64,000 bases of DNA from Candidatus Nitrospira neomarina (GTDB lineage Bacteria > Nitrospirota > Nitrospiria > Nitrospirales > UBA8639), in the NCBI RefSeq assembly GCF_032051675.1, contig NZ_CP116968.1, positions 3,589,001 through 3,653,000 on the forward strand. The letters run 5' to 3'. The translations under genes and the position numbers were made by a program. The notes beneath the pieces were generated by a model, which searched no databases, had not been told where the DNA came from, and saw only the letters and a list, made by a program, of their open reading frames with translations. Positions 1-64,000 of this stretch are shown in pieces. Numbering within the stretch: the first letter of the stretch is position 1; each line of letters begins with the position of its first letter.

Positions 1-52
1 CCCTTTCGATCAAATGAAATCAAATGAAAACCTCCTACCGAAGGTATTCTAC

Positions 53-844
53 TTATCGAAACAGTTCATCAAAAAACAATTTCATGTGCTCCCATGACCG
101 TCGATCAGCTTGCTCCTGATATCGCACGCCGTTCATCTCATATTGATTAGCCGAAGGATTGGTGAATCCATGTTTGGCCCCTCCAAAAATCACCATGTGC
201 CAATCGAACCCGGCCTCGTCTAAAGCATGTTTAAATTTCGTAATGTGGTCTTGGCTAAGAAAGGGATCGGCCTCCCCATGGGCAATGAGAATTTTGACTG
301 AACTTTTAATAGCAGAAGATGCGGACGGAAGAGGGAGCGACCCATGGAAACTTACGACTCCTTTGACCGGTGCTCCATCATACACCATTTGCATAACCGT
401 CGCCCCTCCAAAACAATACCCAATAGCTGCTAAACGGGTTTGATCTACCAGGGAGTTAGTCTGAAGAAGCCGTAATCCCTCTTTCGCCCTGGCCTGCCAC
501 ATCTTTACATTGGCTGTGGTTTGTTGCATCCATTGCCTGGCCGTATCGGCATGAGTGGTCACTTTACCCTTACCATACATATCTACGGCCACCGCCACAT
601 ATCCCATGGCCGCCAATTGTTCCGCACGAGTTCGGGCATAGTCATTTAACCCCCACCATTCGTGAACAACCAAAATTCCCGGACGTTTACCTTTTATTTC
701 ATCATCCCAGGCCACGACTCCTTCCAAAGCAACTTCCCCATGGTTATAGGGGATAGTTGTGATTTGCACCCTGGCTTCCACTTGCGAAGACCATGCACAC
801 ACAATCATGAGGAGACATAGGCCTAATCGATGGTAAGAGTTCAT
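53..844 (-). CDS. dienelactone hydrolase family protein, secreted
   Basis: An alpha/beta hydrolase of the dienelactone hydrolase family (263 residues from the chosen start). The nucleophile elbow reads IGYCFGG with Cys144, and the triad is completed by Asp193 (in HGEADPF) and His225 (in GAKHGFTNP); a Cys nucleophile rather than Ser is the family hallmark. The N-terminus from this ATG (MNSYHRLGLCLLMIVCAWS) is a signal peptide ending near VEA, so the enzyme is probably periplasmic. The reading frame stays open further upstream, but starting there would bury the signal peptide, so I prefer 844. Substrate cannot be told from sequence; members act on lactones and other esters. It is monocistronic, read leftwards, 160 nt after the glycosyltransferase gene. 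Confidence 0.85.
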   Translation of the reverse strand: MNSYHRLGLCLLMIVCAWSSQVEARVQITTIPYNHGEVALEGVVAWDDEIKGKRPGILVVHEWWGLNDYARTRAEQLAAMGYVAVAVDMYGKGKVTTHADTARQWMQQTTANVKMWQARAKEGLRLLQTNSLVDQTRLAAIGYCFGGATVMQMVYDGAPVKGVVSFHGSLPLPSASSAIKSSVKILIAHGEADPFLSQDHITKFKHALDEAGFDWHMVIFGGAKHGFTNPSANQYEMNGVRYQEQADRRSWEHMKLFFDELFR

Positions 845-1007
845 GATTTCTGCTTCTTTAATGGTTTGGCAAGAATATGGACCGGAATACAGACTGACAT
901 GATTTCGATTTAGTCCTATTCTTCCCGTCATTAATCTGAATCCTTCAGAAAAAGGGCCAGATACTAAATTTTACGGTAAATTCAGCATTTGGCAATCTTT
1001 TTTGAAT

Positions 1008-2726
1008 TCACTGTTTTTGGGTTTCCCAAGAATCCGCCAGTTGCGCTCTCCAACCGAGAGAAAGAAGCACAATATTCTTTTTTGAACGGTAGAACTCAAA
1101 CAACACAATGGCAGTTAAATTCGGGACACCGGAAATGATTTCTTGATACTGGTCTTTAGTCATCATCACCAAACGTGTTGATTGTTGAACGTCTCTCTTC
1201 AGTTCTTCAAGCGCCAAGGAATCTTCAAGACCCTCCCCCACGATTCGTGAACGACCATGGAGATAGTCCCAATAGAATTCATCTTCATCCTCCCGCCAAT
1301 CCCATGACTGAAACACCGATATGGGATCCGTTTGTTTATTTAAGCGCCGTTGATTTTCGTCAAAGGCCAGCCTGGGAGAGCCTTCCGCTTGGATACCAGG
1401 AATAATAAATCCTGTCACCGTCACCATAAGGGCCACGCCCAACACCCCCACACCCACCAGGCCCATTCGCAAATAATTCTTGACAGCCAGTCCAACCATC
1501 ATCAGGCCTAACATGCATAATCCCACACGAAGGATCAAAGGAATGACGTCCAATGGGACATGCCATTTTTTTTGCAACAGTATAGGCCCAAGAAATACCG
1601 AAACCACAAAAATGCCACCCAAACATGCTAACAAGCCCCTCAACATGCCCTTTCCTTCCGAAACTGGCGCTTCATACAGCAGTCGATGATATACATAGCC
1701 GACCAACAAACCAAATGCCGGCAGGAGAGGCATGAGATACCGTTCATGCTTTTCTGGCGCCAAACTCAACGCCACAAAATACACTACGACCCAGAGAAAG
1801 ACCCACAATTCTTTCGGCGACTCAACCCAGGGACGACGTTTCCATAGGAGAAAAAGGCCAACTGGAAGTAAGGCCGACCAGGGGAAAAAATCGAACCAGA
1901 TCACTAGGCCATACCAAAAAATTGGACGTTTTCCCCAATACGCCTCCCACGCAGAATGTTGTTGATCGCCAGATACGCTGATCATGCGTTTAAGATTTTC
2001 TTCAAAGAAAAAGTGCTGCCTGAATTCGGGCCCAAGTAACAGGTAGTAGCCGGCGAGTAACAAGCCACTCACCACGACTCCGACCCAAAATTTTGGTTCC
2101 CGGAACACTTGCCGGTCACGGCGCATCCATAAGAATATCCCCATCACCAGAACCGGCAAGGCCAGGGCATGTAACGTTTTGACCATCGAACCCAACGCCA
2201 ACGCCACAAAGGCGACTAGATACCACCACTGTGATGATTCCTGAAAATATGCTCGAGCCCAGGCATACATCCCCAACGTCATACAAAAAGTTAACACAGG
2301 ATCGATAATGGCCAAGGGACCAAACCACAAGCCGGCATAACAGGTCGCGCATACTAGGGCGCCCCAAAATCCTGCCATTTCTGAAAACAATAAGCGGCCC
2401 AAGAAATAGGTCGTGATCATCGTTCCCAAACTGGATACAATCGATGGCAACCGTAACGCGGATTCACTCCATCCCAAGCTATGAATAAATCCAGCTTGTA
2501 GCCAAAAGAAAAGAGGCGGTTTATTAAAATACGGCTCTCCCCGCAACCAAAGATGCACATAATCCTCAGCCGCCATCATGGTGTGGGTGATAATGGCGTA
2601 CAAACCCTCGGTTTCCCCGAACAGAGAAATAGAGGCATTGGAGCTAAATGCCAAAAAACCAATGACTAGAAGAAGCGAAATATGGATAGCGGGGCGTTCA
2701 AGGAACGCCATCCAGGAGGTATTCAT
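1008..2726 (-). CDS. GT39/ArnT-like membrane glycosyltransferase
   Basis: A 572-residue integral membrane protein with about a dozen hydrophobic segments. The first periplasmic loop carries the family signature: an acidic GETEGLYA motif, then YFNKPPLFFWLQ, as in ArnT/PMT-type enzymes that move a sugar from a polyprenyl-phosphate donor to lipid A, protein or another acceptor on the periplasmic face. The C-terminal ~120 residues are soluble. The donor and acceptor cannot be inferred, and no lipid A modification genes lie nearby. It stands alone, with 281 nt separating its start from the dispersed tRNA-Arg region. Assignment to the GT-C fold family is secure; the specific function is not. Confidence 0.8.
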   Translation of the reverse strand: MNTSWMAFLERPAIHISLLLVIGFLAFSSNASISLFGETEGLYAIITHTMMAAEDYVHLWLRGEPYFNKPPLFFWLQAGFIHSLGWSESALRLPSIVSSLGTMITTYFLGRLLFSEMAGFWGALVCATCYAGLWFGPLAIIDPVLTFCMTLGMYAWARAYFQESSQWWYLVAFVALALGSMVKTLHALALPVLVMGIFLWMRRDRQVFREPKFWVGVVVSGLLLAGYYLLLGPEFRQHFFFEENLKRMISVSGDQQHSAWEAYWGKRPIFWYGLVIWFDFFPWSALLPVGLFLLWKRRPWVESPKELWVFLWVVVYFVALSLAPEKHERYLMPLLPAFGLLVGYVYHRLLYEAPVSEGKGMLRGLLACLGGIFVVSVFLGPILLQKKWHVPLDVIPLILRVGLCMLGLMMVGLAVKNYLRMGLVGVGVLGVALMVTVTGFIIPGIQAEGSPRLAFDENQRRLNKQTDPISVFQSWDWREDEDEFYWDYLHGRSRIVGEGLEDSLALEELKRDVQQSTRLVMMTKDQYQEIISGVPNLTAIVLFEFYRSKKNIVLLSLGWRAQLADSWETQKQ

Positions 2727-3072
2727 TAGAAAAGAGAGGATATTTCACTGCCCATGATGATCATTACCGACAAAAAACGTTGGCACACCCTACAACAAAA
2801 ACCCTGGATTTGTTAACTCAAGCGACTTTTGGACCAACTCATTTCTACGAATCCCGGAAATGGGTAGTAACCCGGACTTGGTGAATGGGCAACAATACTT
2901 TAATGCTTGCGCTAATTGAAGATATGCCATGCATTAGCAGGAAGGAAAAAATACAACAGAAGAATCGGGATTTCCTGGTGTGTGATTGGCTTCGATATTA
3001 CGTATACACATGATGCCCTACGAATGGGGAGTGGGGAAACTACCATCATCAAGGAAACTGGGGAAATCTGAA
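2727..3072. other. intergenic stretch, no feature recognised
   Basis: 346 bases between the glycosyltransferase start and the tRNA-Arg 3' end. I see no convincing open frame, no hairpin with a T tail and no repeat. It must contain the promoter for the leftward glycosyltransferase gene, but I could not pick one with confidence. Confidence 0.5.
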
Positions 3073-3149
3073 TGGTGCGCCCGGAGGGACTTGAACCCCC
3101 AACCCTCGGCTCCGAAGGCCGATGCTCTATCCAATTGAGCTACGGACGC
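3073..3149 (-). tRNA. tRNA-Arg (anticodon TCG), CCA encoded
   Basis: A full cloverleaf reads on the minus strand: acceptor GCGTCCG pairs with CGGGCGC, D-stem GCTC/GAGC, anticodon stem TCGGC/GCCGA around loop CTTCGGA (anticodon TCG, reading CGA and probably other CGN codons), and T-arm GGGGG-TTCAAGT-CCCTC. The discriminator is A and the CCA end is encoded (TGG at 3073-3075 on the plus strand). It has a well-formed sigma-70 promoter 13 nt upstream. Confidence 0.96.
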
Positions 3150-3162
3150 ATGAGGAATTGAC

Positions 3163-3191
3163 TTTATACATCCCACCAAGGTTCCCGTCAA
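3163..3191 (-). promoter_or_regulatory. sigma-70 promoter of tRNA-Arg
   Basis: Read on the minus strand: -35 TTGACG (3186-3191), exactly 17 nt spacer, -10 TATAAA (3163-3168), placing the start site a few bases before the mature tRNA 5' end at 3149. Confidence 0.75.
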
Positions 3192-3362
3192 CCAATCTCT
3201 CATTTAGCCAGGCTATCCTGGGTGTTCCCTCGTCTTCATATCCCTATTAAAGCATGTGCTCACCTGGGCCCACCCCTCTGGGGAATAGTCACGAAAACTC
3301 CTTTTGGGTTGAAATGGGCTTGAGCAAGATACTTTTTCCTATTTCTGAACGTCAGGAATCAA

Positions 3363-3674
3363 ATGATACGTACCGAACAGTTGGCCTCTGATACCATCAT
3401 GTTTCATGTGCAAGGGCAGTTTAATAAACAAGTTGCCAAAGAATTGAGTTTGATGGTCTTTCATTCTTATCACTTAGGGTGTAAGACCTTCCTTTGCAAT
3501 CTTAGCCTGGCCAAGGCGCTTGATAAGGATGCGTATTCGCAATTGACTGTGATAGCAGAAGGGTTACGGGATAAAGGAAGGAATTGGCGAGTAATTTCCC
3601 CTCCTTCTTCCAGCGGAAACCAGCTTATCCTCCGAACGAGTCTTCAGTTTCTTGTTCCTGCAAACTTAAATTAA
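3363..3674 (+). CDS. STAS-like domain protein
   Basis: A 103-residue protein that I cannot match to a named gene. Its pattern resembles a STAS domain (anti-sigma-factor antagonist fold): beta strand TIMFHVQGQF, helix KQVAKELSLMVF, strand TFLCNLSLA, helix QLTVIAEGLRDKG and strand WRVISPP. The usual phosphorylatable Ser after the DLS-type strand is not obvious: the segment reads NLSLAKALDKDAY. An AGGA ribosome-binding site lies 5 nt before the ATG. It sits alone between tRNA-Arg and a long non-coding gap, on the opposite strand from its neighbours. STAS assignment is an inference from pattern and length. Confidence 0.5.
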   Translation: MIRTEQLASDTIMFHVQGQFNKQVAKELSLMVFHSYHLGCKTFLCNLSLAKALDKDAYSQLTVIAEGLRDKGRNWRVISPPSSSGNQLILRTSLQFLVPANLN

Positions 3675-4015
3675 TTACTCTTCTCTAAGAAAGATCCTAT
3701 CGACCATCCTTCTGCGATAAAAAATCCTTGCGTGGCTCGACTCTTTCCCAAATCCTTTTAGAATTCACCTCATCACCCAAGAATTAAGCGATCTCGCATT
3801 TGGTAATCCCTGTAGACCGACGCCCCAAAATCGCTCATATTTTTGGAAATAGAGCTCCGTCCAAAAATTGGGAGTATGAGGGGAGGATGAAGTTGCCCCA
3901 AAGAAGACCGAGGCACCATTCCGATTAATCCCGGAGGAAATTTCTCTGCGACTATTTTCCAGCTAAACTCCCCCTGGGTAAGCTTTGGGTATCCTGCGCA
4001 GTTATGATGAAAGGA
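3675..4015. other. intergenic stretch, no feature recognised
   Basis: 341 bases between two convergent genes. No open frame of convincing quality, no GC-rich hairpin followed by T and no repeat seen. Confidence 0.5.
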
Positions 4016-4456
4016 TTAATACGATTCAGGGGTAGGAAGATCGATTTCGGATTGGGTGGCTTCAGGCACAAGTCTTTCTAATCGGCGATGATAGTCACGA
4101 AGACGTTGTTGTTGAGGTGGAGTGAATTTAATAGTTTCCTGATTGTGCAATTCCACCAACTGTTCAACGCATTGCAACAGGGGAGGCACGGCATCAAATA
4201 CTTTTCCCGCCTCAAAAGCTTCTAAGGATTCGACAAATAATGGAGGGAGAGTTTTGTATGTGACTCCCACTCGGTCGCGAAATCGATAGACCGTAGTTTC
4301 ATACGCATCGACTGCCTCCGGTGTTGGACGAATTCCACCAGATAATGCCAGCATGGACTTGGCCGGGACTTTTGCTGCAAAGGCCGCCAGACCGGCAATC
4401 AGTTCTCCTAATGTGTCAACCACCTGCCCGGGTTCCAGTTTTGCCTCTTTATTCAT
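4016..4456 (-). CDS. conserved-looking hypothetical protein, helical
   Basis: 146 residues, no signal peptide or membrane segment. The sequence is mainly amphipathic helices (GQVVDTLGELIAGLAAFAAK; LQCVEQLVELHNQETI; QQQRLRDYHRRLERLV), ending in an acidic Pro/Ser tail. I do not recognise the family. It is the last gene of the leftward run that contains atpHAGDC and rluD: its ATG lies 43 nt after the rluD-like stop, so it is probably cotranscribed. The strand, spacing and codon use match the neighbours, so it is likely a real gene. Confidence 0.6.
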   Translation of the reverse strand: MNKEAKLEPGQVVDTLGELIAGLAAFAAKVPAKSMLALSGGIRPTPEAVDAYETTVYRFRDRVGVTYKTLPPLFVESLEAFEAGKVFDAVPPLLQCVEQLVELHNQETIKFTPPQQQRLRDYHRRLERLVPEATQSEIDLPTPESY

Positions 4457-4499
4457 ATCTTGAAATCTACTCCAATCGCTTGCCTGCTTGTCAAGACAA

Positions 4500-5462
4500 T
4501 CATTCGTCTTCCTTACCCTTCAAGGCATTCAGTACGGTCATCATATCTTCCGGCAACTCCGCTGAAAATGTCACCATTTTGTGAGAAACAGGATGGACGA
4601 AACCAAGAACTTTGGCATGCAACATCACACGGGGAATGCCAATTCCCCCAACATCCATAACTTTTTTCCCTCCATAGGTTTGGTCACCCAAGATCGGACA
4701 TCCGATAGCCTTGAGGTGAACTCGTAACTGATGCGTGCGTCCTGTGCCAGGGAATAATTCCACATGTGCCGCCGCTGCCCCAAATCGTTCTTTCACCCGG
4801 TAACTGGTCAGCGACTCCCTGGGATTGGTTGTGCGTGCGGAAAATGTTTTCCGGTCTTTGGTATCTCTTCCAATCGACAACTCAATCCGGCCTTCCCGTG
4901 TTTTTGGCCCTTCCCACACAAACGCCTCATAGACCCGAATAATGGAGTGGGCTTTGAATTGTCCCGCTAATATCCGGTGAGCCTGATCATTTTTCGCCAC
5001 GACTAAGATCCCGGTCGTTTCCTTGTCAAGTCGATGCACCAACCCCGGACGTTCCTTTCCTCCAATAGTGGAAAGATGCCCTTCCCCGCTTTGCATGTGA
5101 TGCAGGAGCGCATTAACCAAGGTCCCGGTCCAATGACCCGGAGCCGGATGAACCACAAGGCCGGCCGGTTTGTTGAGAACCAATAGGGATTCATCTTCAT
5201 AGAGGATGATAAGGGGAATTGGTTCAGGATTGATCGCCACGGGCTCTGGACGCGGTACGACCAGCACAACGCAATCACCAGGCCTGACCTTGTGGCTGGG
5301 TTTCACAACCTGACCACCCACGGTAATATGGCCGTCTTCAATTAATCGTTGGAGGGCTGTTCGAGAAAAATAGGGTTCGCGATTGGCAAGAAAATGATCA
5401 AGGCGTTTGGGTGATTCGCCTGCGGTGACGATGAACTCCGTCCGCGTAGCGACATGCGGCAT
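4500..5462 (-). CDS. rluD: RluD-family 23S rRNA pseudouridine synthase
   Basis: 320 residues from the chosen ATG. An N-terminal S4 RNA-binding domain (about residues 10-75, KRLDHFLANREPYFSRTALQ) is followed by the RluA-type catalytic domain, with the signature HRLDKETTG that carries the catalytic Asp, then GRTHQLRVHLKAIGCPILGD. S4 plus catalytic domain is the RluD/RluC layout; RluD (U1911/1915/1917 of 23S rRNA) is the likeliest paralogue but RluC cannot be excluded. The frame is open upstream into atpC; the internal ATG at 5462 is chosen because it leaves atpC intact and begins just before the S4 fold. There is no strong ribosome-binding site. It lies 31 nt after atpC. Confidence 0.82.
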   Translation of the reverse strand: MPHVATRTEFIVTAGESPKRLDHFLANREPYFSRTALQRLIEDGHITVGGQVVKPSHKVRPGDCVVLVVPRPEPVAINPEPIPLIILYEDESLLVLNKPAGLVVHPAPGHWTGTLVNALLHHMQSGEGHLSTIGGKERPGLVHRLDKETTGILVVAKNDQAHRILAGQFKAHSIIRVYEAFVWEGPKTREGRIELSIGRDTKDRKTFSARTTNPRESLTSYRVKERFGAAAAHVELFPGTGRTHQLRVHLKAIGCPILGDQTYGGKKVMDVGGIGIPRVMLHAKVLGFVHPVSHKMVTFSAELPEDMMTVLNALKGKEDE

Positions 5463-5493
5463 AGCAGATAAAAAAACGGGTCGATCGATTACT

Positions 5494-5948
5494 TTATATA
5501 AGACGAGAACCGGCCTGTTGGCGGTGCCGACCGGCAATTTTCTGCCGGAGGCGGGCCTTTTCCAAGCTGACGCGAGCTTCCTCAACTTCTGAGGGTAACC
5601 CGCCACGCTCCAGACGTTCTTCCGCTTTTCGAACGGCATCCTCGGCCCGTTCTACATTAATGTCTTCAGCCTTTTCGGCAATTTCGGCCAGAATCGTCAC
5701 CTTGGTCGGCGTCACTTCAGCAAACCCCCAGAGCACAGCCATGTATTCAGTCTGTTCACCAATACGGTATTGAAGTTCGCCAATTCGCAAGGTAGTCAGA
5801 AAATGACAATGGCCAGGCAGGACACCGAAATCTCCCTCACTCCCAGGAGCAGACACGTAGTCGACTTCCTTACTGATCAAACGGTGATCGGGGGTGACCA
5901 CCTCTAAAAGAATTTTCCCTGATGACGTCGCCACACCAGCACCTGCCA

Positions 5949-5949
<1 letters not shown>
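5494..5949 (-). CDS. atpC: F1 ATP synthase epsilon subunit
   Basis: 151 residues. The N-terminal beta sandwich (KILLEVVTPDHRLISKEVDYVSAPGSEGDFGVLPGHCHF) and the C-terminal helical hairpin (residues ~90-140, EDINVERAEDAVRKAEERLE) are both present, so it can act in rotor coupling and auto-inhibition. Its ATG overlaps the atpD stop by one base (TAATG), giving translational coupling. It is the last gene of the F1 block; a short rich tail of basic residues follows the hairpin. Confidence 0.95.
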
Positions 5950-8353
<2,404 letters not shown>

Positions 8354-8365
8354 AACAAAAAAACT

Positions 8366-9886
8366 TTACCCGGCTTGATCGTAGCCTTTGGACTGTTTAA
8401 ATTCGGAAATGATGCTTTTTAACTTACCCCCAAATTCCTCATCAATCTTCTTTTTGGTCACGATCTCTTCTCGCACATTGGGGTGTTTTTCTTTAATATA
8501 GGCTAACAGACCTTGCTCAAACTCCCGGATTTTATTTACAGGAACATTATCAAGAAACCCGTTCACCCCGGCATAAATTGACAACACCTGATCGGCCACA
8601 GCCAGCGGTTTATACTGTTCCTGTTTCAGCAGTTCGACCATGCGCGCACCTCTAGCCAATTGAGCTTGCGTAGCTTTATCCAATTCACTGCCAAATTGCG
8701 CAAAGGCTGCCATTTCCCGATACTGCGCCAAATCGAGCCGGAGAGTTCCAGCCACCTGCTTCATCGTTTTAATTTGCGCAGCCCCTCCAACCCGGGAAAC
8801 TGATAGCCCAACGTTAATCGCCGGCCGAATACCGGAATAGAACAGGTCAGCTGCCAGATAGATCTGTCCATCAGTAATAGAAATCACATTTGTGGGAATA
8901 TAGGCGGAGACGTCACCTGCCTGCGTTTCGATAATCGGCAATGCCGTCAAACTGCCGGCGCCTTTTTCATCACTCATCTTCGCGGCCCGCTCTAATAACC
9001 GGGAATGCAAAAAGAACACATCGCCCGGATAGGCTTCACGTCCTGGTGGACGTCGAAGAAGCAGAGAAAGCTGGCGGTAGGCGGTGGCATGTTTGGACAA
9101 ATCGTCATACACGATAAGCGCATGCTTCCCATTGTCACGGAAATATTCGGCCATGGTCACGCCGGCATACGGTGCAAAAAATTGCAACGATGCCGAATCG
9201 CTAGCGGTGGCGGACACCACAGTGGTGTATTCCATAGCTCCATGATCCTCAAGGGTTTTCACCACTCGAGCTACCGTCGATCGTTTTTGCCCGATGGCCA
9301 CGTAAAAACAAAACACACCCAGGCCTTTTTGATTGATGATAGTGTCAACCGCAATAGCGGTTTTCCCGGTCTGACGGTCTCCAATAATTAACTCCCGTTG
9401 ACCTCGACCGACCGGAATCATGGCATCAATGGCTTTGAGCCCCGTTTGAAGCGGCTCTCCCACCGATTGCCGATCAACCACACCAGGTGCCCGAATTTCG
9501 ATAAGGCGTGTCTCCGTGGTATTGATTGGACCCTTCCCATCAATGGGCTTCCCGATGGCATCCACAACACGACCCACCAGTGCCTCCCCAACCGGGACCT
9601 CGGCAATTCGTCCGGTGCGTTTCACCGGATCTCCTTCACGAATTCCCACATCTTCGCCCAGGAGCACCGCTCCGACACTATCTTCTTCCAAGTTCAAAGC
9701 CACTCCGTACACTCCACCAGGAAATTCCAACAACTCTCCTGCCATCGCCCCTTCCAAACCATAAACCTTGGCGATATTGTCACCCACCTGGATGACGTAG
9801 CCCATTTCTTTGACATCAACCCGTTGCTCAAATCCTTTGATTTTTTCCTTAATGATGGAGCTGATTTCTTCTGCTTTGATCTGCAT
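8366..9886 (-). CDS. atpA: F1 ATP synthase alpha subunit
   Basis: 506 residues, the usual length. Walker A reads GDRQTGKT, followed by the Arg-finger region [10 protein letters not shown]. Non-catalytic nucleotide-binding subunit alternating with beta in the F1 head. The ATG lies 3 nt after the atpH stop, so the two are translationally linked. Confidence 0.97.
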
Positions 9887-9889
9887 GGA

Positions 9890-10429
9890 TTATCCCTTCG
9901 TCAACTGATCGTGCATACCGGCTAGTCGACCCGATACCGTATTATCAAATACCCGGCTGCCAATTTTTATTCTCAATCCCGCAATAAGATGGGGATCTAC
10001 CTCAAAAGCCACTTCGACTCCATGGTGTAGCGTTTGAGACAAGTCTTGCTTGATCTGTTCTTTCTCGGCCGCTTGTAATGGTTTGGCCGAGCCCACCCAG
10101 GCTTGCTGAACTCCCTGTTGTTGATCGGCCAATTCCACAAAGGCCTCTGAAATTTCAGGCAACAACATGGCTCGATTCTTTTTCAAAAGTTGAGTGAGGA
10201 AATCCCGCATGACCGGAGGGGCCTCCATCCTTTGACTCAATTCATTCAGGACAGCCTGTTTTTCCTCAAAATTAAAGACTGGTGAAGCGAGGACATGCTT
10301 CAGGGCAGGGGTTTCTTCCAAGCCTTGTTGCAATGCGCTTAAGGCACTTCGTGCGGGTTCAATACCCGATTTATCGAGCAGTTGGAAAAGCGCCGATGCG
10401 TATCGGCGCCCAATGGTGCTTTTATTCAC
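9890..10429 (-). CDS. atpH: F1 ATP synthase delta subunit (OSCP)
   Basis: 179 residues with the delta/OSCP pattern: N-terminal six-helix domain (GRRYASALFQLLDKSG...) and the C-terminal signature LIAGLRIKIGSRVFDNTVSGRLAGM. It links F1 to the peripheral stalk. It is the first gene of the F1 block; genes for the Fo part (atpB, atpE, atpF) are not upstream, where mnmA lies instead, so the operon is split on this chromosome. Confidence 0.94.
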   Translation of the reverse strand: MNKSTIGRRYASALFQLLDKSGIEPARSALSALQQGLEETPALKHVLASPVFNFEEKQAVLNELSQRMEAPPVMRDFLTQLLKKNRAMLLPEISEAFVELADQQQGVQQAWVGSAKPLQAAEKEQIKQDLSQTLHHGVEVAFEVDPHLIAGLRIKIGSRVFDNTVSGRLAGMHDQLTKG

Positions 10430-10539
10430 AGTTTACAGAGATTCCAGGCAGCCACGTGTTGAACGGAATTGGGCGTGTGTTAAGCGGGTGAAACTAGCAT
10501 GAGTGATGCAGCCTGTCAACCGGAAAGACCGGATGTAAA

Positions 10540-10559
10540 GGGAATTTTTTCTAATTCCC
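10540..10559 (-). terminator. possible hairpin downstream of mnmA
   Basis: Perfect 7-bp inverted repeat GGGAATT/AATTCCC with a 6-nt loop, two bases after the mnmA stop on the minus strand; the downstream bases are TTTACAT rather than a clean T run, and another small stem (CCGG/CCGG) follows. It may attenuate transcription between mnmA and atpH. Weak. Confidence 0.35.
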
Positions 10560-10561
10560 CA

Positions 10562-11713
10562 TTATCGGTGGGGGCGCGCAGCTAAGTTGGTTTCTTCGCA
10601 CATCTGAATATTTTTCTTGGGGGTTGGCCCTTGAATAATTCCACCTCCTAATACACGATCTCCAAGATAAAAAACCGCTGACTGGCCAGGACTCAAAGCC
10701 CGAACAGGCTCATCAAACGTTATTGTGATCGAAGTGGAATCTGACCATCGGTACGTAGCTGGGACTGGTGGGGAACTATAACGAAATTTCACATCAATTT
10801 TGTTTGCATGCTGCAATGACTCTGGAGAGAAAATATTCAAGTCTGCAACCAGGCATTCCCTGGAATCCAAATCTTCGGCAGGACCCAGGACCACCATATT
10901 CATGTCTGGAAGCACGCGCTGCACATACAAACGGCTTCCTCCGGCAATACCCAATCCTTTTCGTTGGCCGGGCGTATAAAAGGCCACGCCTTGATGCTGG
11001 CCAAGCTCTTTGCCATTTTCATCCACAAACGTACCGGGACTCGAAGCCTGTGGTGCATGCTGCTTGAGAAATTGTCGGTAATCACCCTGCGTCACAAAGC
11101 AAATTTCCTGGCTTTCTTTGAGTTCGTCTACCGGCAGGCCCATAGCCTCCGCTTCCCTCCAGACGTCAGGTTTTTCCATGTGCCCTAAAGGAAACATCAT
11201 TTTTGAGAGCCAACTGGGCGGTATTCGATACAGAAAATATGATTGGTCTTTTTTGGTATCCTTCCCACGAACCAGGAGAGGGGTCCCTCCTTCATCGTGT
11301 TTGATATTGGCATAGTGGCCGGTCGCAATATAGTCAGCTCCAAGTTCATCGGCCACCTGGAAGAGACCTCCAAATTTCACTCGTTCATTACACCGAACAC
11401 AGGGATTAGGCGTGGTTCCCTGGAGATACCCCCCAATGAAATCCTCAATGACTCCCTTTTGAAAACGTTCACGGGTATCGATGACCCTGTGAGAGATCCC
11501 TAATAATTCTGCCACATGTCTGGCTATTCCCACTTTACAGCATCCCCGTTCCTGCCAACGCTTGGAAACGGAGGTGTCATCTTCTTCCTCCCAGACTTTC
11601 AGAGTGACCCCGATAACTTCGTAGCCCTGCTGCTTCAATAATTTGGCAGCCACGGAGCTATCCACACCGCCACTCATGCCCAGGACAACCCTTTTTGAAT
11701 CAGAGGCAGGCAT
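10562..11713 (-). CDS. mnmA: tRNA-specific 2-thiouridylase
   Basis: 383 residues. PP-loop ATP pyrophosphatase motif SGGVDSS near residue 15; catalytic Cys pair in NPCVRCNERVKF and SQEICFVTQ, matching the two Cys used in persulfide transfer; the C-terminal OB-like domain is complete. Makes 2-thiouridine at U34 of Lys/Glu/Gln tRNAs. Together with mnmE and mnmG a few kilobases upstream, the complete wobble U34 modification set is encoded in this window. Its ATG overlaps the stop of the bactofilin gene by one base. Confidence 0.96.
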   Translation of the reverse strand: MPASDSKRVVLGMSGGVDSSVAAKLLKQQGYEVIGVTLKVWEEEDDTSVSKRWQERGCCKVGIARHVAELLGISHRVIDTRERFQKGVIEDFIGGYLQGTTPNPCVRCNERVKFGGLFQVADELGADYIATGHYANIKHDEGGTPLLVRGKDTKKDQSYFLYRIPPSWLSKMMFPLGHMEKPDVWREAEAMGLPVDELKESQEICFVTQGDYRQFLKQHAPQASSPGTFVDENGKELGQHQGVAFYTPGQRKGLGIAGGSRLYVQRVLPDMNMVVLGPAEDLDSRECLVADLNIFSPESLQHANKIDVKFRYSSPPVPATYRWSDSTSITITFDEPVRALSPGQSAVFYLGDRVLGGGIIQGPTPKKNIQMCEETNLAARPHR

Positions 11714-12189
11714 TAGCGACTCAACGGCTCTGTTTCTAATTTTTTTTCTAATTTTTGCTCAACCTTGGGAATCGTCTTCCCTTGTCCATTGGAGAGGATC
11801 TTATGGTCCATGGGCGCTTCTAATTTTGGAGCGGAACCCATATCGCATTCCCCTTGGAAATACACGCCTTCTTCCATGGCAAAAATAGGGGTATGGACAT
11901 CACCAATGAGCACCGCCGGCTTGAGGAGTTGGATTTTTGATTTTGCGGTAATCACACCCTCAATTCGGCCGCTGTTCACAATGGTTCCACCTGTGATAGT
12001 CCCTTTGATCACGGCACTTTCACCAATGATGAGGGTATCATCAATTGTGATTTCCCCTTCAAAGTTACCATCCACACGCACCGTGCCCTCAAATTGAGCC
12101 TTGCCCTTAAAATCAACACCCTTCCCCAGAAATGTATAAAATTCCTGCCCAAATCCTAATTCCTTTTTCTTTTCTTTTTCACCCCACAT
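11713..12189 (-). CDS. bactofilin
   Basis: 158 residues. The central bactofilin domain (about residues 18-115) is a beta-helix built from short repeats: FEGTVRVDGNFEGEI, DTLIIGESAVIKGTI, GGTIVNSGRIEGVI, KIQLLKPAVLIGDV. The flanks are charged and unstructured (KEKKKEL at the start, a Lys/Glu-rich end). Bactofilins polymerise without nucleotide into cytoskeletal filaments, often membrane-attached. It is the second of two tandem bactofilins and directly precedes mnmA. The pair lies downstream of parAB on the same strand. Confidence 0.9.
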   Translation of the reverse strand: MWGEKEKKKELGFGQEFYTFLGKGVDFKGKAQFEGTVRVDGNFEGEITIDDTLIIGESAVIKGTITGGTIVNSGRIEGVITAKSKIQLLKPAVLIGDVHTPIFAMEEGVYFQGECDMGSAPKLEAPMDHKILSNGQGKTIPKVEQKLEKKLETEPLSR

Positions 12190-12290
12190 AAATCATTCCT
12201 CCTCTCATCCAGTAAAGAGCCCTCAAGTTGCACGCTAGGATCTCCATGTCCAACTGGGAACTAGCCGCCTATTTTTTGCAGAGATTGCAT

Positions 12291-12791
12291 TTATTTCACC
12301 TTCACGGCTTCTTCTACCGAAATCACAAGTTTGGCTTCTTTGCCTTTTCGCTCTATTTTTTGGGGCATATTGCAGGTCCCATTAAACACCACTCCCTCAT
12401 CCATCGAAAGAAGGGGGGAGGTAATTGTCCCTTCAAAGACAGCTGGGGATAACAATTTAACGCGATGCCTGGCTTCGACATCCCCTGTCAATTGTCCCTG
12501 ACACATAATGGTTCCTGCATGAATCTTGGCAGCGATGACCGCTTTTTGCCCAATAATCAAATTGCCGTCGGTATAAATTTCACCCTCCAGTCGGCCATCC
12601 ACCCGTACCGTGCCCTGATACCGAATGGTTCCTTTAAAGGTCACCTCTTCACCAACAAAGGCGATAATATCGCCTGATTCCTGCTGACTGGCTGAAGTCA
12701 CCGGACTGTCCACCACGGCTGATTCCTTCTCCTGATCTTGACTCATTTCTCCCATATCCTGAGTGCTTTCTTCGCTTTTTTTGAAAAACAT
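12291..12791 (-). CDS. bactofilin
   Basis: 166 residues. A ~40-residue acidic, Ser/Gln-rich N-terminal tail precedes the bactofilin beta-helix (VTFKGTIRYQGTVRVDGRLEGEI, NLIIGQKAVIAAKI, GTIMCQGQLTGDV, RVKLLSPAVFEGTI). The MFFKKSEES start resembles the short basic/hydrophobic membrane-targeting tip seen in many bactofilins. The core is similar to, but clearly diverged from, the next gene, so this is an old duplication. It lies 156 nt downstream of parB on the same strand. Confidence 0.9.
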   Translation of the reverse strand: MFFKKSEESTQDMGEMSQDQEKESAVVDSPVTSASQQESGDIIAFVGEEVTFKGTIRYQGTVRVDGRLEGEIYTDGNLIIGQKAVIAAKIHAGTIMCQGQLTGDVEARHRVKLLSPAVFEGTITSPLLSMDEGVVFNGTCNMPQKIERKGKEAKLVISVEEAVKVK

Positions 12792-12947
12792 GAGCCTCTC
12801 CCTCCTCGATAACTGTGTGCTCCAATTTCTTCATGACTGACTCGATACCCGGTAATATTAGCTCCACCATTTGTCATCATCATGATCCTATAACATCTTA
12901 AAGGAGGGCCCATTCGCTCAGAAGCCATCCGTTGGATTATTCAAATT

Positions 12948-13805
12948 CTATTCCATAACCAATGAAGCAATCCGATCCAGTTCATCATCGGAAAAATAAT
13001 GGATGACGACCTGCCCTCCCCTGACTCCCGCCTTCACCTGGACTTTAGTACCCAAGCGTTTTCGAAATTGCTCTTCCAGGTTTCGAAACCTATTGGGTTC
13101 CTCTTTTTTCGATTTGGACCCTTTACCTTTTCTCTGCACGGAAATTATCTGCTCAATTTGGCGAACAGAGAGTTGCTCGGAAACAATTTTCCTTGCAACC
13201 TGGATTTGTGCTGCTGGAGTAGGCAGGCCCGCTAATACCTTCGCGTGCCCTAGACTGATGACTCCCGCCTCAATGTACTCTTGGACATCCTTTGGCAGCG
13301 TGAGCAGCCTCACAATATTCGCGATGGAGGAACGATCCTTACCCACAGAGCGTGAAACCAGATCCTGAGTTAGACCGAATTCCCCCATTAATCGGGAATA
13401 GGCCTTAGCCTCCTCCATGGGATTGAGATTTTCACGTTGAATATTTTCTACCAGCGCAATCGCCAAGGCCTTTTCATCGTTGGAATTCCTCACTAGGACA
13501 GGAATGGTTTGCAGCCCGGCAATTTTTGCCGCTCGAAACCGGCGCTCCCCGGCAATCAGTTCGTACATGCCATCGCCTTTTCTCCTGACCACAATCGGCT
13601 GCAGTACGCCATGCTCTTTGACGGATTGCGCTAATTCATCTAATTCCGCCTCCAAAAATGTCGTTCTGGGCTGGTAGCGGTTCGGGAGAATCTGGTCCAG
13701 TGGTATCATGGAGACCGCTTGACCATCCTGCTCCACTTTCCAGACAAGAGTCTTTTTTTCAGGAAGTAGGGCCTGTAGCCCTTTACCTAACGCTTTCTTT
13801 TCCAT
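12948..13805 (-). CDS. parB: chromosome partitioning protein ParB
   Basis: 285 residues. N-terminal GLGKGLQALLPE-type peptide that contacts ParA, then the CTPase/ParB-N domain with GERRFRAAK (the CTP-binding arginine patch) and ENIQRENLNPMEEA, the helix-turn-helix (LTQDLVSRSVGKDRSSIANIVR) that recognises parS, and a C-terminal dimerisation segment. It overlaps parA by 23 nt. Two parS sites lie within 1.5 kb. Confidence 0.95.
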   Translation of the reverse strand: MEKKALGKGLQALLPEKKTLVWKVEQDGQAVSMIPLDQILPNRYQPRTTFLEAELDELAQSVKEHGVLQPIVVRRKGDGMYELIAGERRFRAAKIAGLQTIPVLVRNSNDEKALAIALVENIQRENLNPMEEAKAYSRLMGEFGLTQDLVSRSVGKDRSSIANIVRLLTLPKDVQEYIEAGVISLGHAKVLAGLPTPAAQIQVARKIVSEQLSVRQIEQIISVQRKGKGSKSKKEEPNRFRNLEEQFRKRLGTKVQVKAGVRGGQVVIHYFSDDELDRIASLVME

Positions 13806-14553
13806 TCCTCAAAATCTCCTTGGCGAGGTCAAGATAGGCCTTGGCTCCACTAGACGCGGCATTATAGGATAAAACCGCCTTCCCATGACTCGGTGCTTCA
13901 GCCAATGCCACATTCCTTGGGATAACAGTCTGAAAGACTTTATCTGCAAAAAATCCTCGAATTTCATCTTGCACCTGCCGCGAAAGATTAATTCTTGAAT
14001 CATACATCGTCAACACAATGCCTTGAATAGCGAGCTCCGGATTAAATGACTCCCGAATTCTTTCGACATTTCCCAATAAACGACCCAATCCTTCCATGGC
14101 ATAATACTCACATTGCACGGGAATGATCAGGTCAGAGGCCGCAACAAGAGCATTGATGGTCAAAAGACCGAAGGCAGGCGGACAATCAATGATGATAAAA
14201 TCAAAGTCCACAACTCCATCCAACACATTTTTCAGAATAGTTTGACGGTCCTGTAGATTGGACAGTTCAATTTCCGCACCGACCAAATCGCCCTTTGAGG
14301 CCACCACACTAAATCCATTTATATTAGTAGGTAAAATTACGCTATCAACCAAGCGCCTATCCATTAAGCATTCATAAATAGTTGCGCCTTGAGGGTCAAT
14401 TGACAAACCGCTAGTCGCATTAGCCTGTGGGTCCAAATCAATCAATAAAACAGATTTTCCAGATATAGCCAAAGCCGCGCCCAGATTGATAGACGTCGTG
14501 GTTTTTCCAACCCCGCCTTTCTGATTGGCAATAGCAATGGTCTGCTTCAACAT
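13783..14553 (-). CDS. parA: chromosome partitioning ATPase ParA/Soj
   Basis: 256 residues from the ATG at 14553 (a TTG six bases upstream is the alternative). Deviant Walker A KGGVGKTTT near residue 12, Walker B FIIIDCPPAFG, and the VQCEYYAMEGL loop are all present. Without a long N-terminal extension this is the chromosomal Soj type. Forms the ATP-dependent DNA-bound gradient that moves ParB-parS complexes. Cotranscribed with parB; a parS site sits 28 bases upstream of its start, so ParB may affect its promoter. Confidence 0.95.
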   Translation of the reverse strand: MLKQTIAIANQKGGVGKTTTSINLGAALAISGKSVLLIDLDPQANATSGLSIDPQGATIYECLMDRRLVDSVILPTNINGFSVVASKGDLVGAEIELSNLQDRQTILKNVLDGVVDFDFIIIDCPPAFGLLTINALVAASDLIIPVQCEYYAMEGLGRLLGNVERIRESFNPELAIQGIVLTMYDSRINLSRQVQDEIRGFFADKVFQTVIPRNVALAEAPSHGKAVLSYNAASSGAKAYLDLAKEILRNGKESVR

Positions 14554-14580
14554 AATCAAATAAACATCATTATGAGCAAT

Positions 14581-14596
14581 CGTTCCACGTGGAACA
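14581..14596. promoter_or_regulatory. parS centromere site 1
   Basis: CGTTCCACGTGGAACA, a near-perfect palindrome differing at the first base from the second site and close to the bacterial parS consensus TGTTTCACGTGAAACA. It lies between the rsmG stop and the parA start. Confidence 0.88.
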
Positions 14597-14609
14597 TGGT
14601 TATTGCTGC

Positions 14610-15290
14610 TTATGATTTATATTTCAAAACCGACAAGACACGGCTTCCATACCCAAACGGTAAATCATAGGAAAATTCTTCAAACACTAGCATCCCCTTG
14701 AGTCGAGAATGATTGTCAATATTTTTCGAACGAAATACAACTAGTTTTCCATCTTTTTTCAAAATACGGTCAAGATGCGGCAGGACGTGGTCTACATTAA
14801 CTCCTTTACAAATGGCGACATTACACTTTTCTTCATGCACCGCCCTAGAATCAAAGTCTTCCAACCGCCGTGGTAGAACAGAAATTTTTGGCAAATTAAG
14901 CTTCCCAATTATGTTATGGAGGAAAGCTATCTTATTAGATCTGGGTTCCATTAATACAACATCAAGAGCAGGCAAAGCCAACTTAAGTGGTATGCCAGGG
15001 AAACCACCACCCGTTCCAATATCAACAATCTTGACATCAGGATTATTTCCAAGCACCAAATGTCCCGCCAACGAATCGACAAATAACAAAATGGTCCGCT
15101 CGCTGTCTGTGCGAAGACCTGTCAGATTAATTGAACGGTCCCAGCGACGCAATTCATCATAATACAGACCAAATTTCCAAAGTATTTCCTCAGAAAATGA
15201 AAGCCCCAGCTTGTGAGCTCCCTGAATGAAATGTTCTAGAAAATTAAAAGGTTGATCGCTTTGTTCCACGTGGAACATCTCATTTTTCAT
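14610..15290 (-). CDS. rsmG: 16S rRNA m7G527 methyltransferase
   Basis: 226 residues. SAM-binding motif I VDIGTGGGFPGIPLKLALP and the following VLMEPRSNKIAFL (motif II) are clear. Methylates N7 of G527 of 16S rRNA. Its N-terminal FHVEQ is encoded by the second parS site, so the first residues are dictated by a DNA element. The start could be this ATG or the one four codons later inside that site; neither has a good ribosome-binding site. Part of the mnmG-rsmG-parAB cluster common near bacterial origins. Confidence 0.93.
   Translation of the reverse strand: MKNEMFHVEQSDQPFNFLEHFIQGAHKLGLSFSEEILWKFGLYYDELRRWDRSINLTGLRTDSERTILLFVDSLAGHLVLGNNPDVKIVDIGTGGGFPGIPLKLALPALDVVLMEPRSNKIAFLHNIIGKLNLPKISVLPRRLEDFDSRAVHEEKCNVAICKGVNVDHVLPHLDRILKKDGKLVVFRSKNIDNHSRLKGMLVFEEFSYDLPFGYGSRVLSVLKYKS
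15262..15277. promoter_or_regulatory. parS centromere site 2, inside rsmG
   Basis: TGTTCCACGTGGAACA is a perfect 16-bp palindrome within the first codons of rsmG. With site 1 it brackets the rsmG gene, 681 nt apart. Confidence 0.92.
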
Positions 15291-15381
15291 GAAACATAAA
15301 ATAAAGAAATTTCATGGGATTTTTAAATTAAAAAGCAAAAGAATCAAAACCATAGGGTGGCTGAAGATAAGCCAATAAAAA

Positions 15382-17244
15382 CTAGCTGGCCTTTTTATGT
15401 TTTTCCACGGCAACAAGGAGAAGGGACATGGCGGCAGGAGTCATTCCAGAAATTCGTGAAGCCTGACCGATTGATGAAGGGCGCACTTTCTTGAGTTTTT
15501 CAATAACTTCATGTGAAAACCCTTTGATATCATCATAGTTAAAGTTTTCTGGAACATGGCGATGCTCAAGCTTTTTAAATTGTCCAATGAGTTGTTCCTG
15601 CCGCTTAATATACCCCTCATACTTGATGGTTATTTCAATAGCCTCGATGACGTCAGGATTATCCTCTTTTGTTCCATTTATAAACTGAGCCAAATGATGA
15701 TATGAGACTTCAGGCCTTCGAAGAAGTTGTGCGAGCGACGAATTGGGGGCAAAGCTTTCCATTGGAATCATGCCCTCAAGGACCAAACCTGATGATCTTG
15801 GAGCAGTGGAATGAAGTCTCTGTATTTCCCGCTCGATCTTTCCCTTTTTTTCCTGAAAGGTATTGAAAGTTCTCTCAGGCACAAGCCCGATACGATATCC
15901 ATGCTCCGTTAAACGGAAGTCAGCATTATCCTCTCTTAAAAGCAAACGATACTCAGCTCTTGAGGTAAACATTCTATAGGGTTCACGTGCATCTTTTGTG
16001 ATTAAATCATCAATTAATACACCAATATACGCCTGTGACCTATCTAAAATAAGCGGATTCTCACCCTTCACCTGAAGAGCAGCGTTAATTCCCGCCATAA
16101 TTCCCTGCGCCGCAGCTTCTTCGTAGCCAGATGTCCCATTTATTTGCCCGGCATGAAAGAGTCCTTTAACAAGTTTGGTTTCCAAGGTTTCATGAAGCTG
16201 TCGTGGGGGGAAGTAATCATATTCAATGGCATAGCCTGGTCTAAGAAAAACCGCCCGCTCAAGACCCGGTATCGTTCGAACAAAGGCCTGCTGTACGTCC
16301 ACCGGCAGGCTGGTAGAAATCCCATTGGGGTAGAATGAGCGTGACTCAAGGGTTTCAGGTTCCATGAAAATCTGATGTCTGTTTTTGTCAGAAAACCGGA
16401 CCACTTTATCTTCAATCGAGGGGCAATAGCGCGGCCCTGTTGACTCAATGATTCCGCAGTACATCGGTGATCTATCAAGATTTTCTCTTATAATTCGATG
16501 AGTTTCCTCATTCGTATAGGTAATATGGCATTGAATTTGTGGGTTGGGAATGTGAGTGGTTCGCATAGAAAATGGTCGAGGAACCGAATCCCCAGGCTGC
16601 GGAATCATGACGCTGAAATCTATTGAATCTCTATCTATCCTCGGAGGGGTTCCTGTTTTTAATCGCCCGATTTCAAACCCAAAATCTCTCATGCAATCCG
16701 ATAGATTCTCTGCAGAGGGCTCACCGGCTCGCCCGCCTGGAAGATGATTCAACCCAATATGCATCAGACCCTTCAAAAAGGTCCCCGATGTCAGGACAAC
16801 CGCTTTTGTGAAAATAGTTTCCCCGCTATTGGTCATGACACCATTGACCGCCCCGCCCTGTGTCAAAATCCGATTAACCGTGCCTTGAATCATTGATAGA
16901 TTATCTTGTCTGCTTACCGTCTCCTGCATGCGATTGGCATAAAGCTGTTTGTCACACTGGACTCGCGTGGCACGCACGGCCGGTCCTTTCCGCATATTGA
17001 GCACACGGAATTGAATGCCGGATTGGTCGGTGTTCCATCCTATTTCTCCACCAAGAGCATCGATTTCCTTGACGAGATGGCCCTTCCCAATCCCTCCGAC
17101 GGCGGGATTACATGGCATCGTGGCGATTTTTTTGGAATCAATGGTTAGCATCACCACCCTACATCCCATCCTGGCGGCCGCAAGGGCAGCCTCACACCCG
17201 GCATGACCTCCTCCGACGACGACAATGTCACATTCCATACTCAT
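15382..17244 (-). CDS. mnmG: tRNA U34 carboxymethylaminomethyl synthase, FAD subunit
   Basis: 620 residues. FAD-binding [17 protein letters not shown] at the N-terminus, the [26 protein letters not shown] block, the NAD-insertion [11 protein letters not shown], and the C-terminal helical domain ([16 protein letters not shown]) are all intact. Works with MnmE to install cmnm5 at U34 of tRNAs. The gene lies 45 nt downstream of mnmE. Confidence 0.97.
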
Positions 17245-17289
17245 TGGTTCTCATCCGTAGTGTTATGAAAAATTTTCCAGGTATGATTT

Positions 17290-18744
17290 TTACTTCCCAA
17301 TGCAAAATTCTCGAAAGATTTGATCCAAAATATCCTCATTCGTGATTGCACCGACAATTTCTCCAAGAGCATTCAGAGCCATCCGTAATTCTAATGCAAC
17401 ACATTCGGCTGAAAGCCCATCATCTATGGCCAATAAAGCGTTTTTCAAGGACTCTCCCGCATTCTGAAGTAGGGTTTTATGTCTCAGCCGTGAGACGAGC
17501 ACTGAATCACCGGCCTCAAATTGGCGACCAACAGCCAGGCTTTTGATGGCTTGTTTCAAATTATCAAGTCCTTCGCCGCTTAAAGCAGAGACTTCGACAT
17601 ACCTCTTCCCTCCCCCAGAACTATTTTCAGAATTTTTTTTTGGTTGGCTGACAATACCCTGCAGTTCTTTCTGAGAAAATTTGGGCGGTAAATCGATTTT
17701 ATTGAGCACCATAACGCAGGGTTTTTCATAATATCTTTCAATAAAAAATAAGTCTTTTTCATTAAGTGTTGAGCTTCGATCAAATGCCATGATCAACACG
17801 TCCGCTTCTTCAATGGCCTGAGTAGCGCGATTCATTCCTTCATTTTCTAATTCATCCGTCGTTTCTCGTAATCCGGCAGTATCAAAGAGCCGTATCATGA
17901 CTCCTTCGACCATAATAGCCTCTTCGAGTACATCACGCGTGGTCCCAGGAATATGAGATACAATAGCTCGATTGGTTCCCAGTATGCCATTTAACAAACT
18001 GGACTTTCCTACATTGGGTCGCCCGATAATGACCGTGCGAATGCCTTCTCGAATCATTCGGCCCTCTTCGGCGGATTCCAATAGTCGGAAGATTTCTCGC
18101 AAGACCTCCTGTGTAGTATGCTTGAGCTCGCTCTGGTCAATAAACTGGATATCATCATCCACAAAATCCATTCCGGCTTCCAAGTGGGCAACCAGTTTCA
18201 CGAGACGGTCCCGTTGATGTTGGATGACCATAGATAGCCTCCCCTGTAGGTGCTCCTGGGCTATTCTTAAACTTTGAAGAGAATTGGCGCGTATGGTATC
18301 TAAGACCCCTTCCGCTTGTGTTAAATCCATCCGACCGTTCAAAAAACTCCGCTTCGTAAACTCCCCAGGTTCAGCCAATCTGGCGCCAGCCTGGGTTAAG
18401 GCTTCGCAAATGGCGTTCACGATGACCGGCCCTCCATGGGCATGTACTTCAACGACATCTTCTCCCGTATAGGATCGTGGGGCTCGCATCGTGACTACCA
18501 GGACCTCATCCAATGCCGAGGGAATCTCTCTTCCCACAATTTCCCCATGTTCACGAGGGTTCCAAACAAATTGCCCAAGGTACAACTGGTAGGGCTTGAT
18601 CTGTTCAAGAGGTTTACCGGAGCGTAATCGAAGAATACTCGAGGCAACAGGTAGGGCGTGAGTTCCACTGACTCGAACGATCCCCACTCCCCCTTCGCCC
18701 ATGGGGGTGGCTACGGCACAGATGGTGTCGTCTAAAGAGCCCAT
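17290..18744 (-). CDS. mnmE: tRNA modification GTPase
   Basis: 484 residues, slightly longer than the usual ~455. N-terminal folate-binding domain (DTICAVATPMGEGGVGIVRVSG), central helical domain, then an inserted G domain with G1 GRPNVGKSS, G2 IPGTTRDV, G3 DTAG and G4 NKID, and the C-terminal catalytic FCIGK with its conserved Cys. A Lys/Ser/Gly-rich insertion (QPKKNSENSSGGGKRYVE) follows the G4 motif and explains the extra length. First enzyme of the MnmEG pair; its gene follows yidC in the usual order. Confidence 0.96.
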   Translation of the reverse strand: MGSLDDTICAVATPMGEGGVGIVRVSGTHALPVASSILRLRSGKPLEQIKPYQLYLGQFVWNPREHGEIVGREIPSALDEVLVVTMRAPRSYTGEDVVEVHAHGGPVIVNAICEALTQAGARLAEPGEFTKRSFLNGRMDLTQAEGVLDTIRANSLQSLRIAQEHLQGRLSMVIQHQRDRLVKLVAHLEAGMDFVDDDIQFIDQSELKHTTQEVLREIFRLLESAEEGRMIREGIRTVIIGRPNVGKSSLLNGILGTNRAIVSHIPGTTRDVLEEAIMVEGVMIRLFDTAGLRETTDELENEGMNRATQAIEEADVLIMAFDRSSTLNEKDLFFIERYYEKPCVMVLNKIDLPPKFSQKELQGIVSQPKKNSENSSGGGKRYVEVSALSGEGLDNLKQAIKSLAVGRQFEAGDSVLVSRLRHKTLLQNAGESLKNALLAIDDGLSAECVALELRMALNALGEIVGAITNEDILDQIFREFCIGK

Positions 18745-18764
18745 AAGTTTAGACCGAGGCAGGA

Positions 18765-20507
18765 TTAGGATTTAGAGGAAGAGCCCGAGGGAGATGACGA
18801 ACGTTTCTTTTTTCCGGTTTCCAAAGCAGGTTCGCTCCCTTTGGGAGATTGATCCGTAGACCCACCTCTCGGTTTTTTCAATATATACCTGTCGGTGACA
18901 AACTGCTGAGTCACGGTCAGCACATTATTGGTGACCCAATATAACACCAAACCTGCGGGAAAGGTTATAAACAAAAAGGTCAACCCTACGGGAAGAATCA
19001 TCATCATTTTCGCCTGAGTGGGGTCCATCGTGGTGGGCATAATTTTTTGTTGGACGACCATCGAAATCCCCATCAGCACAGGCAGCACATAATACGGATC
19101 TTGGGCAGAAAGGTCTGTAACCCACAGCATAAAGGGGGCCTGGCGGAGATCGATCGTCATATACAAAATGTTAAAGAGGGCAACAAACACCGGCATCTGC
19201 AACACCATGGGAAGGCATCCACCGACGGGATTCACTTTATGCTCTTTATAGAGCTTCATCAGCTCCTGGTTGAGTTTTTCCTTGTTATCTTTAAATTTCT
19301 CCTGTAGTGCCAGAACCTTGGGTTGGATGGTTTGCATCCCTTGCATTGATTTATAACTTTTGTATTGCAAGGGAACAAATAACAATTTAATCCCTACGGT
19401 CAGTAAAATAATGGCCACTCCATAATTATGGGTATAGTCATAGATGAACCGTAAAACTGAAAACAGCGGCTTCGCCACGGCTTTCACAATGCTCCAACTG
19501 CCATAAATAAACCATCCAAAATCAATGGTATCTTCCAACCCGATTTCGAAAGACTTGAGGACATCGTATTTTTTGGGACCAGCGTACAATTTTGTCTTAT
19601 GGACTTGTTCCCCAGATCCCCCCGGAAGAGACATGCCAGCAGAGACAACCATTTCGGTTTCAAGCTTAGAATACAGGCCGTTCGCATTTTCCGGGATAAA
19701 CACACTCATAAAATATTTATCCTGAAGGGCTAACCACCTGACAGGACCATCGCGTCGCAGGATCGGAGCATCTGCATCGGGAGACAATTTTTCCATTTCA
19801 TTCCCGACCATCCAGGCAGATCCCAGTAATCCAATGAATCCCTGACCCCATTCCACCACACCAAAATTGGTGCCCAAAAGCACATCGATGTCATTTGAAA
19901 TCCCCCTGGTGCGAATAATGATATCCACCACATAGGAATCGTAATGAAATGTGAGTTCCTTTTGGAGCCACAGATCGGATTCAGAAGACGAATGGGTTAA
20001 GAGCACTTTACCGGTGGGATGCGATTCATCTAATTCGTTAAAATCCTTTTGGATCTGAAAGTTCCCCTGACGAAGACCCCGAGTCTCCTCTTCGTTTCCC
20101 TTGACCTGCACCGTGAGTGGCTCGGGAAACTGTCCATTTGGATATACCAATTGAACGGGAACATTCGCCTCTGTCTGAGTGAGATATTTTTTTAACTCCC
20201 AGGAGGTGATGACTCCTCCTTGACCGGAAATATCAGCTCGAAAAAGCGGGGTTTCAACGACGACGATCTCTTCAGTAAGCAATGGCTCAGCAGAAGGAAT
20301 AGAGGAGGATATCGAAGAGGGTTCAGATAAAGAAGAAGAGGTGGTGGTCTCAGCATCCGCCCCTTTTTGCGGCAAAGTGGTTGTAACCTCTTGGTCGATG
20401 ATCGGACTGGTAGAGAATGGAGAATATCCCAACTCCTTCAGGAGCAGGTCATACCCAAAGATAATCCCTAGGGAAAGAACAAGGAAAAGGACGACGCGCT
20501 TTTCCAT
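18765..20507 (-). CDS. yidC: membrane protein insertase YidC
   Basis: 580 residues. TM1 at the N-terminus (VLFLVLSLGIIFGYDLLL), a Ser/Thr-rich linker, a large periplasmic beta-sandwich (about 75-340), then the conserved Oxa1 core with YNYGVAIILLTVGIKLLFVPL, KSMQGMQTIQPKVLALQEKF, the LPMVLQMPVFVALFNIL hydrophobic slide and the last two TMs. The big P1 domain is the Gram-negative form. The C-tail is basic and Ser-rich. It inserts and folds inner-membrane proteins, alone or with SecYEG, including Fo subunits. Confidence 0.96.
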   Translation of the reverse strand: MEKRVVLFLVLSLGIIFGYDLLLKELGYSPFSTSPIIDQEVTTTLPQKGADAETTTSSSLSEPSSISSSIPSAEPLLTEEIVVVETPLFRADISGQGGVITSWELKKYLTQTEANVPVQLVYPNGQFPEPLTVQVKGNEEETRGLRQGNFQIQKDFNELDESHPTGKVLLTHSSSESDLWLQKELTFHYDSYVVDIIIRTRGISNDIDVLLGTNFGVVEWGQGFIGLLGSAWMVGNEMEKLSPDADAPILRRDGPVRWLALQDKYFMSVFIPENANGLYSKLETEMVVSAGMSLPGGSGEQVHKTKLYAGPKKYDVLKSFEIGLEDTIDFGWFIYGSWSIVKAVAKPLFSVLRFIYDYTHNYGVAIILLTVGIKLLFVPLQYKSYKSMQGMQTIQPKVLALQEKFKDNKEKLNQELMKLYKEHKVNPVGGCLPMVLQMPVFVALFNILYMTIDLRQAPFMLWVTDLSAQDPYYVLPVLMGISMVVQQKIMPTTMDPTQAKMMMILPVGLTFLFITFPAGLVLYWVTNNVLTVTQQFVTDRYILKKPRGGSTDQSPKGSEPALETGKKKRSSSPSGSSSKS

Positions 20508-20576
20508 TTTTCTAACTCGTGAGTCCCATAAAGCTGGTGGTAATTAACAATCAAACGGAGGCAAAATATTCAGTGT

Positions 20577-20789
20577 TCAGGGAACCGGATCCAGCCCCCC
20601 AGGATGGAATGGATGACACTTGAGAATTCGACCAGCCATTAGGACCACACCTTTCATCGCGCCATGTTTATGGATAGCCTCAAGGCCATAATGAGAACAT
20701 GTCGGTTCAAAACGGCAACAGGTTCCCATGAACGGGGAAACCCCATATTGGTAGACTGCAATTATTTTTTTCAGAATCGAGGCCATCAT
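20577..20789 (-). CDS. yidD: membrane protein insertion efficiency factor YidD
   Basis: 70 residues from the ATG at 20789 (a second ATG follows directly). The conserved core [27 protein letters not shown] and [17 protein letters not shown] is complete, including the Cys pattern. The frame remains open upstream through rnpA, but YidD proteins begin at this short helix. It starts 5 nt after the rnpA stop and precedes yidC, the standard rpmH-rnpA-yidD-yidC order. Confidence 0.92.
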
Positions 20790-20794
20790 TATTT

Positions 20795-21141
20795 TTAAAG
20801 AAGACCGACTTTGGCTAAGGTGTTCTTCCAGATTTCCCCAATCTTCTGATACTTCGCACCCAAAACCATGATTTTTGGGTACACGATGCAATGAAAACCG
20901 CCGGCCATTCCAGATTGCGATTCTCTAACGAGTTCACGAAAGATCCGTTTCAGCCGATTTCTCGTGACGGCTTTGCCCACTCGTCGACCGACGACGATTC
21001 CTATCCGAGACGGGTCATGATTGGGTACACGACTAACAAGGAGGGTAAAAAATGGGTTCCGCACAACAGACCCATTGGCCTTCACTCCATCATATTCGTA
21101 TTTTTTCTTTAAAAAAAACGGGAAGCCCTCCCCTTACTCAT
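20795..21141 (-). CDS. rnpA: ribonuclease P protein component, apparent frameshift near start
   Basis: The conserved RnpA core ([41 protein letters not shown]) is in one frame down to 20795. In that frame the expected N-terminus, [17 protein letters not shown], continues upstream of the first possible start (GTG at 21085) back to the rpmH stop with no ATG, GTG or TTG. A good start does exist in the neighbouring frame: ATG at 21141-21139, overlapping the rpmH stop, gives MSKGRASR..., the usual RnpA beginning, but it hits a stop after a run of eight T (plus-strand A, 21111-21118). One extra T, or loss of two, joins the halves into a normal protein of about 115 residues. So either the run is misread in the sequence, or slippage is used, or a truncated 96-residue form starts at 21085. 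The protein aids RNase P RNA in tRNA 5' maturation. Confidence 0.8.
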
Positions 21142-21280
21142 CAGAAACCGTCAAGCGGTACCTGCCCTTCTTTCGTCGACGGGCAAGGACCTTTCTCCCA
21201 TTCTTAGTGCTCATGCGCTTCCTAAAGCCATGATCTCGTTTTCTCTTTAAATTAGAGGGCTGTCGATAGGTCATTGACAC
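21134..21280 (-). CDS. rpmH: 50S ribosomal protein L34
   Basis: 48 residues from GTG at 21280 (or 46 from ATG at 21274), reading [20 protein letters not shown] then [22 protein letters not shown], the full L34 pattern. The GTG is preferred because an AAGGAG site lies 9 nt upstream; the ATG would be 15 nt away. An out-of-frame ATG between them opens only a five-codon frame. It begins the rpmH-rnpA-yidD-yidC-mnmE-mnmG run. Confidence 0.96.
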
Positions 21281-21320
21281 GGCATTGTTCTCCTTTTAGC
21301 CAATTTCTTATGAACACGCC

Positions 21321-21349
21321 ATTTTATGGGGGGAAAGATCAAGAGTCAA
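21321..21349 (-). promoter_or_regulatory. sigma-70 promoter of rpmH
   Basis: On the minus strand: -35 TTGACT (21344-21349), 17 nt spacer, -10 TAAAAT (21321-21326), about 40 nt before the rpmH start. It is back to back with the hisS promoter. Confidence 0.75.
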
Positions 21350-21392
21350 ACGTATTTTCTCCCTTCTAAACTGACACACCAACCCAGATTCG

Positions 21393-21421
21393 TTGACTGG
21401 ATTCTGGCGGAAAGATATAGT
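21393..21421 (+). promoter_or_regulatory. sigma-70 promoter of hisS
   Basis: -35 TTGACT (21393-21398), 17 nt spacer, -10 TATAGT (21416-21421), about 47 nt before the hisS GTG. It diverges from the rpmH promoter. Confidence 0.75.
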
Positions 21422-21468
21422 CGGATTCTCTTTTCCCCAATATTTTCTTCAACAGAATAAGGCTGACC

Positions 21469-22719
21469 GTGTTACGCTCCATTAAGGGTCTTAAGGACAT
21501 TTTGCCTCAACAAACCCCGCAATGGCGCTATATGGAAACATTGGCCCATACCCTTGCTGCCCAATCAGGTTTTTCTGAAATACGTATTCCTATATTCGAG
21601 TCCACTGAACTCTATGCCAGGAGTATTGGAGGAGAAACCGATATTGTAGAGAAAGAGATGTATACCTTTCCTGATCGAGATGGGAGTTCTCTAACGTTAC
21701 GTCCTGAGGGTACGGCGGGGGTGGTGCGAGCTGTGTTGGAGCACCACCTTCTAGAATCACCCTCTACTCGAAAATTGTATTATCTTGGCCCGATGTTCCG
21801 TCATGAACGACCGCAAGCTGGTCGGTACCGGCAATTTCACCAATTTGGGGTTGAAGCGTTCGGGACTGAAGACCCTTTCATGGATGTCGAAGTCATTGCC
21901 CTTTTATGGAGGTTTTTTTGTTCGCTGGGACTTCAAGATCTCACTTTGCAAATGAATTCGATTGGCAATACTCAAGATCGTGAAAACTATATTCGGGAAC
22001 TCAAACAGTTCATTTCTTCTAGATTAGAAATGATTTGCGGTAACTGCCAGCGTCGGTACACGACGAATCCCTTACGGATTCTCGACTGTAAGGTCCCGAT
22101 TTGTCAGGAAGCGACAAAGGACGCGCCCACTCTTTTCGACCACCTCTCCCCCGAATCGGCCGCTCATTTTCAAAGCGTCCTCGATGGACTCACTTCCATA
22201 GACATTCCGTATTCCTTGAACTACCGTTTGGTGAGAGGCCTGGATTATTACTCACGCACGACCTTTGAAATCACTTCTCCACATTTAGGGGCTCAGAGCA
22301 CCATTGGGGCTGGAGGCCGCTATGATGGATTAGTCGCCCTACTCCAGGGGCCGTCCACTCCTGCTATCGGATTTGCCGTCGGACTGGAAAGAGTGGCTCT
22401 CCTTCTTCCTGAACAAATATCCCCCCCCAAAATTCCTTTATTTTTTGTGGCAGGGTTTGGAAAGGAAGCGAAACCCATAGCTTTTAATCTTCTCAACGAA
22501 CTAAGAGAGCTAGGCATACGGGCAGACACAGACTATAAAAGCGTCAATTTAAAATCGCTCCTTCGATCCGCGGATAAACTTGGAGCCGGTTATGCCATTA
22601 TTCTTGGGGACGATGAAGCCCGCTCAGAAACGGCCATCATTCGGAACATGACGACCAAAGCCCAGGAATCCGTGAAGCTGAAAGAAATTTCTCAAAAAAT
22701 TCAATCCTTAGCCTCATAA
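21469..22719 (+). CDS. hisS: histidyl-tRNA synthetase
   Basis: 416 residues from a GTG start with AAGG 6 nt upstream. Class II motifs are clear: RIPIFESTELYARSIG (motif 1), TLRPEGTAGVVRAV and MFRHERPQAGRYRQFHQFGVE (motif 2), the His-specific LVRGLDYYSRTTFEI and GAGGRYDGLV, motif 3 GFAVGLERVAL, and a C-terminal anticodon-binding domain. Charges tRNA-His. It is the first plus-strand gene at the strand switch, placed between rpmH and dnaA. Confidence 0.96.
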   Translation: MLRSIKGLKDILPQQTPQWRYMETLAHTLAAQSGFSEIRIPIFESTELYARSIGGETDIVEKEMYTFPDRDGSSLTLRPEGTAGVVRAVLEHHLLESPSTRKLYYLGPMFRHERPQAGRYRQFHQFGVEAFGTEDPFMDVEVIALLWRFFCSLGLQDLTLQMNSIGNTQDRENYIRELKQFISSRLEMICGNCQRRYTTNPLRILDCKVPICQEATKDAPTLFDHLSPESAAHFQSVLDGLTSIDIPYSLNYRLVRGLDYYSRTTFEITSPHLGAQSTIGAGGRYDGLVALLQGPSTPAIGFAVGLERVALLLPEQISPPKIPLFFVAGFGKEAKPIAFNLLNELRELGIRADTDYKSVNLKSLLRSADKLGAGYAIILGDDEARSETAIIRNMTTKAQESVKLKEISQKIQSLAS

Positions 22720-22890
22720 AAAGTGGGACAAGATTTCTTGGGTTTTTTCTTGACATTTTTTCTACCTGATGTTAGGGTTTTTTTCTTATTTTTCAATAGG
22801 AAACGATATTTTTTTATTCAAAAACTATCCTCCATAAATTTCATTAACAAACCCAGCATTTTACGTATTCATCCAAGGTATCAATAAGGG

Positions 22891-23235
22891 ATGCCAAAAA
22901 ATCTGGTTATCCTTATTCAAGAAGACCCCACCCGCACTCATCGGGCCTCTGAAGCTATGCGAATTGCGTTGGGATTATCTACAGGTCCCAATCCGATAAA
23001 GATTATTCTTTTAGAAAATGCCAGACAGTTAATTTCCGATGAGGCCGATGACCTTCCTGATGGCGAAATTCTGGAAAAATATCTCCCGGCTATCAAAAAT
23101 TTGGAATTGCCGATTGTGGTCCCTATAGGAAGCGGGGAGACCTTTGCCCTTGATCAGAAATTTACCATTCAAGAATCGTCTCCATCTCAAATAGCTTCAC
23201 TCGTTTCTCATGCTGATCGCGTTTTAACCTTTTAA
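22891..23235 (+). CDS. DsrE-family sulfur-relay-like protein
   Basis: 114 residues with the DsrE/TusD fold pattern: LVILIQEDPTRTHRASEAMRIALGL, then IKIILLENARQLIS, LELPIVVPIGSG and a C-terminal SLVSHADRVLTF. No Cys at the position used by TusD/DsrE for persulfide transfer, so if it is a relay protein it is a non-catalytic subunit (TusC/DsrF type). It is paired with the next gene (2 nt gap) and lies just upstream of the putative oriC. Family level only. Confidence 0.55.
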   Translation: MPKNLVILIQEDPTRTHRASEAMRIALGLSTGPNPIKIILLENARQLISDEADDLPDGEILEKYLPAIKNLELPIVVPIGSGETFALDQKFTIQESSPSQIASLVSHADRVLTF

Positions 23236-23237
23236 CG

Positions 23238-23510
23238 GTGCCCCCAATGAGAAACATTTTATATATCTGTACGAAAAACAAGTACGACTGGAATACGTTC
23301 ATTCCGGAAACAGATTCCGCTGTATCGGAAATGGATCCAACTGTGTTGCTTCTTCAAAATGGACTGGATTTACAGCATGTTCCGACCTCCAATGTTTGTG
23401 TTTTATGCAATGAAGGAGAAAGAGAAGAAGATTCCAGATCATATGAGCCAATTTCCTATCAGGGTTTTTTGGAAAAAATATTTTTGGCGGATTTGGCTTT
23501 GGTGATATAA
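23238..23510 (+). CDS. DsrH/TusB-like small protein
   Basis: 90 residues. The pattern NILYICTKNKYDWNTF, then DPTVLLLQNGLDL, NVCVLCNE and a C-terminal helix-strand (SYQGFLEKIFLADLALVI) resembles DsrH/TusB, which partners DsrE/DsrF in sulfur transfer. Cys11 and two Cys in VCVLCNE are present. A second ATG lies three codons in. The assignment is supported mainly by its pairing with the DsrE-like gene. Confidence 0.5.
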   Translation: MPPMRNILYICTKNKYDWNTFIPETDSAVSEMDPTVLLLQNGLDLQHVPTSNVCVLCNEGEREEDSRSYEPISYQGFLEKIFLADLALVI

Positions 23511-23796
23511 CTATCCCTCTTCTTCTTTGTTATAAAAGAAGACAAAGAAATAGTAGGAGTAGTGGTAGTAGGGATAGGGAATAGTGGGGATAACGACTTT
23601 TGGAATTTCAAACTCCTCTGAATGTGGGTAAAGAAAGTGGTTTGAGGTTTTAATTTATCGTCGTGGAAGTTGTGGATAGAGGGCATGAAGTTTATGGTAG
23701 AGGGTGTTGATAGGAATTAGAGAGTGTCTAATAAGATAGGGCAGACTCATACTCAGGGCCGTTACTATTAACATCTGTGAATAATATTGTGAATAA
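23511..23796 (+). other. putative chromosomal replication origin (oriC)
   Basis: A non-coding block ahead of dnaA with five DnaA-box-like 9-mers in one orientation: TGGGGATAA (23586-23594), TGTGGGTAA (23624-23632), TGTGGATAG (23671-23679) and two TGTGAATAA (23776-23784, 23788-23796) that run into the dnaA start. Just upstream of the first box lies an in-phase triplet tract TAG TAG GAG TAG TGG TAG TAG (23551-23571), the arrangement described for DnaA-trio elements, preceded by an AT-rich inverted repeat (TCTTCTTT/AAAGAAGA around 23521-23542). Gene orientation flips between 21.28 and 21.47 kb, and dnaA, dnaN, gyrBA, parABS, rpmH-rnpA surround it. Confidence 0.75.
23707..23734 (+). promoter_or_regulatory. 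possible dnaA promoter
   Basis: -35 TTGATA (23707-23712), 16 nt spacer, -10 TAATAA (23729-23734), ending 42 nt before the dnaA GTG and among the DnaA boxes, which would suit autoregulation. Confidence 0.4.
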
Positions 23797-25165
23797 GTTG
23801 AATTTACCTAATATTAACAATGATAAAGTTTGGGTTGACGTGTTGAATTTTGTCAGCCCTCGGGTGGGAGATGACACCATTGAAACATGGTTTCAACCTT
23901 TGATTTTGGAGAGTCTTACGGAAGATCAAGTGCATATCCGTGTGCCAAATAGATTTTTTGGAGAATGGTTAGGCAGAAACTATAAAGATTTACTCAAAGA
24001 GGCCTTTCACCATGTCGAGGGGGTGAATCCGGCAGAGATTATTTTTGTGATGAAAGAGCAGGATGGAGACGGAGAGCCATCGCCTCAGCTCAAAACAGGA
24101 GTTCGAGAAAACCGGGTGCCCGCTCAACTTCAACGAGTGAGACGTCAACCTCTTCCCAACCCCAAATATACCTTTAAAAACTTTGTTGTGGGAGCGAGTA
24201 ATCAATTTGCACATGCCGCTTGTCTCGCTGTCGCAGAATCACCTGCGAAAGCGTATAACCCGTTATTCATTTATGGCGGGGTGGGGTTAGGGAAAACGCA
24301 TCTTCTCAACTCGATAGGAAATTATATTGCTGATCATGGCGATCTCCGTATTGCGTATGTCACGACCGAGCAATTCACCAATGAGGTTATAAACTCCATC
24401 CGCTATGACAAAATGATTGAATTGAGAAGGCGATACAGAAACGTGGACATGCTGCTCATTGATGATATCCAATTTTTAGCAGGGAAAGAACGGACACAAG
24501 AGGAATTTTTTCACACATTTAATTCTCTCTATGAAGCTGGAAAACAGATCGTATTGTCGAGTGATCGGTTTCCCAAAGAAATGCCTTCAATGGAAGAGCG
24601 GCTTCGGTCGCGCTTTGAGTGGGGACTGATTGCCGACCTTCAACCACCTGATGTCGAGACTCGAATCGCCATTCTCCGAAAAAAATCGGAGGAAGAAGGT
24701 ATTGCCATCAATGAGGAAGTCATCCAGTTGTTGGCGGCGAACTTAAAAAGCAATATTCGTGAAATTGAAGGGGCACTGATTCGACTTGGTGCCTATGCAT
24801 CTTTGACGGGTCAAAAAATCACGGCGGACATGGCTAAACACATCCTCCGTGATCTTCTTGGTGGAAAACGGAAGGTGATCACAACTGAGGATATACAAGA
24901 AGTGGTCGCGAATCGGTTCCATGTCAAGATATCCGACTTGAAGTCGAAACGACGAACGAAAACCTTAGTGTTTCCTCGCCAAATTGCGATGTTCCTCAGC
25001 CGGGATATGACAGACTCCTCCTTTCCGGAAATAGGAAGAGACTTTGGGGGGAAAGACCATACAACCATTATTCATGCTTGTAAGCAAATGCAGAAGGCTC
25101 AGGAAACGGATTCCACTCTTCGAGCCACAATCGAAAGCCTGAAAGAAGAAATCGGCAAGGGATAA
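23777..25165 (+). CDS. dnaA: chromosomal replication initiator DnaA
   Basis: 462 residues. Domain I (1-85) carries the helicase/self-interaction fold with the conserved W near residue 38; domain II is a short linker; domain III has Walker A GGVGLGKTH (167-175), LLIDDIQFLAGKERTQEEFFHTFN (Walker B, sensor) and the Arg-finger region RLRSRFEWGLI; domain IV ends in the DnaA-box-binding signature GRDFGGKDHTTIIHACKQM. A GTG start is used; two DnaA-box-like sequences overlap it. Starts replication and usually represses itself. dnaN follows after 22 nt. Confidence 0.97.
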   Translation: MNNIVNKLNLPNINNDKVWVDVLNFVSPRVGDDTIETWFQPLILESLTEDQVHIRVPNRFFGEWLGRNYKDLLKEAFHHVEGVNPAEIIFVMKEQDGDGEPSPQLKTGVRENRVPAQLQRVRRQPLPNPKYTFKNFVVGASNQFAHAACLAVAESPAKAYNPLFIYGGVGLGKTHLLNSIGNYIADHGDLRIAYVTTEQFTNEVINSIRYDKMIELRRRYRNVDMLLIDDIQFLAGKERTQEEFFHTFNSLYEAGKQIVLSSDRFPKEMPSMEERLRSRFEWGLIADLQPPDVETRIAILRKKSEEEGIAINEEVIQLLAANLKSNIREIEGALIRLGAYASLTGQKITADMAKHILRDLLGGKRKVITTEDIQEVVANRFHVKISDLKSKRRTKTLVFPRQIAMFLSRDMTDSSFPEIGRDFGGKDHTTIIHACKQMQKAQETDSTLRATIESLKEEIGKG

Positions 25166-25187
25166 CACCACCGTTTATAGGACACCT

Positions 25188-26312
25188 ATGAAAATTCAAA
25201 TAACCAGGGAGGATTTGTTAACCGCACTCCAACGCGTGCAGGGAGTGGTGGAGAAGCGGAATACCATGCCTATCCTGGCGAATATTCTGTTGGAGGCCAA
25301 GCCGGAAGGGCTGGACATTGTGGCCACTGATTTAGAAATTGGCATGAGAGGTCTCTATAAAGCCACGGTCCATGAGCCCGGGTCTGTCACATTTTCCGCA
25401 CGAACGCTTTTCGATATTTTGAAAGAAATCCGACATTCCGACATTGAATTGGTCGTAGGGGACAATAATTGGGTGACCGTGAAAGCTGGAAAAAGCCAAT
25501 TTCGTGTGGTGGGCTTACCCAGTAAGGATTACCCTGCCCTTCCAACTATTGAGCGGGAAGGGTTGATGGCACTCCCCGCGCAGGGACTGTTGCAGCTTCT
25601 GAAAAAGACCGTCTTTGCCGTGGGGGAAAAAGATACACGTTATGTGTTAAACGGTCTTCTTCTCACCCTGATTCCTTCGGGAGCCACAGTGACGCTTCGT
25701 TTGGTGGGAACCGACGGACATCGATTAGCCTGGGCTGAGCAGGAAGTGACTCCCGAGAAAGCGGCTATTCCCTCAGCAGAAATTAAGGTCATAATTCCCA
25801 AAAAAGCCGCCATAGAAATCCGGCGACTTTTGGAAGAAGACGACGAACAACCGTTCCTTGGGTTTACGAAAAATATGTTGATCTTTCGGAAAAGCGGGTT
25901 GGTGTTAACCTCACGGATTATGGAGGGGACCTATCCCAACTACCAGCAGGTGGTACCGAAAGAAAGTCCTAAAAAAGTTACTGTCAACAAGTCCGATTTG
26001 GAGGGTGCACTTCGAAGAGTGGCAATCCTTTCGAAAGATAAAGCCCATGCCGTGAAACTGTCCATCAATCCCGATCACATTCATCTTTCTTCAAAAAGCC
26101 CGGATTTGGGGGAAGCGGATGAAGACATCCCGGCTAAATTTGTGGGAGAAAGTTTTTCCACGGGTTTCAACGCCAGGTATTTCCTGGATGTCTTATCCGT
26201 CATTGAAACGGAAACGCTGACCCTTCAAATGGAAACACCCTTAAGCCCGTGTTTGATTCAGGAGCAGGGTAATCCCACGTTCAAAGCCGTGGTGATGCCC
26301 GTGAAGGTTTGA
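25188..26312 (+). CDS. dnaN: DNA polymerase III sliding clamp (beta)
   Basis: 374 residues in three repeated clamp domains. Recognisable blocks are LQRVQGVVEKRNTMPILANILLEA (domain 1), GTDGHRLAWAEQE in domain 2, and the C-terminal MPVKV that closes the partner-binding pocket (MPMRL in E. coli). Length is normal. Processivity factor for replication and a hub for repair proteins. In a dnaA-dnaN-gyrB-gyrA run. Confidence 0.96.
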   Translation: MKIQITREDLLTALQRVQGVVEKRNTMPILANILLEAKPEGLDIVATDLEIGMRGLYKATVHEPGSVTFSARTLFDILKEIRHSDIELVVGDNNWVTVKAGKSQFRVVGLPSKDYPALPTIEREGLMALPAQGLLQLLKKTVFAVGEKDTRYVLNGLLLTLIPSGATVTLRLVGTDGHRLAWAEQEVTPEKAAIPSAEIKVIIPKKAAIEIRRLLEEDDEQPFLGFTKNMLIFRKSGLVLTSRIMEGTYPNYQQVVPKESPKKVTVNKSDLEGALRRVAILSKDKAHAVKLSINPDHIHLSSKSPDLGEADEDIPAKFVGESFSTGFNARYFLDVLSVIETETLTLQMETPLSPCLIQEQGNPTFKAVVMPVKV

Positions 26313-26362
26313 CGGATTTGACCCAACAGACATTCCTTCTTCCACACGCAGTCAAAGCCTAA

Positions 26363-28873
<2,511 letters not shown>

Positions 28874-28975
28874 CAGGTGCCTGCGTTTGGTTGTGTGACC
28901 CCGAATGTTGAGCCAGAGTACATCAAGTCAAAGTGCAGACCATGAAGGGTGATGAGCCCTTTCGAGGAGTGACGT

Positions 28976-31477
28976 ATGCCGGTTGAACCACGTCTGACGC
29001 AAGTCGCCATTGAAGATGAAATGCGTTTGTCCTATTTGGACTACGCAATGAGCGTCATTGTCGGGCGGGCGTTGCCGGATGTGCGAGACGGGCTCAAGCC
29101 GGTTCATCGGCGCATCCTGTATGGCATGAATGAAATGGGTCTGGCTGCCGGGAAGCCCTACAGGAAATCCGCAAAAATTGTCGGCGAAATCATGGGTAAC
29201 TATCACCCGCATGGTGATTCAGCCATTTACGACACGTTGGTTCGTATGGCCCAGGATTTCAATATGCGGTATCCCTTGGTGGATGGCCAGGGGAACTATG
29301 GGTCGGTTGATGGTGATCCGCCCGCAGCCATGCGCTACACCGAAGCCCGCTTAACCAAGCTGGCGGAAGAAATGTTGGTCGATATCGACCGCGAGACCGT
29401 CAACTTTACCCCGACGTACGATGAATCGTCCCAAGAGCCCATCGTGCTGCCAGCTCGTATTCCGAATCTGTTAGTCAATGGAGCAGGAGGCATTGCGGTC
29501 GGGTATGCCACCAATATTCCCACGCATAATTTAGGCGAGGTCGTCGCCGCGCTGATTGCCCTTATTGAACGGCCCGAGGTGACCATTCGCGAACTCATGG
29601 AATGCATTCCGGGGCCCGATTTCCCCACCGCCGGTTTTATTTATGGCACGCAAGGGATCAAAGACGCCTATGAAACGGGACGAGGTCTTCTGTCTCTTCG
29701 GGCGAAAGCTGAAATCGAGGTGGATGAACGTACCGAGCGGTCGCGTATCATCGTGACGGAGCTGCCGTACCAGGTCAACAAGGCCAAGCTGATAGAAAAG
29801 ATCGCCGAACTTATCCACGAAAAACGGGTTGAAGGGATTTCCGATCTTCGCGACGAATCCGATCGCGATGGACTCCGCGTGGTGATCGAACTCAAGAGAA
29901 ACGAAAACGCGGCGGTGTTACTGAATCAACTCTATAAACACACCCAGATGCAAACGACCTTCGGGGTCATCATGTTGGCCCTGGTGGGGAACCGGCCTGA
30001 GGTGCTGACCCTCAAACAGATTCTGGCCGCGTTCCTTGAGCACCGTAAAGAAGTGGTGATTCGCCGGACGGCGTACGACCTTCGCAAAGCCGAAGAACGC
30101 GCCCATATCTTAGAAGGCTTGAGACGAGCCCTGGAGTTCCTGGATGAAGTCATTGCTCTCATCCGTGGAGCGTCTTCTCCGGAAACCGCTCGCCAGGGCT
30201 TGATGAGCCAGTTTACCTTGAGCGAGGTGCAGGCCACGGCCATCCTGGAAATGCGGTTGCAACGCTTGACCCAACTGGAACAGGACAAGCTCACACAGGA
30301 ATATAACGAACTGGTCTCCCGCATTGCCCATTTGCGCACCATATTAGCGTCCGATGCGATGGTGCGACAAATCGTGAAACAGGAATTAGTCGAAATCAAA
30401 GAACAATATTCCGATGAGCGACGAACACAGATCCTTCCTGCCGAAGCCGAGCTGCAAATGGAAGATTTGATCGCGGAGGAAGAAGTCGTCGTGACCATTA
30501 CACATGCGGGCTATATTAAGCGGAATGCCGTTTCCATCTATCGGGCCCAACGCCGGGGTGGAAAAGGGAAAGTCGGCATGGGGGTCAAGGAAGAGGACTT
30601 CGTCGAACAAATCTTTACGGCCTCAACCCATGATTACCTGTTGTTCTTCACCGATGCCGGTCGCGTGTACTGGCTCAAGGTCTATCAATTGCCCGATGTC
30701 GGGCGGTCCAGCAAAGGGAAAGCCATTGTGAATTTGTTGACCATCAGCCAGGGCGAGCGGGTCACCGCGACTCTGCCGGTCCGGGTGTTTGCCGAAGACC
30801 AATATGTTGTGATGGCGACGCAAAAAGGCTATATCAAAAAAACCGATCTGGCCGCGTTCAGCCATCCCCGGCAGGGGGGGATTATTGCGTTGACCCTGGA
30901 GGAAGGCGACCGGCTCATCGGCGTGGATATCACAGATGGCACGAGAGAAATTCTCCTGGGCACCCGAATGGGCATTGTTATTCGCTTTCGTGAGGAAGAT
31001 GTCCGTCCGGTTGGACGAACGGCCCGTGGAGTCAGGGGCATCACGTTGGTGGCGAGCAATGAGGTTATCGGGATGGTCACGATTACCAGTCAAACGCAAT
31101 CCTCCATTCTGACCGTCACCGAACGCGGGTATGGTAAACGCACACAGGTAGAGGAATATCGGCTCCAATCACGGGCTGGAAAAGGCGTCATCAGCGTCAA
31201 AGTCACGGAGAAAAACGGCCCGGCCATTTCGTTCCATCAAGTCTGGGAATCCGATGAGATTATGCTCATGTCCGCAGAGGGCATGATCCTTCGCACCCGC
31301 ATGGGAGATATCAGAGAAATCGGACGCAATGCCCAAGGGGTACGGCTGATCCACTTGCCCGATGACGATCGGGTGGTGGGCGTCGCCAAACTCGCTGAGA
31401 CAGATGAAGGCGATCTACCCGATCCGGATGAACTCAATGGCGAGATGCCAGATGAACCGGCCTCCTCAACGGAATAA
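28976..31477 (+). CDS. gyrA: DNA gyrase subunit A
   Basis: 833 residues. Catalytic Tyr121 in [10 protein letters not shown], quinolone-region [10 protein letters not shown] with the usual Ser82 and Asp86 (no resistance-type change), coiled-coil gate, then six C-terminal beta-propeller blades. The QRRGGKGK GyrA-box (at [12 protein letters not shown]) is intact, so this is a true gyrase rather than topoisomerase IV. The end is acidic. Good coupling to gyrB by position. Confidence 0.97.
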
Positions 31478-31653
31478 GTTCACGCGACCCTCTCAGAACA
31501 GCAAGCCGAAGACGCCGGTGTGTTCCGAGATGACCAGAGAAATTGAACGGTCATCTCACCCGCGTGTTCTTCTTCAATTACTCCCCCGCTTGCATCTTCC
31601 CCGGCTCACAAGAGGAAGCAGAAGGAAGCGATTGCCTGAGGGAAGGGTTTAGG

Positions 31654-32265
31654 TTGGATTCCCCTCACAAATCCCCCGGCCAACCAGCAAGGCGCAAAAA
31701 GTTCGATCCCATCGTCCTAATGGGATTAGGCATTTTGATCGGAGGGATTTTTGTCATCTCCCTCGGCATGTTCCTCTCCCGGCCGGACCGGTCCATCCCG
31801 CCCTATAGTATCGGAGCTCAAGAGGGATCGTTGGTGGCCGTCCATGTGCCCCCCTATACCAGTGATCCCGAAATACAAACCCTGGTCAGGCGGTTTGGCG
31901 ATGTCGGCAGGGCCACCCGTGATTTCGCGGACATGAAAATCCGCCCCACCACTTCCGACGATCCTCGCGGACGATACCAAACGTTACAAATCCTCATTTT
32001 TTCAGATCCATTCTGGACCGAGCCGGATAACCTTCACCGGTATGTCGCCAATGAGGTCGATGACGATTCGGAAAAAACCTTTCGGAAAAACTTTGAAGCT
32101 GCTGTGCGAGCCGGGTATCGTGCCGATGCGGACGGTCAGGCGGGATGGATCGGCCCCTGGAACCGAAGCGGGTCAAAAGATCGAACGCTTACGATGCAGT
32201 GGGTGTTTCAAGAGACGTGGGAGGAGGCAAGTCTTCATAATCAGACGTCTTCCCCGGCTCCCTAG
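31654..32265 (+). CDS. single-pass membrane protein of unknown function
   Basis: About 203 residues from a TTG start that follows a purine-rich GGGAAGGG stretch; the frame is open from an ATG at 31543, so the start is uncertain. One transmembrane segment (PIVLMGLGILIGGIFVISLGMFL) about 20 residues in, then a soluble domain rich in short charged motifs, probably periplasmic (VAVHVPPYTSDPEIQTLVRRFG; YQTLQILIFSDPFWTEPDNL; NEVDDDSEKTFRKNFEAAVRAGY). I do not recognise the family. Its end overlaps the convergent dciA gene by 77 nt, which is unusual but both frames look coding. Confidence 0.55.
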   Translation: MDSPHKSPGQPARRKKFDPIVLMGLGILIGGIFVISLGMFLSRPDRSIPPYSIGAQEGSLVAVHVPPYTSDPEIQTLVRRFGDVGRATRDFADMKIRPTTSDDPRGRYQTLQILIFSDPFWTEPDNLHRYVANEVDDDSEKTFRKNFEAAVRAGYRADADGQAGWIGPWNRSGSKDRTLTMQWVFQETWEEASLHNQTSSPAP

Positions 32266-32725
32266 TCGAGGGCGATGCTTCAGCAAGGGCTTTAGTGATA
32301 GTCTGAGAGAGGAGGGTTTGGAGGTCAGGATTACTCAGCCGTTTCGCTAAGCCGGTGGCAAAGGGCGACGGTTCACCGACAAAATGGGGAGGGTCCTGGG
32401 GTAGTGGATCCGGTTGAGGCGGGGATTGAGGAATGGAGCCGATGCGTAAGACGACCTCCGTTAAGCCCAGTTCCGGCATCATCGAATGAATGGCTTCCAA
32501 AATGGCCGGTCTCAAAAACATGAGCTGCTGAAGCCAAATTGAGTTATCCGCCACCAGATGCAATTTTTTAAAGCGGATACTCTCAGGGTAGGAATGTTTG
32601 GCCATCGTCGCACCCACAAGATGTTCCCACTCCTGTTGGAGTTGGACCTCGGACAGTTTGAGGCCGAGCGGATTCCCTTTGGAAAAATCTTGAATAAGAC
32701 TCTGGATCGATTCAAAGGAACTCAT
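32189..32725 (-). CDS. dciA: DUF721/DciA-type replication protein
   Basis: 178 residues. The N-terminal ~95 residues match the DUF721/DciA pattern: FESIQSLIQDFSKGN, then LQQEWEHLVGATMAKHSYPESIRFKKLHLVADNSIWLQQLMFLRPAILEAI, with the typical W-LQQL motif. A low-complexity Pro-rich C-terminal tail follows. DciA helps load the replicative helicase DnaB in most bacteria lacking DnaC/DnaI, which suits its place near the origin genes. It is opposed to gyrA, and its 3' end overlaps the upstream membrane protein gene. Confidence 0.75.
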   Translation of the reverse strand: MSSFESIQSLIQDFSKGNPLGLKLSEVQLQQEWEHLVGATMAKHSYPESIRFKKLHLVADNSIWLQQLMFLRPAILEAIHSMMPELGLTEVVLRIGSIPQSPPQPDPLPQDPPHFVGEPSPFATGLAKRLSNPDLQTLLSQTITKALAEASPSTREPGKTSDYEDLPPPTSLETPTAS

Positions 32726-32896
32726 TGTGAGGGTATTGTATCGTACTGTCCTGGTTGATTCATCCGTTTGGCACCCATTCTGTCATCTTGACCCCAGGGA
32801 GAGATCCTTTTCCCTGGCATCTTGTAGGGGTGATGAATAATTAATAATCCGTTATTTCAGGTGACTTTGATAGGTAGCCAATAGAAGAAAGAGGGG

Positions 32897-33012
32897 CTGT
32901 TCAAAAAGGTCGTCCAGCAAGGCCGCAAGCCGCGAGGAGGGCGAGGCGTACCGGGTAGGTACGTTGAGCCCTTCGAAGCAATGAGAACGGCGCTGGCGAC
33001 ATTTTTCAACAG
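32897..33012. repeat. dispersed intergenic repeat, copy 1
   Basis: 116 bp with imperfect terminal inverted repeats CTGTTCAAAAA and TTTTTCAACAG. Internal landmarks shared with two other copies: CAGCAAGGCCGC near one end, a GTAC...GTACGT stem in the middle and GAGAACGGCGCTGGCG before the other end. It lies between dciA and smpB. No transposase in it; it behaves like a miniature inverted-repeat element or a conserved structured intergenic unit. Confidence 0.75.
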
Positions 33013-33032
33013 TCCGCTAAGGAAAATCAGGC

Positions 33033-33512
33033 ATGGCAAAACAAAAAACAGATCCCTCCAGTAAAGTCCTCAGCACCAACCGGAAGGCCTTCTATGACTA
33101 CATGATAGAAGAGAAGGTCGAAGCCGGTATCGTCCTGGTCGGGACCGAAGTCAAAGCCTTACGGGAGGGACGCCTGAATCTGAAGGAGAGTTACGCCGCT
33201 ATCATCAATGGCAAAGCCATCCTGCATAACTGCCATATCGGCACCTACAGTCATGGCAATCAAATGAATCACGAGCCGTTACGCCCAAGAACCCTGCTGT
33301 TGCATAAGAAAGAGATCGAGCGGTTAGGGGAAAAAGTCCAACAGAAAGGACTTACCCTCGTCCCGCTTCGCCTCTATTTCAATAACAGAGGGCGGGTCAA
33401 GCTGGAACTCGCCCTTGGGCGAGGGAAGAAAAACTACGACCGGCGGGACACCATCAAAAAGCGGGAAGCCGGTCGCGAAATCGACCGCGCCATGAAAGAG
33501 TCTCGATCCTAG
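33033..33512 (+). CDS. smpB: SsrA-binding protein
   Basis: 159 residues. The SmpB fold is complete: NRKAFYDYMIEEKVEAGIVLVGTEVKALREG, NLKESYAAI, LHNCHIGTYSHGN, HEPLRPRTLLLHKKEI, LVPLRLYFNNRGRVKLELALGRGKKNYDRRDTIKKRE, and the basic tail that inserts in the mRNA channel. Binds tmRNA for rescue of stalled ribosomes. No tmRNA gene was seen in the window. AAGGA lies about 11 nt before the ATG. Confidence 0.96.
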   Translation: MAKQKTDPSSKVLSTNRKAFYDYMIEEKVEAGIVLVGTEVKALREGRLNLKESYAAIINGKAILHNCHIGTYSHGNQMNHEPLRPRTLLLHKKEIERLGEKVQQKGLTLVPLRLYFNNRGRVKLELALGRGKKNYDRRDTIKKREAGREIDRAMKESRS

Positions 33513-33767
33513 GATTCAGTGGGCCTTGACCAGTGATCATGGACGTTTTTCGCACGCTGGACTGGGAATATTTTAGGAATGATAAATTTTGTTTCCGATT
33601 TGGCCGAACAGACTGTCCTCTGTTTCCAAAACCAAAATGGATAAAATACCTTTTGGACCAATTCCCTTTCCCTATTTCCTTGTTGTCGAATAATATAAAA
33701 TAATTTTAAGGTCATAACAACGTATTTCATATCCATACTATTCCAAGAAAAGAAAACAGATTAAGGC

Positions 33768-34109
33768 ATGATTGACGGATTTTACTCTATATTTTTTACC
33801 GGAGTTTCTGGACAAGGATTCGGGGTCATTGTTCTAAAAGATGGAATACTTGTTGGAGCTGATAATACTGGCGGTTCATATGACGGACACTACACAGTTA
33901 ACAATGAAAAACAGTTTCTAATAGGCGAGGTGGTTTTAAATGCGCCTCCCGGGATTCAGCTTGTAACTGGTGCTGCAACGGGTTCTGAGCCAGCCTCCTG
34001 GGTTATGCCATTATCATTACCGCCTGATTTTGGTAATGGCAGGGCATTTCCAATGAAAACGCCAACTGGGCCGATCAATATCATCTTTAGAAAGTTAAGA
34101 GATATTTAA
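33768..34109 (+). CDS. GrlR-like regulatory domain protein
   Basis: 113 residues. The opening (IDGFYSIFFTGVSGQGFGVIVLKDGILVGADNTGGSYDGHYTV) follows the GrlR-type eight-stranded barrel pattern, GxG followed by xVVLKDGxIxGxD and YxGxY. GrlR was named as a regulator of a type III secretion locus, but the fold is widespread in unrelated bacteria and the function here is unknown. It is joined to the next gene with no gap, and both are AT-richer than the flanking genes, suggesting acquired DNA. Confidence 0.55.
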   Translation: MIDGFYSIFFTGVSGQGFGVIVLKDGILVGADNTGGSYDGHYTVNNEKQFLIGEVVLNAPPGIQLVTGAATGSEPASWVMPLSLPPDFGNGRAFPMKTPTGPINIIFRKLRDI

Positions 34110-34694
34110 ATGGATGGGACGACTATAGCAACCATTTTTGCAATTATTATTGGACCGTTAATTGGAGTAGCCTTAGCGCGATATCTCACCAGTCTCGAAG
34201 ATACTAAGCAAAGAAGAATGGAAATATTTCGCACCCTGATGAGGACACGAGGTCTTGTCATTTCCTATGACCATGTCGGGGCCTTAAATCTTGTCGAGGT
34301 GGAATTCACGGATGAGGGAAAGGTTATTGCCGCTTGGAAGGGGTATCTGAAGGAGCTAAGCACGCCTTTCCCTCCTACTAAAGAGGAAAGGGCATTCCAA
34401 CAGAAACAAGAAACTTTTCGAAAACTATTAACTAAATTACTTCATGAAATTGCGAAGGTGCTGAACATTAAAATGGAGCAACTCGATATTTTTGAAAGTA
34501 ACTATATTCCTCAAGGTTGGCACGATGACGACCTTCAACAAAGATATTTACGAACGTTGGCAATAAATCTCCTAAGTGGACGAAATCCACTTCCTATTTC
34601 TATCCCAAGTGCTCCAAATCAAGCAGAGGAATTCTCCCCGTTCCCACCCCCACCAGAAAGTAAAGGTGGTGATACTTGTAAGGAGAACTCCTAA
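34110..34694 (+). CDS. DUF6680-like membrane-anchored protein
   Basis: 194 residues beginning directly after the previous stop. An N-terminal transmembrane segment (ATIFAIIIGPLIGVALARYL) is followed by QRRMEIFRTLMRTRGLVISYDHVGALNLVEVEFTDEGKVIAAWKGYLKEL, the arrangement I associate with the DUF6680 family (anchor, then RxxIFxTLMxTR and ALNLVExxF). The tail is Pro-rich and low-complexity. Function unknown. With the GrlR-like gene it forms a two-gene AT-rich unit between smpB and the ATPase gene. Confidence 0.5.
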   Translation: MDGTTIATIFAIIIGPLIGVALARYLTSLEDTKQRRMEIFRTLMRTRGLVISYDHVGALNLVEVEFTDEGKVIAAWKGYLKELSTPFPPTKEERAFQQKQETFRKLLTKLLHEIAKVLNIKMEQLDIFESNYIPQGWHDDDLQQRYLRTLAINLLSGRNPLPISIPSAPNQAEEFSPFPPPPESKGGDTCKENS

Positions 34695-34866
34695 AAATAT
34701 CTCTGTCTTTAGCCGAAAATCTCTCAATTAGGGTCCCCCCCGTCGGTTTTTAAAATTCCCCATTTTTACTAGTCAGCTCTCTATCTTGGACGAAATTTTC
34801 CCATACACACTTTTTAACATGACCTTTTCGTTGCCAACCTTGGAGTGAGCTTCTACACTCCCTGTT

Positions 34867-35775
34867 ATGTCCAACACTATTGATCAGTTCCCATCAGATC
34901 CGGCGAGGCCGGTTTTTCGGCCTGGAGATTTCAAAGGCCGTGAGGGATTAGTCCGCAATATGTTGCGGCGGTTGGAACGGGGAGAATCCTTAAGCCTTGT
35001 TGGTGGGCCAAAATTAGGAAAAACTTCGTTGCTGCTTCACCTCGCCTGCCAAATGAATCATGCGGGGCCGTCTCCAAGGTCCACCGGGCCGTCAGCCTTG
35101 TATGTGGATGTTGCCGACGAGGCTGATTGGAAACGATTCCACTCCCGCCCGCCAAATCCTGACACCATTCTTCTTCTTGATAACTGTGATCGGCTGGTTG
35201 AAGGGAAGGCTTGTTCGCTTTCAGACATTGATCTTTTGCCTGGAGGTTCCACAGTCTTTGCCGGAGGACGAGCCTGGCGGGAGGTGGTAAGAGGAGGCGA
35301 TTTGCCACACACACTGAAGTTGATCCCCTTGTCGGTGTTTTTGGAAAAGGAGGCACAACAGTTATTCAATCCGGACCTTTCCACCGAACAACATTCCACT
35401 ATCCTCACCTATGCAGGGACTCATCCCTATAACTTCAAGCTGTTGCAGGCTGCATTCCTGCGTGAAGGTCTCCATGTTCCGACGGAACATATTGTCAGTG
35501 AGGTGAAAAAATACCTCTTTTCTTTTTTCCAGGACTGTGTGAATCAACTGCGGGAACCCCTCGAACATCAAGTGCTGGCCTTTGTGATTGAAGCCGACAA
35601 ACCGGTGAACCCGAGAGAGGTGGCGCGGGCAATTGGACTGCCGACGATTAAGCCTGTTGCGGATACGCTGTGTGCGTTGGGACTGATCAGCCGCTGGATT
35701 CGGGATGAAGAAGCCACGCTTTCAGCAGGGAGCCGATTGTTTAATGAGTGGTATAGGGAAACGGTGGCTTCCTAA
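34867..35775 (+). CDS. orphan P-loop ATPase with C-terminal winged helix
   Basis: 302 residues. A FKGREGLVRNML lead-in, Walker A GGPKLGKTS (46-54), Walker B ILLLDNCD (101-108) and a likely sensor segment FAGGRAWREVV mark an ORC/STAND-like AAA-type domain; the C-terminal ~70 residues (LREPLEHQVLAFVIEADKPVNPREVARAIGLP) look like a winged helix. Such proteins include archaeal ATPases and STAND regulators; here there is no effector or sensor domain, so it is not a complete STAND NTPase. No partner gene is apparent; engB follows. Function not inferred. Confidence 0.6.
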   Translation: MSNTIDQFPSDPARPVFRPGDFKGREGLVRNMLRRLERGESLSLVGGPKLGKTSLLLHLACQMNHAGPSPRSTGPSALYVDVADEADWKRFHSRPPNPDTILLLDNCDRLVEGKACSLSDIDLLPGGSTVFAGGRAWREVVRGGDLPHTLKLIPLSVFLEKEAQQLFNPDLSTEQHSTILTYAGTHPYNFKLLQAAFLREGLHVPTEHIVSEVKKYLFSFFQDCVNQLREPLEHQVLAFVIEADKPVNPREVARAIGLPTIKPVADTLCALGLISRWIRDEEATLSAGSRLFNEWYRETVAS

Positions 35776-35869
35776 GATAGAGATAGGATTTGTCCCATCC
35801 TGTTGATGGGCCATGCAAGATGGGCGTCAATTACTCAGTAAGTCTGTAAATAAAAAAGAGGAACTCTTC

Positions 35870-36481
35870 GTGGGAGCGTTTAAAATCTTTTCTGCTGAAT
35901 TCAAGGCGAGTTGCGGGACGGTTGAGCAATTTCTGAAACCGACACTTCCGGAAGTGGCCATCGTCGGCCGCTCCAATGTCGGGAAATCGTCGGCCATTAA
36001 TTGTTTGGTGAATCACAAAGGGTTAGCCAAGGTCGGCAAGACCCCAGGAAAAACGCAAACCATTAATTTTTTTGAGATTGTCACGAACGGTCCCCGGTTC
36101 ATGCTAGTCGATTTGCCCGGATATGGATTTGCCAAAGTGCCTGAACGGATTCGAGAGCTCTGGGGTCCCCTGATTGAAGAATATTTGCGGACACGCAAGA
36201 ACTTACAGGGTGTGGTGGTGCTGGTGGATTCCCGCCGGGTGCAGGAATCGGATCAGGCGATGGTTGAGTGGCTCATGAGGTTGAAGATACCCGTGATGGT
36301 AGTGGCCACCAAGGCGGATAAGGTCACAAGGGGTCACCGCCAGGCCGCGCTTCGTGAATTGCGTGAGGGTTTGGGCATGGAGGAGGACCCGCTTTTCCTG
36401 TCTGCCTACACCGGGGAAGGCAAGCAAATACTGCTTGACCAGTTGCGGGAGGTGCTCACTCTGGACTCTCCCCTTCCCTAA
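35870..36481 (+). CDS. engB: ribosome biogenesis GTPase EngB/YsxC
   Basis: 203 residues from a GTG with AGAGGA upstream; it gives a protein starting VGAFKIFSAEFKASC, which matches the family, whereas the ATG at 35813 has no ribosome-binding site and adds an unconserved tail. G1 GRSNVGKSS, G3 DLPGYGFAKV, G4 TKADK and the family IKSAEF-type N-terminus are present. Needed for large-subunit assembly and cell division in many bacteria. Confidence 0.92.
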   Translation: MGAFKIFSAEFKASCGTVEQFLKPTLPEVAIVGRSNVGKSSAINCLVNHKGLAKVGKTPGKTQTINFFEIVTNGPRFMLVDLPGYGFAKVPERIRELWGPLIEEYLRTRKNLQGVVVLVDSRRVQESDQAMVEWLMRLKIPVMVVATKADKVTRGHRQAALRELREGLGMEEDPLFLSAYTGEGKQILLDQLREVLTLDSPLP

Positions 36482-36484
36482 GTG

Positions 36485-36601
36485 AGTGTTGAAAAAGGCC
36501 GCCAGCGGCGTTCTCGCCGCGTGGTCGTGCTCAGGTACTCCTTCGTACGCTCCGCTCGCCCAAACGGCTGCGGCCTTGCTGGACGAGCCTTTTTGAACAC
36601 T
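36485..36601. repeat. dispersed intergenic repeat, copy 2 (inverted)
   Basis: 117 bp, AGTGTTGAAAAAGG at one end and CCTTTTTGAACACT at the other. Its reverse complement lines up with copies 1 and 3 (CAGCAAGGCCGC, the GTAC stem, GAGAACGCCGCTGGCGG). It begins 3 nt after the engB stop. The following 270 bases to the aminotransferase hold nothing else I recognise. Confidence 0.78.
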
Positions 36602-36873
36602 CCCTTGTTTTCCACGTGCGAGGTCCTGTTAAAGAATCTAAAGATGAAAAGGCAAGCACGCGGAATATTCAACAGCCTCCGAATCACATTCTTTTTTATC
36701 CACCACATATGTCTTCATGGCTGGTTTCATTGGGAAGTTGAAGAACTTCCATGAGATCCCCTATTCTGACGGGTCTCTCAGGTATTTACATATTATCTAT
36801 TCATGCACGGCCGGCGAATGGAATAGCCGGCTCTCCCTGTATATTTATTCATTTCTCAATATGAAGGTAAGCC

Positions 36874-38076
36874 ATGCCACTGTTTGGTGATACGAATACA
36901 CCCATGACCTTCAATCCTCCCTCCAGGCTTGATCGGATCGGGCCATCGCAGATTCGCGAAAATATGCGGATTGCCATGGAGCATGAGGCGATTAATCTGG
37001 CTCAAGGCCGTCCCGACTTTCCCACCGCACCTGTGGTGAAGCAAGCCGCAATCGATGCCATTACCAATGATCACAATCAATATTCGGTGACCTGGGGATT
37101 AGCGGAGTTACGCGAAGCCATTGCCGGACATGTGCACGAACGACATGGTTTGACTTTTGACCCCGAGACAGAGATCACCATTACCTGTGGTGTGACGGAA
37201 GCGATTGTGGCGGCCATGCTGGCGTTAGTCGAGAGTGGCGATGAGGTCATCATCATTGAACCCGCACACGAAAACTATGTTCCGGCTGTGTATTTTGCCG
37301 GCGGGACGCCCCGGTTTGTCACGCTTCGTCCGCCTGATTACGCGGTACCTCTGGATGAACTGCGATCTGCCATCAACCCTCGCACCAGGGCGATAATCCT
37401 GAATACTCCCCATAATCCCTCCGGCCATGTGTTCACGCGGGATGAACTGAACGCCATCCTGGCTCTGGCCGATCAGCATGGGATCTATGTGGTAACGGAT
37501 GAAATCTATGATCATTTATATTACGAACCCTATCGGCATATTGCCCCGGCCACCCTGGCGCCCGATTGGAAAGGTCTGGTCGTCACCGGAGGCCTGTCAA
37601 AAATCTACGCGGCAACAGGGTGGCGCCTTGGGTATGTTCTGGCTTCAAAGGATGTGACGACCGCAATCCGCACGGTACATGATTACCTCACGATCTGTGC
37701 TCCCACGCCCTTCCAATATGCGGCGATCACGGCTTTGGCCTTACCCGAGACCTACTACACCGATCTACGAGCCAGATTCCTTCGGCGTCGGGAACTCACT
37801 ATGCAGATTTTGACCGACAGTGGATTTGAGCCCTATTCTCCCCAGGGGGCCTATTATCTTTTAGCCGGCTATGGGCCTTGGGAACATCAGGGTGATTCCC
37901 AATCGTTTGCCACATGGTTGATCACTGAGGCGAAGGTGGCGGTGGTTCCGGGCAGCGCGTTTTACTACCAGGCCACAGATCTGGGACAACACCTCGTCCG
38001 TTTTGCCTTTGCCAAAACAAGCCAGGTGCTCAAGCAAGCCGGTGAGAACCTTGCCCAGGCGTTTCGCAAGCATTAA
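36874..38076 (+). CDS. class I/II aminotransferase
   Basis: 400 residues, AAGG 6 nt upstream of the ATG. Fold-type I PLP enzyme: INLAQGRPDFPTA at the N-terminus, NTPHNPSGHVF, DEIYDHLYY, and the PLP Lys243 in GGLSKIYAATGWRLGYV; the R-binding FAFAK near the end is also present. The closest-known subgroup by sequence feel is methionine/kynurenine-type aminotransferases (YbdL and relatives), but aspartate-type specificity cannot be ruled out. It stands alone between repeat copies 2 and 3. Confidence 0.8.
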   Translation: MPLFGDTNTPMTFNPPSRLDRIGPSQIRENMRIAMEHEAINLAQGRPDFPTAPVVKQAAIDAITNDHNQYSVTWGLAELREAIAGHVHERHGLTFDPETEITITCGVTEAIVAAMLALVESGDEVIIIEPAHENYVPAVYFAGGTPRFVTLRPPDYAVPLDELRSAINPRTRAIILNTPHNPSGHVFTRDELNAILALADQHGIYVVTDEIYDHLYYEPYRHIAPATLAPDWKGLVVTGGLSKIYAATGWRLGYVLASKDVTTAIRTVHDYLTICAPTPFQYAAITALALPETYYTDLRARFLRRRELTMQILTDSGFEPYSPQGAYYLLAGYGPWEHQGDSQSFATWLITEAKVAVVPGSAFYYQATDLGQHLVRFAFAKTSQVLKQAGENLAQAFRKH

Positions 38077-38200
38077 GGGAAAAACCATGTGAATGGTTTC
38101 ATAACCCTCTCGTGGATACTCGATCTTCCTATGGAGTGTTGAACAAAATAGTTTCCAATGGCATTTTGGCTCCCAGGGACGTGGCCTATCAGAGACCTCG

Positions 38201-38375
38201 GGGCGGTTCAAAAAAGCAAGCCCTGAGTCTTCCCAAAGGGTTCGTACAGCAAGGCCGCAAATTGCCTGCCGTGTCCCGAAGGGCACACCTTTTGTTTTGC
38301 GCGCAGAGCGTACTTCCAGTACGTGAGCACGGAAAAATGGAGAGAACGCCGCTGGCGGGTTTTTACAACCGCCCC
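38201..38375. repeat. dispersed intergenic repeat, copy 3 (with insertion)
   Basis: About 174 bp. Ends GGGCGGTTCAAAAAA and TTTTTACAACCGCCC are strong inverted repeats; CAGCAAGGCCGC and GAGAACGCCGCTGGCGG are conserved. Compared with copies 1 and 2, about 22 bp are inserted after the left end and more in the middle. It is on the same strand as copy 1 and lies between the aminotransferase and the M32 peptidase. Confidence 0.75.
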
Positions 38376-38411
38376 CCTGCCAATCATTTAGTCGATAGAA
38401 GGGAATAGTAT

Positions 38412-39887
38412 ATGACCACAGCAGCATGGGATGAGCTGTCTCAGCAGATCGCCGAACTGGATACTCTGGCCGGCATTGGAGGGCTTCTGGGTTGGGATCA
38501 GCAAGTGACCATGCCTTCAGGGTCGGCAGGGGGCCGTGCCCAACAGAGTGAGTTGATCGGACGGTTGTATCACGAACAAGCCACGTCAGCTCGATTGGGT
38601 GAACTCATTGAGGCGGTGGCAGCTCTACCTGATTCGACTCCGGAGCAGCAAGCCGCGGTTCGTAATATGCGCCGAACCTACCGCCGGGCTACCTGTGTGC
38701 CGTCGAAACTCGCCAGCAGGATCGCGAAGGCCAGCGCGAGTGGCGTCGCCGCATGGGGAGAAGCGAAAAAAGAAAAAAATTATGGCTTATTTGCCGAGAG
38801 CCTACAGACAAATGTGGATTTGGCACTCGAGCGGGCACAAGCCATTGACTCCAATCGACATCCCTATGATGTCCTTCTTGAAGACTATGACCCCGGGACG
38901 ACCGTCGAGGATTTACGCCGGATGTTTGGCGCGCTGCAACAAGGCTTGTCCGATATCCGGCGCCAGGCTCTGGCCAGGAAAGAATCGGTCGCCTTCAACG
39001 ATTATTTCGATAAGGCCACACAATTGGCGATGCACCAGGATATCGTTAAGGCGGTGGGATACGACACGACACGGGGAGCGTTGCACGAGGCGGAGCATCC
39101 ATTTTCATGCCGTGTGGGCAGCGGGGATGTGCGTATTGCTACACATGTTCACGAACGGGATCTGCTCAGCGGGTTGGCGGCCACCATGCATGAACTCGGG
39201 CATGCGCTGTACGAGCAGGGTATTCCGGAGGGACAGGGTGGATCAGCCGTATATGCGGCGACGTCAACCGGCATGCATGAATCACAATCCCGTCTGTGGG
39301 AAAACATGATTGGACGATCCCGGGGATTTTATCGGTGGCTGCGACCGGTGTTCGCCCGACATTTTCCTGACAAGGCCTTTGATCCCGAATTGGTCTTCCT
39401 CGTCTCCAACCGGGTGACATCGGGAAGCATTCGGATTTTTGCGGAGGAAGTTTCCTATAACCTGCATATCATTTTCCGGTTTGAAATGGAGGTCGCTCTG
39501 TTGGAGCGACGCATCACGGTTGAGGATGTTCCAGCCGAATGGACTCGATTGAGTGAGCAATTCCTGGGAGTGCGACCAAAGGATGATGCAGAAGGTGTGT
39601 TGCAGGATGCCCATTGGGCAGGTGGGGCCTTTGGGTATTTTCCGAGTTACACCCTGGGAAATCTCTACGCGGCATCCCTCTTTGCCGTCTTACGTAAAAG
39701 CTTTCCGGATCTGGAGCACCGCATCGAAGAGGGAGATTTTGTGACTATCCTGAAATTCTTGCGGGAGCGGATCCATCGCCAGGGTCACCTGCATGAAACC
39801 CCGGACCTTTTACAAAAAGCCGTAGGAACCCGGGACCATGTCGAAGATTTGTTGAGCTATCTCCGTGAGCGGTATGTCGATCCTTAA
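38412..39887 (+). CDS. M32 family carboxypeptidase (Taq-type)
   Basis: 491 residues. Zinc motif HELGH at 260-264 (ATMHELGHALYEQG), followed by the third ligand region STGMHESQSRLWENMIGRS typical of family M32; the N-terminal SPECIALISED-like segment of the family (GLLGWDQQVTMPSGSA) is also present. A broad-specificity cytosolic metallo-carboxypeptidase with preference against basic or acidic residues unknown. Single gene, convergent with the sigma-54 regulator. Confidence 0.92.
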   Translation: MTTAAWDELSQQIAELDTLAGIGGLLGWDQQVTMPSGSAGGRAQQSELIGRLYHEQATSARLGELIEAVAALPDSTPEQQAAVRNMRRTYRRATCVPSKLASRIAKASASGVAAWGEAKKEKNYGLFAESLQTNVDLALERAQAIDSNRHPYDVLLEDYDPGTTVEDLRRMFGALQQGLSDIRRQALARKESVAFNDYFDKATQLAMHQDIVKAVGYDTTRGALHEAEHPFSCRVGSGDVRIATHVHERDLLSGLAATMHELGHALYEQGIPEGQGGSAVYAATSTGMHESQSRLWENMIGRSRGFYRWLRPVFARHFPDKAFDPELVFLVSNRVTSGSIRIFAEEVSYNLHIIFRFEMEVALLERRITVEDVPAEWTRLSEQFLGVRPKDDAEGVLQDAHWAGGAFGYFPSYTLGNLYAASLFAVLRKSFPDLEHRIEEGDFVTILKFLRERIHRQGHLHETPDLLQKAVGTRDHVEDLLSYLRERYVDP

Positions 39888-39922
39888 ATGTCTTTTCCCC
39901 TCATCCATTCCAGAAAATAGGA

Positions 39923-41389
39923 TTACTCTTGTGGTGCTGAATGCTTCTGTCGAAAATATTGTTTGTCGATGTTGTAGGCCTTGAGCTTGCGCAGGAGCGT
40001 CCGTCGGCTAATGCCGGCCTGATTGGCCGACTCGGCAATGCGACCACTATTTTCTGACAGCACTGTTTCCAAATACTCCTTTTCAAGAGTAGTGAGGTGT
40101 GGCTCGAGGTAGGTGGCCAGCGTGAGGGACGGGTCGATAGACGGAGAGTGATCACCTTGGCTTTGAACAGGCTGATCCACGCTTTCCGTTTCAGGAGCTG
40201 GAAGAGCCGGGGAGGACCCTGGGATATCCTGGGAATACAAGACTTCGGCCAGGTCTTCCGCAGTCAATTCCCGGGTGTGCCCTTTTAACACCAGGCGTTG
40301 CGTGAGGTTTTCCAGTTGTCGCACATTGCCTGGCCAGGACTGCTCTAAGAGGAGATCCATGAAGGATTGGTGTAATTCCGGACAGTCCATTCCATAGTCC
40401 GCACACACGCGTTTCAGAAAATGCCCAAACATATAGAGGATATCCTCCGGTCTCTCTCGTAACGGGGGCACTTCTAACCGGATGACATCCAATCGGTAAA
40501 AGAGGTCTTCGCGAAAGGAGCCGGTTTGGACCGCGTTGGCCAATGAGGCATTCGTCGCGGCAATGACACGGGCATCAATGGGCACTTCATGATGAGATCC
40601 AACCGGTCTCACCGTTTGTTCCTGCAAGACCCGCAAAAGACTGAGTTGGGTTTGAACCGGCATATCCCCAATCTCATCCAGAAGGATGGTGCCGCCATCG
40701 GCATACCGAAATAATCCCTGCTTTTGTTGGTGGGCGCCGGTGAAAGCCCCCCGTTCATGGCCGAACAGTTCCGATTCAATAATTTCCGGACTGATCGTGC
40801 TGCAATTGACCGCCACAAATCGCCCGGTTCGCCCGGACTGCCGGTGAATCGCCCGGGCCAGTAAGTCTTTCCCCGTTCCGGTTTCCCCCACAATTAACAC
40901 GGTGGCGTCAGAGCTCGCGGTGCGGGTAATGGTTTCGAAAATATCCCACATGACTCCGTTACGGCTGAGAATGCCTTCAAAGCTTCCCAGTCTTTTACGC
41001 GTATCACGCAAATCCGGTGTATCCGGAGAAACCTTTTGATTGGTCTGAATGGCCTCTATGGCTTGATGCAGTTTTTCATGCGAATCCTCATAAATCACAT
41101 CCGATGCCCCGTTTTTCAAAACTGAATGGACGTAGGCTGCATCGGCTCCCGGTTTAAACACCAAGACATCAAGATAGGGTCTGTGTTCTTGTATGGTCGT
41201 CATCATGTCAAACACCAGGGAGTCTCCAAGGTACTGTCCATCGAGTATGACCAGGCGTGTCTGAGATCCAATCTCCAAGGTTTTCACATTTTCCGGGGTT
41301 TCCAGCCGTACGACTCCAAGTCCTTCACGACTTAAGGCCTTTTCCAGATCCGTGGAACCCATGATTACTATGGAAGAAGTTTCTGTCAT
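39923..41389 (-). CDS. sigma-54 enhancer-binding response regulator (NtrC family)
   Basis: 488 residues. An N-terminal receiver-like domain (1-115) keeps Asp50 and Lys79 but lacks the acidic pair of an active receiver (SSIVIMGSTDL), so it may not be phosphorylated. The AAA+ domain has Walker A GETGTGKD (168-175), GAFTGA (214-219) for sigma-54 contact, LLDEIGDMP Walker B and the Arg finger; a C-terminal Fis-type helix-turn-helix (SGRIAESANQAGISRRTLLRKL) binds DNA. No histidine kinase gene neighbours it. Two palindromes and a -24/-12 promoter lie immediately upstream on the other strand, probably its targets. Confidence 0.88.
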   Translation of the reverse strand: MTETSSIVIMGSTDLEKALSREGLGVVRLETPENVKTLEIGSQTRLVILDGQYLGDSLVFDMMTTIQEHRPYLDVLVFKPGADAAYVHSVLKNGASDVIYEDSHEKLHQAIEAIQTNQKVSPDTPDLRDTRKRLGSFEGILSRNGVMWDIFETITRTASSDATVLIVGETGTGKDLLARAIHRQSGRTGRFVAVNCSTISPEIIESELFGHERGAFTGAHQQKQGLFRYADGGTILLDEIGDMPVQTQLSLLRVLQEQTVRPVGSHHEVPIDARVIAATNASLANAVQTGSFREDLFYRLDVIRLEVPPLRERPEDILYMFGHFLKRVCADYGMDCPELHQSFMDLLLEQSWPGNVRQLENLTQRLVLKGHTRELTAEDLAEVLYSQDIPGSSPALPAPETESVDQPVQSQGDHSPSIDPSLTLATYLEPHLTTLEKEYLETVLSENSGRIAESANQAGISRRTLLRKLKAYNIDKQYFRQKHSAPQE

Positions 41390-41390
41390 T

Positions 41391-41408
41391 GAGACAATTG
41401 TGTCTCAT
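41391..41408. promoter_or_regulatory. operator-like palindrome
   Basis: TGAGACA-N4-TGTCTCA, two bases upstream of the enhancer-binding protein start. It is positioned like an upstream activator or autoregulatory site. Confidence 0.5.
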
Positions 41409-41428
41409 AATAATTAAATGAGTCAAGT

Positions 41429-41451
41429 ATGTCCCAAATATAGGGACATAA
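41429..41451. promoter_or_regulatory. operator-like palindrome, second
   Basis: Perfect inverted repeat TATGTCCC-N7-GGGACATA, followed by a further half-site AGTCCC at 41454. The cores (GTCTC, GTCCC) resemble each other. It lies 48-70 bases upstream of the -24 element. Confidence 0.55.
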
Positions 41452-41498
41452 CAGTCCCAAAATTCCCCAAAATCACGTAAATCAACGGGTTAACTGAT

Positions 41499-41513
41499 GG
41501 AACAGGTCTTGCG
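41499..41513 (+). promoter_or_regulatory. sigma-54 (-24/-12) promoter
   Basis: TGGAACAGGTCTTGC has GG and GC separated by exactly 10 nt (41500-41501, 41512-41513), with -24 TGGAAC (consensus TGGCAC) and -12 CTTGC. The predicted start site is around 41525, on the plus strand, with the upstream palindromes in the right place for an enhancer-binding protein. Confidence 0.65.
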
Positions 41514-41676
41514 AGGTATATATATAGGTATCTTGAGGTATGGATCAAGGAAGTTTCTCGACTGCCATAAAATTAACAAAAAAAGATTGGTCGAATGTCT
41601 GTCATTCAATGCGGGCAATGCGGGACCAATTTGTCTGGTTGCCCCCGAATACCTGTGCTAGAGGAGAAAAGAAAAA

Positions 41677-41739
41677 TGTTAGCAGTATCTTGGCATTTGC
41701 CCCGTAAATTACGAAAACCAAAGGAAGTGTCCCCTTAGT
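41677..41739 (+). CDS. possible 20-residue peptide
   Basis: Open frame MLAVSWHLPRKLRKPKEVSP with AGAGGAG 9 nt upstream. It is basic, with no recognisable motif. Its end is folded into the 8-bp hairpin at 41712-41746. It could be a real small protein, a leader for the RNA, or a chance frame. Confidence 0.3.
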
Positions 41740-41791
41740 TTTCGTCACAAATATACAAGCTTTTACCATTTTATCGATTGGGAAAATGCCG

Positions 41792-41826
41792 GTGTGAAGG
41801 AACGGATGCTCACACCAATTTTTCTC
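41792..41826 (+). terminator. Rho-independent terminator
   Basis: GGTGTGA/TCACACC 7-bp stem with 12-nt loop followed by AATTTTTCTC. It closes the sigma-54-driven unit before the acetyltransferase gene. Confidence 0.7.
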
Positions 41827-41920
41827 TGAAAACCATTAAACAGAATAGACAAGACCTCCGGCTTGACTCGTTAAGAGCATAAGTCCATGGCAAAAAATTT
41901 TTAAAAAAGGATCGATCTTC

Positions 41921-42487
41921 ATGATGCAAAATCAAACGGAAATTGGGGAACGGCTACATCGAAGAAATGGGAAGAGGACTACCCAACGGCGGTTGGATAT
42001 TCAGCCGGCCAAACGTCATGAAATGGTGATTGCGGCCAACATCCTTCGTTCATCTGCCGACTGGTACCGGCCGTTTCTCCATGAAAAAGATATGGCCCAG
42101 CATGAGGTGGATGAATCCTGGGGAGAGAGAGAGTTTGCCCGGCGGCAGTTTTATATCGGGCGGGAAGAGCAGGCACCGGTAGGCATCGTGTCTACGCAGT
42201 CAGTCGGAGACATGTTTTATATCGGATATATCTATGTGTATGATCACCAAACCGGCAAAGGGTTTGGGCCTCAATTACTTAATCACGTCCGTGATGTGGC
42301 TTGGCGGGAGGGAAAACGCGGCATGGTGTTAATTGCCCATCCCAAAGCCTACTGGGCCACGCGCTCTTATCGTCGTTTCGGCTTTGAATGCATTGCGACC
42401 ACTCGTGAGCAAGTCTTAGAGTGGCGCGGCGGTTGGTTGAAACCCTACTATGAAGAGGGTTTTGAACTGTACCAATATCTGTTCTAA
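41921..42487 (+). CDS. GNAT family N-acetyltransferase
   Basis: 188 residues. A GNAT fold: strand-helix pattern from LDIQPAKRHEMVIAANIL, acetyl-CoA loop QTGKGFG (110-116) in YVYDHQTGKGFGPQLLNHV, and YWATRSYRRFGFECIATTRE near the end. AAAGGA lies 8 nt before the ATG. It starts a plus-strand cluster with the ATP-grasp and papain-like genes, 120 nt upstream of the ATP-grasp gene. The acceptor is unknown; the neighbours suggest an amine or peptide product. Confidence 0.78.
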   Translation: MMQNQTEIGERLHRRNGKRTTQRRLDIQPAKRHEMVIAANILRSSADWYRPFLHEKDMAQHEVDESWGEREFARRQFYIGREEQAPVGIVSTQSVGDMFYIGYIYVYDHQTGKGFGPQLLNHVRDVAWREGKRGMVLIAHPKAYWATRSYRRFGFECIATTREQVLEWRGGWLKPYYEEGFELYQYLF

Positions 42488-42607
42488 CACTCCTTCCCTC
42501 ACAAACAAGCGATTCTCTATTGCTGATGGGTTCTTCTTCCATTTGTCTGTAAACGGGGACAGGATGGAGGAGTTTATTCGAGATGTCCCCCACTAAAGGA
42601 GGTCTGC

Positions 42608-43855
42608 ATGGAAAAGAACGCACCAGTGGTCAAAAAAGCCCGGGTAGGAAAGAGGGCGCCGGTGGCTCTGCTCGGCTATAGCCTGGAAACGATGGAAGCC
42701 GCAAAGGAGCACAATATTCCCTTCGTCGCGGTGGTGCCGGAGGGTTTTGATATCGCATTGAAAGAGGATGGGGTTGATGTGGTGACCTGGGACTATTATG
42801 TCCACAACCACAACTCCGACCGACTCTATGAAAAATTGGTTGAGCGAGGGGTGAGTCATGCAGTACCCCTGTATGAAGAAACGGTGGAATGGGCCGGGTC
42901 ACTCAATACCCGCCTGCTGAAAGACCCACGTGCCTTCCAACGGGCACTGCTGTTCCGTGACAAGGCCATGATGAAGCGCAATGCCCAAATGAATGGCATT
43001 CGAGTCGGGGTGTTTGAAGAGATTCGCTCGCGGGAGGAAGCTCTCGCGTTTTTTGATGACATCAATGAGGCCAGACTCCGCTTGCAGGAGGAAGCGCCAG
43101 AACCGGTTCATCTAAAACCTCTGTCGGCGGCGGGCAGTGTGGGCCATGTGTTTGTTCGAAGCCGGCAAGACATCACCTCCCTTCCCGACGATGCCTTTCC
43201 GTGTCTGGCCGAAAGCCATTTGGCCGGGCAGGAATTTTCAGTCGAAGCCTTTATCCATAAGGGGAAAATCGAATTTATGAACATTACCGAGTACGTGCAT
43301 TTGGGCTATTCCCAGATCGTGCCGGAAACGCCGAGGCTCAGTAAGCACCGGACAAAGATTCGTAAGGCGATTGAAAAACTTTTGAAGGCATTTGGCATCG
43401 TTAATGGTATGATTCATCCGGAATATTTCTTGGACCAGGAGGGGGAGTTGCACTTTGGGGAGGTGGCGGCCCGTGTTCCCGGCGGCCATATTTTCGAACT
43501 CATTCAGCGTGCCCATGGGTTTAATCCGTATGCGGCTCTGTTGTTATGCTCCGATCCCAATACCTCCAAAACAGAATTAGATCGGTTTTTCCCAAAAGAA
43601 AAAGACCATAAAATATTTGCGGCCAACTTGATGGTGTATCCTCGAAAAGCCAGCGTCCATCAACTTCAGTTTCCTAAAGAATTGGAAGCCCATCCGTATA
43701 TGGACCGGCATACCATGTTTGAACCCGTCACCCCAAAAGTGGCAGAGCGCGTGGGATTCGGGAATCATTATGGAACCGTTTTCCTGGCGGGAGAAGATCC
43801 GGAAACTCTGCGTGAGCTCGTCCAACGTTATGAGGAGTATGATTTCTATGAATGA
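42608..43855 (+). CDS. ATP-grasp carboxylate-amine ligase
   Basis: 415 residues, with a strong AAAGGAGG site 5 nt upstream. The N-terminal preATP-grasp domain (VALLGYSLETMEAAKEHN; VDVVTWDYYV) is followed by the ATP-grasp fold: phosphate-loop HLKPLSAAGSVG, FSVEAFIHKGKI and the metal/ribose motif FGEVAARVPGGHIFEL. Related enzymes join an amine to a carboxylate via an acyl phosphate, as in L-amino acid ligases and biotin carboxylase. The substrate is not known. Its end overlaps the next gene by 8 nt, so the two are translationally coupled. Confidence 0.82.
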   Translation: MEKNAPVVKKARVGKRAPVALLGYSLETMEAAKEHNIPFVAVVPEGFDIALKEDGVDVVTWDYYVHNHNSDRLYEKLVERGVSHAVPLYEETVEWAGSLNTRLLKDPRAFQRALLFRDKAMMKRNAQMNGIRVGVFEEIRSREEALAFFDDINEARLRLQEEAPEPVHLKPLSAAGSVGHVFVRSRQDITSLPDDAFPCLAESHLAGQEFSVEAFIHKGKIEFMNITEYVHLGYSQIVPETPRLSKHRTKIRKAIEKLLKAFGIVNGMIHPEYFLDQEGELHFGEVAARVPGGHIFELIQRAHGFNPYAALLLCSDPNTSKTELDRFFPKEKDHKIFAANLMVYPRKASVHQLQFPKELEAHPYMDRHTMFEPVTPKVAERVGFGNHYGTVFLAGEDPETLRELVQRYEEYDFYE

Positions 43856-45842
43856 TTCATCCGAGGGCTCCGCTCAGACTGAATTGCAGGCTGCCACTAC
43901 CCGTCAGGAGCAAGCCTTACTTCAGGCCCTTGAGGCCTTGGAACAGGCGCCGCCATTTGTGAAGGCTAAGTACCAGCCAGAGGTCATTCGTCGTGCCACG
44001 GATTTGTTTGAAACCGACGCAGGACTACAATTTGTGAGAGCACAGGCCCATCGCTTTGACTCCGCTGGGGTCTTTCACGCCGGACCCTGGGAACATCCCG
44101 ACCGGCTTCTCCCCGCGTTGGTGGGCGCGGGGCTCCGTGCCGAAGGGCAGTATTCGTCTTTGGAAATGCTGAGTGAGCTACGGGTTTTAGCCATTGCAGC
44201 AGGTGAATCGCCCCACCCGAAATTTTCTGCGGAGCAAGCCCTAACCTTTTTACGGACGGTCATGGGGCTTAATCTCGATTTGTTGTATGGCAGTGAGACC
44301 GAGGAGTCTCGCCTTCGTCCGAAGGTCTATGAACGGGCGCACAGAACAATGGCCATGATTAAGCATGAGATTTCCTCGGAAGGGTTGCTGGAACAGGTTC
44401 TTGATGACATCGATGCGCGAGTGGCTCAGCGACCAATTGATGTGAGCCTCACCCTAAAAATGATCGAGCAAGCAGAAAACATCAAGGGGGATCCTGATCC
44501 CAAGTTGGCCGCCAGGCTTGACCGGTACCTCAAGGCCACAGGTCCTCCTACACCACTGGCCAAGAAAGCGGGCTCTCCCTCCAACTATGGCAAGCTTTTG
44601 GCCAAAGCCACCACACATGAGATAGAAAATGAGGCCAAGGTCGTTGGAAAATTGTTGACGCTGACCGGGTTATCCAGCGAATACCATGTCGCGTTCCTTC
44701 AGCATGTCCTCAAACATGAGGCAACCGGAATTCTGGCGTTTGCCTTGGATTTGACCGAGGTCGCCCAAGCCCACATGGAACAATATCGGGAAAAGGTCTT
44801 TGAGTTGATGCGCCTGACTATTCATCCTGCCACCAGTTGGATCATTTATGGATTCCAACAGATGTTGGAGCGGATGCTGCTGGCACGACCAGAGGTCGCT
44901 GATGGTCTGACCAAATTGCTTAATCTTGATTTATGTCCTACTGCCCAACAAGTAATCAAGAAACAGCTACCTCGGGGGAGTGGCATTACGGCTAATGCGG
45001 CCATTGTGGGTGGTGCCATCGCCATATTAGGGCAGCCGCTGGGAGTGGGACAGGGAAATAACCCGACCTGTCAGGGTGCTCGAGCCCTGAGCCTTTGGAG
45101 TCTCCATGATCCTGGATATTTGCTCCAATTATTGACCAGCGCGGCTCGGGATGACACGGTTGAATTTATGTTTGAGGGAGCGCCGATTTTATCAGGACAA
45201 ATTGGAGGAGGAGTCGCGGAAGGGAAATTTGATTTGAAGCTCGATCCCGTCTCACGCATTCTGGTGCCCCATCTCGACCGGATTTACGATGAAAAGATGA
45301 AGCGTGCGGCTTTACGGGGTGAGGATCCACACAAATGGGTGAATCCGGCTTTGTATGGCCGGTGGGTGGCGACCAGTCTGGCTTCCATTACGATGGTTAA
45401 TCAGACCGTTTCCGGGTACGAAGATTTTTTACGGTTATTTTATGCCACCCATCACCCGTTGTATGACGGAGGTCATGATTTGGTATACCCCAACCCCGTC
45501 GGGCTCCTCATTACCAATGTTCACGGGGTTTTTTTAGGATATCATGCCGTCTCCATCCAGCGTGTGGCCGAGGATGAAGAAGGGAAGGTTCGTGTTTATT
45601 TTTTCAATCCCAACAACGAGGGCCGGCAAAATTGGGGAAGAGGGGTTGAGCCGTCTGTGGTCGGTCACTGGGAAATTCCAGGGGAATCGTCATTACCCTT
45701 TGAGCACTTTGCCGCACATATCTATGCGTTTCATTATAATCAGATGGAAGTAGGGGACCTCCAAGCTGTTCCGGCCGAAATCATCGCCGATGTGACCGCA
45801 CATGCGAAGGAAGGGTGGGGACAGGCCTTCACCTGGTTGTAA
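43848..45842 (+). CDS. papain-like (Cys-His-Asn) large protein of unknown function
   Basis: 664 residues from the ATG at 43848, whose GAGGAG site is 10 nt upstream (an ATG 9 bases earlier is crowded by it). The first ~370 residues are helical. The C-terminal half holds a plausible papain-fold triad: Cys408 in GNNPTCQGARALSLWSLHDP, His566 in FLGYHAVSI and Asn587 in VYFFNPNNEG. I do not recognise the family; it could be a cysteine peptidase, a transglutaminase-type acyltransferase or an amidase. No signal peptide, so it acts in the cytosol. It is coupled to the ATP-grasp gene, suggesting work on the same substrate. Confidence 0.6.
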   Translation: MNDSSEGSAQTELQAATTRQEQALLQALEALEQAPPFVKAKYQPEVIRRATDLFETDAGLQFVRAQAHRFDSAGVFHAGPWEHPDRLLPALVGAGLRAEGQYSSLEMLSELRVLAIAAGESPHPKFSAEQALTFLRTVMGLNLDLLYGSETEESRLRPKVYERAHRTMAMIKHEISSEGLLEQVLDDIDARVAQRPIDVSLTLKMIEQAENIKGDPDPKLAARLDRYLKATGPPTPLAKKAGSPSNYGKLLAKATTHEIENEAKVVGKLLTLTGLSSEYHVAFLQHVLKHEATGILAFALDLTEVAQAHMEQYREKVFELMRLTIHPATSWIIYGFQQMLERMLLARPEVADGLTKLLNLDLCPTAQQVIKKQLPRGSGITANAAIVGGAIAILGQPLGVGQGNNPTCQGARALSLWSLHDPGYLLQLLTSAARDDTVEFMFEGAPILSGQIGGGVAEGKFDLKLDPVSRILVPHLDRIYDEKMKRAALRGEDPHKWVNPALYGRWVATSLASITMVNQTVSGYEDFLRLFYATHHPLYDGGHDLVYPNPVGLLITNVHGVFLGYHAVSIQRVAEDEEGKVRVYFFNPNNEGRQNWGRGVEPSVVGHWEIPGESSLPFEHFAAHIYAFHYNQMEVGDLQAVPAEIIADVTAHAKEGWGQAFTWL

Positions 45843-45876
45843 GCCTTTGGGCTGTTAAGATTGAAAGGAGTGGAAC

Positions 45877-46149
45877 ATGTCTTTTTTACTAGTCAGGCAA
45901 TCGACGCTGACCGGGGAACGACAGACCTTTATCAGTGCATCAGCCATTGCCTATATTCAAGAACTGAAGCCTGACCAGGATCTTGGTTGGCAAATTGGTG
46001 TAGACCCCTCCAGGGCGCTCATTTACTTGCATCATAAGCTCGAGCCCATTATTTCTCTCGATAGTTCCGATGACCTTGTGAGGCAGGCAAAGGCCAATAC
46101 TCGGGGAGTCCGGGTACCCCAACAGAAATTAGCGAAAAAAACCAAATAA
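45877..46149 (+). CDS. small FlbD-like protein
   Basis: 90 residues with AAAGGAG 6 nt upstream. Two predicted beta hairpins (LLVRQSTLTGERQTFISASAIAYIQEL, LGWQIGV, ALIYLHHKLEPIISLDSSDDLVRQ) resemble FlbD, a small flagellar-associated protein, in pattern and end helix; the Lys-rich tail is extra. No flagellar genes are nearby, so only the fold is suggested. It is 34 nt downstream of the papain-like gene and likely in the same operon. Confidence 0.45.
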   Translation: MSFLLVRQSTLTGERQTFISASAIAYIQELKPDQDLGWQIGVDPSRALIYLHHKLEPIISLDSSDDLVRQAKANTRGVRVPQQKLAKKTK

Positions 46150-46231
46150 CTTTCCCTCCCCTTAACTGCAGGTTCGTCCCATTACCAAACAACCCCTTTC
46201 TCTAGATCGTGGAAACGGCCATGGTCCTCTT

Positions 46232-47419
46232 GTGTGGCTCATGGTGACCGGTGCGGTCGCTGGCGGGGTGCTCGGGGCCCTGGCTCCGGAAGGCGCTCGC
46301 CATGTGGAAGTCCTGGGTGAACTCTGGCTCCGGATGTTGCGGATGCTGGTGGTGCCCTTGATTGTGGCTTCGATTATCCAGGGGGTTGGATCACTGGGTG
46401 ATATTCGCCAATTGGGTAAGTTGGGAGGAGTGACAGTGACGTACTATTTGATCACCTCAGGCATGGCAATTGTGCTGGGAGTGATTCTGGTCAGTCTCAT
46501 TGAACCGGGAGTGGGAGCCGATATTGCCGCAGCGGTGGCCCCGACCGGAGTTGCGGCGGCGGTAAACATCGGATGGCTGGATCTCATAAAGGGATTTCTT
46601 TCCCCAAATTTATTCGCGTCCGCTTCACAGGGTGAATTGCTGCCCTTGGTCATCTTTTCTCTGGCATTCGGGGCGGCTCTGACGACGGTCGGTGAAAATG
46701 GTACCTTGGTGCTCAAATTTTTTGAAGGGATCTTCGGGGCGATCATGAAGTTGATTCACCTGGTGATGTGGATCGGTCCCATTGGCGTGTTTGGCTTGGT
46801 GGCAGGGCGGTTAGCGAGTGCCGGTGGACTTGACGGTATTGTCTCACTGTTAGTTGGGTTAGGATTATTCACCGTTACCGTACTTCTGGGATTGGCGATC
46901 CACGCAGGAATTGTTCTTGGGCTTATTTTGCATGTGGCCGGTCGACGTCATCCTTTGCCTTATATGCGCGCGCTTGGCGCGGCTCTCACCAGCGCGTTTG
47001 CCACGGCGAGTTCGTCTGCAACTTTGCCTCTGACCATGGAGGGTGTCGAACGTGCCGGGGTGAGCAGTCGATCAAGCCGGTTTGTCCTTCCAGTCGGTGC
47101 GACGGTCAATATGGATGGATCGGCGTTATATGAGGCGGTCGCCGCGGTGTTTATCGCGCAAGCCTGGGGAATTGACTTAAGTGGAGAGGCGCTTATTGTC
47201 CTGTTTGTGGTGGCGACGGTGTCTGCCATTGGCGCTGCAGGGATCCCTGAAGCTGGGCTTGTGACGATGGTCGTGGTCTTTCAGGCCGTCGGGCTTCCAC
47301 TCGAGGGTCTGGGGCTCCTCTTGGCCATTGACTGGCTGATCGATCGGTTTCGGACCGCAGTGAATGTCTGGGGGGATGCCGTTGGTGCCGCCGTAGTCGA
47401 TCGATATATCACCGCATAA
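46232..47419 (+). CDS. dicarboxylate/amino acid:cation symporter (DAACS)
   Basis: 395 residues, start GTG. Eight-to-ten hydrophobic segments and the hairpin motifs of the family: HP1 SSSATLPLTME, TM7 NMDGSALYEAVAAVFIAQ, HP2 GAAGIPEAGLV and TM8 DRFRTAVNVWGDAVG. Sodium- or proton-coupled uptake of dicarboxylates or acidic amino acids. No good ribosome-binding site at the GTG; the frame extends upstream to 46166 without an ATG or GTG, so the N-terminus could be a little longer. It stands apart from the preceding cluster. Confidence 0.88.
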   Translation: MWLMVTGAVAGGVLGALAPEGARHVEVLGELWLRMLRMLVVPLIVASIIQGVGSLGDIRQLGKLGGVTVTYYLITSGMAIVLGVILVSLIEPGVGADIAAAVAPTGVAAAVNIGWLDLIKGFLSPNLFASASQGELLPLVIFSLAFGAALTTVGENGTLVLKFFEGIFGAIMKLIHLVMWIGPIGVFGLVAGRLASAGGLDGIVSLLVGLGLFTVTVLLGLAIHAGIVLGLILHVAGRRHPLPYMRALGAALTSAFATASSSATLPLTMEGVERAGVSSRSSRFVLPVGATVNMDGSALYEAVAAVFIAQAWGIDLSGEALIVLFVVATVSAIGAAGIPEAGLVTMVVVFQAVGLPLEGLGLLLAIDWLIDRFRTAVNVWGDAVGAAVVDRYITA

Positions 47420-47534
47420 TATCGAATTCCCTCATCTTCTTGGGTTATTATCCCCTTCAACAGTGAGCTCTTACGTTTGAACAAATGGTGAGGGCTCAAT
47501 AAATGTACACAACCTCATTTTAGGTGAACACGGC

Positions 47535-48788
47535 ATGGAATCAAAAATCACGTATCAGAAAATTGCATCTCACGAAGCCAAAAAGGGAACGTTTGATAAG
47601 TGTGTTTTGCTGTACTCAGGAGGACTGGATACCTCCATTATGCTCAAATGGATTCAGGAAGCGTATGCCTGTTCCATTGTGGCACTTACGGTCGATGTGG
47701 GCCAATTACATGAGGATCTTGAGGCGGTAAAAGCGAAAGCGATCAAGCTCGGTGCCGAGGAGGCGGTGGTCATTGATGCCAGGGAAGAATTTGCTGAAAA
47801 ACTTCTGTCCCGGGCAATTAAAGCCAATGCCGATTATCAGGGGGGCTATCCTCTCTCGACTCCCCTTGCCCGAGTGACGCTCTCGGAGATTGCCGTTCGT
47901 GTGGCCAAGGAACGGGGAATCAAGGTCATTGCTCACGGCTCCACGGGAAAAGGAAATGATCAGGTTCGCTTTGAAAATTACATCACGACGTTGGATGCGA
48001 CGATGAAAGTGATCGCGCCGGTACGTGAATGGAGTATGGGCCGGGATGAACAGATTGATTATGCCAAACAACACGATATTCCCATTAAACAAACTAAAGA
48101 GTATTTGTATTCGCATGATGACAATATGTGGGGTTCGACCAATGAGGGAGGGGATATTGAGGATCCCGCCCGCGTTCCCGATTTACGAAAATTTCTGCAG
48201 GTGTGCATTCCCCCGGAACAGGCGCCGGATGAACCGGAAATTGTCGAAGTCGGGTTCAACAAAGGAATTCCTTGTTCAATCAATGGTGAGGATCTGCACC
48301 TTTGTCAGGTCATTGAACGTGCCAATGCGGTAGGGGCAAGGCATGGGGTAGGCATTGTGCATTTGACGGAGGACCGCTTGGTCGGATTGAAGGTTCGTGG
48401 CGTATATGAAGCTCCGGGAGCGGAAATTCTGATCAAAGCGCATTTTAATCTGGAAAAACTCGTTAATACCCGTGATTTAAACGAACTGAAAAAAATCATT
48501 GATGAAAAGTGGGCCTACACCTGCTATGGCGCTAAATGGTTTGATCCCTCAATGGATGCCATCCATGCGTTTCAGGATTCCGCCAACCAGCGTGTGAAGG
48601 GAACGGTGAAAGTAAAGCTGTTTAAGGGAAAAGCTGATGTGGTCGCCATGACATCCCCCTACTCCTTATTCGACGCCAATTTGGCCACCTTCAATAAGGA
48701 TGCGAGTTTCAACCAGAATGCGTCTGCAGGTTTTATTGAGATTTACAATCTGGCCCAAAAGACCTATCGGCGCTTAGACCAGGTGTAG
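47535..48788 (+). CDS. argG: argininosuccinate synthase
   Basis: 417 residues. PP-loop CVLLYSGGLDTSIMLKW, then AHGSTGKGNDQVRFE, PVREWSMGRDEQIDYA and GSTNEGGDIEDP are conserved. Joins citrulline and aspartate in arginine synthesis. The N-terminal extension before the PP-loop is longer than the bacterial type I enzymes, and the SVWGTN-like segment (MWGSTNEGGDIED) matches the type with an intact ATP site. Single gene, convergent with surA-like. Confidence 0.95.
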   Translation: MESKITYQKIASHEAKKGTFDKCVLLYSGGLDTSIMLKWIQEAYACSIVALTVDVGQLHEDLEAVKAKAIKLGAEEAVVIDAREEFAEKLLSRAIKANADYQGGYPLSTPLARVTLSEIAVRVAKERGIKVIAHGSTGKGNDQVRFENYITTLDATMKVIAPVREWSMGRDEQIDYAKQHDIPIKQTKEYLYSHDDNMWGSTNEGGDIEDPARVPDLRKFLQVCIPPEQAPDEPEIVEVGFNKGIPCSINGEDLHLCQVIERANAVGARHGVGIVHLTEDRLVGLKVRGVYEAPGAEILIKAHFNLEKLVNTRDLNELKKIIDEKWAYTCYGAKWFDPSMDAIHAFQDSANQRVKGTVKVKLFKGKADVVAMTSPYSLFDANLATFNKDASFNQNASAGFIEIYNLAQKTYRRLDQV

Positions 48789-48855
48789 GATGGAGTATGA
48801 CAAGGATTTGTGATGGGAGTTGGTCTTGACCCATCCAGCAATGAAATGAATACCT

Positions 48856-49776
48856 TTATTTCAGCTTCACATCGATAAAGGCTTTTTGTTTGATATCGGC
48901 AAGCCAATTTCGATACGCTTCCTCGGAACGTTGCTTAGTAAGCATCCCCCGGATATCCCGTTCCACGACTTCAAGCGGGAGCGGTTGGGGTGGTTGAATT
49001 TCTTTTAACAGAATAAGGTGGAATCCTAGGAGGGTTTCAATAGGGGCCGAGATCTGTCCCGGTTTCAGTTCCTTGACCACCTCCTTCAGAGGGGCCACTA
49101 ATTCGTTTTCCTGTACCCAGCCTAATTCATGAATTCGCTCGAAATACCTGTTGGCGAAATCCTCGAGCGCCGTATTCGGTGTCCATGCCGCATACATAGT
49201 TTGGGCCTTGTTCTTGGCTTTCTCCCGTTCATAGCCTTCCTGCCCGTCTAACAGAATTTGCTGGAGTCGGTACCGTGGCGGTGAGAGAAAAAGGGTGGAA
49301 TTGGCCTCATAATACCGCCGGATTTCTTCTTCCTCTATGACAATATTCCGGCGAATCTCGAAGTCAAAGAGTTTTTTGAGGAGCATTTGATGCCCGAATT
49401 CTTCTTCCGTTTGAGTGGGTGGCAGCGGAGTTCGCCGTAAGGCTGCATCGATTTCGTCCTGAGTGACAGAGAGCCCCTTGGCTTGAGCTTCTTGAATCAT
49501 GAGGTGATCATCAATCATGTGGTTCAGGACTTCTCGTTGTTTCTGGAAATACCGCCGGTTCAGTTCCTCTCCGTGGTATTTGGCGTTCAGGCGCTTATAC
49601 TCATCGCGTAGTTCTTTTTCAAGATCAGACCACGTGATCACCTCTTTATTCACCACGGCAATAATCCGGTCGGTGAGGCTCAGGCCAACCCCGGGAAAGA
49701 AGAGAAGGCTCGCCGTCACCCAGAGGGTGAGCGTCTGGAAAGGCCAATCTTTCAGGCATACCCGCATGCCCTTCAC
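48856..49776 (-). CDS. SurA-like periplasmic peptidyl-prolyl isomerase
   Basis: 306 residues from GTG (ATG four codons in). Signal peptide LTLWVTASLLFFPGVGLS, then a SurA N-terminal chaperone domain (DRIIAVVNKEVITWSDLEKEL; VLNHMIDDHLMIQEA) and one parvulin-like domain (SPPRYRLQQILLDG; ELGWVQENELVAPLKEVVKELKPGQISAPIETLLGFHLILLKE). E. coli SurA has two parvulin domains; here one is seen. Outer-membrane protein folding. It starts directly after the mfd stop (TAAC then GTG), so the two are coupled. Confidence 0.88.
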   Translation of the reverse strand: MKGMRVCLKDWPFQTLTLWVTASLLFFPGVGLSLTDRIIAVVNKEVITWSDLEKELRDEYKRLNAKYHGEELNRRYFQKQREVLNHMIDDHLMIQEAQAKGLSVTQDEIDAALRRTPLPPTQTEEEFGHQMLLKKLFDFEIRRNIVIEEEEIRRYYEANSTLFLSPPRYRLQQILLDGQEGYEREKAKNKAQTMYAAWTPNTALEDFANRYFERIHELGWVQENELVAPLKEVVKELKPGQISAPIETLLGFHLILLKEIQPPQPLPLEVVERDIRGMLTKQRSEEAYRNWLADIKQKAFIDVKLK

Positions 49777-49777
49777 G

Positions 49778-52700
49778 TTACGTTCTCACTTCTTCTTTAA
49801 CCATCGACTGATGGAGTTCTTGTAAAATCGTATTAGCCCTGGGGTACATGGATGTCCAATCCTGCTCCGGGAGAGTCAAACGATAGGCACGAGGAGAAAG
49901 ACAGTCCAGACGATCTTTCCATCTGTCCATTAAAGCACGGATCCCCTGTTCCGGGAGCTTGGCCCGTTCATGAAAGCGAAGATTCATCAGCCCGCCCCGG
50001 ACTTCGACATACTCGAGTTGCAGGGCCTTGGCCAACACTTTGATTTGCATGACTTCAAATAGTCTTTCCATGGCGGCAGGAGGCGATCCAAACCGGTCAA
50101 GCGTCTCCCCATATAATAAGGCCAAATCCCCTAACCGGTCACTCCCGGATAACCGTTTGTAGAGTCCCAGGCGCTGGGAGGCGTCTTCCACATATTCCTC
50201 GGGAATGAAGGCGGAAACATCAAGTTGAAGAGTGGGTTCCCACTCTTCTTCCACTTCCTGGCCTTTAAGCTGCTGAACAGCCTGCTCCACCATTTGTAGG
50301 TACAGGTCCAACCCGACGGCGGCGATATTGCCGGACTGTTGTTTCCCGAGTAAATTTCCCGCTCCCCGGATTTCAAGGTCCGCGGCTGCGATACGAAATC
50401 CGGAGCCAAGTTCCGCAAATTCTTGAATGGCATTCATGCGTTTTTGTGCGTCGGTACTCAGGGTTTCTTCGTTGGGAATGAAGAGGTAGGCAAAGGCTTG
50501 TTGCCCGCTTCGCCCGACCCGTCCGCGAAGTTGATACAGCTGGGAGAGCCCGAATAAATCCGCCCGATCAACCAGGATGGTGTTCGCGCTGGGAATATCC
50601 AACCCTGATTGGATGATGGCTGAGGCCAGCAGCACATCGGCTTCCTGGTGAAAAAACCGTAACATCACCCGTTCTAATAATTGTTCATTCATTTGGCCAT
50701 GCGCCATCAATACCCGTGCTTCCGGAACCAGATCTTGTAACCAGGCTCCTGTCTGCTCCATGGTTTCCACTCGATTGTGTACGTAGTACACCTGCCCTCC
50801 ACGAGCGAGTTCACGGGCTATGGCCTCCCGTACCACTGTCGCATCAAACCGGAGGACCTGAGTTTCCACTGCCAAACGACCCGGAGGCGCGGTTTCAATG
50901 ACGGATAAGTCTCTCACTCCTGAAAAGGCCATCTGCAGAGTCCGGGGGATGGGGGTCGCGGACAGTGTGAGCACATCGACCTGGGTGCGGAGTTGCTTCA
51001 GGCGTTCCTTATGGCGAACACCAAACCATTGTTCTTCATCGATAATCACCAAGCCCAATTGTTTAAAGACGACATCTTTCTGCACGACCCGGTGCGTCCC
51101 GATCACAATGTCAATCAGGCCGCCGGCCAAATCTTTTAATGTCGCTTTGATCTCATTGGCTGATTGAAAGCGTGACAAAATACCGATTTTAACCGGGAAC
51201 GGGGCAAACCGTAGTGAAAAATTTTCAAAATGTTGTTGAGCCAGCAATGTCGTGGGTACCAGGACGGCCACCTGTCGGTTGGCCTGAATCGCCTTAAAGG
51301 CGGCACGCATGGCGACCTCCGTTTTGCCGTATCCCACATCTCCACAGACCAGGCGGTCCATGGGTTTCGGAGATTCCATATCCCGTCCTATTTCTTCAAT
51401 GGCTCGAAGTTGGTCAGGCGTTTCTTCAAATTCAAATCCCGCTTCAAATTCATGGACCAGGAGCGTGTCCTCCTGGTACGCGCTCCGTCTGGCGACTTCA
51501 CGGTTGGCATAGAGTTCTACGAGTTCCTCGGTCATATCCTCGATGCCTTTTTTGATTTTCGCCTTGGTTTTGCCCCAAGCCGTGCCTCCCAGGCGGTCCA
51601 GTCGCGGGGACCGTTGTTCAGCTCCCCGATAGCGGTGGATATGGTTCAGGCGGTCCAGCGGGACATACAGGGTATCGGTTCCACCGAATTGCAGGAGCAA
51701 ATAATCACTGGTAAAGCCCTGCACCTCTAACCGTCGCAAACCCAGATATCGTCCAATCCCATGTTGAAGATGAACGACGAGATCGCCTTCTTTCAGATCC
51801 TCTAACGACGAGAAAAATTTGGCGGCGGGGGATTTTGTGTGGGGACGATGCCGGATGCCCTTCCCAAATAATTCTTCCTCGGTAACAAACGCGATGTGCC
51901 CGTCTGGTGAAAGAAACCCTGCTGAGAGGTCTCCTTCAAGACAGTAAAAGGGTGCGCGGGCATCCTTGGCTGGTTGAGGGAAGGGGTGTTGCCACTTGTT
52001 GGCGGGGAAGCCGTGGTCATGCAGGAGGGACAACAGCCGTTCCACCTGTCCCGGACTGCGAGCAACAAAAAAGATCTCGGAGTCTGCTCGCAATTGGTCA
52101 AGTTTGGAAAGGGTTTCCTTAAAGGGAAGTCCGCGAATGCCTACCCCGACACTGCTGGGAGACTGAGCCTGCAAGGAAACAGGCACACAGGGCATGGTGC
52201 CGGTATCAGGAGCCACGCTATCCCACCATACCGTTGGACACATGCTGGTGTAGGCTTTAATGGAATCCCACATTTCATAGAGTTGATCGGGGTCAGCGTG
52301 GGCGGAGGCTCCCACCTGGCCAGGCTGGAGATTTTCCCATGTTTCTAGTAACGCATTCCAAAATTGCGCAGCCGCAGCATCCAGATCAACCGGGCGATAG
52401 AAAGAGACGGTGATCGGCGTCTGAATGTACTCAAACAGTGTGACCAGTTTGGGATAATACCGGGGAAGATCCCATTCAATGCTTGCCTGAATGTGTTCGA
52501 TAGCGCTACCAGGTTGTCCTGAATCGGGAGGAATGAACTCCCGAGTGGGTAAGACCCAGGTTTCCTTGAGATGGGTGATGGATTCTTGAGTGGAGGGATC
52601 AAACGTCCGGATGGAATCGACCGTATCCCCTAGAAATTCAACACGGACGGGATGGTCCTGCGCTGTGGAGAAAATATCCACGATCCCGCCACGTACGCTG

Positions 52701-53257
52701 AATTCACCGGGGACTTCAGCCAACGATCCGCGTTCATACCCTAGCCGGATTAATGAACGAAGAAGCACCTCACGCTCGCACGTCTCGCCTATCTTGAGGG
52801 AAAAACATGCTTGAGCGAAAACCTCCGGCGGAAGTAGTTTATGCAAGATGGCTGGAAGTGAGCTGATGATGACGGTGCTTTCACCCCGAGACAACCGGTG
52901 GAGGGACCGAACACGCTGACAAATAACGCTGTGGGCCGGCAGTGCCGGGTTATAGGGAATGGTGGCCCATGGAGGAAATAAGGCCAGTGTCTCGTGATCC
53001 CGCCTGATGAACGAGAAGAAGAATTCCAAATCCTCATACAATTCTTCGGCTTGTTCTTGTGTGGGCGTGATGATGAGGTGTGTTTGGTTGTCGGTGCCGG
53101 GGGTCCTTTTCTCCGGAAGTGTGAACAGGGTCATGGCCAGGGCGAGGCACGCCTGTTGCGTACTCAGCAGACAGGGCGGGGGCGACTGTTCCGGGATCGC
53201 TGGAACGACCGTGCGCAGTTGGTTTGCAAAATGATGGAAGACGGAAGGGACGTTCAT
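49778..53257 (-). CDS. mfd: transcription-repair coupling factor Mfd
   Basis: 1159 residues, the full family length. The UvrB-like N-terminus, the RNA polymerase-interacting domain around HLQHGIGRYLGLRRLEVQG, RecG-like translocase with Walker A GDVGYGKTEVAMRAAF, DEEQ box (IIDEEQWFG), SATPIPRT and the QLRGRVGRSGQQAFAYLF motif VI are intact. Removes stalled RNA polymerase and recruits UvrA. Lies between rfaE2 and surA-like on the minus strand. Confidence 0.96.
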   Translation of the reverse strand: MNVPSVFHHFANQLRTVVPAIPEQSPPPCLLSTQQACLALAMTLFTLPEKRTPGTDNQTHLIITPTQEQAEELYEDLEFFFSFIRRDHETLALFPPWATIPYNPALPAHSVICQRVRSLHRLSRGESTVIISSLPAILHKLLPPEVFAQACFSLKIGETCEREVLLRSLIRLGYERGSLAEVPGEFSVRGGIVDIFSTAQDHPVRVEFLGDTVDSIRTFDPSTQESITHLKETWVLPTREFIPPDSGQPGSAIEHIQASIEWDLPRYYPKLVTLFEYIQTPITVSFYRPVDLDAAAAQFWNALLETWENLQPGQVGASAHADPDQLYEMWDSIKAYTSMCPTVWWDSVAPDTGTMPCVPVSLQAQSPSSVGVGIRGLPFKETLSKLDQLRADSEIFFVARSPGQVERLLSLLHDHGFPANKWQHPFPQPAKDARAPFYCLEGDLSAGFLSPDGHIAFVTEEELFGKGIRHRPHTKSPAAKFFSSLEDLKEGDLVVHLQHGIGRYLGLRRLEVQGFTSDYLLLQFGGTDTLYVPLDRLNHIHRYRGAEQRSPRLDRLGGTAWGKTKAKIKKGIEDMTEELVELYANREVARRSAYQEDTLLVHEFEAGFEFEETPDQLRAIEEIGRDMESPKPMDRLVCGDVGYGKTEVAMRAAFKAIQANRQVAVLVPTTLLAQQHFENFSLRFAPFPVKIGILSRFQSANEIKATLKDLAGGLIDIVIGTHRVVQKDVVFKQLGLVIIDEEQWFGVRHKERLKQLRTQVDVLTLSATPIPRTLQMAFSGVRDLSVIETAPPGRLAVETQVLRFDATVVREAIARELARGGQVYYVHNRVETMEQTGAWLQDLVPEARVLMAHGQMNEQLLERVMLRFFHQEADVLLASAIIQSGLDIPSANTILVDRADLFGLSQLYQLRGRVGRSGQQAFAYLFIPNEETLSTDAQKRMNAIQEFAELGSGFRIAAADLEIRGAGNLLGKQQSGNIAAVGLDLYLQMVEQAVQQLKGQEVEEEWEPTLQLDVSAFIPEEYVEDASQRLGLYKRLSGSDRLGDLALLYGETLDRFGSPPAAMERLFEVMQIKVLAKALQLEYVEVRGGLMNLRFHERAKLPEQGIRALMDRWKDRLDCLSPRAYRLTLPEQDWTSMYPRANTILQELHQSMVKEEVRT

Positions 53258-53297
53258 AATCTGAAATACACCACGAAAAATGTTCTCGACGTGCGGA

Positions 53298-53795
53298 CTA
53301 GCAGGATGGGCTTATTCCATGAGTGGTGAGAATTCGTTCGATAATCGTTGTGGTCGAAACACCGGAGACAAGTGGAATCGTTCGCACAAATCCTCCCCGT
53401 TCCTCAACAAAATCTTTTCCGATAATTCGTTCGGAGGTCCAATCTCCTCCCTTCACAAGGACGTTAGGTTGGATAGCCTTGATGAGATTCAAGGGATCCG
53501 GCTCGTCAAAAAGTATCACGTAATCTACGCAACCTAATGCGGCAATGATTTCTGCCCGTTGGGCATCGGTTTGGATTGGTCGATGCTTCCCTTTATCCAG
53601 TTGCCGGACTGATCCATCGCTGTTAACTCCGACCACTAATCGATCCCCCAACTCCTTGGCTTCTGCCAGATACCGCGTATGTCCGATATGCAGCAAATCA
53701 AAGCACCCATTCGTAAAGACAATGGATTCTCCCGCCTGCTGATGAACGGAAATTCGTTGTAGGAGACTGTCTAAAGTATGGATTTTTGATTGCAT
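53298..53795 (-). CDS. rfaE2: D-beta-D-heptose 1-phosphate adenylyltransferase
   Basis: 165 residues. Nucleotidyltransferase HIGH motif in FTNGCFDLLHIGHTRYL, VNSDGSVRQLDKGKHRP and the C-terminal VSTTTIIERI. This is the C-terminal domain of HldE encoded alone (RfaE2 type), making ADP-heptose for LPS inner core; a separate kinase (RfaE1) must lie elsewhere. It precedes mfd by 40 nt. Confidence 0.93.
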   Translation of the reverse strand: MQSKIHTLDSLLQRISVHQQAGESIVFTNGCFDLLHIGHTRYLAEAKELGDRLVVGVNSDGSVRQLDKGKHRPIQTDAQRAEIIAALGCVDYVILFDEPDPLNLIKAIQPNVLVKGGDWTSERIIGKDFVEERGGFVRTIPLVSGVSTTTIIERILTTHGISPSC

Positions 53796-53991
53796 ATGGA
53801 GAAATCGTTGAATCCTTTCCTGGGGTCTCTATCTCACATATCCCCTTTTCTGTATGATACCTGCTGTATACGCCAAATCCTAGAGAGGTTACCCAACAAG
53901 CCACTTCGGCAAAGAGGAAAACAGGACATGCGGTCGTGGTCTGAAGCCTCACCGGATTTCCTAAGCTGAGCGCGTCCATTCCAAGAGCTGC

Positions 53992-55479
53992 ATGAGCCAA
54001 TCCGGTCCAGGTCCCCATACCGCTATTCCGGCGCATCAATTCGGTCTTTTTGCCGCCCCGCTCATTGCCGGGCTGATGTTTGTGCTGCTTCCCGAATCCC
54101 TGCCCGACCCCGCGAGAATTCTGGCAACCATTTTAAGCTGGGTAGTGGTGATGTGGATTACGGAGCCTATTCCTCTGCCCATTACCGCTTTGCTGGGCTG
54201 TGGATTATGCGTCGTCGCCGGGTTAGGAAACATGCAATCTGTGTTTTCTGCCTTTGCCCACCCCATCATCTTCCTGTTTATTGGGAGTTTTTTTATTTCG
54301 GAGGCCCTTTCCGTTCATGGGTTGGACCGCCGGTTTGGCAACTGGCTGTTGTCACGTAAGTGCGTGGGTTCCAATCCTATTCGAATTATGATGGCGATGA
54401 GTCTGGCTGTTGCCGGCCTGTCTATGTGGATTAACAATACCGCGGCAACGGCGGTCATGTTGCCCATTGCGCTTGGTGTATTACGGGCGCTTCGGCAGGA
54501 CTATCCTAATATGAAAACCTTCGACACCGGGTTTTTGCTGTGTCTGGCTTATGGCGCCGGTATTGGGGGAGTAGCCACTCTCGTCGGCACCGCCCCGAAT
54601 TTAATCGGAGTGGGGCTGTTAGCCCAGCAAGCTCATTTCACCATTTCATTTGACCAATGGTTGCTGATTGGATTGCCGTTGGCAAGTGCCATGCTGCTCG
54701 TGATGTTTACGCTGATATATTGGTTACATCCTCCCCCTTCTCACTCGTCTTTTCATGAAGGATCTTCTGTTCTCAAGATTTCGGCACCCCTTCCCTGGAC
54801 TCGGGGGGAGCAATATACGTTTGCGGTGTTTCTGTTGGCTGTCCTGTTGTGGCTACTCCCGGCATTACTCTCATTATTTTTTGAAGGAAATCATCCCGTC
54901 GTGCAATGGGTTGAGGCCCACTTGCCGAAAGAATTGGTGCCTATTTTTGCCTCTGGGTTATTGTTTCTTCTGCCTTTGAATTTTCGCCAGGGGGAATTTA
55001 CCTTAACATGGAAAGAAGCCGCCAATATTCATTGGGGAACGATCCTTTTATTCGGAGGAGGCATCGCCTTTGGGGAGCTAATGGTGGAAACCGAATTGGC
55101 GAAAGCGATTGGCCAGGGTATGGTGGCGATATTCGGCATCGAGTCCGTCTGGGGTTTAACGGGCGTGGCGATTCTTACGGCTCTGGTTCTCACGGAGCTC
55201 GCGTCGAATACTGCCGCCACCAGTATGATTGTGCCGGTGCTCATCGCCATTGCCCACACGGCCAATATTTCTCCTGTCCCTCCCGTACTGGGAGCGTGTA
55301 TGGCTGCAAGTCTGGCATTTGTGTTGCCGGTTTCTACTCCCCCCAATGCTATTGTGTATGGAACGGGAAAGATTCCAATTCTCCGAATGGTGCAAGCCGG
55401 ATTGTTGTTGGATGCAATTGGTGGCGTGTTGGTTTGGTGCACATTACGAATAGTGGGTCCACTTTTGGGAATTGCATGA
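53992..55479 (+). CDS. SLC13/DASS anion:sodium symporter
   Basis: 495 residues with about 11 membrane segments. The two pseudo-symmetric hairpin halves are clear: WITEPIPLPITALLGCGLCV with MWINNTAATAVMLPI (SNT-like), GTAPNLIGVGLL, and the second ASNTAATSMIVPVLIAIA with SLAFVLPVSTPPNAIVYGTG. Imports dicarboxylate, sulfate or similar anion. Divergent from rfaE2 by 196 nt. Confidence 0.92.
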   Translation: MSQSGPGPHTAIPAHQFGLFAAPLIAGLMFVLLPESLPDPARILATILSWVVVMWITEPIPLPITALLGCGLCVVAGLGNMQSVFSAFAHPIIFLFIGSFFISEALSVHGLDRRFGNWLLSRKCVGSNPIRIMMAMSLAVAGLSMWINNTAATAVMLPIALGVLRALRQDYPNMKTFDTGFLLCLAYGAGIGGVATLVGTAPNLIGVGLLAQQAHFTISFDQWLLIGLPLASAMLLVMFTLIYWLHPPPSHSSFHEGSSVLKISAPLPWTRGEQYTFAVFLLAVLLWLLPALLSLFFEGNHPVVQWVEAHLPKELVPIFASGLLFLLPLNFRQGEFTLTWKEAANIHWGTILLFGGGIAFGELMVETELAKAIGQGMVAIFGIESVWGLTGVAILTALVLTELASNTAATSMIVPVLIAIAHTANISPVPPVLGACMAASLAFVLPVSTPPNAIVYGTGKIPILRMVQAGLLLDAIGGVLVWCTLRIVGPLLGIA

Positions 55480-55567
55480 GCTTCTCAACCTAGGAGATAG
55501 ACCTCAATTGATTTTTAAATAATGTTCCGACATAATCCTCGCTTGCATTTCACCTGACCCAAATAAC

Positions 55568-56191
55568 GTGTCTTTGAACTCTTCTCACATACGGTTTGCA
55601 CTGTTAACCCAGGATCCCGATCTCAAGTCGCGGGTTCAAGGTCCAGACCTTCAGAACACCATTACGGTATTGGATGACTGCTCTTCCCTGGAAGCGGCCA
55701 TGCGCTCTCAACAATTTACCGGCGTGATTCTAGATGAGTCCGGGAAGAAATTTTTTCCTGCCTTGTCGGAACTGAATGGCCAATTGAATTTGTCCAAGAC
55801 CTTTATATATGCCGGACCCTTGCCCGCCTGGAGCACCATGCATCAGATCCGGCAAGTTATGGGAGATCAACCCTCGGAAGAGGGGGCTATCGATCCGAAA
55901 GATGTGAGCCTGGCCAGTTATGTGGAAAAAAAATTGGGGGATTTTGTTCGAGCGATGAATGTCGGGTCAGGGAAAAATCTCTATCCCACCTTAATGAGAG
56001 CAGTTGAACGACCCTTGATTGAACTGGCCTTACGGGAAACCCATGGCAATCAGATAAAAGCGGCGCGGCTTCTTGGCCTTAATCGCAATACACTCAGGAA
56101 AAAGATTACAGAATTTCAAATCTCCGTCAATCAGTTAAAGCAATCTACTGCCGGAAAACGCAAGAAGACCGAATCGGATTCTTTGGAATAG
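55568..56191 (+). CDS. receiver-like/Fis-type regulator without AAA+ domain
   Basis: 207 residues, GTG start. The N-terminal ~110 residues look like a degraded receiver (FALLTQDPDLKSRV, GVILDESGKKFFPAL) with an Asp at the right place but no clear acidic pair; the end is an NtrC/Fis helix-turn-helix (ELALRETHGNQIKAARLLGLNRNTLRKKI). The AAA+ module of NtrC is missing, so it cannot itself activate sigma-54 polymerase. The tail is basic. A stand-alone DNA-binding regulator; target unknown. A tRNA-Val promoter follows. Confidence 0.7.
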   Translation: MSLNSSHIRFALLTQDPDLKSRVQGPDLQNTITVLDDCSSLEAAMRSQQFTGVILDESGKKFFPALSELNGQLNLSKTFIYAGPLPAWSTMHQIRQVMGDQPSEEGAIDPKDVSLASYVEKKLGDFVRAMNVGSGKNLYPTLMRAVERPLIELALRETHGNQIKAARLLGLNRNTLRKKITEFQISVNQLKQSTAGKRKKTESDSLE

Positions 56192-56225
56192 TCTTTCCCT
56201 TTCCCCTTGAAAAATAAACCATTTC

Positions 56226-56254
56226 TTGACAAGACCTGCAATGCAGTCTAGCAT
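56226..56254 (+). promoter_or_regulatory. sigma-70 promoter of tRNA-Val
   Basis: -35 TTGACA (56226-56231), exactly 17 nt spacer with an internal TGCAATGCA palindrome, -10 TAGCAT (56249-56254), 16 nt before the tRNA. Confidence 0.75.
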
Positions 56255-56270
56255 ATGGCCGGTAAGATAT

Positions 56271-56345
56271 AGGCGCGTAGCTCAGGGGGAGAGCGCTACC
56301 TTGACACGGTAGAGGTCGGCGGTTCAATACCGCCCGCGCCTACCA
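56271..56345 (+). tRNA. tRNA-Val (anticodon GAC), CCA encoded
   Basis: Cloverleaf: acceptor AGGCGCG/CGCGCCT, D-arm GCTC/GAGC, anticodon stem CTACC/GGTAG around loop TTGACAC (anticodon GAC), T-arm GGCGG-TTCAATA-CCGCC, discriminator A and encoded CCA. Reads GUC and GUU codons. Confidence 0.96.
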
Positions 56346-56462
56346 TTATCTTTCTCCAAAAAAGCCTGACAGGTATCCAGCTTCCTTAATTGAGGGGAAT
56401 GGTGCCTTTTCTTGCGTTCATCACCGTATGTAGAACCTTTTTTGTTAGGTGTTTTTAATCTA

Positions 56463-58406
56463 ATGGAATCTATTCAGGTATCACTGCAAGGCGAAAGTAG
56501 CCAGGTTCTTCCCAGAGGGATCTCGGCCAAGGCGGCACTAGAGAAGCTGAAGGGAGCCGTGCCCCCTGAGGTGTTGGCCGTGAAGGCCAATGGCGTGGAA
56601 ATAGACCTCCTGGGTTCCCTGGAGACCGATTCCATCTTGCAGCCCTTGATGTTTGATTCCCCGGAAGGAAAAGAAATTTATCGGCACAGTAGTACGCATA
56701 TTATGGCCCAAGCGGTGAAGGAATGCTTTCCTTCCGCCCAATTAACCATTGGTCCGGCCATCGAGGAGGGCTTCTTTTATGACTTTGCCTTTGAGCGCCC
56801 GTTCACGCCGGAAGATTTAGAAAAAATTGAAGCCAAGGCTTTGGAAATCATCAAACGGAATCTTTCGGTTTCAAGACGTGAGTTCTCCAAGGAAGAGGCC
56901 ATTGAATTTTTTAAAAATCGTGGTGAATTCTATAAGGTAGAGCTCATTCAAGGGTTTCCTGATGGAGAACCGGTGTCTGCCTATACCCAAGGGGATTTCG
57001 TCGATCTCTGTCGTGGCCCCCATCTGCCGGCTACGGGCTATGTCAAAGCCTTTAAACTCCTGAATAGTGCAGGAGCCTATTGGCGAGGGGATGAACGGAA
57101 TCCCATGTTGCAGCGGCTTTATGGCACGTCCTTTCCCTCAAAAGAAGCTTTGCAGGCTCACCTGGATAATTTAGAGGAGATTAAACGCCGTGACCATAGA
57201 AAGCTCGGGAAAGACCTCGATTTATTTAGTATTCAGGACGAAACCGGACCCGGTCTTATTTTATGGCACCCCAAAGGGGCACAAATCCGTCTGCTGATTG
57301 AAAATTTTTGGCGGGAACAACATTTAGCCAATCAGTATGAGTTGGTTTATTCGCCGCATGTTGCTCGGTTGGATTTATGGAAAACCAGCGGGCATGTGGA
57401 CTTTTACAAAGAAAATATGTTCGCCTCCATGCCTGTCGAGTCCAGTGAATATCAGCTAAAGCCCATGAATTGTCCGTTTCATATCATGGTGTATAAATCA
57501 CATTTGCGGAGTTATCGTGATCTGCCCATCCGCTACGGGGAATTGGGAACTGTCTATCGGTACGAACGTTCCGGAGTCCTGCATGGCCTCATGCGGGTTC
57601 GGGGATTTACCCAGGATGATGCTCATTTATTCTGCCGCCCTGACCAGTTGGGTGAAGAGGTCCAAAAGGTCCTGAAATTTATTACGAGTATGCTGGGGAC
57701 TTTTGGATTTACGGAATTCAAGATGTTTCTCTCCACTCGGCCCGAAAAGGCTGTGGGGACGATCGAGCAATGGGATCAAGCGACGTTGGCGCTGGAAACT
57801 GCGCTGAAAAACGGAGGCTATGCCTATCAGGAAGATCCTGGGGAAGGGGTCTTTTATGGGCCTAAAATTGATGTCAAAATTCAGGATGCCTTAGGCCGAT
57901 CCTGGCAATGCTCAACGGTTCAGATTGATTTCAATAATCCCGAGAGATTTGGCCTGACCTACGTGGGTGATGATGGTAAAACCCATCAACCTATCATGAT
58001 CCACCGGGCTTTATTAGGATCGATTGAGCGATTTTTCGGGATTCTCCTGGAGCATTTTGGGGGTGCCTTTCCGGCCTGGTTGGCCCCTGTCCAGGTTACG
58101 GTCCTCCCAATTTCAGAAAAACATCAAGAGTATGCTCAAGAGGTTGAAAAAAATCTTCGTCAGGAAGGCTGTCGCGTCGGCTTAGACTTGCGAAATGAAA
58201 AGATTGGCCTTAAAATCCGTGAGGCTGAAAAGGCAAAGATTCCTTTCATGATTATCGTGGGGGATCGGGAAGCTGAAGCAAAGATGGTTGCGGTACGACA
58301 AAGGAACGGGAAAAATTTGGGAACGATGCCTATTATTGATTTGGTGACGCTGATTCGGGAAGATATGCCCGAGGCTGTTAGGAAGGGTTCTTTACTTTTC
58401 GAATGA
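56463..58406 (+). CDS. thrS: threonyl-tRNA synthetase
   Basis: 647 residues from ATG at 56463. N-terminal TGS domain (ESIQVSLQGESSQVLPRG), the SAD editing domain with HSSTHIMAQAVKECFP, class II catalytic core (MNCPFHIMVYKSHLRSYRDLPIRYGE, zinc Cys in MNCPFH, RVRGFTQDDAHLFC), motif 3 HRALLGSIERFFGILLEHFGG, and a C-terminal anticodon domain. The frame is open 51 nt upstream from a TTG but the TGS fold starts here. It overlaps infC by 4 nt (ATGA). Confidence 0.96.
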   Translation: MESIQVSLQGESSQVLPRGISAKAALEKLKGAVPPEVLAVKANGVEIDLLGSLETDSILQPLMFDSPEGKEIYRHSSTHIMAQAVKECFPSAQLTIGPAIEEGFFYDFAFERPFTPEDLEKIEAKALEIIKRNLSVSRREFSKEEAIEFFKNRGEFYKVELIQGFPDGEPVSAYTQGDFVDLCRGPHLPATGYVKAFKLLNSAGAYWRGDERNPMLQRLYGTSFPSKEALQAHLDNLEEIKRRDHRKLGKDLDLFSIQDETGPGLILWHPKGAQIRLLIENFWREQHLANQYELVYSPHVARLDLWKTSGHVDFYKENMFASMPVESSEYQLKPMNCPFHIMVYKSHLRSYRDLPIRYGELGTVYRYERSGVLHGLMRVRGFTQDDAHLFCRPDQLGEEVQKVLKFITSMLGTFGFTEFKMFLSTRPEKAVGTIEQWDQATLALETALKNGGYAYQEDPGEGVFYGPKIDVKIQDALGRSWQCSTVQIDFNNPERFGLTYVGDDGKTHQPIMIHRALLGSIERFFGILLEHFGGAFPAWLAPVQVTVLPISEKHQEYAQEVEKNLRQEGCRVGLDLRNEKIGLKIREAEKAKIPFMIIVGDREAEAKMVAVRQRNGKNLGTMPIIDLVTLIREDMPEAVRKGSLLFE

Positions 58407-58921
58407 CTCGTCCGGTGACACCCAAACAACGTATTAATCATTTCATCAAAAATCCTGAAGTCCGGGTTATTGGTGCTGAAGGTGAACAACTTGGAATCCT
58501 GAAGACATCAGAGGCGATTCGGCAGGCGAGGGAAATTGGATATGATTTGGTGGAAGTGGCTCCTACCGCGGACCCTCCGGTCTGCCGTATTATGGATTAT
58601 GGGAAATTTAAGTATGAACAGAGCAAAAAAGAACATCGCATGCGACTTAACCAGAAATCCACCCAGGTTAAGGAAGTTAAATTTCGGCCTCGGACAGACA
58701 AGCACGATATGGAGACGAAAGTCCGGCAAATACGGGACTTCCTGGAAGAAGGGAATAAGACCAAAGTTACGGTTATGTTCCGCGGTCGAGAAATGGCCAA
58801 TCAAGAGCTTGGGTTCAAAGCGATTCAGAAGGTTATTGAGGAGTTAAAGGGCGCAGGAAATATTGAAAGCCCTCCTAGAATGGAAGGCCGGAATCTTTAC
58901 ATGGTGGTTGCTCCAAAATAA
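58403..58921 (+). CDS. infC: translation initiation factor IF-3
   Basis: 172 residues. The N-domain (NHFIKNPEVRVIGAEGEQLGILKTSEAIRQAREIGYDLVEVAP), the linker and the C-domain (VKEVKFRPRTDKHDMETKVRQIRDFLEEGNKTKVTVMFRGREMANQELG) are complete. It begins with a normal ATG rather than the rare AUU used for autoregulation in E. coli. It lies 59 nt before rpmI. Confidence 0.96.
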   Translation: MTRPVTPKQRINHFIKNPEVRVIGAEGEQLGILKTSEAIRQAREIGYDLVEVAPTADPPVCRIMDYGKFKYEQSKKEHRMRLNQKSTQVKEVKFRPRTDKHDMETKVRQIRDFLEEGNKTKVTVMFRGREMANQELGFKAIQKVIEELKGAGNIESPPRMEGRNLYMVVAPK

Positions 58922-58941
58922 TAGGCTAAGTTGAGGAAAAG

Positions 58942-58956
58942 CCGGCAATTTGCCGG
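58942..58956 (+). promoter_or_regulatory. hairpin between infC and rpmI
   Basis: Palindrome CCGGCAATTTGCCGG, no T tail. A short stem at this place might be part of an L20-type leader control, but this is a guess. Confidence 0.3.
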
Positions 58957-58979
58957 TCGTTGATAAAGGAAAATAAGAA

Positions 58980-59183
58980 ATGGCAAAAATGAAATTAAAA
59001 AATCACTCAGGAGCCAGTAAGCGATTTAAACGATCCGGCTCTGGCAAGTGGATGCGGCGGAAGGCCGGAATGCGTCATATCCTCACTTCCAAGGCACCAG
59101 GTGTAAAATCCAGACTAAGCGGTGCAGCAGAGGTCAGAAAAGAAGACCGCACTTCATTGTCTCGATTACTCCCCTATAAGTAA
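58980..59183 (+). CDS. rpmI: 50S ribosomal protein L35
   Basis: 67 residues: AKMKLKNHSGASKRFKRSGSGKWMRRKAGMRHILTSKAPGVKSRL, the L35 pattern, with AAAGGA about 11 nt upstream. The C-terminal segment reads TSLSRLLPYK. Second last gene of the ribosomal run. Confidence 0.96.
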   Translation: MAKMKLKNHSGASKRFKRSGSGKWMRRKAGMRHILTSKAPGVKSRLSGAAEVRKEDRTSLSRLLPYK

Positions 59184-59210
59184 CATTTCAATAATTAAGG
59201 AGAACGTGTC

Positions 59211-59579
59211 ATGCCAAGGGTAAAAGGTGGGCCACAAACTCGGCAGCGCCGGAAAAAGCGGCTCAAACTGGCGAGTGGCCAATATGGAGGAAAAAGTAAA
59301 CTTTTCCGGACTGCCACCGAATCAGTTGATAAGGGGCAAGCATATGCGTACACCGGACGAAAACAGAGAAAACGTAATTTCCGGCAGCTCTGGGTCACCA
59401 GGATCAGTGCGGCTGTTCGCGCACAAGGAGTCACCTATAGTCAGTTCATGAATGCGCTAAAGAAAGCCAATGTGTTATTAAATCGAAAAATGCTTTCAGA
59501 AATGGCGATTCACGATCCTCAAGGCTTTTCACATCTTGTGTCCCTCACCAAGGGAGACGGTCAACCCGTCGCTGCCTAA
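59211..59579 (+). CDS. rplT: 50S ribosomal protein L20
   Basis: 122 residues, PRVKGGPQTRQRRKKRLKLASGQYGGKSKLFRTATE opening and SQFMNALKKANVLLNRKMLSEMAIHDP, all L20. Its stop overlaps the stop of the convergent pheT by 3 bases (59576-59579). AAGGAG lies upstream of the ATG. In most bacteria with this order (thrS-infC-rpmI-rplT) pheS-pheT follows on the same strand; here they are on the opposite strand and of a different type. Confidence 0.96.
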   Translation: MPRVKGGPQTRQRRKKRLKLASGQYGGKSKLFRTATESVDKGQAYAYTGRKQRKRNFRQLWVTRISAAVRAQGVTYSQFMNALKKANVLLNRKMLSEMAIHDPQGFSHLVSLTKGDGQPVAA

Positions 59580-61270
59580 GCTTCCGGCTTTCTGATCTCG
59601 AATTCAAATCCTGAGGTTGGCATATCGATTTGCCAGGCTTCGAGTACTTCAGGGTGGAACTCTCCGATATATCCCACCGCATACCCTTCACAACGGATTC
59701 GGCCAACTCGTCCCTCTAAAAATGAGGGATGAGTGACTGGCTCCAGTTCGTAGGGCCACGCCATGTAATACATCAATAAATCCAGATAGCTATGAATTTC
59801 TGAAAAATTCGCTCCCGAATTGGCGCTAATGGCGGCAATGGACAGGGTCGTACGAGAACCCACATTGGCCTCCAAATCCAGTTGAGCCGTTTCTCCCACC
59901 TCAAAAAGTAGATGGGGATAAAACGCACGAGGTGAGAGAGCTTCCACCCTAAGCAGACATGGTAAAATAGAAGGTCTCAGACAGGCATAAGTTTGGGACA
60001 TGACGTTGTCCACTTCTACCAGTCGCGCATATTCAGTGTCCGTAATCCGCATTCTGTCCACCAACTCCTGATGGGAAGCCATGATATTGGAAAAAATTTC
60101 CTGAAATCCAAATCCGACCAGAAGATCACGCATGCGATCGCTGGTTTGTTCTTCCATGGAGAGACTTCCAACGGTGAAGGTCTGTGGCATGATGGGAGAA
60201 AACGATTCATAGCCTCGGGTAATGGCCACATCTTCCGCGACATCCATCACATGCATAAAATCGTTTCGAAAAGCGGGTAAGGTGACGGATACGGACTGTC
60301 TCGTTGCTTTCACCTGGTATCCATAAGAGGCAAGGGCCTCCTGAATAGCCTCCGAACCGAGTGGCATGCCCAAGGCCTGTTCAATGGCTTCCATGGAAAT
60401 CCGTTGGGATTGATTCATGCCCAGTGGGGTTTTAATGGTCGTGCCGAATTCAGTTTTGTAGGGATAGTTAATGTTCAGTGATTCAATGGTGGCCCCACGA
60501 TCGGCTAAATTGCAGGCAAAAATGTTCAAGGCCAAGACAACCATGCTTAAATCGGTTCCGGTGACTTCCACGAGTAAGTCGGTGTCTCCTAACTGCACTT
60601 CACCAAGTTCACGACTGTTGATAATGGGAGGAAAGGACAACACCTGTCCATCTGAATCCCAAAGAAGCGGCAACCGTTCACATCCAGCGAGAATTGATCC
60701 ATATTCCAGACCCTTGGGATGGACGGTGAGGATTTCCTGGGGGGTCATTTTTTCCTCAAATCCCAATGGCGTAAATCGAATTTCATCCGGTTTCACGAGG
60801 CCATACGTGACAGGAAAGGCAATGGCGGAGGCACGATAGAGGCCTATGGATACAGTTTCACGTTTTCGTCCAAAAGCGTCGGCTAATTTTTCCTGAGTTT
60901 GAATACACTGGTCGAGGCCATCCGGCGTCATGGCATAGCCCAATGAGACGCAACCCGCGACATATGGTCGAACGGCTTCCATGCCCTGGGCCACTTGAAT
61001 CCGCCGTTTCGCGCCCCTCTTTTCCGAAAAAAATGAGTATGGGGGCATCCCTTTATTCAGCACCGATCGAATTTGTCGGGCGATCCCTTCCACACACCAT
61101 AAATCAGGCCGGTTGGTATCTTGAAGTTCCACACGCACTTCACCGGTTTCCTGTGAGACGTCTTTTACCTCCCCTTTCACATAGGGCATCCATTGTTCAA
61201 TTTCGGACATGGAGGCATCACGACCGACAAGTCGGCAGAAATCTTTTTGGAAAATGGAAATGGTTGGCAT
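59576..61270 (-). CDS. pheT: phenylalanyl-tRNA synthetase beta subunit, archaeal/eukaryotic type
   Basis: 564 residues, short compared with ~790 for bacterial PheT. It has the B3/B4 editing-like domain (about 95-260, with GLYRASAIAFPVTYG and LSFPPIINSRELGEV), B5 (LGMNQSQRISMEAIEQALGMPLGS) and the catalytic-like domain, but no EMAP-type tRNA-binding domain at the N-terminus and no anticodon-binding (FDX-ACB) tail. This is the layout of archaeal and cytosolic eukaryotic PheRS beta. Starts 9 nt after pheS and is convergent with rplT. Confidence 0.88.
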   Translation of the reverse strand: MPTISIFQKDFCRLVGRDASMSEIEQWMPYVKGEVKDVSQETGEVRVELQDTNRPDLWCVEGIARQIRSVLNKGMPPYSFFSEKRGAKRRIQVAQGMEAVRPYVAGCVSLGYAMTPDGLDQCIQTQEKLADAFGRKRETVSIGLYRASAIAFPVTYGLVKPDEIRFTPLGFEEKMTPQEILTVHPKGLEYGSILAGCERLPLLWDSDGQVLSFPPIINSRELGEVQLGDTDLLVEVTGTDLSMVVLALNIFACNLADRGATIESLNINYPYKTEFGTTIKTPLGMNQSQRISMEAIEQALGMPLGSEAIQEALASYGYQVKATRQSVSVTLPAFRNDFMHVMDVAEDVAITRGYESFSPIMPQTFTVGSLSMEEQTSDRMRDLLVGFGFQEIFSNIMASHQELVDRMRITDTEYARLVEVDNVMSQTYACLRPSILPCLLRVEALSPRAFYPHLLFEVGETAQLDLEANVGSRTTLSIAAISANSGANFSEIHSYLDLLMYYMAWPYELEPVTHPSFLEGRVGRIRCEGYAVGYIGEFHPEVLEAWQIDMPTSGFEFEIRKPEA

Positions 61271-61279
61271 GGGTCGTAG

Positions 61280-62839
61280 CTAAAAATGACGGCGCATATT
61301 GCGAACCGCTTCTAGGTCGGAAGTGAATAAATCGCGAATATCTTGTATCCCAAGGGCGATCATGGCCATTCGATCCAACCCGAGTCCCCAAGCAATGACC
61401 GGAACCGTCACCCCTAACGGTATGGTGACTTCAGAGCGTAAAAGGCCGGCGCCTCCCAATTCCATCCATCCAAGTTTGGGATGACGGACATGCAATTCCA
61501 CCGAGGGTTCGGTAAACGGGAAATAAGCCGGAAAAAATCGAATCTCTTTGGCTTGAGCCATTTCCGTGGCGAACAATTGCAGGAGTCCCAAAAGTGTTCG
61601 AAAATTGATATCAGAGCCAAGCACAATCCCTTCCACCTGAAAAAAGTCGGTGGCATGCGTGGCATCGACATTGTCATAACGAAAACACCGGGCGATAGAA
61701 AAGAATTTACCGGGAACGGGGGGATTTTTTGCCAATGTCCGAGCGGAAACGGCGGTGCCTTGGCTGCGGAGGACTAAGCGCTTCGCCCGCTCCGGGTCAT
61801 ACTCGTATTTCCACCCTTTCGATCCGCTCGTTCCCCCATCCCGGTGGACTTGGGCTACCTGGCTGAGAAATGGCTCCTGAATTTTCTTAGCCATCTTGGG
61901 ATTCTTGACAAAATACACATCATGGATGGCACGAGCAGGATGGAATTGAGGCATGAAAAGCGCGTCCATATCCCAAAATTCCGTCTCAATGAGTTCGCCA
62001 CGCATTTCCTGAAACCCCATGCTCGTAAGCTTGTACTTCACGGTATCCAGAAATTCCCGATAGGAATGCCGTCTGCCGACCGCCAGGCGAGGAGGGCGAA
62101 GGTTAATGGAATATTTGCGAAAGGATACGTGACGCCAGGACCCGTCTTTTAAGAGTTCAGGGGTCAATTGAGAAATTTCTTGGGCAGCCCCTTCCCGTAA
62201 ATGAGGCAGAAGTTTCCGGCCCTCATCTGTAAGGACATAGGTCCGTTCGGTATGATCATCGATGCGAAAGGGTTCTTGCGTATTGCCGCGTTTGACGGCG
62301 TATTGTCGAAGCAATGCCTGTTGATCGGATGCAAACGAATCCAGGGGGCGTGCACCTTCCTGAATCTGATTGAGCAGGCTTCGCAAGTCCCTCACGGTGT
62401 CACTATCCTTACTGGTTATTTCCAGCACTCCCCCTGCACCCATCTGAACGACGCCTTCTTTCTTGAGAATCCCGATCGCCCGGCTTAGCTCTGAGGGCTG
62501 GAATTTCTCCGTACCTTGAAGGTCCTTCACGGTAGGTGAAGAGCCTTCATGAGCGGCACTCTTCACCGTCTGAAGAATCCACTCAAGTGGAGAAGAGTCG
62601 GGCTGGTGGTATTGGGCACCGACCGTGGTGAGGGAGACATAGGTCGTTGTGGTTTCGGACGACAGGCTCACCAGTTGTTTCGTAAGCAGCCAGCCGACGG
62701 CCATACTGACTTGTGAAGGGGCTAGCTCCGTTTGGTTGGCAAGTTGAAGGTCTGAAAGTGGCTGAGGGTTTTTCCCCAGTTCACGGAGGACCTGAATTTC
62801 GAGAGGATGAAGGCTGTCGGTATTATTGGGAGAAATCAT
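61280..62839 (-). CDS. pheS: phenylalanyl-tRNA synthetase alpha subunit, archaeal/eukaryotic type
   Basis: 519 residues, against ~330 for bacterial PheS. About 210 N-terminal residues form tandem winged-helix units (LQVLRELGKNPQPLSDLQLANQTELAPSQVSMAVGWLLTKQ; FQPSELSRAIGILKKEGVVQMG), typical of the archaeal/eukaryotic alpha subunit, in place of the bacterial coiled coil. The catalytic half has motif 1-3: FWDMDALFMPQFHPARAIHDVYFV, FSIARCFRYDNVDATHATDFFQVEGIV and PVIAWGLGLDRMAMI. It is 8 nt after rpe, with pheT next, so the pair is cotranscribed. Confidence 0.9.
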   Translation of the reverse strand: MISPNNTDSLHPLEIQVLRELGKNPQPLSDLQLANQTELAPSQVSMAVGWLLTKQLVSLSSETTTTYVSLTTVGAQYHQPDSSPLEWILQTVKSAAHEGSSPTVKDLQGTEKFQPSELSRAIGILKKEGVVQMGAGGVLEITSKDSDTVRDLRSLLNQIQEGARPLDSFASDQQALLRQYAVKRGNTQEPFRIDDHTERTYVLTDEGRKLLPHLREGAAQEISQLTPELLKDGSWRHVSFRKYSINLRPPRLAVGRRHSYREFLDTVKYKLTSMGFQEMRGELIETEFWDMDALFMPQFHPARAIHDVYFVKNPKMAKKIQEPFLSQVAQVHRDGGTSGSKGWKYEYDPERAKRLVLRSQGTAVSARTLAKNPPVPGKFFSIARCFRYDNVDATHATDFFQVEGIVLGSDINFRTLLGLLQLFATEMAQAKEIRFFPAYFPFTEPSVELHVRHPKLGWMELGGAGLLRSEVTIPLGVTVPVIAWGLGLDRMAMIALGIQDIRDLFTSDLEAVRNMRRHF

Positions 62840-62847
62840 GGGCCCGA

Positions 62848-63522
62848 TTAGACAATCACGGTCTGAGCCGCGGTTCGCATCTGCCGAATGGTTTCAGGAA
62901 TATTCTTGCTGCCGAAAATGGCGGAACCGGCAACCAGAACATTCGCACCGGCCTGAATCACCGAAGCCACGTTGGTCGGGTTGATTCCCCCATCCACTTC
63001 CAAATGGGCCGAACTGCGGGAATTATTCATCATGGTCCGGATCCGCCGGATCTTATCCAGGCTGGAGGAAATAAATTGTTGGCCTCCAAAGCCGGGATTC
63101 ACAGACATCACCAAAACTAAATCCACCTCACCAAGTATTTCCTCAAGGGTCGTGACGGACGTCGCCGGATTTAAGGACACTCCGGCTTTGACCTGTCGTT
63201 CCTTAATAGACTGCACCGTGCGGTGTAAATGTGGGCAGGCTTCGACATGCACGGTTAACAGGTCGGCTCCGGCATCCACGAATTCAGGGATAAAATCATC
63301 CGCGTTGGTCATCATCAGATGAACATCTAATGGCAAGGAGGTCACCTTGCGAAGCGCTTCAACCATGGGCGGACCAACTGTCAAATTGGGAACAAAATGG
63401 CCATCCATCACATCCACATGGATCCAATCCGCACCGGCTGCTTCCACCATCTGGACGGCTTCCGCGAGCCGGGCAAAGTCAGCAGAAAGGATTGAAGGAG
63501 AGATTAAAGGTGTGACTGGCAT
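62848..63522 (-). CDS. rpe: ribulose-phosphate 3-epimerase
   Basis: 224 residues. TIM-barrel with [17 protein letters not shown] at the start, [31 protein letters not shown] and [11 protein letters not shown]. Interconverts ribulose 5-phosphate and xylulose 5-phosphate in the pentose phosphate and Calvin pathways. Between rsmB and pheS on the minus strand. Confidence 0.95.
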
Positions 63523-63524
63523 CG

Positions 63525-64000
63525 TTATTCAGATTTTTTCAACCGGCACGCAAAAAATCCGTCCATGTTCAAGGTCTGAAAGGCCGTACACAAATGCCCC
63601 ATGGCAGTAATGAGTGATTGCCCGGCAGCGGGCACCCAAGGTGTGACGGATTCCTGATAAAATTCAGGATGTTCCTGACAAAATCCGGAGATAATCTCTG
63701 TGGTCTCCTCCGGTTCGACTGAGCAGGCACTATAGACCAAGATTCCCCCTGGTCTCAAGAGGCCACAGACCCGATCCAGAATCTCACGTTGAAGAGCCTT
63801 GGCCTGTTGGATGGTCGATAACGATTTTATTAATTTTCCTTCCGGGTGTCGGCGAAGAATACCCAGAGCAGAACAGGGGGCATCAAGCAGAATGCGGTCA
63901 AACGGTTGGGTCAGCAAGCCAGGAACCGTGAGGCGGGTCGTTGAGCCATGGGTTGTCCTGTCGTGTCCGGCTGTTGCAGTCAGATCATGGTGAACAGGCT
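63525..64000 (-). CDS. rsmB: 16S rRNA m5C methyltransferase RsmB/Sun, 5' end beyond window
   Basis: Partial: the visible 158 codons are the C-terminal part and remain open to the window edge. [22 protein letters not shown] carries the first catalytic-type Cys and [16 protein letters not shown] the second, the pair of Cys of the RsmB/Nop2 family (m5C967 in E. coli). The end reads [13 protein letters not shown], as in the family. It is 2 nt upstream of rpe, so the two are coupled. Confidence 0.85.

Follow-up and report, generated by a model that had tools for sequence, protein, structure and literature searches.

What is made by four plus-strand genes which lie together in the genome of Candidatus Nitrospira neomarina, and do all four of them belong to one system? 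The genes were analysed in a stretch of 64,000 nucleotides (the window) taken from a 4.8-Mb genome that is a single contig. An earlier note on this DNA had proposed that N-acetylation, amide-bond formation and a Cys enzyme are combined here in synthesis or remodelling of a small amide or peptide. In the ORF listing of the window the four reading frames occupy positions 41921-46149 and encode proteins of 188, 415, 664 and 90 aa; the ribosome-binding site, the 8-nt overlap (the 415-aa frame ends at 43855 and the 664-aa frame starts at 43848) and the 34-nt gap between the 664-aa and 90-aa frames were all found where they had been described (Table 1). The assignment of the first two products to the GNAT acetyltransferases and the ATP-grasp enzymes was also borne out, as both pass the Pfam cut-offs.

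Within the Nitrospirales genus the same order, followed as far as the contigs reach, was found in up to 13 loci: aminotransferase, M32 carboxypeptidase (missing from some loci), the activator on the minus strand, GNAT, ATP-grasp, the 664-aa protein, the 90-aa protein, symporter, argG, surA and mfd. Protein identities among these loci are mostly 51-98%, and close relatives in named records are Nitrospirales MAGs. Because the order is kept in so many loci, the four reading frames are real genes and not chance ORFs.

Table 1. Features of the locus, in window coordinates.
Feature	Position	Strand	Evidence or remark
Sigma-54-dependent activator, 488 aa, AAA+ with GAFTGA, Fis-type HTH	39923..41389	-	Pfam Sigma54_activat 3.4e-65, HTH_8
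Putative activator site 1, perfect palindrome TGAGACA-N4-TGTCTCA	41390..41407	+	conservation, arrangement
Putative activator site 2, TGAGTCA-N4-TGTCCCA	41419..41436	+	conservation, arrangement
Putative activator site 3, degenerate palindrome AGGGACA-N4-AGTCCCA	41442..41459	+	2 mismatches
Predicted sigma-54 promoter -24/-12, TGGAAC-N5-TTGC	41498..41512	+	GG and GC invariant in 11/11 aligned genus loci
Leader hairpin 1, ACGAAAAC ... GTTTTCGT	41711..41745	+	conserved
Leader hairpin 2, GGTGTGA ... TCACACC	41791..41816	+	kept via wobble changes; two covarying pairs in outer stem
GNAT acetyltransferase, 188 aa	41921..42487	+	Pfam Acetyltransf_1 5.7e-9, passes cut-off
Ribosome-binding site AAAGGAGG	42595..42602	+	5 nt before ATG at 42608 (ATP-grasp gene)
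ATP-grasp ligase, 415 aa, predicted L-amino-acid-ligase type	42608..43855	+	Pfam ATP-grasp_4 1.9e-8, passes cut-off; profile vs RizA 4wd3
Papain-like partner protein, 664 aa, ATG 43848	43848..45842	+	AlphaFold, Foldseek
Cys408 codon, putative catalytic	45069..45071	+	invariant in 62 homologues; first residue of helix 408-420
His566 codon, putative catalytic	45543..45545	+	invariant in 62 homologues; in strand 562-575
Asn587 codon, putative catalytic	45606..45608	+	invariant in 62 homologues; directly after strand 581-586
90-aa protein without known family	45877..46149	+	kept in Nitrospirales genus only
Na+:dicarboxylate/amino-acid symporter, conserved neighbour	46232..47419	+	Pfam SDF 3.9e-115
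argG, argininosuccinate synthase	47535..48788	+	NF001770 487 bits, cut-off 334

As judged from gene neighbourhoods, only two of the four genes, those of the ATP-grasp ligase and the 664-aa papain-like protein, form the widely conserved unit. The idea that the four-gene order is conserved elsewhere holds for this pair but not for the whole set, which was found in one genus only and was rejected as a conserved module outside it. A profile built from the 664-aa protein found 117 relatives in 84,980 species genomes, and the best 80 of them were analysed. Among these 80, the distant relatives (34-44% identity) belong to Bacteriovoracales, Balneolia, Rhodothermaceae, Gemmatimonadetes, Bacteroidota, a Sumerlaeota MAG, and alpha-, beta- and gammaproteobacteria, and 72 loci lie outside the genus; 62 of these have an ATP-grasp gene on the same stretch, mostly adjacent. 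The other ten are contig-edge loci and Marinobacter genomes, and all Marinobacter genomes that have no adjacent ligase carry one or more copies of it elsewhere. In Cyclobacteriaceae the ligase and the papain-like gene occur in exactly the same 34 of 148 genomes, the remaining genomes giving weak partial ATP-grasp matches only. Within the Nitrospirales genus both are likewise found in the same genomes, with one exception in which the papain-like gene runs off the contig, and in a sample of the phylum the pair is confined to this genus (3 of 296 genomes). The distance matrices of the two proteins are correlated with r = 0.93, a value reached in none of 2000 permutations. Some loci contain two tandem papain-like genes with one ligase. 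A common third-party neighbour family was sought by pooled Pfam scans of the nearest neighbours of the pair elsewhere, and none was found except arg genes and an alr gene. In a plasmid collection a single Halomonas record matches, with no annotation under the match.

The 415-aa protein is predicted to be an amide/peptide-bond-forming ligase of the L-amino-acid-ligase type, as the earlier note had supposed for the amide bond, and this class of chemistry is well supported by the Pfam ATP-grasp_4 match together with the profile match to L-amino acid ligases. The nearest solved structures found by profile are 4wd3 (E 6.7e-10), a PDB entry listed only as L-amino acid ligase which we take to be RizA, and BL00235 (3vot). 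They share with the 415-aa protein the ATP-grasp family and an E ... ExAxRxxGG motif: E272 and the ExAxRxxGG block align with RizA, and E272, E285, A287 and R289 are invariant in the ligase alignment. The sequence features of L-amino acid ligases (EC 6.3.2.28), namely an ATP-grasp fold, metal/ATP-binding Glu residues and the ExAxR motif, were thus all found. Similarity to the 415-aa ligase is low, as the profile E value indicates, and we know of no papain-like partner of RizA or BL00235. RizA makes Arg-X dipeptides (PMC9321006), and this specificity matches the arginine gene link described below, although one cannot transfer specificity at so low a similarity.

The 664-aa protein matches no family in Pfam or NCBIfam, and for its 62 homologues Pfam gives scattered weak matches to unrelated families only; the absence of a match to a curated papain-like family tests known families and not the fold. 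The AlphaFold2 model, made from an alignment of 62 sequences, has a pLDDT of 87.8 and the architecture that had been proposed, with an all-helical N-terminal half (residues 1-395) and a papain-like mixed C-terminal domain (residues ~365-640, pLDDT 87.1 when modelled alone). The proposed Cys408-His566-Asn587 triad is correct in its positions and invariant in the 62 homologues, and in the predicted model the Cys opens the central helix, the His lies on a core strand and the Asn comes after the next strand, as in clan CA; judged by this topology the three residues are not far apart. In structure comparison Foldseek found nothing significant for the whole protein, and for the C-terminal domain it returned calpain-9 (E 3.4e-4, prob 0.99). 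VIA-align 2 matched this domain with calpain-3 (Z 7.8, rmsd 4.2, 206 aligned), the C39 domain of PCAT1 (Z 7.0) and phytochelatin-synthase-like Alr0975 (2bu3, Z 6.2), in a list of mostly papain-like enzymes, staphopains and bleomycin hydrolases included. The papain-like fold predicted for the C-terminal domain is well supported, and with every Z below 8 it is not proven. Because the sequence has no apparent signal peptide, a cytoplasmic small-molecule enzyme seems more likely than a secreted protease. The pair marks a papain-like family which has no entry in Pfam or NCBIfam and which, in several phyla, goes strictly with a single ligase; no description of the pair was found in the literature searched, which left out most subscription papers.

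The GNAT and 90-aa genes were found at the locus only in the Nitrospirales genus, and neither lies beside the pair elsewhere. The small protein had been called FlbD-like, an identity which gained no support: no match to the Pfam FlbD family (PF06289) was obtained for the protein or its 7 homologues, which match no Pfam family and give a lone non-significant match (E 0.17). NCBIfam likewise has no family that matches the 90-aa protein. Among the best 80 of 117 relatives, the third gene in 37 Bacteroidota, Balneolota and Rhodothermota loci is of the alanine-racemase family, and both of the two members tested score above the TIGR00492 cut-off. This racemase gene is extra to a long reading frame of ~805-845 aa, presumably MurF-Alr, found in many of those genomes. 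Since alanine racemase replaces GNAT in Bacteroidota and Balneolota, the general chemistry does not include N-acetylation; of the three activities which had been proposed to act together, the ligase and the papain-like enzyme stand and N-acetylation as a general step does not.

A link to arginine or ornithine comes from gene neighbourhoods. The argB-argD-argC-argJ operon, whose genes make ornithine, lies beside the pair in two Marinoscillum loci, a Saprospirales MAG and a Cryomorphaceae MAG, and argD-argC-argJ adjoins the pair in genome G419. In Cyclobacterium an arginine operon (argG, argC, argD, N-acetylornithine carbamoyltransferase and argB) is divergent from the pair and adjoins it. Carbamoylation of N-acetylornithine bypasses free ornithine; an argBDCJ-type operon is nevertheless present elsewhere in the Cyclobacterium genome sampled, as it is in related genomes. 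Among the 148 Cyclobacteriaceae, 28 genomes have both ArgJ and the pair, 6 the pair only, 11 ArgJ only and 103 neither, so ArgJ is present in 28/34 pair-positive vs 11/114 pair-negative genomes (odds ratio 44, Fisher p 1e-15, uncorrected for phylogeny). ArgJ is absent from the 6 genomes mentioned and from Marivirga, and proteobacterial pair loci gave no arginine-gene neighbours in pooled Pfam scans of nearest neighbours. In four genomes of the Nitrospirales genus which do not have the cluster, argG lies inside argD-F-G-H and is ~40% identical to the argG of the window. In the present genome the operon reads argD-argF-argH with ~42 nt at the place where argG would be expected, and a genuine argG stands two genes downstream of the cluster; in this genome, then, it looks as if the resident argG was displaced by one carried with the cluster. 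Taken together, these linkages are suggestive of an arginine/ornithine-family substrate of the ligase.

The divergent activator, the tandem sites, the sigma-54 promoter and the arginine/ornithine link were absent from the earlier note. The activator, for which Pfam gives no receiver-domain match, keeps its divergent position in every genus locus with enough flank. The three tandem sites between its gene and GNAT have the palindrome consensus TGRGACA-N4-TGTCYCA. As single patterns both palindrome and promoter occur in the window near chance frequency, and the case for these putative elements is one of conservation and arrangement: two adjacent zero-mismatch palindromes occur only here in the 4.8-Mb genome, other single matches being at control level. 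An rpoN gene is present in the genome, and the features of a sigma-54 operon (GAFTGA activator, rpoN, -24 GG/-12 GC and upstream tandem sites) were all found. The arrangement predicts a local sigma-54-dependent switch followed by a leader of ~400 nt with two hairpins, in which Rfam recognised no known RNA family. The predicted promoter lies upstream of GNAT, which would be read first.

The reading preferred here, which we would sooner call possible than probable, is that of an inducible module for small amide or peptide synthesis with an arginine/ornithine-family product, a papain-like partner and a possible function as osmolyte or nitrogen reserve. The ATP-grasp enzyme would activate a carboxylate as acyl phosphate and join it to an amine, one of the partners being most likely an arginine/ornithine-family amino acid. 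The papain-like protein would form an acyl-enzyme on Cys408 and carry out a second step on the same product, either transfer and extension or trimming and recycling. The final form would be set by the accessory genes, GNAT adding an N-acetyl cap in marine Nitrospirales and the extra alanine racemase providing a D-residue in Bacteroidota. In this genome the divergent activator, acting at its three sites, would turn on the operon by way of sigma-54 RNA polymerase. Where conditions are saline the product probably builds up as a compatible solute and/or nitrogen reserve. The sequence families, the coupling of the pair, the predicted fold and triad, the DNA elements and the gene linkages are direct results, and it is from these that we infer the catalysis, substrate, product and role of the pair.

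It is somewhat unlikely that only the pair cooperates, and that other reasons account for the presence of GNAT, the 90-aa protein, the symporter and argG at the locus. None of these four accompanies the pair outside the genus, but every genus locus has the same order, even diverged ones in which the papain-like protein is 76% identical, and the sigma-54 promoter stands in front of GNAT. Another reading, which we consider unlikely, makes the papain-like enzyme an amidase which hydrolyses the very amide made by the ligase, so that the pair sets its level. Glutathionylspermidine/trypanothione synthetase-amidase is a single fused protein in which an ATP-grasp type ligase is joined to a CHAP-type amidase. 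As a known pairing of an amide ligase with a papain-fold amidase on one small amide it is a precedent (PMC2784880), and the one-to-one coupling of the two genes is in keeping with it. Here, however, the genes are separate and the papain family is another one, with no sequence similarity to CHAP or any Pfam family; the conserved helical half of ~400 residues is unexplained by a plain amidase, and something beyond recycling is suggested by the loci in which a single ligase is accompanied by two papain-like genes in tandem. Phytochelatin synthase and BtrH demonstrate that papain-fold enzymes can perform synthesis or transfer on small molecules (PMC10318531), and the 664-aa protein resembles them in fold, the match to Alr0975 included, but has no sequence match to either family. 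A bolder form of the preferred reading, which is more doubtful than the amidase reading, is an undescribed pathway of distant marine and halophilic bacteria in which a capped arginine/ornithine peptide (N-acetylated in Nitrospirales, with a D-residue in Bacteroidota) serves as osmolyte or nitrogen store and the papain-fold enzyme is a bond-forming transferase and not a protease.

Protein or peptide modification in the manner of RimK with GNAT/papain-like (PF11814) proteins, in which the ligase would attach amino acids to a protein or to a small carrier (the 90-aa protein is a candidate) for the papain-like enzyme to trim or transfer, is improbable. There are known papain-like domains (PF11814; PMC10318531) that are fused to GNAT domains and have been discussed as peptide ligases, and ligase, acetyltransferase and papain-like domain are brought together at this locus as in those predicted amidoligase systems. 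The GNAT here, however, is a separate and, like the 90-aa protein, genus-specific gene, the ligase resembles free-amino-acid ligases, and the papain family is distinct, with its helical half: PF11814 gave no match up to E 1 in the 664-aa protein and is not among the families listed for the 62 homologues. Nor was a common carrier gene found among the neighbours of the pair elsewhere. Least probable of all is an antimetabolite or signal dipeptide of the bacilysin/rhizocticin kind, with the papain-like enzyme as a maturation or self-protection hydrolase; the closest solved ligases, RizA (presumably linked to rhizocticin) and BL00235, are L-amino acid ligases, but neither an exporter nor a resistance gene nor tailoring enzymes are conserved with the pair, which unlike most antibiotic clusters is conserved throughout whole marine and halophilic lineages. 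The NAGGN operon (asnO-ngg-aminopeptidase; PA3459-PA3461) resembles the locus in that a peptidase-type gene accompanies the activities of GNAT and ATP-grasp, and in its divergent regulator gene, and a dipeptide-type solute is plausible here too. Ngg, however, is one protein with both activities, here divided between two ORFs (41921-42487 and 42608-43855), the peptidase here is papain-like, and the regulator is a sigma-54 activator in place of the MarR protein of NAGGN. With separate GNAT and ATP-grasp genes and no AsnO-type amidotransferase beside the cluster (the neighbours being the activator, the 664-aa and 90-aa proteins, symporter, argG, aminotransferase and M32 peptidase), identity with the NAGGN operon is excluded (compare PMC8070244), as the earlier note had held.

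For the preferred module, a role of the product as compatible solute in saline settings is plausible because many named hosts of the pair are, by record titles, marine, halophilic or soda-lake organisms; CSSed, T1Sed and T3Sed are soda-lake datasets (PMC6146748). Proteome acidity, used as a proxy of salinity, did not differ between 30 and 25 Cyclobacteriaceae genomes in a noisy and weak test that sampled from each genome a single stretch no longer than 20 kb. Routes to betaine and trehalose already exist in marine Nitrospirales (PMC10579370), so a further osmolyte is not required. We infer the physiological role of the product, and a nitrogen reserve would fit sigma-54 control and the arginine link equally well. 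As the pair is tied across phyla, a single comparison of metabolites in a host that can be cultured (Cyclobacterium, Marinobacter or Halomonas) could reveal the product; should this turn out to be an arginine/ornithine peptide that builds up at high salt, marine nitrifiers and halophiles would have an added compatible solute or nitrogen store, and a papain-fold enzyme a synthetic role. In marine nitrite oxidisers the regulator and its promoter offer a handle for testing the inducing signal. In Marinobacter the pair has a second copy, whose neighbours are mqo and an acetolactate-synthase gene; this neighbourhood was taken as lineage-specific.

In Candidatus Nitrospira neomarina the argD-argF-argH operon lacks argG and has a gap of about 42 nt instead, while the argD-F-G-H order is intact in four genomes of this marine Nitrospirales genus that do not carry the cluster. 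The resident argG has apparently been displaced by the argG found beside the cluster.

Coordinates of the features discussed (L, locus)
Feature	Coordinates	Remark
argD-argF-argH operon	L231:12955-16646	
argG adjoining the cluster	window 47535-48788	about 40% identical to resident argG
Leader hairpins	window 41711-41816	no Rfam match
Balneolales alanine-racemase locus	L066:8761-9852	
Marinoscillum protein of about 280 aa	L046:11149-11988; also L047	no Pfam or NCBIfam match

A leader of about 400 nt separates the GNAT gene from the sigma-54 promoter. It contains two conserved hairpins, the second of which exhibits wobble changes and two covarying pairs; the leader is possibly an attenuator or another RNA element.

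In one MAG of the genus, HKST-UBA08 (L016, L019), the entire cluster occurs in two diverged copies (identity 88% and 76%); the cluster was duplicated or the bin includes another species. The papain-like gene is doubled in tandem beside one ATP-grasp gene in some gammaproteobacterial MAG loci (L079, L081, L083). Marinobacter genomes (L132, L134, L136, L140) contain a second ATP-grasp/papain pair, flanked by a malate:quinone oxidoreductase gene and an acetolactate-synthase-type gene, and in several of these loci followed by a small lipoprotein-like gene.

In one Balneolales locus, a relative of the D-hydroxyaspartate aldolases is encoded after the alanine-racemase gene, together with TRAP-transporter-like genes, hinting at D-amino-acid metabolism. 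In Marinoscillum, the tabulated protein is encoded between the racemase gene and argB.
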